Assembly: GCA_028717805.1 (NCBI GenBank)
Contig: JAQUNC010000022.1
Coordinates: 1 to 38,948 of the forward strand
From: Atribacterota bacterium
GTDB taxonomy: Bacteria; Atribacterota; Phoenicimicrobiia; Phoenicimicrobiales; Stramentimicrobiaceae
Direction: 5' to 3'
DNA: 38,948 nt
The notes beneath the pieces were generated by a model. That model made no database searches, had not been told where the DNA came from, and worked only from the letters and a program-made list of their open reading frames with translations. Shown in pieces: positions 1-38,948 of this stretch (its first letter is position 1; each line of letters begins with the position of its first letter). The translations under genes and the position numbers were made by a program.

Positions 1-111
1 ACTTATGAAGATGAATACACCTTAGATGTATGGTTTAGTGATTTTCCCATAGGTAAAATTGACTTAGTATCATCATCATTTTATACTGTAAAAAAGAAAC
101 AGCAGGTGTAA
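1..111 (+). CDS. 3' end of an unidentified protein (partial)
   Basis: Frame 1 is open from the window edge to a TAA at 109-111 and encodes the last 36 residues, ending in TVKKKQQV. The visible part has an acidic beginning and a lysine-rich tail. I recognise no domain. It is included because the reading frame is intact and is followed by a promoter-bearing gap before the next gene. The start lies outside the window. Confidence 0.5.
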   Translation, partial: TYEDEYTLDVWFSDFPIGKIDLVSSSFYTVKKKQQV

Positions 112-185
112 ACAGTGTAACCTATGTGTTGGTTAAATATAATGAGATTTGAACCAAAAACCGAGAACCGAAAACTTTAAATCAA

Positions 186-214
186 ATGACACGGTATATG
201 TTATACGATATACT
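186..214 (+). promoter_or_regulatory. Sigma-A-type promoter for the oligoendopeptidase gene
   Basis: ATGACA (186-191) and TATACT (209-214) each match five of six consensus bases and are separated by 17 bp. Transcription would begin near 221, about 24 nt before the ATG at 245. This supports 245 as the true start rather than the in-frame TTG at 149, which lies upstream of the promoter. Confidence 0.6.
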
Positions 215-244
215 ATTACAATAGTTCACCCGGGGAAGGATTCT

Positions 245-2044
245 ATGGCAAAAGCTTCCAACAAAAAAAGCAAAATAATACCCAGAAGCCAGATATCTGA
301 TAAGTTTCGCTGGGATATTGATTCTCTTTATGAAAAAGATGAGCAATGGCAAAAGGATTGTCTAAAAATAGAAGAATTACTTAGTAAACTATTAGCATTA
401 AAACCTAATTTTACCCGGGAAGTAGATTCATTTCTTAAATGTCTGCAATTGAAGGATAAAATTTCTACATTACTTCAAAAAATATATACCTATGCTCATA
501 TGCGTAAGGATGAAGATAATAATAATAATATTTACCAGTCATTTTTTTATCAAGCCTCCACTCTGTTAGTTAAAGCAGAGGAAAGCCTTTCTTTTATCGA
601 ACCGGGGATTCTATCCTTAGAACAGGGTAAGTTAAAAAAATGGTTACAGGGGAATAAACAGTTAAAAGTTTATCAACACTACCTGGAAGATATTTACAGA
701 AAGAAAGAGCATATACTTTCTCCGGAGGAAGAACGAATTATTTCACGTACGGGAGAAATGGCACAGGTTTTTGAATATTCCTTTGAATTACTTAGTTATG
801 CTGATCTTAGTTTTCCCAAAATAAGAGATAAAAATGGTATAATAACTCCTATTACCCATAGTAATTTCATTACCCTGCTAAGAAATAAGAATAGGGAATT
901 TCGTAAAAAAATATTTCAGGGATACTATCAGACATACCAGCAACATCGCAATATTTATGCTACCTTGTTGGCAGGAAGCATTAAAAAAGATCAATTTTAC
1001 AGCTCTATCAGAAAATATAAAGATAGTCTGGAGGCGGCTTTATTTAAAGATAATATACCAGTAAAGGTTTATTCTAATTTACTGGACCTTGTTCATCAAA
1101 ATATTCATTTTTTACATAAATATATGCAATTAAAATGTGATTACCTAGATTTAGACAGATTGCGTATGTATGATATGTATGCACCCTTGATAGCAGAAAC
1201 ATTAACGGTGGATTATCCGGAAGCTCAGAATATCATTTTGGAAAGTCTCAAACCCTTGGGTGAAGTATATTTATCAATTGTAAAAGAAGGTTTTCGGGAG
1301 AGATGGATTGATGTGTATGAGAATGAAGGAAAGACCAGTGGTGCTTATTCTACCGGCAGTTATCGTAGTAAACCATATATTTTGATGAATTATCAGGGTA
1401 CACTGGAAGATGTTTTTACCCTAACTCATGAATTAGGACATTCTGTGCATAGTTTTCTGGCTCATAAGGATCAGCCATTTATTTATAGTGATATTTCTAT
1501 TTTTCTGGCAGAAATTGCCTCTACCACCAATGAAGTATTGCTAACCTATTATCTGTTGAGTAAGTTAAAAAATAAAAGAGAGAAGATTATTATCCTGAAT
1601 CATTTCCTGGAACAGTTCAGGACTACTTTCTTTCGACAGGCAATGTTTGCCGAATTTGAACTCCTGATCCATCAAGCTCAGGAAAAAGGAGAAGCGCTAA
1701 CTGCGGATTTTCTTTGTCAGAAATATATTGACTCGAATCAATTTTACTATGGAGAAAATGTTATAATAGATAGGGCAATAAGTATGGAATGGGCAAGAAT
1801 ACCACATTTCTTTTATCATTACTATGTCTATCAATATGCTATTGGTTTTGCTGTGGCTATTGCTCTTACCCGAAAAATAATTGAGGATGGTTCGTCTGTT
1901 GCGGCAAGATATCTTGGTTTTCTCAAAAGAGGAAGCTCTGATTACCCCATTTCCATTTTAAAAAATACTGGCATTGATCCGACCTCTTCTGGTTATCTGG
2001 AGGATGCTCTAAGCTTATTTACAGGGTTATTAGAACAGTTGTAA
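245..2044 (+). CDS. pepF: Oligoendopeptidase F, M3 family zinc metallopeptidase
   Basis: This is a cytosolic zinc peptidase that cuts short peptides of roughly 7 to 17 residues, probably for peptide turnover. The zinc site is HELGH, with its first histidine at residue 395, followed about 25 residues later by the third-ligand glutamate region (FLAEIASTTNE). The frame stays open upstream to a TTG at 149. However, ATG 245 has a GGGGAAGGA ribosome site, sits 24 nt from a good promoter, and gives 599 residues, the usual PepF length. The extra 32 residues are unlike the family. The gene appears monocistronic. The family call is secure; the split between PepF and the related PepB-type M3B enzymes is less so. 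Confidence 0.93.
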   Translation: MAKASNKKSKIIPRSQISDKFRWDIDSLYEKDEQWQKDCLKIEELLSKLLALKPNFTREVDSFLKCLQLKDKISTLLQKIYTYAHMRKDEDNNNNIYQSFFYQASTLLVKAEESLSFIEPGILSLEQGKLKKWLQGNKQLKVYQHYLEDIYRKKEHILSPEEERIISRTGEMAQVFEYSFELLSYADLSFPKIRDKNGIITPITHSNFITLLRNKNREFRKKIFQGYYQTYQQHRNIYATLLAGSIKKDQFYSSIRKYKDSLEAALFKDNIPVKVYSNLLDLVHQNIHFLHKYMQLKCDYLDLDRLRMYDMYAPLIAETLTVDYPEAQNIILESLKPLGEVYLSIVKEGFRERWIDVYENEGKTSGAYSTGSYRSKPYILMNYQGTLEDVFTLTHELGHSVHSFLAHKDQPFIYSDISIFLAEIASTTNEVLLTYYLLSKLKNKREKIIILNHFLEQFRTTFFRQAMFAEFELLIHQAQEKGEALTADFLCQKYIDSNQFYYGENVIIDRAISMEWARIPHFFYHYYVYQYAIGFAVAIALTRKIIEDGSSVAARYLGFLKRGSSDYPISILKNTGIDPTSSGYLEDALSLFTGLLEQL

Positions 2045-2142
2045 AATATATAGTACAAAGTTTTTATTCGATTATAGTAAAATGAAAATAATACTTTAAT
2101 TTTTTTCTTTGCGTAAATAAAATACTGGAAAGATGAAGATTA

Positions 2143-2868
2143 ATGAAAAAGCATGATTGGTCTCCCTCTATTTTACTAATATTAACAATAATGATGAGCA
2201 TTGCTTTGCTATTTCTCAATGGTTGTTGGGATACAGGAGACTTGGTTTCTGAAACAATTGTTGTTGATTTAATGGAAGCTCAAAAGGTTGATGCTACCAT
2301 TGCAGTCTATAAGGGAAATCTTAATATTCATGGATTAAACCAATCACCTTTACTTCTTTCTCATTTTTCCTATAACTTAGAAAGTTGGATTCCCCAGATT
2401 AATTATGTGGTGGAAAACGGGATAGGGAATTTAAAAATAATTCAGGATAGCGAAAAAGATATTTTTGCCCCCCTGGTGAATAATTGGTCTTTGCTATTTA
2501 ATAAGACGATTCCTCTGTCATTGGATGTGATTATGGGTAGCGGAGAAAATCATCTTGACTTGAGTTCTATAAACTTAACTGATTTAAAAGCTGCTTTGGG
2601 TACTGGAGATACTATTATTGATCTGACAGGAGATTATCAGGATGATATAACTATTAACATTTTCGGTGGAATTGGTCATACTACACTTAACCTACCTCGT
2701 GATGCTGGGATACGGATCTGGATTAAAGGAGCATTAAGTAGGATAAGATGTGATGGCTTTGACCGAATCAATAATTATTATTATAATTCAGTCTTTGATT
2801 TAACAGAGAAGAAAATATATGTTACTATCATAATTGGAATAGGTTTTATTGACGTTAATTTGATATAA
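2143..2868 (+). CDS. Toast-rack (LiaF-like) domain lipoprotein
   Basis: A 241-residue protein with an N-terminal hydrophobic segment ending in a lipobox-like LNGC at about residues 25-28, so it is probably lipid-anchored outside the cytoplasmic membrane. The rest is rich in short beta strands with repeating glycine turns (MGSGENHLDLS, GTGDTIIDLTG, GGIGHTTLNLP), typical of the toast-rack/DUF2154 and LiaF C-terminal family. LiaF proteins regulate cell-envelope stress signalling in Firmicutes, but no LiaRS pair is adjacent here, so a specific role cannot be assigned. The C terminus has the family's closing pattern (FDLTEKKIYVTIIIGIG). The fold call rests on the repeat pattern alone. Confidence 0.7.
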   Translation: MKKHDWSPSILLILTIMMSIALLFLNGCWDTGDLVSETIVVDLMEAQKVDATIAVYKGNLNIHGLNQSPLLLSHFSYNLESWIPQINYVVENGIGNLKIIQDSEKDIFAPLVNNWSLLFNKTIPLSLDVIMGSGENHLDLSSINLTDLKAALGTGDTIIDLTGDYQDDITINIFGGIGHTTLNLPRDAGIRIWIKGALSRIRCDGFDRINNYYYNSVFDLTEKKIYVTIIIGIGFIDVNLI

Positions 2869-2953
2869 TTTCACTTCTAATATAAAAAAATTGCGAAGAT
2901 ATGAGAAGATATAAGAATAATTATAAAAATATTCTCAGGAGGTTATTTTAGTT

Positions 2954-3550
2954 ATGAAAAAAGAAGTAAGGATGCTGGTATTTTTATTTATATTTTTTAT
3001 ACTGATAAATATTCCTGTTTATAGTAATGAACAGTCCAATGGCAAATCAGCTCCAGCAGAGGGTTGGTCTTCAATAGATTATTTCTTTTATAAGCAGGAA
3101 CAAGATCTTATGACAAAAAAACCAGGCTCGGGACCCATTAAAATTGGTTTTACAGAAAAGGAAGTACAGGAAGTAATGGGTGTTCCGGATCGCATAGAGG
3201 AAGAGGAATGCATTTATTATTACCATCATTCACCAATCTATTTTGACACCAACTGGAAGGTAAAATCCTGGGACAATCGTTATGGGAATCTTAAGGTTTT
3301 GCCAGAAGCGGAAGAAGTAAAGCTGGGATACCATGTCTGGAAGGTTTTTCAAGAAAATGATTTTCCTCTAAGTGTGAAAAAAAAGGGCAACAGTTACCAG
3401 CTGGATTATCATGATCAAATAATTTATGTCAATGAAGGATGGCTGGTGGAAGCCATTCAGAATAAAAAGGTTACTGGATATGAGAAAAATAGATCAGTAA
3501 TTGATTTACAGGATTTTTTGCAGGAGTTTGAGGATTTTTTGGCCAAATAA
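2954..3550 (+). CDS. Secreted BamE/SmpA-like hypothetical protein
   Basis: A 198-residue protein with a signal peptide (basic start, hydrophobic run to about residue 24, then SNEQSNG). The segment IKIGFTEKEVQEVMGVPDR, followed by an aromatic stretch and a W-x-V-x-x-W turn, resembles the BamE/SmpA-like fold found in small envelope proteins, where the motif is G-x-T-x-x-x-V-x-x-x-x-G-x-P. The second half (about residues 120-198) is not recognised. An AGGAGG site lies 11 nt upstream of the ATG. It follows the toast-rack lipoprotein by 85 bp in the same direction, so both may act at the envelope. The function is unknown. Confidence 0.6.
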   Translation: MKKEVRMLVFLFIFFILINIPVYSNEQSNGKSAPAEGWSSIDYFFYKQEQDLMTKKPGSGPIKIGFTEKEVQEVMGVPDRIEEEECIYYYHHSPIYFDTNWKVKSWDNRYGNLKVLPEAEEVKLGYHVWKVFQENDFPLSVKKKGNSYQLDYHDQIIYVNEGWLVEAIQNKKVTGYEKNRSVIDLQDFLQEFEDFLAK

Positions 3551-3559
3551 AGATGTTCA

Positions 3560-3576
3560 AGGGGAATTATTCCCCT
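3560..3576. terminator. Small hairpin between convergent genes
   Basis: AGGGGAA (3560-3566) pairs with TTCCCCT (3570-3576) across a 3-nt loop, just after the plus-strand gene and before the 3' end of the minus-strand repair enzyme. No long T-run follows on either strand, so termination is plausible from position but weakly supported. Confidence 0.35.
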
Positions 3577-3720
3577 GGGCAATTCTTTAAATTAATCTCA
3601 AAAAATATTTTTCTAAAAAATTCTAATTGTAGTCTCAAATGTGATAATTGTGCTAACGGTACTCTATCTTAAAATCTTACCGGGCATATATTGTTGCTAA
3701 TTTAGAAAAATCCGCTATCT

Positions 3721-5295
3721 TTAAATAGTATTTATTCCAGTAAATATATACTGCTTGTCTTTATTTTTCTCTTCCCGAATTATCTTCACTGCTGGAGGCA
3801 GATGGTTTAGAATATCCTGAGCGGTAATTCCATCTGGTCCCTTTGCGCAAGCAGCTAAATCCCCGGCTAAACCATGAACTAAGACACCTTCTCTTACTGC
3901 TGATTCTATCGGTAATCCCAGAGTGAACATTGCCGCTATGGTACCGGTCAATACATCACCTGCACCGGCAGTAGCCATGCCGCTATTTCCGGTCATATTG
4001 ATATATATTTCACCAGAGGGTAGACCAATTAGCGAATGGGCTCCTTTCACTACCAGAATAGAACTATACTTCTTACAAAATTCTTCCACTAACCTGAGGA
4101 GTTCTTTTTTTATTTTGGAAACAGATTCCTTAATTAAGCCAGACATTTCACCAAGATGAGGAGTTAATATAGTTGGATACTGACGTGTATTTAAGATAGA
4201 GATATCCTGGCTCAAAGCAGTAATTCCATCACCATCAATGAGCAACGGTTTTTTTATCTCGATAATTAACTTTTTAATCAATGCTTGTGTTTCTTCTTGT
4301 AAGGATAAGCCTGGTCCTATAATAACAATATCCATTTTTTCTGACCATTGCACCAGTTCATTAAAGGCAGTTAAATCAATTGTTCCGACATCCGTTTCTT
4401 TTTGAGGCAGGAATACCACTTCACTTGCTTTGTTGCTGATATAGGGAATGAGAGAAGAGGGAGCTGCCAGACGAGAATAACCACCTCCTGCTTTAAGGAA
4501 GGACAGGGAAGCAAAATAAGGAGCACCATAATAGTTTGGTGCGCCAGCAATAAAGAGAGCATGGCCAAAGGTGCCTTTATGTCCATCAGGTTGTCGCTCT
4601 GGAAGTATCAAGGATGTATTTATATGGATATTCAGTTGGTCATTATCATATAATTCAGGGGGGAAAGAGATATGGCTTACTAAAAGTGTTCCTCCATAGT
4701 GATAACCAGGATAGAGTATGTTTCCTACCTTGGGTAAGCCAAAGGTTATGGTATAGTCTGCTTTTATGGCAATGCCATTAACATCACCAGTGTTACCATT
4801 TATACCGGAAGGAATGTCTACACTGATAATCCGGTTATTCTTTTCATTTATTAATTGAATAATTTGATAGTGGTATCCCGAAATATCTCTGGTTAAACCA
4901 GTTCCAAATATGGCATCAATAATAATGTCATTGGGCATAATTAATGAATTTAATTCTGTCTCAGAAGGGGTAAGAAAGATGGGAAGAGGTAATTTTTCAA
5001 TTATCTGCCAGTTTTTTTGTGCCACACCTTTAAACTTTTCTGGATTATCCAGCAAACAGATCTTGACATAAGCGCCACAGGAATGTAGTTTTCTGGCTAC
5101 TACCAGTCCATCTCCACCATTGTTACCACTTCCGCAGAAAATAAAAAAATGATTCTCCAGGATATTAAATTCTTTTGCTATAGCATAATAAACAGCCAAT
5201 CCAGCGTTTTCCATTAATAGTTCATCGCTTATCTTATATTTCTGGATTGCTTCCCGATCCATCTTTTGCATTTCTGATACTCGGGCAATTTTCAT
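3721..5295 (-). CDS. nnr: Bifunctional NAD(P)HX epimerase / ADP-dependent NAD(P)HX dehydratase
   Basis: This enzyme repairs hydrated NADH and NADPH. The N-terminal YjeF_N domain equilibrates the R and S hydrates, and the C-terminal ribokinase-like domain dehydrates the S form using ADP (or ATP). In the 524-residue product, the epimerase motif GSGNNGGDG is at about residues 55-63. The dehydratase carries NSGMATAGAGD, with GAGD at about 444-447. Reading continues upstream to 5373. The ATG at 5295 has GGAG nearby and begins with MKIARVSEM, the usual YjeF start, so the extra 26 residues are unlikely. It lies downstream of a zinc-ribbon gene and across an intergenic region from the NadD-domain fusion operon and nicotinamidase, which suggests clustered NAD functions. 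Confidence 0.93.
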   Translation of the reverse strand: MKIARVSEMQKMDREAIQKYKISDELLMENAGLAVYYAIAKEFNILENHFFIFCGSGNNGGDGLVVARKLHSCGAYVKICLLDNPEKFKGVAQKNWQIIEKLPLPIFLTPSETELNSLIMPNDIIIDAIFGTGLTRDISGYHYQIIQLINEKNNRIISVDIPSGINGNTGDVNGIAIKADYTITFGLPKVGNILYPGYHYGGTLLVSHISFPPELYDNDQLNIHINTSLILPERQPDGHKGTFGHALFIAGAPNYYGAPYFASLSFLKAGGGYSRLAAPSSLIPYISNKASEVVFLPQKETDVGTIDLTAFNELVQWSEKMDIVIIGPGLSLQEETQALIKKLIIEIKKPLLIDGDGITALSQDISILNTRQYPTILTPHLGEMSGLIKESVSKIKKELLRLVEEFCKKYSSILVVKGAHSLIGLPSGEIYINMTGNSGMATAGAGDVLTGTIAAMFTLGLPIESAVREGVLVHGLAGDLAACAKGPDGITAQDILNHLPPAVKIIREEKNKDKQYIFTGINTI

Positions 5296-5437
5296 TTCCT
5301 TTTCTCCTTCATAAATTCCAGATTTTCCTAATGGCAAGATATTGTTATATATACAGTATGAGTGACTAATCAATTATACTTTCTCACCGGGTAAAAGTAT
5401 TAATTAGAAAAAATCCACTTACTATAATTGCTTCCTA

Positions 5438-5665
5438 TCAGCGATTGCAGGTAGAACAATTTCCACCCTGACAACTGGTACAACCAGAGTTTGCTGAAGA
5501 ATAGCTGCCATTAGTTTTACAATACCCAAAACCATCAAATAACCTTCTAATATTTTTACTCCCGCATCGTTCACAGGAAAAATTACCCTTCTCCATTTCC
5601 TTAATTGAAGCCCTTACATTAAAGACACAAGAGCAGTCCTGACATTTATAGCTATAGTTGGGCAT
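5438..5665 (-). CDS. FmdB-family zinc-ribbon protein
   Basis: A 75-residue protein starting MPNYSYKCQDC, with two CxxC knuckles (CQDC and CERCG) that would bind one zinc, the hallmark of the FmdB putative regulatory family. The C terminus holds a second cysteine-rich patch (CTSCQGGNCSTC), an unusual second possible metal site. The start was moved from 5701 to the ATG at 5665 because the family begins MPxYxYxC and AAAGGAAT lies upstream. FmdB proteins are uncharacterised in most bacteria. A related 102-residue paralogue sits at 38384-38692. Confidence 0.8.
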   Translation of the reverse strand: MPNYSYKCQDCSCVFNVRASIKEMEKGNFSCERCGSKNIRRLFDGFGYCKTNGSYSSANSGCTSCQGGNCSTCNR

Positions 5666-6107
5666 AGCGCTACATTCCTTTCTATTGGTAATTAAGATCA
5701 AATTCAGTATTTGATATTCTCTTGAAGCCTATCTTACTTCTAACACCAGATAATTTTCTTTATAGAATTATTTCCTTTGAGAGTTTTCAGAGAGCATCTC
5801 CCCTGATTACCCTGTCTTTAATATATTATACAATAAATCTCATTTTTTCCTAAGGTATAAAAAATAACAGGCATTATATACCTTTTGTACTTTATTTAAC
5901 TTATTTTAAAGGAATATTTCATATTATTGAAATTTTTTGAAATTCGGATACTATGAAATAATTTTACAACATCTTTCGGTAAAAGATAAAGGTAATAATA
6001 TATATTTTAGAATAGTAAGTGTTGGATTACCAGGCTAAAGATAGTAAAATATTATATAATAATTATAATAATAACAATATATATTATATTGAAACTGTGG
6101 TGAAAAT
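5666..6107. other. AT-rich divergent intergenic region
   Basis: This 442-bp gap separates the minus-strand zinc-ribbon/nnr pair from the plus-strand fusion operon. It holds a good plus-strand promoter at 6022-6050. On the minus strand a TATAAT box (5825-5830) has only a poor -35 at the right distance. If that box is used, the zinc-ribbon gene would have a leader of about 150 nt. I could not match that leader to a known riboswitch. No gene or tRNA is visible. Confidence 0.5.
6022..6050 (+). promoter_or_regulatory. Sigma-A-type promoter for the fusion-protein operon
   Basis: TTGGAT (6022-6027) and TAAAAT (6045-6050) are separated by 17 bp. Transcription would start near 6057, about 50 nt upstream of the ATG at 6108. 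The site lies in a very AT-rich stretch, so chance matches are more likely than usual. Confidence 0.5.
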
Positions 6108-9100
6108 ATGACAGATGTATTAATTAAAGAATTATTTGAAGAGTTATTCCGGAACGAGGCCATGCAAAAGTATGAAATTAACCATGATGATATCCAGTCG
6201 TTAAATGAAGCCCCTGGATTTAGAGAAAAATTATCGTCAATGATAAAGGCCAAAAAATTTCAAGCTATAACTATTTTAGATTTGTTCTTAAACAGAATGC
6301 AGGAAATTGAGCAGATAGAAAGCGCAGAGAAAACATTGAAGGAAATCTACCATTTCTGTCAATACCTGTCCTTCCCGGAGAGCAGGCCAGAATTTGAGAG
6401 GCTACCTATAGCCAAAAGAAAGCTATTTTATCTCTTTTTATTAACGTATCGCTTTTTTCTCCCCAGATACTATCAACATGATAAAAAATCCTTTTTAGCT
6501 CAATATCCCCTTACTTTCTTATCAACTAAAGAAATTAGGGTATTGGAACAACCGGAAGAATACCATAATTTCCTGAATGCCTTTGATTCCCTTTTTGTTT
6601 ATGAAATGATGGCTCTAAGTAGGGAAATCTATGAATACAATACTCTGGAACATATCTGTGGCGTTCATGCTTTAGCTTTAAGCATTGGCCGGCAGATACA
6701 AAAACAGGGACTTCCCGTTGATTTGGGAGTTATTTCTGGTTCTGCTGCCGGTCATGATATTGGTAAATATGGTTGTCGACATAGGGAGCAAGAAAGGGTT
6801 CCTTACCTGCACTATTATTATACCGATATCTGGTTTCATCAGCACAATATTCCTTATATTGGTCACATTGCAGTTAATCATTCCGTATGGGATTTAGAAT
6901 TGGAAAATCTTTCCCTGGAGTCCTTAATTTTAATTTACTCCGATTTTCGAGTAAAGAATAAAGAAAATCCCGGTGAGATGTATATATATAATCTTAATGA
7001 ATCTTTTCAGGTTATCTTAAAAAAACTGGATAATGTGGACGATAGAAAAGAGAAAAGATATCGTAGGGTATTTGACAAATTAAAGGATTTTGAAGATTTT
7101 CTGATAGAAAAAGGAGTAGAGGTAAAAGCCAATCCATTGCCAGGAAAAGATTATAAACCGGTAAGAAAAGCCCGATATTTTGCCTTGCTTCATGGAAAAG
7201 ATGTAATTCAACAAAGCAAATATCTTTCTCTGGAGCACAGTTTTCAATTAATGCATCAGTTGAGGAATGAAACATCCATAAACTCTATTCTTGAATCAGC
7301 GCGTAGCGATGGGAACTGGCAAAATGTGCAAGAATATTTAAGAATTTTTTCTGAATATGCTGCCTATCTTAATCAGAACGAGAAACTGCTGGTATTAAAA
7401 TTTTTGTATGAACAGCTTATTTTCCCGGAGGAAGGAGTAAGAAGAAGAGGTGCTAAACTTATTGGTTATCTCATTTCTAATTTTGACGAGCAATATCGTA
7501 AAGAAATACCAGAAGATATGTGCCTTATTCCCCCTGAAGTAAGAAGTACAGAATTACTGGAAAAATACATAGGTTTATTCTTAGAACCATCATACAAGGC
7601 TTCTGAACTCAGCCAGCGTAGAGTTAGAGATAATTTACCATTTATGATTGAGACCTTATTTGAATATAGTCAAATCAAGCAGCAAGCTCGATATTTAAAT
7701 ATTATTAAAGAGTTTTACCAAAAAAATTATGATCATCAGCTACCCCTTAATCATATTATCTGTTTGTTGCAGACACTAAAAAGTATTCCTGTCTTACCGG
7801 GGGAGACCTTTGATCCGGTCTTTAGCGATTTTCTAACTTACTTTGTTTTTCAAGAGGAATATACCATATCCATTACTGCTCTTGATGTAATGGAGAATAT
7901 GTTAGATAAGATACCAGAAAAAGACACCTTCCGTAATAAATGTTATTCAATTTTAAAAGAAAGGAAAGAATATTCACTTATTCCGGCAGAAAACTATTTG
8001 AAATATAAAATAATCAATAAACTAAACGTTGATTCAACTCTGGTAAATCATTTCCGTCAATATTGCCAGCAAGATGAAGAAAAGATTGATCGAATGTATT
8101 TAAATAATCTTAAATCATCCACTGAGGCTATTATCAAGAAGGTGCAGATTGATATGTTGAAGGAAAGGGCCATAGCAAATAAAGAGGAGACCGTCTATAT
8201 CGCATTACATTTTTGTAATATATTAAAGGTGAGTAGTCATGAACCAGTTCGAAATTATGCTGGTAATGCCCTCATAACTATTATTCCTCATCTGACTGTG
8301 GAGCAGAAGAATGACATATCTATTGAGCTTTTAAAGGCTCTGGAGATTGATGATTATCAATATACTAAATATATTCCTTATTATTTAGGCCAGTCAATTC
8401 CTTTTTTACCCCCCCGCGAGATTGATGAATTCATTGATGATCTGGAGGAAAAGATTAAAATTGCTGATCAATGGAGCTGTACCTTGCTTATTCGTACTAT
8501 GGCTGTGGCAATTAGCCGATATGCTCCATATCAGGATAGATATGCTGAACAAGCATATTTATTTCAAAATAGATTAAATCGGATGTTGGGAATTTTAATG
8601 AATGGACTGGCTCATCATAATTCAATGGTCAAGCGTGTTACCTCAAGAGTCATTGGTAAGGAAATATTTGCCTCACGCCATCTTTCCTTAAATGAAAAGG
8701 AAAAAATATTCAGGCTTATTGCCAAAAAGCTGCTTAATTTGGTTACGCCTATGTCTCAACAGGATAACCTGTTATTTTTTGTTAATACAGTTTCTTTGCA
8801 TCAGATTTATATTTTTATTTCTAATTATAATTTTTCTGAAGGTTCTATAAAGCTTCCGGTTCCCAAATCTATTGCCTTTTTCCCTGGTACCTTTGATCCC
8901 TTTTCTCTGAGCCACAAACAAATAGTAAGAGAAATTGAGAAATTGGGAATGGAGGTTTATCTATCAGTAGATGAATTTTCCTGGTCTAAGAGAACCCAAC
9001 CCCATCTTTTTCGAAAACATCTGATTAATATGTCCATTGCTGATGAATTGAATGTCTATCTCTATCCTGAAAATTTAGCAAGCAATATTGCCAATCCTCT

Positions 9101-11084
9101 CGATTTAGAAGAGCTCAAAAAGCAATTTTCCGACTCTGTAACTTATATTGTAGCAGGGAGTGATGTTCTCTTAAATGCTTCTGCTTATAGGGAAGCTAAA
9201 GAAAATAGTCTAATTTTTAGTTTTCCCCATATTATTTTTGGTCGGAAAGGATATTATTTATCAGAACAAGAGCAAGAAAATTACCAACGAATTATTGAAA
9301 AATTTTCTTCTGGCGTTATTCATCTTAATCTACAAGCTCCTTTCGAAGATATAAGTTCCAGCCAGATTAGGAAGAATATTGATGAACACCGCGACATTTC
9401 AGATTTAGTTGATCCTCTGGTGGAACGCTATATCTATCAAATGGGTTTATATCAGAGAGAACCCCAGTATAAATCAACATTGCAAAAGGTATACACTAAA
9501 GTTGAAGTGGTAGAAGATTTTGATGACTCATTTTTAGAAAAATTGGTCATGGAGGTATTTCCGGAAGATATTAGAGGGAAGGCATTAAAAAGTCTACAAA
9601 AATTTAACCAGAAGCTTAATCCCCGCCTAATTCTTTTACAGGATACCCGAGAAAATGAGAAAATATTGGGATTTGCAGCAGTGCATTGGGTTCGGGCTAG
9701 CGAATTGTATTATGAATTTGAAGATAATATTATTTCCCAGCATATAAGAGACTCTGCCAGTGGCCGTACCATTATCATTGATGGAGTATTTACCAGAGAT
9801 ACTATTCGGAACTATGAGAAGTTTAAAAATTATAAGCAAATAGTTTTAACAGAAGCACTGACCTTCTGTATCAGGAAAGATTACGATTATGCTGTTTTTA
9901 AAAGTATGCTTCCGGAGGTTGACACAAATGAACTGATAAATACTCTGGAACTTTTTGGGTTTACCAGATTATCAATTACTAATACCCGAATTTCAACCAT
10001 AATGACAGTAGATATCAGAAAACCATGTACTATAAGTCTGGATATAGAAACCTTAATTAAAGAACCATTTGTTCACAAATGCCGGATTATGGAGATTATA
10101 AACCTTGCTCGACAGAGGTTACAGAGAGCAATGACCCACCTTTATCCTGGACATTTATTAATTCCTTTTGATATTGACTTAATTAACCAGGCTATTGCAA
10201 CCAAGATATGCCAGGAAAATGGTGTTCCTACTGAACAAAACAATAACAGGCAATTAGGATCCCTGATGTGTGTTCCTTTTGGTAAGATTCTACATAAAAT
10301 GGTGGTACCAAATACTGTCACTAAATCCTTACATACTGACAAAATATTTTCACCAGATATGAAACATTTTAAGATAGATTCTTTTGGGTATTATATGAGT
10401 TTAGAAAATCAGGTTAAGATGATTAAATCTTTTAATAGACCTGTCTTGCTAATTGATGATTTGCTTCATAAAGGTTATCGACTTAAGGCATTACGTCCGA
10501 TATTAAATAAAGAAAATATTAAAGTTCACAAAATAATTGTAGGTTTATTATCTGCCAGAGGCAAAGAATTAGCCATGATTCAAAAACGCCCGGTTGATAG
10601 CGCTTATTTTATACCTAACCTTCGAGTGTGGTTCAATGAGAGTGATTTGTGCCCCTTTATCGGAGGCGATGGCTTATATCGAACAGAACCAGAACAGGGC
10701 AGTTTAGTAAGATCAATTAATATGATTCTTCCCTATGCCTATCCAGTTTTTTTAAAGGAGGTTGATTTAGAAACAATTTATCAGTTTTCGGAAATATGTA
10801 TTGAAAATGCCATTCAGATTGTTAAAGCCTTAGAAGAAGAGTATCAGACAGATTATCACCGCAAGCTAACCTTGCAGCATTTAGGTGAAGTACTGATTTA
10901 TCCACGTTATCCAGATCATGGCAAACACATGGATTACAATCTTTCCCTGTCTACCTCAATGTATTTAGCAAATGACCTGGAATTATTACGAAGAATATGG
11001 GAAAAAAGCACTAAAAACAAGCAGGGCGATTTATTGCGATTTCCTTATTCTCAGGAATTTACTATAGGAAGGGAAGAGTTATGA
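6108..11084 (+). CDS. Giant fusion: HD hydrolase - helical repeats - NadD-like adenylyltransferase - GNAT-like - phosphoribosyltransferase-like
   Basis: A 1658-residue protein. Roughly 130-300 is an HD-type domain (H182, H187, then the H216-D217 pair in AAGHDIGKYG, and a later IYSDF). It resembles YqeK-type nucleotide hydrolases, which often neighbour nadD. About 380-900 is helical and HEAT-like. About 918-1120 is a NadD-type nucleotidyltransferase with GTFDPFSLSH at 927-936 and the closing SSSQIR at 1083-1088. About 1130-1330 looks like a GNAT fold, by pattern only. The C-terminal part carries a PRPP-site-like VLLIDDLLHKG (acidic pair D1450-D1451). No signal peptide or membrane span is seen, so it is cytosolic. 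Its stop overlaps the next gene by 4 nt. Domain identities from motifs are good for HD and NadD, fair for PRTase and weak for GNAT. The substrate is unknown; NAD or nucleotide salvage or repair is inferred from the domains and neighbours. Confidence 0.8.
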   Translation: MTDVLIKELFEELFRNEAMQKYEINHDDIQSLNEAPGFREKLSSMIKAKKFQAITILDLFLNRMQEIEQIESAEKTLKEIYHFCQYLSFPESRPEFERLPIAKRKLFYLFLLTYRFFLPRYYQHDKKSFLAQYPLTFLSTKEIRVLEQPEEYHNFLNAFDSLFVYEMMALSREIYEYNTLEHICGVHALALSIGRQIQKQGLPVDLGVISGSAAGHDIGKYGCRHREQERVPYLHYYYTDIWFHQHNIPYIGHIAVNHSVWDLELENLSLESLILIYSDFRVKNKENPGEMYIYNLNESFQVILKKLDNVDDRKEKRYRRVFDKLKDFEDFLIEKGVEVKANPLPGKDYKPVRKARYFALLHGKDVIQQSKYLSLEHSFQLMHQLRNETSINSILESARSDGNWQNVQEYLRIFSEYAAYLNQNEKLLVLKFLYEQLIFPEEGVRRRGAKLIGYLISNFDEQYRKEIPEDMCLIPPEVRSTELLEKYIGLFLEPSYKASELSQRRVRDNLPFMIETLFEYSQIKQQARYLNIIKEFYQKNYDHQLPLNHIICLLQTLKSIPVLPGETFDPVFSDFLTYFVFQEEYTISITALDVMENMLDKIPEKDTFRNKCYSILKERKEYSLIPAENYLKYKIINKLNVDSTLVNHFRQYCQQDEEKIDRMYLNNLKSSTEAIIKKVQIDMLKERAIANKEETVYIALHFCNILKVSSHEPVRNYAGNALITIIPHLTVEQKNDISIELLKALEIDDYQYTKYIPYYLGQSIPFLPPREIDEFIDDLEEKIKIADQWSCTLLIRTMAVAISRYAPYQDRYAEQAYLFQNRLNRMLGILMNGLAHHNSMVKRVTSRVIGKEIFASRHLSLNEKEKIFRLIAKKLLNLVTPMSQQDNLLFFVNTVSLHQIYIFISNYNFSEGSIKLPVPKSIAFFPGTFDPFSLSHKQIVREIEKLGMEVYLSVDEFSWSKRTQPHLFRKHLINMSIADELNVYLYPENLASNIANPLDLEELKKQFSDSVTYIVAGSDVLLNASAYREAKENSLIFSFPHIIFGRKGYYLSEQEQENYQRIIEKFSSGVIHLNLQAPFEDISSSQIRKNIDEHRDISDLVDPLVERYIYQMGLYQREPQYKSTLQKVYTKVEVVEDFDDSFLEKLVMEVFPEDIRGKALKSLQKFNQKLNPRLILLQDTRENEKILGFAAVHWVRASELYYEFEDNIISQHIRDSASGRTIIIDGVFTRDTIRNYEKFKNYKQIVLTEALTFCIRKDYDYAVFKSMLPEVDTNELINTLELFGFTRLSITNTRISTIMTVDIRKPCTISLDIETLIKEPFVHKCRIMEIINLARQRLQRAMTHLYPGHLLIPFDIDLINQAIATKICQENGVPTEQNNNRQLGSLMCVPFGKILHKMVVPNTVTKSLHTDKIFSPDMKHFKIDSFGYYMSLENQVKMIKSFNRPVLLIDDLLHKGYRLKALRPILNKENIKVHKIIVGLLSARGKELAMIQKRPVDSAYFIPNLRVWFNESDLCPFIGGDGLYRTEPEQGSLVRSINMILPYAYPVFLKEVDLETIYQFSEICIENAIQIVKALEEEYQTDYHRKLTLQHLGEVLIYPRYPDHGKHMDYNLSLSTSMYLANDLELLRRIWEKSTKNKQGDLLRFPYSQEFTIGREEL

Positions 11085-12355
11085 TTTATTACTACCGGTT
11101 TCACAAAAAAATACTTTTTTCCAAACTGAAAATAAATAATTTACAGACGATTGATCCTAAAAATCCAAATATTAAAGAGAATAGATTTATTTACTACCTC
11201 CAGGATAGAGCTTGGCAAAAAGTCAGTCCTTTAGTTGCTCTCATTCATCCTGAACAGATATTGAACAAAAAACAAGAAATAAATATCCTGCACAAATATG
11301 AAGATATGGAACGGGATTTTTCTGATTTTCCAGTTTGGATTATGAAAAAAATAAAAAATAGAGAAGTTGGTCTTTGTAATTATAATTATCCTCGCTGGAA
11401 AGAAAGATTGTGCTGGACACCACCAGAACAATGGAATATTAACATTGTAGGACTGGGCAATGTGGGAGGAACGTTATTAGTTGCTTTGCGTTCTATGAGT
11501 GGAGAAAAAGTCAATAGAATTGGAATATTTGATACTAATGAGAGAGCTATGTCTCGCTGGGAGCAGGAAGCAAACCAGATTATTGATGGTTCAGAGCAAA
11601 GGAGATTGCCTCTGGTGAAGATATTAAAGTCTGAGGAGATTTTTCAGTCGGACCTGATAGTTTTTTGTATATCAATGGGAGTTCCCACGCCGGAGCAAGA
11701 AATTCAGGATGTCAGATTAATGCAACTGGAGGCAAATTCCCGCATAATTAATTATTATGCTCAGAGGGCTAGAAAAACTAATTTTAATGGAATCTTTGCT
11801 GTTGTTTCTGATCCGGTTGATTTGTTATGTCAGAGTGCCTTCTTAGCGAGCAATCTCAGTGAGGAAGGTACATTGGACGGAAAAGGGCTTGCTGCCGACC
11901 AGATTAAAGGATTTGGTTTAGGTGTTATGCATGGTCGGGCAGCTTATTATGCGGCACAAGAAGATAATATGAAGCATTACTTAAGTAAGGGCAGGGTGTT
12001 TGGACCTCATGGCAGTGGTTTGGTAGTAGCTGATGATATAGAGCATTATGACCGGGAGAAATCCTACCACTTAACTGAAAGAGTGTTGCAGGCTAATATA
12101 GAATTAAGAAAAATTGGTTTTAAGCCTTATATAGCACCAGCCCTATCATCAGGTGCTTTTTCCCTGTTAGCCTTAATGGAAGGGCAATGGCATTACAGTG
12201 CTGGATTCTTAGGAGGGATTTTCTGGGGTTCCAGAAATCGTCAAACACCGGTTGGTTTAGAATGGGAGCAATTTTACCTTTCACGCACATTATTCGAGAA
12301 TTTATACCAGAGTTATCATAATTTGAAAAAGCAGGTAAATAGCTTGGAGAAATAG
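11081..12355 (+). CDS. Lactate/malate dehydrogenase-like NAD-binding protein, divergent
   Basis: A 424-residue protein with an unrecognised N-terminal region of about 115 residues and then a Rossmann domain (IVGLGNVGG at 122-130). Later landmarks follow the LDH/MDH order: VVSDPVDLL (D244, where the family usually has Asn), a GVMHGR segment where the family has a catalytic Asp and a substrate Arg, and GPHGSG with H310 matching the catalytic histidine. The histidine and an arginine are kept, but the Asn and probably the Asp are changed, so ordinary lactate or malate oxidation is doubtful. The ATG overlaps the fusion gene's stop (ATGA), and the next gene begins at the following base, which indicates translational coupling. 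It may act on a product of the fusion protein; that is inference. Confidence 0.75.
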   Translation: MIYYYRFHKKILFSKLKINNLQTIDPKNPNIKENRFIYYLQDRAWQKVSPLVALIHPEQILNKKQEINILHKYEDMERDFSDFPVWIMKKIKNREVGLCNYNYPRWKERLCWTPPEQWNINIVGLGNVGGTLLVALRSMSGEKVNRIGIFDTNERAMSRWEQEANQIIDGSEQRRLPLVKILKSEEIFQSDLIVFCISMGVPTPEQEIQDVRLMQLEANSRIINYYAQRARKTNFNGIFAVVSDPVDLLCQSAFLASNLSEEGTLDGKGLAADQIKGFGLGVMHGRAAYYAAQEDNMKHYLSKGRVFGPHGSGLVVADDIEHYDREKSYHLTERVLQANIELRKIGFKPYIAPALSSGAFSLLALMEGQWHYSAGFLGGIFWGSRNRQTPVGLEWEQFYLSRTLFENLYQSYHNLKKQVNSLEK

Positions 12356-13423
12356 ATGAATGAGTTCATTATCCTGATGCCAGGGAAGGTTTCACTAAAA
12401 TTCAGAAAAGTTATAGCAGAGGCGGTTAAAAATTATAAAAACCAGATTTATGTACATGAAAAGGACATTCCATCTTTACAGGACAAAAAAATATTATGGG
12501 CAGTAGAATTAAATGAGTATGGAATTAATATTGGTCTGGATAGAATGTTACAAGCTATAAGTAAAAGAGGACCTAAGGCGTTAATTAATGCAGAAGGGGC
12601 TATTATTATTCAAAGTCCTGTTGAGTTGTGGACCAAATATATCGCCTATCGAATTATATTTCAAACTAATCAATTAGGTTGCCGTTATATAGGACATTCA
12701 GTAATTGAGGCAACTGCGAATCTGGTGAATTTTTTAACCTGGCAAAAAAACTTGAAACTAACTTTAGAGAAAATTTATCAACAATTGTCTTGTGATTTAG
12801 TCTTCAGGCTAATGCAGGATAGAAAAAACATTATCAGTCAACCGGAAATCCTGGTGCTTTATTCCAATCCTAAAAAAAATTCCAATACCATGATGCTCTG
12901 GCAAATGGTTAAGAAAGGCTTACCGCTTAACAGAAGAAGAACGGTAAAGGAACAATATATTGAAAATGGTACTATTGTTGATTGTAGAGGTTGTCTTTAT
13001 AAAACCTGTAAACACTACAGTGAAATGAGTAGCTGTTTTTATGGTGGAATAGTGGTACAGGAAATATTACCAGCTATCGAAAAAGCTGATTATTTAATCT
13101 GGTTATGTCCAAATTACAATGATGCCATTTCTGCCAAGATGATGGCTGTTATCAATCGTTTGACTGTTCTTTACAAGAGGGTGAATTTTCGTCAGAAGAC
13201 CATCTTTGCCATTATTGTCTCCGGAAATTCAGGGAGTGAAAATGTTGCTATTCAGCTAATTGGTGCCTTAAATGTAAATAAGGGATTTCAACTTCCGCCT
13301 TACTTTGCTTTAACAGCTATTGCCAATGATCCGGGTGCGGTAGAAAAAGTTCCTGATATTAGAGAGAGGGCAGCCTTTTTTGCTCAGAATATATACCAGG
13401 AGGTTGATTTGCAGACAAAATAA
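12356..13423 (+). CDS. NADPH-dependent FMN reductase-like flavoprotein with an extra N-terminal domain
   Basis: A 355-residue protein. The N-terminal half (about 1-160) is not recognised. The C-terminal half is flavodoxin-like: the FMN phosphate loop is SNPKKNSNT (170-178), then come cysteines C210, C213, C218 and C227 in the place where iron-sulfur flavoproteins carry CxxCxxC-type ligands, followed by an LCPNYNDAISAKM segment equivalent to the usual SPVY...K region. It could be a flavin reductase or an iron-sulfur flavoprotein. The ATG starts immediately after the previous stop, with GGAGAA overlapping that gene's end, so it is in one operon with the dehydrogenase-like and fusion genes. Confidence 0.75.
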   Translation: MNEFIILMPGKVSLKFRKVIAEAVKNYKNQIYVHEKDIPSLQDKKILWAVELNEYGINIGLDRMLQAISKRGPKALINAEGAIIIQSPVELWTKYIAYRIIFQTNQLGCRYIGHSVIEATANLVNFLTWQKNLKLTLEKIYQQLSCDLVFRLMQDRKNIISQPEILVLYSNPKKNSNTMMLWQMVKKGLPLNRRRTVKEQYIENGTIVDCRGCLYKTCKHYSEMSSCFYGGIVVQEILPAIEKADYLIWLCPNYNDAISAKMMAVINRLTVLYKRVNFRQKTIFAIIVSGNSGSENVAIQLIGALNVNKGFQLPPYFALTAIANDPGAVEKVPDIRERAAFFAQNIYQEVDLQTK

Positions 13424-13470
13424 AGAAAAATTAAGCAACTGATAATATTGCTAAATTAGGAAGGAGTGAC

Positions 13471-14013
13471 ATGATGAAAGCATTATTAATTATTGATGTG
13501 CAGAATGACTTTATAAAAGGTGGAGCTTTGGCAGTACCGGATGCCGAGCAGGTTACCCCGGTTATTAATGAGTTAATGGATAAATTTGATTTAGTGCTGG
13601 CAACACAGGACTGGCATCCTCAAAAATCTGTTCATTTTAAAAAGTGGCCAATACATTGTGTTGCCGGAAGCAAAGGTGCTGAATTTCCTCCTGAACTCCA
13701 TAAGAAAAAAATTAATCAAGTCTTTCATAAAGGAACCGGAGACCGGGATGATGGATATTCAACCTTTGAGGCTACAAACATTAAGCCTGTTGATTATCTT
13801 AAAAAAAGAGGGATTTCCGATCTTTATCTCTGTGGAATTGCCCTGGAGTATTGCGTCAAATCCTCAGCCTTAGATGCTTTAAAGGAGGGCTTTAAGGTCT
13901 TTCTAATCAGAGATGCTATTGCCAATTTTTCTAAAGAAGAGGAAAAAATTGCCGGGGAGTATGCAGAATTACAGGGAGCAGGTGCCCAGATAATAACATC
14001 CGCTCAGGTCTAA
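13471..14013 (+). CDS. pncA: Nicotinamidase (isochorismatase family)
   Basis: This enzyme hydrolyses nicotinamide to nicotinate for the Preiss-Handler route of NAD salvage. The 180-residue protein keeps the catalytic triad (D9 in IIDVQND, K87 in FHKGTGD, C128 in ALEYCVKS) and metal ligands D47, H49 (QDWHP) and H62. The length and the DGYSTFE segment fit PncA better than other isochorismatase-like hydrolases. A GGAAGGAG site precedes the ATG; the second codon is also ATG, so the start may be 13474. It follows the flavoprotein by 47 bp and probably belongs to the same transcription unit, tying that operon to NAD metabolism. Confidence 0.93.
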   Translation: MMKALLIIDVQNDFIKGGALAVPDAEQVTPVINELMDKFDLVLATQDWHPQKSVHFKKWPIHCVAGSKGAEFPPELHKKKINQVFHKGTGDRDDGYSTFEATNIKPVDYLKKRGISDLYLCGIALEYCVKSSALDALKEGFKVFLIRDAIANFSKEEEKIAGEYAELQGAGAQIITSAQV

Positions 14014-14130
14014 AGAAATTTTTCCATATTCTTATTTAACCAACAAAGGTTATGTTCTTAGTAGAAGGTAATGGTTAAGTAAATATTTACCATAAAAATA
14101 AATTATATTAAATAAGCTAAGGAGGAAAAT

Positions 14131-14583
14131 TTGAATAAAGATATCCGGCAAGATGTAGTAAAATACTGGCAGGAAAAAGAGAAGGAAATTGGTGAGGAAA
14201 TCAGGGGAAAAGATATGAGTGAATACCTGGATGGATATAGTGATTTAGAGCAGAGAACCTGGGGACTACTGTATTTTACTGATACCTCATTTTATTTTCA
14301 AACTTTTCCCAAAAAGAGCTGGTGGTCATCTTTGCTGGGAGGTGGGCAGAATGAAAATATCGGAGAAGCAATGAAATTTCAGATACTCTGGGACTCGGTA
14401 AAAGAAATAAATCTCCCCTCAAAGAAAAAATCCTTTCTATCAATCCTTTCTCCACCAGATTATCGGATTTTTATAAAATACCAGCAGGACAATAAAGATA
14501 AAACACTTATTTTAATAATATATTCCCGCTCAACCCAGGAGAAGTTTTTGGAATGTTATCAAAAATTTCACCATAGATTTTAA
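14131..14583 (+). CDS. Conserved hypothetical protein, possibly PH/GRAM-like
   Basis: A 150-residue soluble protein starting at TTG with an excellent AAGGAGGAA site eight bases upstream. The first 45 residues are charged and helical. The rest alternates strands and aromatic residues (WGLLYFTDTSFYFQTF, then ILWDSVKEINLP and DYRIFIKYQ), an arrangement seen in PH-like or GRAM domains, but I cannot name a family with confidence. A 12-bp palindrome (14079-14090) lies about 40 nt upstream and could be an operator. It is followed after 20 bp by the YigZ-family gene. Confidence 0.6.
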   Translation: MNKDIRQDVVKYWQEKEKEIGEEIRGKDMSEYLDGYSDLEQRTWGLLYFTDTSFYFQTFPKKSWWSSLLGGGQNENIGEAMKFQILWDSVKEINLPSKKKSFLSILSPPDYRIFIKYQQDNKDKTLILIIYSRSTQEKFLECYQKFHHRF

Positions 14584-14603
14584 TCTATAACCGGTTTATC
14601 TAT

Positions 14604-15242
14604 ATGGATGTAATGGAAAATTTTCAAACCATAGATCATTATACTAAGCTTGAGAACAACATTAAGAAGAGTCATTTTATTGCCCTGGTACAGGAAATAG
14701 AAAGTGAACAGGAGGCAAGGTCGCTTATTAAATCAGTTCACCAACAGTTTCCAGATGCTACTCATCATTGCTGGGCTTATCGACTGGGTTCTGGAAATGA
14801 TGAAATAGTACAATATTCAGATAGCGGTGAACCATCCAATTCAGCTGGTCCCCCTATCTTGCAGGCTATTAAACAGGGCGAGGTAACCAATGTTCTAGTG
14901 GTAGTTGTGCGTTATTTTGGAGGGATTAAATTAGGTATCAGTGGATTAATTAAAGCCTATAGAGATACTGCACGAATGGGATTACTGCAAGCAGGGAAGA
15001 AACGGAAATATCCCTTACAGGAATTTATTATTGACGGCATAGAATATAGATCATTGGGGCCTATCTTGCAATCTGTTGAGAGTAAATCCGGTAAGATTGG
15101 GAATATAAAGTATGGAGAGAAAGTAAATCTTTTAGTCTTACTTCCTAAAACAGAGCAGGAATGGATTAAACAGCTTGTTAATAACACCACTCAAGGCAAA
15201 GCCTCTATAAAGACAGGTGCCATCAGGTGGATAAATGGCTGA
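14604..15242 (+). CDS. yigZ: YigZ/IMPACT family protein
   Basis: A 212-residue member of the UPF0029/IMPACT family. The diagnostic blocks are KKSHFIAL near the N terminus, DATHHCWAYRLG, and SDSGEPSNSAGPPIL followed by VVVRYFGGIKLGISGLIKAY. The C-terminal third is the usual DUF1949-like ferredoxin-fold domain. Eukaryotic IMPACT modulates translation through GCN2, while the bacterial role is unresolved. The start is uncertain: ATG 14604 and ATG 14613 are both in frame, and neither has a strong ribosome site, so translation may be coupled to the gene 20 bp upstream. Confidence 0.9.
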   Translation: MDVMENFQTIDHYTKLENNIKKSHFIALVQEIESEQEARSLIKSVHQQFPDATHHCWAYRLGSGNDEIVQYSDSGEPSNSAGPPILQAIKQGEVTNVLVVVVRYFGGIKLGISGLIKAYRDTARMGLLQAGKKRKYPLQEFIIDGIEYRSLGPILQSVESKSGKIGNIKYGEKVNLLVLLPKTEQEWIKQLVNNTTQGKASIKTGAIRWING

Positions 15243-15293
15243 TTTACTTTCGCTTAATTCTTATTTCAAAAAAATAGAAAAATGAGGGAAATT

Positions 15294-15776
15294 ATGAAGG
15301 CACTAATACTCTATTATTCTCGTTCGGGGAAAACCAGAAATATTGCAGAGATAATCGGGGAAAAATTAGTAGCAGAGGTAGAAGAAATATTCGATCATAA
15401 AAGCAGAAAAGGTTTGTTAGGTTTTATAGCCAGTGGAAATGAGGCTTATTTACAAAGGTTTATTCCTATTGACAAGATAGAAAAAGATCTCTCTCAGTAT
15501 GATGTAGTTGTAGTGGGAACACCTATCTGGGCTGGCAATATGTCGACACCTATTTTGAGTTTTTTCAGGGAATACAAAGAAAAAATACCCAGGATTGCTT
15601 TTTTTACCACCAGCATAGGAAGCGATCCACAGAAGGTATTTTTAACTGTAGAGCATATTACTGCTCAAAAGCTGGTAACGGTAATGAATTTTACCAATCA
15701 TGATATAAAAAAGCGCTACCATTTAGACATGATTGATGAATTTATTAACAGAATAAAACAGGCTCTTAAGGATTGA
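15294..15776 (+). CDS. Flavodoxin family protein
   Basis: A 160-residue FMN-binding electron carrier or flavoprotein domain. The phosphate loop is YYSRSGKTRNIA at about residues 7-18, and the central WAGNMSTP segment matches the flavin-stacking loop. The ORF could begin at ATG 15282, but GAGGGAAATT lies directly before ATG 15294, which also gives the normal family start MKALILYYS. It ends 7 bp before the zincin gene. The electron partner is not evident. Confidence 0.88.
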   Translation: MKALILYYSRSGKTRNIAEIIGEKLVAEVEEIFDHKSRKGLLGFIASGNEAYLQRFIPIDKIEKDLSQYDVVVVGTPIWAGNMSTPILSFFREYKEKIPRIAFFTTSIGSDPQKVFLTVEHITAQKLVTVMNFTNHDIKKRYHLDMIDEFINRIKQALKD

Positions 15777-15783
15777 CCTTAAT

Positions 15784-16206
15784 ATGATGAAGGAAAATGA
15801 ATTTGAGAAATTAGTAATTGAGTCAATTGGTGAGTTACCGGAATACTTTCGAAAAAAGATGGAAAATATCACCATCCATATTGAAGATTTCCCTGACTAT
15901 AATATTTTAAAACAGTTAGGACATCATTCTCCTTATTCCATTTTGGGTCTTTATCAAGGTATTCCTGTTACTCGAAGAGGGATCCATTATCGTAATGTTA
16001 TGCCTGACAGAATACTTATTTTTCGTAAACCGATTCTTCGTAAGAGTAGATATATACCGGAAATAAAAAATGAAATTAAACGAGTTGTTTTACATGAAAT
16101 AGGTCATTATTTTGGACTGAGTGAACAGGAATTGTATTTGATTGAAAAAAACAGTCTTACCCCACAAGGAAAAATCAAGAACAATTCTAAAAAATCAATG
16201 CAATGA
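15784..16206 (+). CDS. Zincin-like metallopeptidase family protein
   Basis: A 140-residue protein of the minimal metallopeptidase family (zincin_1, PF06262-like). The active site is HEIGHYFGLSEQE, beginning at H104, in the HExxHxxGxxE form where two histidines and the distal residue bind zinc. Upstream the protein carries the family's ILGLYQGIP and DRILIFRKPI segments. Substrates are not known for most members. The N-terminal M-M-K offers two start choices three bases apart. The gene is tightly spaced after the flavodoxin. Confidence 0.85.
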   Translation: MMKENEFEKLVIESIGELPEYFRKKMENITIHIEDFPDYNILKQLGHHSPYSILGLYQGIPVTRRGIHYRNVMPDRILIFRKPILRKSRYIPEIKNEIKRVVLHEIGHYFGLSEQELYLIEKNSLTPQGKIKNNSKKSMQ

Positions 16207-16309
16207 GTACTTTTATTATAAGAAAAGATATATTAAAACTAAACATAAACTAAACAACGGGGAGATTATATCTGCTACCACAATATTTTAAAGGGAGGAG
16301 AAAAAAATA

Positions 16310-17071
16310 ATTCCATTTATTGAAACACATGCTCATCTGGATATGATGAAAAGAAAAGTAAAGAAAGTAATAAATGAAGCTCGGGAGAAGGGGATTATCA
16401 AAATTATCACCATAGGAGTTGATTTAGAATCCAGTCAAAAAAATATATCCTATGCCGAGCAATTTAATAATGTCTATACTGCCATAGGATTTCACCCTCA
16501 TGAAAGCAAGAAAATGAAGGAAAAAGAACTGATTTTGCTGGAAGAGATTATTGCTCATCCCAAAAATGTTGCTGTTGGAGAAATTGGTCTGGATTATTAT
16601 TATAAACACAGCTCTCCCGAAGATCAGAAAAATGCTTTTCAAAAACAAATAGATTTAGCCCATAAATATGATTTACCTATCATTATCCATGATCGAGATG
16701 CCCATGAGGAAACTGTCAGGATATTGGCGGAAAAGGCTTGCGGCAAGAAGGTAGTTTTACACTGCTACTCAGGTGACGTTCAAATGGCTAAATGGTGTGT
16801 GGAGCAAGGCTTTTATTTTGGAATAGGAGGTGTGGTTACTTTTAAAAATGCCCACAAATTACTTCAAGCAATACAAGAAATTCCTCTTAACCGAATATTA
16901 CTGGAAACAGATGCTCCATTTTTAACTCCTCATCCCTTTCGAGGAAGACCGAATGAACCGAAATATATTCCTATAATTGCTGAGAAAATTGCTCAATTAA
17001 AAGGAGAAACAGTCGCAAAAATCGCCCACATTACCACAGAAAATGCCCAGCAGGTTTTTAAATTAAGTTAA
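16310..17071 (+). CDS. tatD: TatD family metal-dependent hydrolase, probable ATT start
   Basis: TatD enzymes are metal-dependent deoxyribonucleases/exonucleases with a TIM-barrel fold. The first ATG in frame (16343) would remove the essential HxH metal motif. Reading upstream gives PFIETHAHLD, with no ATG, GTG or TTG before an in-frame stop at 16289-16291. AAGGGAGGAG (16291-16300) sits nine bases before an ATT at 16310, giving MPFIETHAHLD, the exact family N terminus, and 253 residues, the normal length. ATA at 16307 is an alternative. Other family sites are present: GEIGLDYYY, IIHDRD, LHCYSG and LETDAPFL. A sequencing error in the adjacent A-run is possible. Function is secure, start unusual. 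Confidence 0.88.
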   Translation: MPFIETHAHLDMMKRKVKKVINEAREKGIIKIITIGVDLESSQKNISYAEQFNNVYTAIGFHPHESKKMKEKELILLEEIIAHPKNVAVGEIGLDYYYKHSSPEDQKNAFQKQIDLAHKYDLPIIIHDRDAHEETVRILAEKACGKKVVLHCYSGDVQMAKWCVEQGFYFGIGGVVTFKNAHKLLQAIQEIPLNRILLETDAPFLTPHPFRGRPNEPKYIPIIAEKIAQLKGETVAKIAHITTENAQQVFKLS

Positions 17072-17124
17072 TTTTTTCTTCAAATAGGGGACCAGCAATT
17101 TAAAAATAAATTTTTTGAAATTGG

Positions 17125-17153
17125 TTGACTTTTAGTAAAACAGCGAGTAAAAT
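17125..17153 (+). promoter_or_regulatory. Sigma-A promoter for the leader/ABC transporter operon
   Basis: TTGACT (17125-17130) and TAAAAT (17148-17153) match five of six bases each with the ideal 17-bp spacing. Transcription would begin near 17160, directly ahead of the leader peptide. This is one of the best promoters in the window. Confidence 0.75.
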
Positions 17154-17187
17154 AGAAAAAAATTAAGAGATGGCAGCATGCATAAAG

Positions 17188-17280
17188 ATGAATAAGAAAA
17201 CTATATTTTCTTTAAACCTTAATAATGTCTATTATTACTACTATTATTATAATCCGGAGGTAGATGCCTATCGGGTTTAA
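17188..17280 (+). CDS. Tyrosine-rich leader peptide (transcription attenuator)
   Basis: A 30-residue ORF beginning MNKKTIFSLNLNNV, followed by seven consecutive tyrosine codons (17230-17250), one more Tyr near the end, and TAA at 17278-17280. An in-frame ATG at 17170 could extend it by six residues. The ribosome site is weak in both cases. Seven adjacent codons for one amino acid, 10 bases of which can pair with RNA at the stop codon, just before a terminator hairpin, is the classic arrangement of amino-acid operon attenuation. A ribosome short of charged tRNA-Tyr would stall here. Its proposed role is purely regulatory, controlling the ABC genes from 17506. Confidence 0.85.
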   Translation: MNKKTIFSLNLNNVYYYYYYYNPEVDAYRV

Positions 17281-17364
17281 TAGTAGTTAATTAAAGATTA
17301 ACTTCGACAAAACCAATAGAACCACAGGTATTTACCTCAGGGAAAGCCTGTGGTTTTTCTTTTT
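17237..17364 (+). promoter_or_regulatory. Ribosome-mediated tyrosine attenuator: alternative RNA helices and terminator
   Basis: Four segments can form competing helices. The Tyr-codon segment 17237-17246 (ACTACTATTA) pairs perfectly with 17278-17287 (TAATAGTAGT). Segment 17257-17269 (GAGGTAGATGCCT) pairs over 13 bp, with two G-U pairs, with 17326-17338 (AGGTATTTACCTC); this is the antiterminator. Segment 17321-17328 (ACCACAGG) pairs with 17347-17354 (CCTGTGGT), followed by TTTTTCTTTTT; this is the terminator. The antiterminator takes AGG from the terminator's 5' arm, so the two exclude each other. Stalling on Tyr codons would favour read-through, while reaching the stop codon would cover the antiterminator segment and favour termination. 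There is no T-box motif. Confidence 0.8.
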
Positions 17365-17366
17365 AG

Positions 17367-17397
17367 CCACGGGCGTGTGAAGCATTCGTGGTTTTTT
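17367..17397 (+). terminator. Second hairpin with T-run after the attenuator
   Basis: CCACG (17367-17371) pairs with CGTGG (17387-17391) and is followed by six Ts. The stem is short, with a GC/GC inner pair possible, so it is weaker than the attenuator terminator just upstream. It may act as a back-up terminator. Confidence 0.5.
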
Positions 17398-17505
17398 ATT
17401 TATTAAATGTGGGGAAGAAAAGGAGGTGCCAGAAAGGGAGATAAAAATAAAGTGCAAACGAACAGATTTAAAGTAATAATAATTTTGTAAAAAGGAGGAA
17501 ATGAG

Positions 17506-18531
17506 ATGAGAAAAAATAACAATAGTATGTTATTAAAAGCGTTTTTCGGTGTTACCTTTGTCGTTCTTTCGTTATTGTTAATGAGTATTTCTATTTCAGC
17601 TCAACAGTTAAAGATTGGTGTCAGCCAGATTGTAGCACATCCAGCTTTGGACGCCTGCCGGGATGGTTTTGTTTTTGGGATGGAGCAGGCTGGTTATGTT
17701 CCAGGTGTCGATGTGAGCTATGACTTTCAAGATGCTCAGGGTGAATTCAGCAATGCCATTTCTATTGCCCAGAAATTTAAAGATGATCAGGTTGATATGA
17801 TAGTGGCTATTTCTACTCCTATTGCCCAGGCTGCTGCTCAGGTTACCAGTGAAATACCTATAATTATTGGGGCAATAACAGATCCCGTGGCAGCTAATAT
17901 TGTTCAAAGCTGGGAAAGTTCAGGAAACAATATTACCGGTATGTCAGATGCAGCCCCCAATAAAACACAATTGGAACTTATTCCCAGTTTTTTACCAAAA
18001 GCCACCCGCGTAGGGACTATTTATAATGCTGCTGAGGCTAACTCAGTGGTACAGGTAGAGTTATCCCGGGAAGTATGTCAGGAACTTGGATTTGAATTGG
18101 TGGAAGTAACTGCAAGTAATTCTGCAGAAGTTCTGATGGCAGCACAATCGCTGGTGGGAAGAATTGATATTTTCTATATTGTTACTGACAATGTAGCAGT
18201 TTCTGCTTTTAGTTCTATAGTAAAGGTTTCTCTGGATGAAAAAATTCCCATTATTGTTGCTGACCCTACCTTTGTTCCAGAGGGAGCTTTAACCTCTTTT
18301 GGCATTGACTATTTTACTTTAGGTCAGAAAAGCGCCGAAAAGGCGGTTCAAATCTTACAGGGTAAATTACCTTCAGAAATACCTATTGGTAAATTAGAAC
18401 AACCAGAAGATTTAACCTTTATGATAAATGTTGATGTGGCAAATCGAATGAATCTGCGTATTCTGAATGAATTACTGGATGAAGCAGATTCTATTGTTTT
18501 TGCAGGTACTATCTGGAATCGCAGTGAATAG
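17506..18531 (+). CDS. ABC transporter substrate-binding protein (TrpX-like, DUF534/ABC_sub_bind)
   Basis: A 341-residue exported binding protein. The signal peptide covers about residues 1-32 (hydrophobic core, then ISAQQLKIGVSQ) and has no lipobox cysteine. The mature part has the family landmarks: IVAHPALDACRDGF, STPIAQAA, PIIIGAITDPVAA, NITGMSD, GTIYNAAEANSV, then an IFYIVTDN segment and FGIDYFTLGQKSAE. Members of this family bind aromatic amino acids in streptococci, and others are uncharacterised. AAAGGAGGAAATGAG precedes the ATG. It is the first gene of a binding protein-permease-ATPase operon controlled by the Tyr-codon attenuator, so tyrosine, or aromatic amino acids in general, is the inferred ligand. 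Confidence 0.9.
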   Translation: MRKNNNSMLLKAFFGVTFVVLSLLLMSISISAQQLKIGVSQIVAHPALDACRDGFVFGMEQAGYVPGVDVSYDFQDAQGEFSNAISIAQKFKDDQVDMIVAISTPIAQAAAQVTSEIPIIIGAITDPVAANIVQSWESSGNNITGMSDAAPNKTQLELIPSFLPKATRVGTIYNAAEANSVVQVELSREVCQELGFELVEVTASNSAEVLMAAQSLVGRIDIFYIVTDNVAVSAFSSIVKVSLDEKIPIIVADPTFVPEGALTSFGIDYFTLGQKSAEKAVQILQGKLPSEIPIGKLEQPEDLTFMINVDVANRMNLRILNELLDEADSIVFAGTIWNRSE

Positions 18532-18568
18532 AAAGAGGAATTAGAAAGAGGAAGGAGTTAATACAATT

Positions 18569-19498
18569 ATGACCTGGAGCTTATTATTTCATGCCTTAGA
18601 GCAAGGTCTTGTTTTCGGTATTATGGCCTTAGGAGTGTATATCACTTTTCAGGTATTAAACTTTCCGGATTTATCAGTTGATGGAACTTTTCCCTTAGGG
18701 GCAGCTATTACTGCTAAATTTATCTTTGCCGGAGGGGATCCCTTTATAGCAATACTGTGGGCAGTGGCTGGTGGTGTACTGGCGGGTGGATTAACTGCCT
18801 TTTTCCATACCAGACTAAAATTTACCAATTTACTTTCGGGAATTTTAACTATGACTTTACTTTACTCGGTTAACCTGAGAATTATGGGGAAATCCAATAT
18901 TCCTCTTTTAGGAAAGATTACCATTCTTGATGTTATTAAAGGCTGGTTTCCCCAACTTTCTCTGGACCAGTTAACTCCTATCCTCTTTCTTGTTGCAGTA
19001 CTTCTAGTGAAGCTCTTGCTTGATTATTTTTTATGTACGGAAATTGGGATGGCCATCAGAGCAACTGGTGATAATGAACAGATGATTCGCAGTCTGGGTG
19101 TTGATACCGGATTTACCAAGATTATTGGTTTATGTCTTTCTAACGGATTGGTTGCTCTTTCCGGTTCTTTATTTGCTCAGTATTCCGGCTTTGCTGATGT
19201 CGGAATGGGCATCGGAACAATTGTGGCCGGTTTAGCTTCAGTTATAATAGGACGCAGCATAGTACGAAATCGAGGAGGCATCGGTTGGATGACAGTCAGT
19301 GTGATTATAGGATCGATTATTTATCGTACCACGGTTATGATAGCTCTGCGCTATGGTTATCGTTTAGGTTTTCAACCTGGAGATTTAAAGTTAATTTCCG
19401 TTCTACTGGTAGTTATAGCCCTAACCTTTCCTTTATTTAGGGGAAGGATTAAGGCGATTGTTACCACTAATGGTAGCAATGGAGTAGAGAATAAGTGA
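18569..19498 (+). CDS. ABC transporter permease (TrpY-like)
   Basis: A 309-residue integral membrane protein with about eight hydrophobic segments, of the branched-chain-amino-acid-type permease superfamily (BPD_transp_2). The N terminus (EQGLVFGIMALGVYITFQVLN) and the central segment GMAIRATGDNEQMIRSLGVDT, which contains the EAA-like cytoplasmic loop contacting the ATPase, are typical of permeases that partner TrpX-like binding proteins. A GGAAGGAG site lies 12 nt before the ATG. It is separated from the binding protein by 37 bp and from the ATPase by 22 bp, so the three genes are one operon. Confidence 0.9.
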   Translation: MTWSLLFHALEQGLVFGIMALGVYITFQVLNFPDLSVDGTFPLGAAITAKFIFAGGDPFIAILWAVAGGVLAGGLTAFFHTRLKFTNLLSGILTMTLLYSVNLRIMGKSNIPLLGKITILDVIKGWFPQLSLDQLTPILFLVAVLLVKLLLDYFLCTEIGMAIRATGDNEQMIRSLGVDTGFTKIIGLCLSNGLVALSGSLFAQYSGFADVGMGIGTIVAGLASVIIGRSIVRNRGGIGWMTVSVIIGSIIYRTTVMIALRYGYRLGFQPGDLKLISVLLVVIALTFPLFRGRIKAIVTTNGSNGVENK

Positions 19499-19520
19499 AG
19501 AAAAGGGAGGTGGCAGTTTT

Positions 19521-20312
19521 ATGTTACAATTGCTAAATATTTATAAATGTTTTGCTAAAGGCACTTCTCATGAAACTGAAGCGCTAAGAGGTATTAATTT
19601 GCACATAATAGAAGGGGATTTTGTTACCGTTATTGGCAGCAACGGTGCCGGTAAATCCACTCTCTTGAATATTATTGCCGGAACTGTTCTTCCTGAAAAG
19701 GGAACTGTGCAGATTGACCATCAGGATGTAAGTAATAAAGCAGAGCATTACCGGGCTAGATTTATTGGCAGGGTCTTTCAAGATCCCCTGATGGGCACCG
19801 CACCTTCTATGACTATTGAGGAAAACCTGGCCTTATCCATTAAACGTTTTGGCAGGGGATTAAATTTGGGCTTAAACCGTCAAAGAAAAGAATATTTTCG
19901 CAATAGATTGGCTCAGCTGGAATTGAATCTGGAGAATATGCTAACCAAGAAAGTATCTTTACTATCAGGAGGGCAGAGACAGGCTTTAACAATTTTGATG
20001 GCTACTATGTTTGATCCCAAAATACTATTGTTAGATGAACATACCGCCTCTCTCGATCCTGAGATTAGCAAAAAAATACAAATTATTACCCAGGAAATTG
20101 TAAAAGAAAAGAAATTAACTACTATAATGGTAACTCATAATATGCAGGAAGCATTAAAATATGGCAATCGCACCATAATGATGGATCGTGGTCATATCAT
20201 TCTGGATGTTTCTGGCAAAAAAAGAGATAATATCACTATTGATTATCTATTAAAGCAATTTTCAAAATTAAGAAAAGAAGAATATGTAGAGGATGAGTTA
20301 GTATTGGCTTAA
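19521..20312 (+). CDS. ABC transporter ATP-binding protein (TrpZ-like)
   Basis: A 263-residue ATPase that powers the importer. It has Walker A GSNGAGKST (39-47), the Q-loop near FQDPL, the signature LSGGQ (148-152), Walker B ILLLDEH with D172-E173, and the switch histidine H206 in VTHNM. The His following Asp-Glu (LDEHTASLDP) replaces the more usual Pro and is common in this subfamily. AAGGGAGGTGG precedes the ATG. It is the last gene of the transporter operon, which ends about 100 bp downstream at a strong terminator. Confidence 0.93.
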   Translation: MLQLLNIYKCFAKGTSHETEALRGINLHIIEGDFVTVIGSNGAGKSTLLNIIAGTVLPEKGTVQIDHQDVSNKAEHYRARFIGRVFQDPLMGTAPSMTIEENLALSIKRFGRGLNLGLNRQRKEYFRNRLAQLELNLENMLTKKVSLLSGGQRQALTILMATMFDPKILLLDEHTASLDPEISKKIQIITQEIVKEKKLTTIMVTHNMQEALKYGNRTIMMDRGHIILDVSGKKRDNITIDYLLKQFSKLRKEEYVEDELVLA

Positions 20313-20412
20313 TCAATATTATTAGTTTTAATTATCTATTATAATAATTACCTTAGCTTAATAGCTTAATATTTCTTAAAAAATACATTTGATAATAAAA
20401 ATTATTATCAGG

Positions 20413-20446
20413 AAAAGTTCTCCTGAGCTCAACAGGAGAACTTTTT
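20413..20446 (+). terminator. Strong intrinsic terminator of the ABC transporter operon
   Basis: AAAAGTTCTCCTG (20413-20425) pairs perfectly with CAGGAGAACTTTT (20433-20445) over 13 bp around a 7-nt loop, and the right arm runs into a T-run. It stands about 100 bp after the ATPase stop and 74 bp before the next start, cleanly separating the two units. Confidence 0.9.
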
Positions 20447-20519
20447 ATTTATGGTAAAATAAAAAAGTATAGATTGATTATAATTTGAAAAGATAAAAAT
20501 AAATCCAAGGAGTATGATT

Positions 20520-21728
20520 TTGAAGACAGAAAAATTATATCATTATGACTCTTACCAAAAAACATTTCAAGCTAGTATTGTTGATAAATACCTTGACAAG
20601 GGAAGGTATGCGGTAATCCTAAATCAAACCTGTTTTTACCCAACCAGCGGAGGGCAGATTTGTGATAAGGGATACATTGAAGATAGACCAGTTATTGATG
20701 TAGAAGAGGATAACGAAAGGATAATTCACTATTTAGAGAATGAAATCATTGCCGGGATAGGTGAATTAGTTACCGGGACAATAGACTGGCAATATCGCTT
20801 TGACCATATGCAACAGCATACCGGTCAACATATTCTTTCTGGTGCATTAATAGAGCTCTGGCAAAAGGAGACTCAATCATTTCATATGGGTAAGGATATT
20901 TGTACAGTTGACATTCCTGCTATGGTGCTTGATGAACAAAAGATAGATGAGATAGAACAGCTGGTTAATAAAATTATTTCTGAAAACAGACAAATTTGTC
21001 ATTATTATTTAAAAAACCGTGATGACTTAATCAATTATAGATTTAGAAACAAACAAGAGAAATTGGAGCAATTGAGAATTATTGCCATTGAGAATTTTGA
21101 CCGCTCTGCCTGCGGTGGGACTCATTGTCAAAAAACAGGAGAGGTAGGCCTTATTAAAATAACTGGATGGGAGAATCGCAAGGATAAGACCAGGATCTCC
21201 TTCCTTTGTGGTTCTAGAGCTGTAGTTGATTACCAGCAAAAACACCGTATAATTAAAAATCTGTCTAATTTTTTTACTACCGGGATAGAAAACTTAGAAG
21301 AAAAAATTATGCGATTGAATCAGGAACAAAAGGAATTGAGTAAATTATATAGCAAAATGGAGAGAAGAATAATCGAACAGGAAAGTGAGGAGTTGAAAGA
21401 GAAAAATCGTAGAGAAGAAAAAGGCCTTTTCCTCATTGAAAAATTATTTTTGGAACAAAAAGTACAGAATGTGAGGCAGATAGCTTTATTGCTCAGCAAG
21501 GAAGAGAAGACTGTTATTATACTGGGAGCTGAAAAGCCTGAGCCGATATTATGTTTAGCCTGTTCATCTGATATAAATTATAATATTAAAGAAATACTCA
21601 ATCAAGTGATGGTAGAATTTAAGGGAAAAGGTGGAGGTTCTGACTATATGGTTCTGGGGAAACTGGAAAGGGAAGAAGATGTAAAAAAAGCCTGTCAGAG
21701 GGCAGCTGAGTTAATTCTCTCTTTCTAA
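20520..21728 (+). CDS. AlaX-like alanyl-tRNA editing protein with DHHA1 region
   Basis: A 402-residue stand-alone relative of the alanyl-tRNA synthetase editing half, which removes serine or glycine mischarged on tRNA-Ala. The N-terminal part has FYPTSGGQ. The zinc site is HTGQH (H100 and H104 from this start) plus CGGTHC later, and GWENRKDKTRISFLCG closes the editing domain. A coiled coil (about 235-310) leads to a DHHA1-type C terminus with the glycine-rich FKGKGGGSDYM motif. TTG 20520 is preferred because AAGGAG lies seven bases upstream; the ATG at 20514 is only one base from it. It is the long AlaX type, judged by length and the DHHA1 tail. Confidence 0.88.
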   Translation: MKTEKLYHYDSYQKTFQASIVDKYLDKGRYAVILNQTCFYPTSGGQICDKGYIEDRPVIDVEEDNERIIHYLENEIIAGIGELVTGTIDWQYRFDHMQQHTGQHILSGALIELWQKETQSFHMGKDICTVDIPAMVLDEQKIDEIEQLVNKIISENRQICHYYLKNRDDLINYRFRNKQEKLEQLRIIAIENFDRSACGGTHCQKTGEVGLIKITGWENRKDKTRISFLCGSRAVVDYQQKHRIIKNLSNFFTTGIENLEEKIMRLNQEQKELSKLYSKMERRIIEQESEELKEKNRREEKGLFLIEKLFLEQKVQNVRQIALLLSKEEKTVIILGAEKPEPILCLACSSDINYNIKEILNQVMVEFKGKGGGSDYMVLGKLEREEDVKKACQRAAELILSF

Positions 21729-21766
21729 TTACAGAATAAATTTAAGGGAAGGTATGTAAATTTCAG

Positions 21767-22927
21767 ATGATAAAAGGATTGATGCTATTTTTAAGGCACT
21801 ATCACAGGAAAAACATCTCTATTAAGATTTTATTAATTTTTGTTCTATTGTTGATTTTTACTGGCCATGCTTATGCCCAGCGGGATTATGAAAGGGAAGA
21901 GAAAATTGGTCGTCGGATGGCTGAGAGAATAGAAAAACAGTATGAACTGGTTGCAGAGGAGGAAACTCTTAATAAGGTTCAGCAGATAGGAGAACATTTA
22001 AAAGAGTTATCAGGAGTTAATGAAATTAACTATCAAATCAGAATTATTAGCAGGGAAGGACCAAACGCATTTGCTTTTCCTGGTGGATTTATCTATTTGA
22101 CCGCAGATTTATTAGATTATGTGCATTCTGATGATGAACTGGCTGCTGTTATAGCGCATGAAATGGGGCATATAATTCATCAGCATTCTATCAAACAGTT
22201 ACAGGATAAACAAAAATTAAAGTTAGTTGAATTACTTACTCTATTGGTAACCGGAGATCCAACACTGGGTATTCTTAGCGAGTTGACCAGTATTACCTTA
22301 CTTAATGCCTATCGCAGGGAGTATGAAGAAGAAGCCGATTATACTGCACTGGAACTGTTGAATAAAAGTTACTATTATCACCCGGTAGCTTTGTTGACCT
22401 ATTTCGAGCGAGTGAGCAGTGAGCACATGTTAAAACCCAGTATCGATTTAGGAATCTTTCAGACCCACCCTGATGTGAGTGAGCGAATTAAAAAAATTAA
22501 GCATTATTTGAAGGAAAATAGTATCGAAATAGACAGACGTCTTACTACCAAATATTTATTAGTGAGAGATGAATACCAGGCAGAGGATAATATGTTTATC
22601 GCCCAAATATTTATCAACAATGAACCTATATTATTCTTTACCGGCAGTGAGGAGGAGCAACTTAGCTTAAAAATGAGAGAGGTAGTATCTAATTTTGACA
22701 GAACACTAAGATTGGATTTAGCAGCATATGAAATAAGTTTATATACTGATGAGGAAGGGCAATGCACACTTAGAATAGGAAGTGAAATAATTGTATCCCT
22801 TTCCCCGGAGGAGGTTCATTTTCAGGGACTGACTCCGCAAGAAGCATTAAAATTAACCAGGGATAAAATAGCCTTGATTTTATGGAAGCTGAAGTTAGAA
22901 CTCCCTGTATTACTGGTGAATGAATAA
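21767..22927 (+). CDS. M48 family zinc metalloprotease, secreted or membrane-anchored
   Basis: A 386-residue protease of the BepA/YfgC type. A signal or anchor segment (about residues 18-38) ends at HAYAQRDY. The zinc site is HEMGHIIHQH, starting at H131, with the third ligand glutamate in YEEEADYTALE. The FAFPGGFIYLT block is characteristic of M48 proteases. The C-terminal 120 residues after the protease domain are not recognised. Such proteases handle envelope or outer-membrane protein quality control. ATG 21782, with AAAGGA close by, is an alternative start. It follows the AlaX-like gene by 38 bp. Confidence 0.88.
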   Translation: MIKGLMLFLRHYHRKNISIKILLIFVLLLIFTGHAYAQRDYEREEKIGRRMAERIEKQYELVAEEETLNKVQQIGEHLKELSGVNEINYQIRIISREGPNAFAFPGGFIYLTADLLDYVHSDDELAAVIAHEMGHIIHQHSIKQLQDKQKLKLVELLTLLVTGDPTLGILSELTSITLLNAYRREYEEEADYTALELLNKSYYYHPVALLTYFERVSSEHMLKPSIDLGIFQTHPDVSERIKKIKHYLKENSIEIDRRLTTKYLLVRDEYQAEDNMFIAQIFINNEPILFFTGSEEEQLSLKMREVVSNFDRTLRLDLAAYEISLYTDEEGQCTLRIGSEIIVSLSPEEVHFQGLTPQEALKLTRDKIALILWKLKLELPVLLVNE

Positions 22928-22956
22928 ATATTTTTAAAGGTACACTTATTTGTAAA

Positions 22957-23003
22957 TAATAATCCGGCATTATCTTCTGATGTGAGATAATGCCGGATTA
23001 TTA
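22957..23003. terminator. Bidirectional hairpin terminator between convergent genes
   Basis: A 19-bp perfect stem pairs 22957-22975 with 22985-23003 around a 9-nt loop; the core is TCCGGCATTATCT. It lies between the plus-strand M48 gene and the minus-strand transporter and could stop transcription from both sides. T-runs are short, but the stem is the longest perfect hairpin in this half of the window. Confidence 0.75.
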
Positions 23004-23028
23004 AGTTTACAGTTACATGTATTTACGC

Positions 23029-24372
23029 TTATCCTAAAAGGCCAACGCTGTTTAAAAAGACAATGAATATAGCAATAGGTACCACATATTTTATCAGGAA
23101 GGAATAACTGCTACCGAGTTTAGTACTGGCACCATGGTTTACTTCTTCTAAGGCTTTATCAGTACCCCAGAACCATCCGATGAATAGTGCGGTTAATAAT
23201 CCGCCTAAGGGAAGCAATACATTATTGGCAAAAAAGTCAAAAGAATCAAGAATATCCATGCCTTTTATTAACTTTACATTAGAAAGAGTGCTGTATCCCA
23301 AAGAGGGTAAAATCCCCAGTAGCCAGATTGCAATACCCATTCCTACTGTTGCCTTTTTACGATCCCACTTTATTTCATCAATAAAGTATGCTGCTACTAC
23401 CTCTAACAGAGAAATGGCAGAGGTTAAAGCTGCAATAGTTAACAGGGCAAAGAAAATTATGCCAAAGATATGTCCAGCAGCACCCATTTTGGCAAATACC
23501 GCGGGAAGGGTGATGAAAGTAAGGCCGGGACCAGTAGCTGGCTCTAAACCAAAAGCAAATACTGCCGGGAAGATAACGAAACCAGCTAATAAAGCAATCA
23601 GCGTATCAGCTCCTACCACATATTTGGCATCAAGAGGAATGTCTTCATCTTTTTTCAAATAGCTACCATAGGTAATCATACAGCCCATTCCCAGACTGAG
23701 GGTAAAGAAGACTTGACCAAGGGCAGCCAGGAATCCTTCGCCGCTAAATTTACTGAAGTCTGGTCTTAAATAGAAGGACAAGCCACCACCTGCTCCTGGT
23801 AGTGTTACTGAACGAATGATAAGGATAATTAACAAAGCAAGCAGAACGGGCATCAATATTTTAGACCATCGTTCAATTCCTCTTTCCACACCACCTGCTA
23901 CAATAGCTATACAGATTGCCATAAATAAGGTATGCCAGAAAATACCGCCTGCTGTGGAGCTAATTGAGCTGACAAATATGTTGGCACTGTCTGCCCCTGC
24001 CGCCATATAAGCACCAGATTTAAAGATATAAGAAAGTGCCCAACCTGCCACAACAGAATAGTAAGAAAGGATTACAAATCCAGCAAGAACACCCATATAG
24101 CCTACCAGGACCCAGGGACTGCCTGGAGAGAGCATCCTAAAAGCACCAACGGGATTTCTTTCCGTTTTACGCCCCAGTAACAATTCTGAGTTCATTACCG
24201 GATAGCCCACAAAAATTAATAGAAGTATATAAATCAAAACAAATGCTCCACCACCATATCTTCCAGTGATGTAAGGGAATCTCCAGATATTCCCCAGGCC
24301 GATTGCTGAACCGGCTGCAGCAGCAATAAATCCCATACGTGTTTGCCACTGTCCTCTTCCAGTTTCGTTCAT
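23029..24372 (-). CDS. Sodium-dependent transporter, neurotransmitter:sodium symporter (SNF) family
   Basis: A 447-residue membrane protein with about 11 to 12 helices, of the LeuT/MhsT/TnaT family, which imports amino acids with sodium. The N terminus GRGQWQTRMGFIAAAAGSAI followed by GLGNIWRFPY is the family signature in helix 1, where the unwound glycine region binds sodium and substrate. Later it carries VFFTLSLGMGCMITYGSYL in the helix 6 region. AAGGAG stands about 12 nt before the ATG. The substrate is not evident from sequence; hydrophobic or aromatic amino acids are common for bacterial members. Confidence 0.93.
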   Translation of the reverse strand: MNETGRGQWQTRMGFIAAAAGSAIGLGNIWRFPYITGRYGGGAFVLIYILLLIFVGYPVMNSELLLGRKTERNPVGAFRMLSPGSPWVLVGYMGVLAGFVILSYYSVVAGWALSYIFKSGAYMAAGADSANIFVSSISSTAGGIFWHTLFMAICIAIVAGGVERGIERWSKILMPVLLALLIILIIRSVTLPGAGGGLSFYLRPDFSKFSGEGFLAALGQVFFTLSLGMGCMITYGSYLKKDEDIPLDAKYVVGADTLIALLAGFVIFPAVFAFGLEPATGPGLTFITLPAVFAKMGAAGHIFGIIFFALLTIAALTSAISLLEVVAAYFIDEIKWDRKKATVGMGIAIWLLGILPSLGYSTLSNVKLIKGMDILDSFDFFANNVLLPLGGLLTALFIGWFWGTDKALEEVNHGASTKLGSSYSFLIKYVVPIAIFIVFLNSVGLLG

Positions 24373-24994
24373 TTCTTATCATCTCCTTATAAATAAATTA
24401 ATGTTTTTAGCATACATAAAAGATAAGCTGAGTTTAAATTTTAGTGTCAATAACAGTTAGTAAAGTACTGAGTAATTATGTAGGTAACTTTACATTTTTC
24501 TATAGCTGATTTAGCTATCACCCCCCTTCTTGATTTATTTTTTAATCAGAGTCAAATAAGCTGAGAAGAACTATTGAATGATAATTTATTATGAAAACAG
24601 TTATTATATTTGCCTTTCAAATTGTTAGCTGGTCATAATTTAAATAATTAATTTTATAGTTTAGCACCTTTTATTATTAATGTCAAAAAGAATTACAGCA
24701 AAATATTTTAATCAAATCAATAATAGGATATTAGATGTATAAAGTGAAGATGGCTAATTGAGGGAAATATTATAATATAATAATTAATTTTTAAAACAGT
24801 ACCTTCATTTAGTAATATAATTGATAAGCTACTGGTAATTTTTCCAAGTATAATTGGCAAAAGAGACACTTTAGATTATAATTTCTAATAATAGACCTTT
24901 TTAAAGATTGTCTCAAGAAACCAGGAAACTAGGAACTGGATTTTTAGCCTCTACAGGCGTTGGATATTTTTTAGGTAAGGAATTTTTAGGTAAA
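24373..24994. other. Long AT-rich divergent intergenic region
   Basis: About 620 bp without a convincing gene. For the minus-strand transporter, a perfect TTGACA (24445-24450, minus) is present, but the best -10 (TATCTT, 24420-24425) is 19 bp away. An inverted repeat ATAGCT...AGCTAT (24502-24518) sits next to a G-run on the minus strand. For the plus-strand acylphosphatase there is a good promoter at 24854-24882. The rest is low-complexity AT sequence in which I see no tRNA, riboswitch or repeat family. Confidence 0.5.
24854..24882 (+). promoter_or_regulatory. Sigma-A-type promoter upstream of acylphosphatase
   Basis: TTGGCA (24854-24859) and TATAAT (24877-24882) are separated by 17 bp. The start point would be near 24889. 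That gives a leader of about 106 nt to the ATG at 24995, or about 19 nt to an in-frame TTG at 24908. Confidence 0.6.
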
Positions 24995-25285
24995 ATGAAT
25001 AATAACAGTGATAAGGCCTGTGCCCATGTTATGGTCAGCGGCAGAGTACAAGGAGTGGCATTTCGTTATTATGCCAGGAATATTGCCTATCAGCTTGGGA
25101 TTAAGGGCTGGATTAAAAATTTGGCCAATGGCGATGTAGAATTAGTTATTGCAGGTCGCCAAGAATCAGTGAAAAAGATGGTGGAATGGTGTAAAAAAGG
25201 GCCCCGTATGGCTATAGTAGAAAACACAGAAGTTGATTGGTTGCCTTATTCCGGAGAATACAATCTATTTCAAATAAAAACATAA
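24995..25285 (+). CDS. acyP: Acylphosphatase
   Basis: A 96-residue enzyme hydrolysing acyl phosphates such as carbamoyl or acetyl phosphate. The signature GRVQGVAFRYYARN carries the phosphate-binding arginine R24, and GWIKNLANGDVE carries the catalytic asparagine N42. The length from ATG 24995 is the normal one for the family. The frame is open upstream to TTG 24908, adding 29 glycine-rich hydrophobic residues. Since a promoter would start transcription just ahead of that TTG, an anchored longer form cannot be excluded, although its ribosome site is poor. Confidence 0.9.
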   Translation: MNNNSDKACAHVMVSGRVQGVAFRYYARNIAYQLGIKGWIKNLANGDVELVIAGRQESVKKMVEWCKKGPRMAIVENTEVDWLPYSGEYNLFQIKT

Positions 25286-25358
25286 TTAAAAATAGAAGAT
25301 GCTATTCTATCAGTAAAATAATCTCCTTCATTGCGAGATAAAGAGAAAGGTGAAGCGT

Positions 25359-26081
25359 ATGTTGATCTTACAGGAAGTGTCCTACCTGGCTGCTTTTATG
25401 GCTGGAATTCTTTCTTTTCTTTCCCCCTGTATTTTACCTTTGGTTCCCGGATATATTTCCTTTGTCTCCGGCATATCCCTCCAGGAACTAAGTGGACAAA
25501 ACAATAAAAGTTCCAGGTCAATGTATCGTGTTTTAACGGGAGCTTTAAGTTTTATTTTGGGTTTTTCCCTGGTGTTTATATCATTAGGAGCTTCAGCAAC
25601 ATTGCTGGGCAGATTTTTGCAGGAGTATTCCATGTGGTTTAAAAGAATAGGAGGAATAATTATTATTCTATTTGGATTACATATGTTACAATTAATAAAT
25701 ATTCCTTTTCTTCATTATCAAAAAAGAATTAATATTAAACAAAGCCTATCTTTTAATTTATTTCTAACACCATTTATCATTGGCTTCGCCTTTGCCTTTA
25801 GCTGGACTCCCTGCATTGGTCCTATTTTAGCGGCAATTCTGGTTTATGCTGGTACCCAGGAAACGGTCAGTAAAGGAATAAAATTATTATCATTTTATTC
25901 TGCTGGCTTGGCAATTCCGTTTTTATGTACAGCATTGGCGGTAAATCAATTCTATAAACTGACTGGAAAAATTAAAAAATATTTTCATATGATAGAAATG
26001 GTTGGGGGATTGCTTTTAGTTATTATTGGTATATTGGTGTTTAGTGATGCCTTATCCCTCATTTCTAAATACTTAAGTTAA
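25359..26081 (+). CDS. ccdA: CcdA/DsbD-type thiol-disulfide transmembrane protein
   Basis: A 240-residue membrane protein with about six helices that carries reducing equivalents from cytoplasmic thioredoxin across the membrane. The two redox cysteines are in the expected helices: FLSPCILPLVPGY (C24) and SWTPCIGPILAA (C152). The ORF could start at GTG 25350, but AAAGGTGA precedes ATG 25359 at ideal spacing. It is followed by a separately promoted thioredoxin-like gene, a natural periplasmic partner. No cytochrome c maturation genes are visible here. Confidence 0.92.
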   Translation: MLILQEVSYLAAFMAGILSFLSPCILPLVPGYISFVSGISLQELSGQNNKSSRSMYRVLTGALSFILGFSLVFISLGASATLLGRFLQEYSMWFKRIGGIIIILFGLHMLQLINIPFLHYQKRINIKQSLSFNLFLTPFIIGFAFAFSWTPCIGPILAAILVYAGTQETVSKGIKLLSFYSAGLAIPFLCTALAVNQFYKLTGKIKKYFHMIEMVGGLLLVIIGILVFSDALSLISKYLS

Positions 26082-26084
26082 CAT

Positions 26085-26112
26085 TTGACTTAAGTTTGGT
26101 GCAGGGTATAAT
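26085..26112 (+). promoter_or_regulatory. Sigma-A promoter for the thioredoxin-like gene
   Basis: TTGACT (26085-26090) and a perfect TATAAT (26107-26112) with 16-bp spacing begin only three bases after the ccdA stop codon. Transcription would start near 26119, about 39 nt before the ATG at 26158. This suggests the thioredoxin-like gene can be expressed independently of ccdA. Confidence 0.65.
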
Positions 26113-26157
26113 AAAATAATATTTATATTTATAAATTTAAATGAAGCAGGTAAGATA

Positions 26158-26709
26158 ATGATTTCAGAAATATTTTTAAAAAGAAAGAAAGCAGATTTAT
26201 ATCTTTTTTTAATTCTAATTATTTTCTTTTTTACTTTATTAAATCTTAGCAATTATTCAGATAAGTTTGTGGTACAGGCTCACAATAACCTTAACTGGTT
26301 ATCTTATGAACAGGCATTGACCAGATCCCGGGTGGAGGACATTCCTGCTATAATCTATTTCTATTCTGATGATTGCGGATGGTGCAGGAAAATGGAGCAA
26401 GAAACCTTCGCTACTAAGGAAGTTCAGGATTTATTGAATAAAAATTTTACTATGGCAAAAATAAATGGAAAATCTAATGAGCAAGTCCTGATTGGTGGAG
26501 AGAAAAAAACAGAAAAGTGGTTATCAACTGCAATTTATCAGGTTACGGGATTTCCTTCTATCTGGTTCCTTAACAGTGGTAATGGAAGAATCGCTAATTT
26601 ACCGGGATTTGTGCCTCCTGATGTATTTTTAGATGTTCTTATCTATATTAAAGATGGTTTTTATAAAGAACATACTTTTCCGCAGTATATGGAATTACAG
26701 AAAAAATAG
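26158..26709 (+). CDS. Membrane-anchored thioredoxin-like protein (CGWC)
   Basis: A 183-residue protein with an N-terminal membrane segment (about residues 14-30) and an extracytoplasmic thioredoxin fold. The active site is DDCGWCRKM (C73, C76), and the cis-proline loop is GFPSIWF. The spacing between the two is long (about 60 residues), as in the DUF255/thioredoxin_7 group. It probably exchanges disulfides with the CcdA-type protein encoded just upstream, acting as a reductant for exported proteins. The pairing is inferred from adjacency and family knowledge. Confidence 0.85.
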   Translation: MISEIFLKRKKADLYLFLILIIFFFTLLNLSNYSDKFVVQAHNNLNWLSYEQALTRSRVEDIPAIIYFYSDDCGWCRKMEQETFATKEVQDLLNKNFTMAKINGKSNEQVLIGGEKKTEKWLSTAIYQVTGFPSIWFLNSGNGRIANLPGFVPPDVFLDVLIYIKDGFYKEHTFPQYMELQKK

Positions 26710-26881
26710 GCCGTAATAGTTTATAATTTGATGAGCAAAACCACCTTTAATTTATTAACCTGTCAAATATACCCATAATAATGTCTAATTGGCAAAAAAA
26801 TCCTCCATACTATTTTAGTTAAAAATTAGTAGAAGAAATGAGCTATACGGATTTATTAATAAATAAAATGGTAAGGTCAGG

Positions 26882-27892
26882 TTGGTAATATTGAAAGATA
26901 TAGCAGTTGAAGTGGAGAGTATAATTGCAAAAATCAGGCTAGTTAGCTCCGAGAAAGGAGTTATTGTTGCTTTTTCCGGGGGTTTGGATAGCACTGTAGT
27001 ACTTTTTTTAACCAGACAGGCTCTGGGACAAGAAAGGGTAATGGCCGTTAATGTAGATTTTGGATTATTCACTTATGATTCAGCGCGTCAGAACGTAAAT
27101 GAGCTATGTGCAGAAATGCAGGTAAAATTAGAGAGGATTTCTGGAGAGCTCTATCAAAGGCAAACGATGAAAGGCGGACCGGACTGTAATTTATGTACCA
27201 GAAAAATAAAATTAGGTTTAATAAAAGCCTATACCAGCCATAAACTTGTTTTTACCGGTTCCAATCAGAGCGATAGCTGGGGAAAATATGGCACAGATTT
27301 TTCTGCTGGTTATTATGCCCCTTTGTTTCACTATTCCAAAGGGGAAATAGGAAAGATAGCGGATTATTTAAACCTGAAGATTAAACGAATTGGAGAAAAT
27401 GTTTTTCGAGAAGGCTGTAAATTAAAACATTTACTCAAACCTCTGATTAATCTTTCCTATCATGGACAAGCAGTCAGTTTAGCCAATGAAATTTTATTGC
27501 AGCAAATAAGAGAATTAAACCTTAATACCGAAATAGCCAATGTAAAGGTAATTGGTCCTTTAAATAAAAATATTGCCCTTATCAATATTTTTCCTCTCCC
27601 GGCTAACGACAGGCATTTAAAAATAATTTATAATAATATTGCTGGTGTTAAGGAGATTGATAGTTGTTCTATTGTTAATCAACCATTGCAACTAACCATC
27701 AAGGCAGACAAGGGTCAATTCAATAACTTACGTTCACGTTACTGGATTGAGCAGGGCAGGTTACAGCCTGAATTTGCCTCTCCGCTCAAATTTAGATGGT
27801 TATTGACTACTAACAGCAGGTTGAAAACATTTCAGGTTGTTGATTATAATTATATAAAGGATAATGATAGCTATATCGTAAAAAAGAGGTAA
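26882..27892 (+). CDS. PP-loop ATP pyrophosphatase superfamily protein, uncharacterised
   Basis: A 336-residue protein with the PP-loop motif SGGLDS (32-37) in VAFSGGLDSTVV, which binds ATP and activates substrates by adenylation, as in LarE, ExsB and tRNA-thiolating enzymes. A CNLC pair (C102, C105) lies after the first half of the domain, near the place where sulfurtransfer or zinc cysteines occur in LarE-like proteins. FTGSNQSDSWGKYG resembles the LarE GTNxDD region. The C-terminal 130 residues are unlike LarE and unassigned. The start is TTG 26882 or TTG 26891; both are near AAGG/CAGG sequences. The reaction is unknown; a sulfur-transfer role is a guess. Confidence 0.75.
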   Translation: MVILKDIAVEVESIIAKIRLVSSEKGVIVAFSGGLDSTVVLFLTRQALGQERVMAVNVDFGLFTYDSARQNVNELCAEMQVKLERISGELYQRQTMKGGPDCNLCTRKIKLGLIKAYTSHKLVFTGSNQSDSWGKYGTDFSAGYYAPLFHYSKGEIGKIADYLNLKIKRIGENVFREGCKLKHLLKPLINLSYHGQAVSLANEILLQQIRELNLNTEIANVKVIGPLNKNIALINIFPLPANDRHLKIIYNNIAGVKEIDSCSIVNQPLQLTIKADKGQFNNLRSRYWIEQGRLQPEFASPLKFRWLLTTNSRLKTFQVVDYNYIKDNDSYIVKKR

Positions 27893-27942
27893 CTGTTTGC
27901 TGGCATCATATAGAACTAAAAATATAAACAAAGGAGTAGATT

Positions 27943-28485
27943 ATGAATAAAGAATTAGGTTTTGTCAATCCAGAAGAAGTATTAAAAAATGCGGTGGAAT
28001 TGATGGCTTTATCAGCCCGAACAGCACCGAAGGCTGCAGGCAAGGATTTTGTGGTAATTAAGGTAATCAGTGGAGATGAAGTAATCAGGCTGGGAGAGGC
28101 AATGATTCATTATGGTATAGAGCAAAACAAGCGCAATTTTGATCGTGATGGTGAAAATGTGAAAAATTCTCCCGTAGTGTTATTGATTGGCTTAAAAGAT
28201 TCCCAGACCTTGGGATTGGATTGCGGGGCTTGTGGATTTGACCAGTGTTCCAAATGCCAGACCCATAAAGGACCGGAATTTGATGGTCCTCAGTGTGCTT
28301 TACATATTTTAGATATGGGCATTGCTATTGGTTCAGCAGTAAAGGCGGCCGCTATCCTGGGAATTGACAATAGAATCATGTATCGGATAGGAGTGGTTGC
28401 CAAGAAGGCTGGTTTTATTGAAGCCAGTTTTGTGATGGGTATTCCATTTTCCGTAACCGGTAAAAATATTTATTTTGACCGATAG
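27943..28485 (+). CDS. DUF2148 ferredoxin-like domain protein
   Basis: A 180-residue protein of the DUF2148 (COG4739) family found mainly in anaerobes. Its cysteine cluster LDCGACGFDQCSKC (C94, C97, C102, C105) plus C118 could bind an iron-sulfur cluster. The surrounding GIAIGSAVKAAAILGIDNR and MGIPFSVTGKNIYFDR segments are typical of the family. AAAGGAG precedes the ATG. It follows the PP-loop gene by 50 bp in the same direction. Function is unknown; the family is only predicted to be redox-active. Confidence 0.85.
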   Translation: MNKELGFVNPEEVLKNAVELMALSARTAPKAAGKDFVVIKVISGDEVIRLGEAMIHYGIEQNKRNFDRDGENVKNSPVVLLIGLKDSQTLGLDCGACGFDQCSKCQTHKGPEFDGPQCALHILDMGIAIGSAVKAAAILGIDNRIMYRIGVVAKKAGFIEASFVMGIPFSVTGKNIYFDR

Positions 28486-28559
28486 ATAACAAACCAAATA
28501 CAGCACTTTTCTTAAAAGAAAAAAGAAAGTGGGAAATATTTTCACATATAATAGACTAT

Positions 28560-28582
28560 AACTGTGCAAAAAATACACAGTT
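28560..28582. promoter_or_regulatory. Dyad, candidate binding site for the sigma-54 activator
   Basis: AACTGTG (28560-28566) and CACAGTT (28576-28582) form a perfect 7-bp inverted repeat with a 9-bp AT-rich spacer. The distance to the sigma-54 promoter (about 137 bp) suits an enhancer for the Fis-type HTH activator encoded at 32140. I see only one copy here, whereas such activators often use two. Confidence 0.5.
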
Positions 28583-28718
28583 GACTATTATTAGGGTTAA
28601 TCTTGATTCTAATAAGGGATAGTCTCGAAAAATAAAAACTTTGACCAAATAATATATTCTTAGATTGTTAAATAAATTTTGAATTTATTAGAAAGAAATA
28701 ATATCCTTATTCTGATTC

Positions 28719-28734
28719 TGGCATAAAAATTGCT
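28719..28734 (+). promoter_or_regulatory. Sigma-54 (-24/-12) promoter of htrA
   Basis: TGGCATAAAAATTGCT matches the TGGCAC-N5-TTGCW consensus with the invariant GG (28720-28721) and GC (28732-28733) at the required 10-nt separation. Transcription would start near 28745, leaving a 138-nt leader before htrA. The nearby NtrC-class activator gene supports the reading. Confidence 0.8.
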
Positions 28735-28777
28735 TATATTTAGATTAATAGATATTTATGGTAGGGAGATGATATTT

Positions 28778-28798
28778 ATGTCAGGACAATTCTGGTAA
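28778..28798 (+). CDS. Six-residue ORF in the htrA leader
   Basis: ATG-TCA-GGA-CAA-TTC-TGG-TAA encodes MSGQFW and is preceded by GGGAG at nine bases. It lies between the sigma-54 promoter and htrA. It may be a chance ORF; it is listed because its ribosome site is good and it would lie on the htrA mRNA. Confidence 0.25.
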   Translation: MSGQFW

Positions 28799-28882
28799 TT
28801 AACTTAATTTTTAGACAGAAATGCTGGCCACAATAGTTAATCTGGTCAAAAAATATCTTAATTTTAAAGAGGAGGATAAGAT

Positions 28883-30313
28883 ATGTTAAAAAATAGTTTG
28901 ATAAAAAAACAAAAGATATATTTTACTATAGTAATACTTACCTTTATGCTCATGTTGACTTCAAATATGGCAGTTTTTGCGGTTGAAGATCAACTGACTA
29001 TTCAATCGCTCAGTGGTGACATTGCCGAGATTGCGGAAAGGGTAGGACCGGCAGTGGTAAACATTGATGTGATGCGCTATGTAGAAACTTCACCATTTCG
29101 TTTTAGAGATCCTGTCTTTGAGTGGTTTTTTGAACAGCGTGAAGAATTTAGAAGAAGAATTCCCCAGAAAGGAGCCGGATCAGGCTTTATTGTTGACAAA
29201 GAGGGATATGTTCTAACCAATGAACATGTAGTAAGTGGAGCAGAAGAAATCAAGGTAACCTTATCTGATGGACGAGAATTCAAAGGAAAGGTTGTAGGCT
29301 CGGATGTTACCACCGATATGGCCATAGTCAAAATTGATGCCAATAACCTGCCCGTGGTTGAATTGGGAGACTCCGATGAATTAAGAGTGGGTGAGATAGT
29401 AATTGCCATTGGTAATCCTTATGGTTTAGAAAAAACGGTAACTATGGGTGTGGTCAGTGCCAAAGGTAGAAATATTTCAGCTGGGACAGATGGTCATGAA
29501 TATAGTAATCTGATTCAGACTGATACCGCCATAAACCCGGGAAACAGTGGCGGCCCTCTTTTAAATACCAAAGGGGAAGTGGTAGGAATTAATACTGCCA
29601 TAATTCCCTATGCCCAGGGCATTGGATTTGCCATCCCGGTTAATATTGCTCAAAGAAATCTTGATGATTTGATTACCCTGGGAAAGGTTAGGAGAGCCTG
29701 GCTGGGTGTATACATCCAGGAAGTAACTCCTGAGATAGCAGAACAATTCAATCTGGATAAGGCGGAAGGAGTACTGATTGCCGATGTTATTGTCGGTGGT
29801 CCTGCTGAGGAATCCGGACTTTCTCGGGGTGACATAATATTATCAGTAAATGACCAGATAGTAAATACACCTCAGGAGTTGCAGGATACCATTCGTGCTT
29901 TACAAATTGGTGATAAAGCTACCTTGCAAGTGAAGCGGGACGGAAAAGAGGTTTCTTTTGTAGTGAAAATCGGAGAAATGCCTGCTGATGAAACTATAAC
30001 CACCAAAGAGAAGGTGTTTACAGAACAGACTGGTATTAAAGTGGAAGAAGTAACCCCGGAAATTGCCCGTGAAGCTGGTTTACCAAGGGTAACCGGCTTG
30101 GTTATTACTGATGTTATTCCGGGAAGCTCTGCTGATGATATGGGTTTAAGAAGTGATGATATTATTCTGGAGGCAAACAGGAATGAGGTATCCACCATTG
30201 AGGATTGGGAAGATATCATAAATAAATTAACTCCTGGAGATACCTTGCTTCTGCTGATTTTCAGAAATAATCGCACCTATTATGTTCCCCTTAAGATAGT
30301 TGAACTGGAATAG
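28883..30313 (+). CDS. htrA: HtrA/DegP-type serine protease with two PDZ domains
   Basis: A 476-residue envelope protease/chaperone degrading misfolded exported proteins. The signal or anchor segment covers about residues 11-33. The trypsin-like domain has the full triad: H115 (LTNEHVVSG), D145 (TTDMAIVKID) and S222 (NPGNSGGPL). Two PDZ domains follow, at about 265-365 (WLGVYIQEVTPEIAEQF...SGLSRGDIILSVN) and 385-470 (GLVITDVIPGSSADDMGL). This two-PDZ layout is DegP/Do-like. GAGGAGG precedes the ATG. The gene is preceded by a sigma-54 promoter and followed by a histidine kinase and a sigma-54 activator, which probably sense envelope stress and induce it. Confidence 0.95.
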   Translation: MLKNSLIKKQKIYFTIVILTFMLMLTSNMAVFAVEDQLTIQSLSGDIAEIAERVGPAVVNIDVMRYVETSPFRFRDPVFEWFFEQREEFRRRIPQKGAGSGFIVDKEGYVLTNEHVVSGAEEIKVTLSDGREFKGKVVGSDVTTDMAIVKIDANNLPVVELGDSDELRVGEIVIAIGNPYGLEKTVTMGVVSAKGRNISAGTDGHEYSNLIQTDTAINPGNSGGPLLNTKGEVVGINTAIIPYAQGIGFAIPVNIAQRNLDDLITLGKVRRAWLGVYIQEVTPEIAEQFNLDKAEGVLIADVIVGGPAEESGLSRGDIILSVNDQIVNTPQELQDTIRALQIGDKATLQVKRDGKEVSFVVKIGEMPADETITTKEKVFTEQTGIKVEEVTPEIAREAGLPRVTGLVITDVIPGSSADDMGLRSDDIILEANRNEVSTIEDWEDIINKLTPGDTLLLLIFRNNRTYYVPLKIVELE

Positions 30314-30380
30314 TAATATTCTAATTTTGAAAAACACAATCCGTGGGGAAAATATGATAATAATAGTACGATAAGGAATA

Positions 30381-30428
30381 ATAAGAAAAGGAGAACCAGT
30401 CTTATGCTGCTGGTTCTCCTTTTCTTAT
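30381..30428 (+). terminator. Long hairpin between htrA and the histidine kinase gene
   Basis: A 19-bp perfect stem pairs 30381-30399 with 30410-30428 around a 10-nt loop; the inner part is GGAGAACCAG/CTGGTTCTCC, and the 3' arm is T-rich (CCTTTTCTTAT). It starts 68 bp after the htrA stop and ends 18 bp before the kinase ATG. It probably terminates most htrA transcripts, leaving kinase and regulator at lower, basal expression through read-through. It could instead be a processing or stability element. Confidence 0.7.
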
Positions 30429-30446
30429 CAGAGGGAAATTAGATTT

Positions 30447-32147
30447 ATGGCATCTAACAGAGATGGAAGAAGAATATATACCAGAAATAGTGCCTATACT
30501 GTTTTGATATTAGTCCTTTTATTTACCCTGGTGCTTGGTTATATCAGTTATTACGAATTGCAGAGAGAAAAGAACTATTTACTGGAATTAGCCCGCTCAG
30601 AAGGACTAAATATTGCCTTTTCCATTCAGACTTTAGGTTCTGAATTCATTGTCAACAGGAACATTTTAATAGAAGTGCTCAATCTTTTTCAAAAAGAGGG
30701 TATTACCTTTATTGATATTGTAGACAGCAATGGTCTGGTGCGAATGAGCACCGATGAGCTAAGGATGAATGAGAGGGTGGAGATTCAGCATCCGGGCAGA
30801 GTAAATTATTTCCAAATCCGTGACCAGGAAAACAGAAGATTTCTTCAGATTATTAAGCCCTTTGATTTTGGTGATCATTTTGCCTCTGATTTATTCGGGT
30901 ATCTTTTTTTACGTGATAAATATCTATCGATTGGCATAAATTTAGAAGATTATTATCTGCGTTACAATCAGATTAAACAAAGGATTATTCTGAATTATCT
31001 GGTTATTCTGCTTATTTCTCTGCTGGGTATCTTTATGATTTTTCGTCAGCAGGAGAATATTATAGTAAAAAGGACTCTCCGTAATATGAGAGATTATACC
31101 ACTAAACTATTAGAAACCATGGATAGTGGAGTAATATCGGTTAACCAGCACCATATTATCCAGACTATCAATAAGAAGAGTGAAGAGATTTTTCAGGTGA
31201 AAAGAGAAGCGGTCTTAAACAGAGATGCCGAAGAAGTGCTTCCTCTTCAGGTTAGGGGTAAATCTGTCTATCAGCTGGGATTGCAGGAAGGAAGGAAAAT
31301 TGAAGAAGAAGTTGAATTGGAAATCGGAGGTAATGTGCGCAAAATTTTAGAAATCAATACCTCTTTTCTGGAGGGTGAACAGGACCAGGCAGGAGGAATG
31401 GTAATTCTGGTAAGAGATATTACTAGACTGAAAAGATTGTCAGAGGAGATAAACAGGAATAAAAGATTAGCTTCTCTGGGACACATTGCCAGCGCTATTG
31501 CTCATGAGATAAGGAATCCCCTGAGCTCTATTCGAGGCTTGACCCAATTTCTTTTTCAATCCTATCCCGAGGATGATGAACGAAAGGGTGATTTAAAGGT
31601 AATTATCAAGGAAGTAGACCGGCTAAATCAATTGATTAACCAGGTGCTTGATTTTTCCAGACCTAAAAAATTAAATATCAGCTGTTTTGCTTTAGGAGAT
31701 ATGCTGAAAGAATTAGTTCATCTGTTAAAATTGGAAAGCAGGGAAAAGGAGATTCAATTTCAGCTGGCTCTGGATTGTCCCCGGCAAAATATTTTTGCCG
31801 ATAAAGACCAAATTAGACAGGCCTTAATGAATATTATTCTAAACTCTATTCAGGCAGTTTCCCGACAGGGAAAGATTGTCATTTCCTTGCAATTATCTCA
31901 TTATCAGGATCAGGAGGCAGTGCTAATTTCCATTAAGGATGATGGGGTAGGGATGGCAGAGGCAGAACTATCCCATATATTTGATCCGTTTTTTACTACT
32001 CGAAGTCAGGGCACTGGCTTAGGCCTCTCCATTGCCTATAATATAATTGAGATGCATCAGGGTACCATTACCGTACAATCAGAGAAAGGAAAAGGCACTG
32101 AAGTAAGAATATTTATTCCATCAGGGGGGAAGAAAGAGATTGAATAG
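30447..32147 (+). CDS. Membrane sensor histidine kinase (NtrB/ZraS-like)
   Basis: A 566-residue kinase. Helix 1 spans about residues 17-37, an extracytoplasmic sensor region runs to about 170, and helix 2 (about 178-197) follows. A PAS-like domain comes next (about 212-330; METMDSGVISVNQHH-type start), then HisKA with phospho-acceptor H353 in AIAHEIRNPLSSIRG, and the HATPase with N-box NIILNSIQAV, DDGVGM, FFTTRSQGTGLGLSI. It probably senses an envelope signal and phosphorylates the response regulator whose gene overlaps its end by 8 bp. GAGGGAAA precedes the ATG. Confidence 0.93.
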   Translation: MASNRDGRRIYTRNSAYTVLILVLLFTLVLGYISYYELQREKNYLLELARSEGLNIAFSIQTLGSEFIVNRNILIEVLNLFQKEGITFIDIVDSNGLVRMSTDELRMNERVEIQHPGRVNYFQIRDQENRRFLQIIKPFDFGDHFASDLFGYLFLRDKYLSIGINLEDYYLRYNQIKQRIILNYLVILLISLLGIFMIFRQQENIIVKRTLRNMRDYTTKLLETMDSGVISVNQHHIIQTINKKSEEIFQVKREAVLNRDAEEVLPLQVRGKSVYQLGLQEGRKIEEEVELEIGGNVRKILEINTSFLEGEQDQAGGMVILVRDITRLKRLSEEINRNKRLASLGHIASAIAHEIRNPLSSIRGLTQFLFQSYPEDDERKGDLKVIIKEVDRLNQLINQVLDFSRPKKLNISCFALGDMLKELVHLLKLESREKEIQFQLALDCPRQNIFADKDQIRQALMNIILNSIQAVSRQGKIVISLQLSHYQDQEAVLISIKDDGVGMAEAELSHIFDPFFTTRSQGTGLGLSIAYNIIEMHQGTITVQSEKGKGTEVRIFIPSGGKKEIE

Positions 32148-33480
32148 AATTATGGTTGTTGATGATGAGGAAAGCATTAGAATGATGCTCCAGAGGGTGC
32201 TTTCTGGCCAGCAATATGAGATTGATGAGGCGGCAAATGGTGCAGAAGCACTGGCAAAGGTACAGAAGGAAAAATACAGGATTATCCTGCTGGACTTAAG
32301 GATGCCGGAAATGAACGGGCTACAAGTAATTGAAAAGATGAAAGAAATGGATATTAATACACCCATAATTATGATGTCTGCATATGGCACTGTACCGGAG
32401 GCTGTAGAGGCCATGAAATTAGGAGCAATGGATTATCTGGTCAAGCCCTTTGATTTAGATGAATTAAAAATGACTCTGGAGCGCATTATCAGACAGGATG
32501 AAATAAAGAATGAAAATCAATATTTTCGGGAGGAAGAAGACAGAAGATTTAATTTCAAGGAGATTGTGGGACAGAGCTCAGCAATGAAGAGGGTATTGGA
32601 GATGGTTAAGAAGGTTGCTCCTCTCCCCACTACAGTAATGATTACCGGAGAGAGCGGTACCGGAAAAGAACTGATTGCCCGTGCCATTCATAAGAATAGT
32701 CCCCGTCAAGACAAACCGTTTGTGGTGGCCAACTGTGTAGCCTTTTCCCCCAATATACTGGAAAGCGAACTTTTCGGTCATGAAAAGGGAGCTTTTACCG
32801 GTGCCACCTCCAGAAGAATAGGTCGATTTGAGATTGCCCATGGTGGGACCCTCTTTCTGGACGAAATAGGAGAAGTAAATGTCGCTACGCAAGCCAAATT
32901 ATTAAGGGTAGTTCAGGAAAAGGAATTTGAAAGAGTGGGAAGTTCTACCAGTATCAAGATTGATACCAGAATTGTAGCTGCTACCAATAAGGATTTGGAG
33001 AGAGAGGTTAAGGAAAATAGATTCCGGGAAGACCTTTTTTATCGGCTTAATGTCTTCCATATTGATGTCCCTCCCCTAAGGGAAAGAAAAGAGGATATTC
33101 CCCTCCTGCTGCAGCATTTTATAAAAAAATATAATCAAATTTTAAATAAACGCATTGCCCATATCTCCCCGGAAGGAATATCTTTATTGATGGACTATTC
33201 CTTTCCCGGAAATGTGAGAGAACTGGAAAATATCATGGAAAGAGCAACCATAATGTGTAATAGTAATATGATAGATAAAGAATTGCTATTCTTTTTAGAG
33301 CAGAAAAATACCAGTCATCATGCCGAAACCTTAAAAGAAATGGAAAAGGAATTAATCAAAAAAAGCCTTATTCAAAATAAAGGCAACAGAACCAGAACTG
33401 CACAGGCTCTGGGTATTAGCAGGAGAAATCTAATTTTTAAGTTAAAGGAATATCAAATAGATATTAAACCGGAAAAATAA
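32140..33480 (+). CDS. Sigma-54-dependent NtrC-family response regulator
   Basis: A 446-residue activator. The receiver domain (1-120) has acidic D8/D9, phospho-acceptor D52 ([11 protein letters not shown]) and K102. The AAA+ domain has Walker A GESGTGKE (170-177), the sigma-54 contact loop GAFTGA (217-222) and Walker B FLDEIGE (D241, E242). A Fis-type HTH ([21 protein letters not shown]) ends the protein. It starts at TTG 32140, overlapping the kinase gene and giving the usual [13 protein letters not shown] 32152 is an alternative but would cut the first strand. A likely target is the sigma-54 promoter upstream of htrA, with the dyad at 28560 as a candidate site. Confidence 0.95.
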
Positions 33481-33513
33481 AGGATTAATTGTGATAAGGG
33501 AGGTAAAAAGAAT

Positions 33514-34278
33514 ATGTTATTATTAATTGATGTTGGGAATACCCATACCACTATTGGTATCTATGAAGGTGATAAAATAAAGAATCACTGGCGTATATCT
33601 ACTGATTTAAGAAAGACTGAAGATGAATTTGCCATGCTTTTTAAAAATTTACTGGCAGAACAGGCACTGACCTTTAGTGATATAAAGGCAGTGGCAATAT
33701 CTTGTGTAGTTCCTCCTTTAATCTGGATCTTAAATAAGATGTCCCGGGAATATTGCCATGTTAATCCACTTTTGGTCAACTCAAAAATTAACCTGAATAT
33801 CAAAATAAAGACTGATTATCCCGAGGAGGTTGGTGCCGACAGAATAGTAAATGCCGTAGCAGTATTTGCGCTCTATGGAGCCCCTGCCATTATTATTGAT
33901 TTTGGAACTGCTACTACTTTCTGTGCCCTGGATAAAGAAGGAAATTACATTGGAGGTGCCATAGCACCTGGTCTGGGATTATCCAGCAATGCCTTGTTTG
34001 AAAAAACCTCTAAACTGCCTAAGGTGGAATTGAAAAAATGTGAACAAGCTATTGGTCACAATACCATACAGGCAATTCAGTCTGGTGTTTACCTTGGACA
34101 TCTGGGATTAACCAGAGAATTAATCGATCGTTTTAAGAAGGAATTAAAGGGAAAACCTATGGTTATTGCTACCGGGGGATATGCTGAATTGATAGGCAAA
34201 AGCACTTCTCTATTTGACAGAATTGATCCATTGCTTACCCTAGAAGGTCTGAAGATAATCTATCATCTGAATATTTAA
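33514..34278 (+). CDS. coaX: Type III pantothenate kinase
   Basis: A 254-residue ASKHA-fold kinase for the first step of coenzyme A synthesis; type III enzymes resist feedback inhibition by CoA. The N terminus LLLIDVGNTHTTIGIY has the catalytic D6, and the downstream signatures GADRIVNAVA and IIDFGTATTFCAL are in place. GGGAGG lies before the ATG. It follows the response regulator by 33 bp and may share its transcript, although the functions are unrelated. Confidence 0.95.
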   Translation: MLLLIDVGNTHTTIGIYEGDKIKNHWRISTDLRKTEDEFAMLFKNLLAEQALTFSDIKAVAISCVVPPLIWILNKMSREYCHVNPLLVNSKINLNIKIKTDYPEEVGADRIVNAVAVFALYGAPAIIIDFGTATTFCALDKEGNYIGGAIAPGLGLSSNALFEKTSKLPKVELKKCEQAIGHNTIQAIQSGVYLGHLGLTRELIDRFKKELKGKPMVIATGGYAELIGKSTSLFDRIDPLLTLEGLKIIYHLNI

Positions 34279-34362
34279 AAGAGTACCATAATCTCAAAAC
34301 ATTCCTTTACCCTGAAATACTCCTTTTGCAATGAGGAGTTATAGAAATATATGCCCTACAGG

Positions 34363-34391
34363 TTGACATCTAATTTAAGAAAAGATAAGAT
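34363..34391 (+). promoter_or_regulatory. Sigma-A promoter for guaB
   Basis: A perfect TTGACA (34363-34368) and TAAGAT (34386-34391) are separated by 17 bp. Transcription would begin near 34398, about 70 nt upstream of the guaB ATG. Confidence 0.75.
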
Positions 34392-34406
34392 TGTTTAAAG
34401 TTTTAT

Positions 34407-34433
34407 CAATGTCTTTGTAGCAGAAAGACATTG
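34407..34433 (+). promoter_or_regulatory. 5'-UTR hairpin upstream of guaB
   Basis: CAATGTCTTT (34407-34416) and AAAGACATTG (34424-34433) form a perfect 10-bp stem with a 7-nt loop, starting about 9 nt from the predicted transcription start. With no T-run after it, it is not a terminator; it may stabilise the mRNA 5' end or be a regulatory site. I see no guanine riboswitch motif. Confidence 0.5.
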
Positions 34434-34466
34434 CAGAAAATAAGAAGGGGAAAGGAGTGATTTTTA

Positions 34467-35933
34467 ATGTGGGAAAATAAGTTAATTAAAGAAGATGGAT
34501 TGACCTTCGATGATGTCTTGCTGGTTCCTCAAAATTCTAAATTAATTCCCAAAGAAATTTATTTACATACCTCATTATCCCGGAATATTACCCTGAACAT
34601 TCCCTTGGTAAGTGCCGCTATGGATAGGGTAACCGAGTCAAGCCTGGCCATTGCTCTGGCTCGGGAAGGAGGCATCGGAATAATTCATAAAAATATGTCT
34701 ATCCAGGAACAGGTGCGGGAAATTGACCGGGTAAAGCGCTCAGAAAGCGGAATAATTGTGGAACCGATAGCTTTAACAGAAGATAAAAAGGTCAAAGATG
34801 CCTTAGCCTTAATGCAACACTATCATATTTCTGGCATTCCGATAGTAAATCATAATAAAAAATTAGTAGGTATCTTAACCAATAGAGACATCCGTTTTTT
34901 AGAAGATGTGGAAATACAAATCAGCGAGGTAATGACCAGAGAACCTTTAATTACCGGTAAAGTAGGAACAACCCTGGAAGAGGCAAAGAAGATACTGTAC
35001 CAGAACCGCATAGAGAAGCTGCCCCTGATAGATGAAAACTATATCTTAAAGGGCTTGATTACCATTAAAGATATTGAGAAAGTCAGACAGTACCCTAATG
35101 CCTGTAAAGATGCCAATGGCCGTTTAAGAGTTGGTGCAGCAGTAGGCGTTTCTTCTGATACCTTTCGGCGAGTGGAAGCAATCCTTCAGGCTCATGCTGA
35201 TGTAGTGGCAGTAGATACTGCTCATGCCGATTCGGAGAGAGTGCTCAATATTATCAGGGAAATAAAGAAAAGATTTGATATAGAATTGATTGGCGGAAAT
35301 GTAGCGACCTATGAAGGTGCCAAGAGATTAATTGCAGCCGGTGTGGATGCCATTAAAGTAGGTATAGGACCCGGCTCTATCTGTACTACCAGAATAGTAA
35401 CAGGAGTGGGAGTGCCGCAAATTTACGCTATTAAAGAGTGCTCCAGAGCCTGTCGAGAAAAGAATATTCCCCTCATTGCCGATGGTGGGATTCGTTATTC
35501 CGGTGATATTTGTAAAGCCCTGGCTGTTGGTGCTGATTCCATAATGGTTGGCAGTCTTTTTGCCGGTACCGAGGAAAGCCCGGGAGAGGTAGTGCTTTAT
35601 AAAGGCAGAAGTTATAAAGAGTATAGAGGAATGGGCTCTATAGGCGCGATGAAAGAAGGGAGTCGAGACCGTTATTTCCAGGAAGATAATGAGAGTAGCA
35701 AGCTGGTTCCTGAAGGAATCGAAGGAAGGGTCCCCTACAAAGGCCCACTATCCAGTTGTGTTTATCAATTAATGGGTGGATTGAAAGCCGGAATGTCTTA
35801 CTGTGGTGCAGCAAACATCAAAGAACTGCAGGAAAAAAGCCGCTTAATCAAAATTACCAATGCTGCTTTAAGAGAAAGCCATCCCCATGATATTATTATC
35901 ACCAAAGAAGCTCCCAACTATGAAATTGAATAG
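34467..35933 (+). CDS. guaB: Inosine-5'-monophosphate dehydrogenase
   Basis: A 488-residue enzyme oxidising IMP to XMP with NAD+, the committed step of GMP synthesis. The N terminus [13 protein letters not shown] is diagnostic. Two CBS repeats sit at about residues 92-205. The catalytic loop [18 protein letters not shown] carries C306, and later [17 protein letters not shown] binds the phosphate. AAGGAG precedes the ATG. It has its own promoter and a hairpin-bearing leader. Length and motif order are normal. Confidence 0.97.
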
Positions 35934-36013
35934 CATAAATTATTATAATTAGAATCTAAAGCCCATAATATAATTATAGAGCATTAGAAAATTAAGGAAA
36001 GTGGAATTAAATA

Positions 36014-36985
36014 ATGAGAGATGACATAGTATGTGATGCTCACTGTGATACAGTAATTGACCTATTAAAAAAGAAGAAAAAAATGGGAGAACTATCCTCT
36101 CGAGGACACATCGATATCCCGCGTTTACAAAGAGGTAAGGTTGATGTTCAGGTTTTTGCCATCTATATCGAGAAACAATTTAAGCCTGACCGTTCTCTGT
36201 CCAGAGCTCTGCAGCTAATTGATTGTCTCTTGCTGGAATTAACAACCAATAATGATAGAATTGAACTGGCTACCTCTCCGCAAGATATAGCAGCCATTGT
36301 ATCGGCTAATAAGATTGTCGCCCTACTGGCTATTGAAGGTGGGGAGGCATTAGAAGGCAAATTGTATAACCTCAGGAATTTTTACCGCCTGGGAGTCAGA
36401 ATAATAACTCTGACCTGGAATCAACGTAATGCTATTGCCGACGGCAGTGATTACCCGGATTCAAAAAGAGGGCTAACTTCTTTTGGTAAAAAAGTGGTAA
36501 AAGAGATGAATCGCCTGGGAATGATAATTGATGTTTCTCACCTTTCTGAATCCGGTTTTTGGGGTGTACTGAGAGCAACTTGTCAGCCAGTCATAGCTTC
36601 CCACTCCAATTGTTACCAGCTCCTTCCTCACCGGCGTAATCTAAAGGATAAACAAATTAAGGCCATAGCCGAAAATGGTGGACTGATCTGTGTAACCTAT
36701 GTGCCTAATTTTCTAATTAAGGAAAAACGAAAGGCAACCATAGATGATATTACCACTCATATCGACTATCTGGTGAATCTGGTCGGTGTTGATTTTATCG
36801 GTCTGGGTTCTGATTTTGATGGATGTCGGTCTTTACCTGAGGGATTGGATGGAGCAGATAAAGTCTTCAGGATTGGAGAGAAATTAGCTCAAAAAGGTTA
36901 TTCCCCAAGTGATATTAACAAAATTATGGGGAAAAATTTTCTGCAATTATTTAAACAGGTTACCGGAAGTGGTGTAAGCAATTAG
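36014..36985 (+). CDS. Membrane dipeptidase, peptidase family M19
   Basis: A 323-residue zinc dipeptidase related to renal dipeptidase; it hydrolyses dipeptides, including some with D-residues. The first metal motif is CDAHCDTVID (H10, D12). It is followed by ALLAIEGGEAL, which supplies the bridging glutamate, IDVSHLSESGFW, PVIASHSN and GLGSDFDGC. No signal peptide is present, so despite the family name it is probably cytosolic. It lies 80 bp after guaB. Confidence 0.92.
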   Translation: MRDDIVCDAHCDTVIDLLKKKKKMGELSSRGHIDIPRLQRGKVDVQVFAIYIEKQFKPDRSLSRALQLIDCLLLELTTNNDRIELATSPQDIAAIVSANKIVALLAIEGGEALEGKLYNLRNFYRLGVRIITLTWNQRNAIADGSDYPDSKRGLTSFGKKVVKEMNRLGMIIDVSHLSESGFWGVLRATCQPVIASHSNCYQLLPHRRNLKDKQIKAIAENGGLICVTYVPNFLIKEKRKATIDDITTHIDYLVNLVGVDFIGLGSDFDGCRSLPEGLDGADKVFRIGEKLAQKGYSPSDINKIMGKNFLQLFKQVTGSGVSN

Positions 36986-37043
36986 TAATTAGTGATGAGT
37001 GATTTGTGGCGAAAAATGTTTATGATATAAATTTTCTGCCATA

Positions 37044-37071
37044 TTGTATAATTATTATATTCTCTTATAAT
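37044..37071 (+). promoter_or_regulatory. Sigma-A-type promoter for the FolT-like gene
   Basis: TTGTAT (37044-37049) and a perfect TATAAT (37066-37071) are separated by 16 bp. The start would be near 37079, about 43 nt before the ATG. The -35 is weak and the region AT-rich. Confidence 0.45.
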
Positions 37072-37121
37072 AAAGTTATGGACGAGAGTCAAAAAGAAAA
37101 AAAGAAAAGGACTGAAAAGTT

Positions 37122-37646
37122 ATGAACATCTCAACCCGAAATATTTCTCTGGTCAGTATATTAGTCGCTATGAGTATAATACTTTCCCGCATAGCCAGTA
37201 TCAGAATTGCTGTAGGTGGAGTGGAAGGAATAAGAATTGGTTTTGGTAAATTACCCATTATTCTGGGAAGCTTTATAATGGGCCCCTTCTACGGTGGTTT
37301 GATTGGTGCCATCTCAGATTTTCTGGGTTATCTTATTCAACCGATAGGTCCCTATATACCACACTTTACAGTTATATCGGCTTTGTGTGGGATTCTTCCT
37401 GTTGTTTTATTCCGTATGTTGAGAGGAAATGAAGAGCATATAATAAATATTCTTATTCCGGTAGGAATAACCGTCAGCATTACCGAACTATTCTTAATAT
37501 CTTACAGTCTTCATATCATTTTCGCTATTCCCTGGCAAATCTTAATGATTCCCAGGCTAATCAGTGTACCTATTACCATAATTATATACTCCTATCTCAT
37601 CCATGCCTTTATTCGTCGGAAAGTGGTTCAGGTTGCCCATCATTAG
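37122..37646 (+). CDS. folT: ECF transporter S component, folate family (FolT-like)
   Basis: A 174-residue membrane protein with five to six helices that captures a vitamin for an energy-coupling-factor transporter. The blocks IRIGFGKLPIILGSFIMGP, GGLIGAISDFLGY and IQPIGPYIPHFTVISALCG match folate-type S components; the conserved arginine and the GP and PGF-type loops are where folate substrates bind. No ATPase or EcfT gene is in the window, so it must use a shared module encoded elsewhere. I see no THF riboswitch upstream. Folate is the likely substrate. Confidence 0.85.
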   Translation: MNISTRNISLVSILVAMSIILSRIASIRIAVGGVEGIRIGFGKLPIILGSFIMGPFYGGLIGAISDFLGYLIQPIGPYIPHFTVISALCGILPVVLFRMLRGNEEHIINILIPVGITVSITELFLISYSLHIIFAIPWQILMIPRLISVPITIIIYSYLIHAFIRRKVVQVAHH

Positions 37647-37792
37647 GGATAGCCTCTTACCTGATTAGAGAATTCCTAAAGAATGTTCTTTCCCTAACCA
37701 TATCTTTATTTAACTGAAAGCCATATTTTGTTATAATAATTATAGATAGGAGGCTCTGCCCAAGAGGATAAAAAATAAGTCAGGAGGTCAAA

Positions 37793-38209
37793 ATGGTAGA
37801 ATTTAATTTAGAAAAAGGTTTAAAGGGTGTTGCCCAGATGGTGGTTGGTGCAGATAATATGGCCGAAAAATTTTCCAGGCCAATGCCCCCTTCCTTTGCT
37901 ACTCCCATGCTTGTTTCTCTGATGGATAATGCCGCCATTGAAGCAGTCAAAAAAGATTTACCGCCAGGATACATTACTGTGGCCACCTCTATTACCATCA
38001 AGCATCTGGCGCCCACACCGGAGGGAATGACTGTCACTGCCCAGGCAGAATTGATAGATGTTTTTCAGAATCGTCTTATCTTTGCCGTAACGGCCTTTGA
38101 TGAAATGGAAAAGATAGGAGAGGGACAGGTAGAACGGTTTATCATTGATTTAGAAAAATTCTCCCAGAAGGTACTGGATAAAAAGAAAAAAGAAGGGGAC
38201 CCCCTATAA
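37793..38209 (+). CDS. Hot-dog fold thioesterase family protein (FlK-like)
   Basis: A 138-residue protein of the hot-dog fold related to fluoroacetyl-CoA thioesterase-like proteins common in anaerobes. The characteristic stretches are ATPMLVSLMDNAAIEAV near the N terminus and VATSITIKHLAPTPEGMTVTAQAEL, followed by a lysine-rich C terminus. It probably hydrolyses an acyl-CoA, but the substrate is unknown and fluoroacetyl-CoA itself is not implied. AGGAGG at seven bases makes the start secure. A strong terminator lies 90 bp downstream. Confidence 0.87.
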   Translation: MVEFNLEKGLKGVAQMVVGADNMAEKFSRPMPPSFATPMLVSLMDNAAIEAVKKDLPPGYITVATSITIKHLAPTPEGMTVTAQAELIDVFQNRLIFAVTAFDEMEKIGEGQVERFIIDLEKFSQKVLDKKKKEGDPL

Positions 38210-38298
38210 GGAATGAAAAAATTGATACTAACATTTTTACCATAGATTGAATTTATAATTTTGCCTGCTAAAACTAAAAAAGGTTTTATTAAAAAGGG

Positions 38299-38329
38299 AA
38301 AACCACACCCCTTGAGGTGTGGTTTTTTT
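38299..38329. terminator. Intrinsic terminator, bidirectional between convergent genes
   Basis: AAAACCACACC (38299-38309) pairs with GGTGTGGTTTT (38316-38326) over 11 bp with a 6-nt loop and a seven-T run on the plus strand. On the minus strand the reverse is followed by TTTTCCCTTTTT, so it can serve both the thioesterase gene and the zinc-ribbon gene. Confidence 0.9.
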
Positions 38330-38383
38330 CTAGATTATTCTTTACAATAATCATAAAATAGAGAAATAAAAGAGGTGAGGAAT

Positions 38384-38692
38384 TTATTTTACACTGGCAG
38401 ATTCTTTTTTAGTTTTTCCCTCCGCAGGCTTAAAATTGCCATTAGAATTATCAGAATCTTTTTTGGTGGCTTTATCAGGACTGCTGCTTAACCTTTCTTT
38501 GGGGAGGCTGCTCCTGCGGTTATCTGTGCTATAAAAACCACTTCCTTTCAGGATGAAGCTTACATTCTTACTGATTAAACGAGATACTTCTCCCTGGCAT
38601 TTAGGACAGCATTGCAAGGTTGGTTCAGTTATAGATTGAAATTTTTCGAAAATATAACTGCATTTTTTACATTGATATTCATAAGTCGGCAT
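38384..38692 (-). CDS. FmdB-family zinc-ribbon protein, long form
   Basis: A 102-residue protein starting MPTYEYQCKKC, with a second knuckle CCPKCQG; together these form the FmdB zinc ribbon in the first 55 residues (the LISKNVSFILKGSGFYSTD segment is also typical). The C-terminal 45 residues are low-complexity and rich in Ser, Lys and Asp, as in many homologues. AAGGAAGGAG lies upstream of the ATG. It is a paralogue of the shorter zinc ribbon at 5438-5665, which instead carries extra cysteines. Confidence 0.9.
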   Translation of the reverse strand: MPTYEYQCKKCSYIFEKFQSITEPTLQCCPKCQGEVSRLISKNVSFILKGSGFYSTDNRRSSLPKERLSSSPDKATKKDSDNSNGNFKPAEGKTKKESASVK

Positions 38693-38815
38693 ATTTTTTT
38701 CAGCTCCTTCCTTAAGTTTCCGATTAAAAATAATATTTCATTTTAACAGATTTGTCAAGATATTTTCAAGTTTTTGTGAATTAAAAATTAAAACTGCATA
38801 CAGAATTATAAATGA

Positions 38816-38841
38816 TACAGGGGAATGATACAGGGGACGGT
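38816..38841 (+). repeat. Direct repeat at the start of a transposase-associated segment
   Basis: The 13-bp unit GATACAGGGGAAT recurs as GATACAGGGGACG, so GATACAGGGGA occurs twice in tandem. It is followed by GGTTCTCTGTTTGACA. A GGGGACGGTTCT-type sequence often lies just upstream of REP-associated transposase genes, so this is probably the left flank of the element. Confidence 0.5.
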
Positions 38842-38912
38842 TCTCTGTTTGACACATTTTCTCTTATGCTTTAGAATAAATTTACTAAATCTTTCTTTAT
38901 GGAGTCTCTCTT

Positions 38913-38948
38913 ATGCCCAGAGCAGCCCGCATTAAAAGCAGTACCGGT
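38913..38948 (+). mobile_element. REP-associated tyrosine (Y1) transposase, 5' fragment
   Basis: An ORF runs off the window end: ATG at 38913 encodes MPRAARIKSSTG. Preceded by GGAG at a good distance, this matches the usual N terminus of Y1_Tnp/RAYT transposases (MPR-x-AR-x-KS-x-TG before IYH). These HUH enzymes act on single-stranded DNA and are related to IS200. Only 12 codons are visible, so the call rests on the characteristic start and upstream sequence. Confidence 0.6.

Follow-up and report, generated by a model that had tools for sequence, protein, structure and literature searches.

A five-domain HD–HEAT–NadD–GNAT–phosphoribosyltransferase fusion and its two redox partner genes: a candidate nucleotide-processing system shared by Atribacterota and Clostridia

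The three-gene set described here, which encodes a five-domain fusion protein, a lactate dehydrogenase (LDH)-like oxidoreductase and a cysteine-containing flavoprotein, is ancient and obligate. It may constitute a self-contained enzyme system in which a nucleotide-linked compound distinct from housekeeping NAD, either a cofactor or a signal, is assembled, edited and put through redox steps, a reading to which a probability of roughly 40% is given. Its strict inheritance, together with the four domains of nucleotide-enzyme type carried in each chain, points to a piece of core nucleotide or redox metabolism, in which the editing theme of NadD and YqeK is extended to a much larger machine. The hosts are uncultured Atribacterota and culturable Clostridia (e.g., Alkaliphilus, Caloramator, Tissierella, and Fusibacter); since the latter can be grown, the question of the product is open to direct metabolomics and enzyme assays.

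The window, that is, the whole stretch of 38,948 nucleotides that was analysed, is contig 22 of a 2.27-Mb genome, 97% complete, and its named relatives are MAGs of Candidatus Atribacteria (Atribacterota). The three frames of the original prediction were found at the positions it claimed, all on the forward strand (Table 1), and the tight spacing that it reported can be read in the DNA, where the fusion and the LDH-like gene overlap by the four nucleotides ATGA (stop over start) and the third start follows directly, at 0 nt, after the second stop; purine-rich ribosome sites of the AGGA/GGAG type precede the starts of both partner genes. No Rfam element was found among those searched, and the promoter and terminator scan returned a count no higher than the shuffled expectation.

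Table 1. Features of the module and its flanking genes, in positions of the window
Feature	Coordinates	Strand	Basis
NNR, NAD(P)HX-repair gene, upstream of the module	3721-5373		
Five-domain fusion gene, 1658 aa	6108..11084	+	Open frame; homologues in Atribacterota and Clostridia
N-terminal region without family assignment, residues 1-149	6108..6554	+	Within alignments; residues before 130 poorly conserved
YqeK-like HD metal-dependent phosphohydrolase domain, residues 150-345	6555..7142	+	Pfam HD; YqeK alignment
HEAT-repeat solenoid, residues ~345-915	7140..8852	+	Pfam HEAT in 16/19 members, best E 1.4e-6
NadD/NMNAT-type adenylyltransferase domain, residues 912-1122	8841..9473	+	TIGR00482; PDB profile; Foldseek
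GNAT-fold domain without Q/RxxGxG/A CoA loop, residues 1122-1312	9471..10043	+	Strand/helix order of model; Foldseek
Type I phosphoribosyltransferase (PRT) domain and C-terminal helices, residues 1312-1658	10041..11081	+	Model; PDB matches
LDH/MDH-fold oxidoreductase, 424 aa	11081..12355	+	Pfam Ldh_1_N; PDB LDH, E 3e-10; alignment
FMN-reductase-type flavoprotein, 355 aa	12356..13423	+	Pfam FMN_red, 1.7e-18; four invariant Cys
Nicotinamidase (PncA), downstream of the module	13471..14013	+	PRK11609, E 4.5e-40, under curated cut-off; neighbours

Within its Atribacterota order the fusion occurs in 19 of 24 genomes, the window included, of which 15 others carry it as a single frame of approximately 1600–1660 aa and three in pieces at contig ends, and full-length homologues occur in tens of Clostridia genomes; since single-frame homologues exist in both groups, the fusion is not an accident of assembly. 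Four genomes of the window's genus lack it, and among the 50 Atribacterota genomes searched none outside that order carries it, absences that carry some error since the collections hold one genome per species and many MAGs. A search across the GTDB species genomes yielded 106 confirmed fusion loci; the 80 listed are mostly from Clostridia, among them Clostridium, Alkaliphilus, Caloramator, Fonticella, Tissierella, Fusibacter, Anaerotignum, Acetoanaerobium, and others, and the homologues listed share 30–50% identity over nearly the full length. In a tree built by a quick method and rooted at the midpoint, the Atribacterota fusions group in a single clade with full support that lies among the Clostridia copies, and this placement suggests a single transfer, in one direction or the other.

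The co-occurrence of the three genes admits no exception among the 243 Clostridia genomes compared, all three being present in the same 21 and none in the other 222, as expected if the predicted operon is a real unit; every strong match to the fusion in those 21 genomes lies in a frame of about 1600 aa with several domains, except for one that is split at a contig end. The chance of identical sets of 21 is about 1e-30 if genomes are treated as independent, a figure that shared ancestry makes larger. The start of the LDH-like gene is no more than 50 nt from the fusion end in 55 of 72 listed loci, the distance between the LDH-like gene and the flavoprotein gene is at most 50 nt in 52 of 59, and the divergences of the three proteins are correlated, with r of 0.75–0.87, values that include species-tree kinship. 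At three loci, L118, L120, and L129, no partner genes lie nearby although the flanking DNA is ample. L118 keeps all NadD residues with no partner within 8 kb, which counts against the proposed system; in the divergent L120 and L129 the NadD residues are changed (D1019Q/S1083L/R1088K and H936Q/D1019E/S1084A, respectively) and the HD and PRT residues retained, which counts in its favour.

Inheritance of the module is largely clade-wise, with near-fixation in one Atribacterota order, and this bears on the possibility of an anti-phage role or of some other conflict system, which is considered very improbable. A large multidomain protein, patchy in Clostridia, would suit such a role, and PADLOC returned one weak match, to ShosT, over the PRT loop (E 0.004); nevertheless, clade-wise inheritance speaks against it, the flanking genes are mostly housekeeping, and phage and virus searches found no copies. 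A phage, plasmid or defence origin likewise received no support from the searches made. The sole 'plasmid' match of the module is a 2.6-Mb Acetoanaerobium record.

The N-terminal enzymatic part of the chain had been predicted as a nucleotide-hydrolase-like HD domain, and this assignment holds at the level of sequence, the domain being YqeK-like, also in the spacing of its ligands. Pfam HD matches 25 of 27 fusion members (best E 1.5e-5), and all six metal-ligand positions (H182, H216-D217, H235, H258, and D279) align with the YqeK proteins of the same order in a profile comparison whose probability is only 27% (E 7e-4); five of these ligands are identical in 79 of 79 fusion sequences, and H182 is found in 78, the remaining one having a gap there. 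The YqeK model TIGR00488 gives no match to the fusion at E 1. What the original prediction called a long helical region is, more exactly, a HEAT-repeat solenoid.

The NadD-like domain is identified by both profile and structure. TIGR00482 matches the fusion at E 3.6e-15 with 56.5–60.5 bits, under the cut-off of 112.45, and a PDB profile match is to the Plasmodium NaMNAT 5llt (E 4e-9). An AlphaFold model of residues 912–1658 (pLDDT 89.8, pTM 0.88) retrieves only NadD/NMNAT enzymes among its first 50 PDB matches in Foldseek, with TM scores of 0.67–0.82 and E down to 3.5e-9. The motifs read PGxFDPF[ST]L[SG]H936K, GSD1019V, SSxxIR1088, and Y1027, so that of the two signature motifs claimed earlier the second, SSxxIR, is intact (S1083, S1084, and R1088 each in 78 of 79 sequences), whereas the first is not canonical: HxGH has become [S/T]-L-[S/G]-H, the first His being replaced by Ser (53 of 79 sequences) or Thr (26) and the last, H936, being retained in 78. 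The G-x-D motif is kept in 77–78 of 79. Where the canonical NadD of the genome reads GADAFLEIDSW, the fusion reads GSDVLLNASAY, with Tyr1027 in 79 of 79 sequences at the position of a Trp that stacks on the pyridine in NadD enzymes; the exchange of this residue hints at a different substrate.

For the following segment, predicted as GNAT-like, sequence searches give no support; the fold is backed by the strand–helix order of the AlphaFold model and by many acetyltransferase matches in the viral structure library searched with Foldseek, the PDB listing being taken up by NadD matches and showing no GNAT protein. The Q/RxxGxG/A loop that binds the CoA pyrophosphate is absent, and the corresponding loop 1229–1242 is gapped and variable across the 79 fusion sequences. 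The predicted PRPP-motif domain at the C-terminus has the type I PRT fold according to its structure model. Pfam recognises it weakly, in 18 of 27 members (best E 0.0016), and a separate AlphaFold model (pLDDT 90, pTM 0.87) finds type I PRT-fold proteins in all 50 PDB matches listed, with Bacillus subtilis xanthine PRTase (1y0b, E 4.6e-6) first and APRT, UPRT, HPRT, and PurR after it. The PRPP loop is LIDDxLxKGYR, in which D1450, G1456, and R1458 are near-invariant; D1450 is present in 79 of 79 sequences, the second acidic position is Asp in 64, Asn in 12, and Thr in 3, and the usual TG is replaced by KG. The models, which rest on alignments of 42–55 sequences, therefore bear out the NadD, GNAT, and PRT folds, the HD assignment stands by sequence, and most catalytic residues are conserved.

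These departures from the canonical motifs can also be explained if the NadD, GNAT, and PRT parts were largely non-catalytic binding modules arranged around an active HD phosphohydrolase, an explanation regarded as quite unlikely. The missing CoA loop, the lost first His of HxGH, the replaced Thr of the PRPP loop, and the NadD changes of L120 and L129 are in agreement with it. Nevertheless, H936, SSxxIR, GSD, and the PRT residues D1450, G1456, and R1458 are near-invariant, as expected for catalysis, and Ser or Thr at the first His position resembles CoaD, in which Thr stands at that position of HxGH. The altered HxGH, the Trp-to-Tyr exchange in the nicotinate pocket, and Lys for Thr in the PRPP loop could also point to reduced activity, a consideration against the system proposed here.

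Both partners agree with the predicted dehydrogenase-like and flavin-reductase-like proteins, having an LDH/MDH fold (Ldh_1_N) and an FMN_red domain, respectively. The LDH-like partner carries the motifs GLGNVGG, R212, SDP (D244), R286, and GPHG (H310) and retains three of five catalytic residues, R212, R286, and H310 being the invariant equivalents of Arg109, Arg171, and His195; Asn140 is replaced by Asp244 and Asp168 by Met283 (positions 168, 171, and 195 mapped by eye), and the protein scores under the curated cut-offs for L-lactate and malate dehydrogenases. The flavoprotein, whose FMN_red score exceeds the Pfam cut-off, shows no relative among PDB sequences at E 0.001 and has four invariant cysteines in its FMN_red half (C210-x2-C213-x4-C218-x8-C227), an arrangement that suggests an Fe–S cluster.

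The leading alternative to the proposed system is a second, specialised route to ordinary NAD, combining salvage with proofreading, in which the PRT domain would yield NMN or NaMN, the NadD domain NAD or NaAD, the HD domain would remove mispaired dinucleotides, and the partners would repair damaged NAD(P)H forms. It is considered unlikely. The pairing of NadD with YqeK logic has a proofreading precedent (PMC9426524), and in the window's family a nicotinamidase gene lies downstream of the module and the NAD(P)HX-repair gene NNR upstream; however, this linkage is restricted to that one Atribacterota family, and the two genes were accordingly rejected as general members of the module. Serine dehydratase, Nfn-type genes, glutamate dehydrogenase, and rlmN (named by eye) were rejected as partners as well, being clade-specific only, and beyond the three genes no constant neighbour was found at the loci examined.

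The genome, moreover, already holds a complete nicotinate salvage route. A canonical nadD–yqeK pair is adjacent on contig C3, with 183 bits for NadD (cut-off 112) and 114.5 bits for YqeK (cut-off 70), NadE scores 269 bits (cut-off 64), and an archaeal-type NaPRTase (NF006415) on contig C5 reaches 483 bits (cut-off 243). With nicotinamidase, NaPRTase, NadD–YqeK, and NadE encoded separately, ordinary salvage is independent of the fusion, and the fusion is not the housekeeping NadD. That the PRT domain might supply a missing NaPRTase was considered since none of the 41 genomes searched has a PF04095 match, and was ruled out by the enzyme on C5. The QRPTase profile finds only the NaPRTase-type match, with no strong NadC, in the ten genomes of family f1, and a NadC-like match near 230 bits in most genomes of the sister family f2. 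NaPRTase and NAMPT have the type II PRT fold, whereas the PRT domain of the fusion is of type I and nearest to purine PRTases, and the invariant Tyr in place of the pyridine-stacking Trp also argues against this route.

In the system proposed here for a product other than housekeeping NAD, the PRTase domain would couple PRPP with a base-like substrate, and the NadD-like domain would adenylate the resulting nucleotide to a dinucleotide, or carry out a related NMP transfer, and the YqeK-like HD domain would hydrolyse wrong or surplus product, as YqeK does when fused to NadD in mycoplasmas, the precedent on which this proofreading role is modelled (PMC9426524). The HEAT solenoid may hold these stations together, the GNAT-fold domain more probably has a binding or structural role than acetyltransferase activity, and the LDH-like enzyme and the cysteine-containing flavoprotein could subject an intermediate to redox steps or make use of the product. 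We infer the PRT, NadD, and HD stations from their folds and conserved residues, and the order of steps, the substrates, and the products are put forward as a proposal. The original prediction that a nucleotide or dinucleotide is formed, transferred, and broken, with redox steps, fits the parts, 'transfer' being its weakest piece given a GNAT domain without the CoA pyrophosphate loop. A more specific and more doubtful possibility is a previously unknown cofactor, a nucleotide or dinucleotide which the type I PRTase would build from a non-pyridine base, the NadD-like domain adenylate, the HD domain edit, and the two partners switch in redox state.

Alternatively, the chain may be a sensor of stress or redox state that makes and breaks a dinucleotide signal, whether Ap4A-like or some other alarmone, with the LDH-like and flavin proteins reading the redox state; this is rather improbable, less so than the non-catalytic arrangement. 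Synthesis and hydrolysis within one chain are known from RelA/SpoT, which the fusion would resemble, and the HEAT solenoid and degenerate GNAT domain could serve as sensor modules. YqeK is, in addition, an Ap4A hydrolase according to work cited in PMC9426524. Nevertheless, no constant receptor or regulator gene is found in the neighbourhood, and Ap4A-type signals need no PRTase.

Comparison with known systems shows where the module departs from its relatives. Pfam and NCBIfam name the system by generic domains only, and no description of the five-domain architecture with dehydrogenase and flavoprotein partners was found in the open-access literature, which was the scope of the search. The term 'undescribed' thus applies to the architecture, not to the coupling of HD (YqeK) and NadD, which is already known from mycoplasmas (PMC9426524); what is new, as far as open-access papers go, is the chain with HEAT, GNAT, and PRT domains and its obligate redox partners. 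Like canonical NadD (TIGR00482), the fusion has the fold, SSxxIR, and GxD, but it scores 56.5 against 112.45 bits, carries [ST]L[SG]H for HxGH, and has Tyr1027 for the pocket Trp. With type I PRTases such as xanthine PRTase (1y0b) it shares the fold and, in part, the acidic PRPP loop, and differs in the DDxLxKGYR loop, the extra C-terminal helical part, and an identity of 16%. The first partner has the Rossmann motif and the Arg109/Arg171/His195 equivalents of L-lactate and malate dehydrogenases, with Asp for Asn140, Met for Asp168, and an extra N-terminal region setting it apart; the second resembles NADPH-dependent FMN reductases and iron–sulfur flavoproteins in its FMN_red domain and four clustered cysteines, and differs in their x2-x4-x8 spacing and in a separate N-terminal domain of about 160 aa. 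The closest precedent of the whole is the mycoplasma NadD–YqeK fusion (JCVISYN3A_0380), a NAD-proofreading protein in which YqeK hydrolyses erroneous NaAD analogues (PMC9426524). Both unite a NadD-type adenylyltransferase and a YqeK-type HD hydrolase in one chain; in the five-domain fusion, however, the order is reversed, HD and NadD lie about 570 residues apart, HEAT, GNAT, and PRT domains and obligate redox partner genes are added, and the protein is not the only NadD of its genome.

The nicotinamidase gene keeps its position immediately 3′ of the module in most of the genomes examined from the window's Atribacterota family (f1); none was seen at that position in G007, of the same family, and none 3′ of the module in the sister family of the same order (f2) or in the Clostridia loci. 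No strong NadC match was obtained in f1 (G000-G009), where the sole match in its place is a protein of the NaPRTase type, about 350 aa long, and f1 may therefore depend on nicotinate salvage; most f2 genomes carry a NadC-like match near 230 bits.

On the other side of the module, the bifunctional NAD(P)HX epimerase/dehydratase gene (NNR) lies upstream of the fusion in divergent orientation, a position retained in several genomes of f1, and in the window a short zinc-ribbon-like frame sits between the two.

Coordinates of the features discussed
Feature	Location	Strand	Remark
Nicotinamidase	window 13471-14013	+	directly 3′ of module
NNR	window 3721-5373	-	YjeF_N + Carb_kinase domains
Short Cys-rich frame, zinc-ribbon-like	window about 5434-5680	-	DNA read by eye only
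ATP-pyrophosphatase-type gene	window 26882-27892		adjoins 27943-28485
Cys-containing protein, 180 aa	window 27943-28485	+	zero NCBIfam matches
Divergent fusion copy	L120 7947-12863		partner genes absent nearby
Divergent fusion copy	L129 7890-12260		partner genes absent nearby

Some of the Clostridia loci have other upstream neighbours. In Tissierella-type genomes (L088, L090, L091, L092, L100, L107, L110), two L-serine dehydratase-like genes, read by eye as beta and alpha subunits, directly precede the fusion, and the stop of the second one falls at the fusion's annotated start or a little way inside it. Upstream of the fusion, one Clostridiaceae group (L075, L079, L080, L082, L085, L105, L113, L124) carries a small gene of roughly 160 aa that looks lipoprotein-like. 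Two of the Clostridia genomes searched (G065, G201) each have two fusion genes but a single LDH-like and a single flavoprotein gene. In the divergent fusions of loci L120 and L129, the NadD catalytic residues are changed and the HD and PRT residues are retained.
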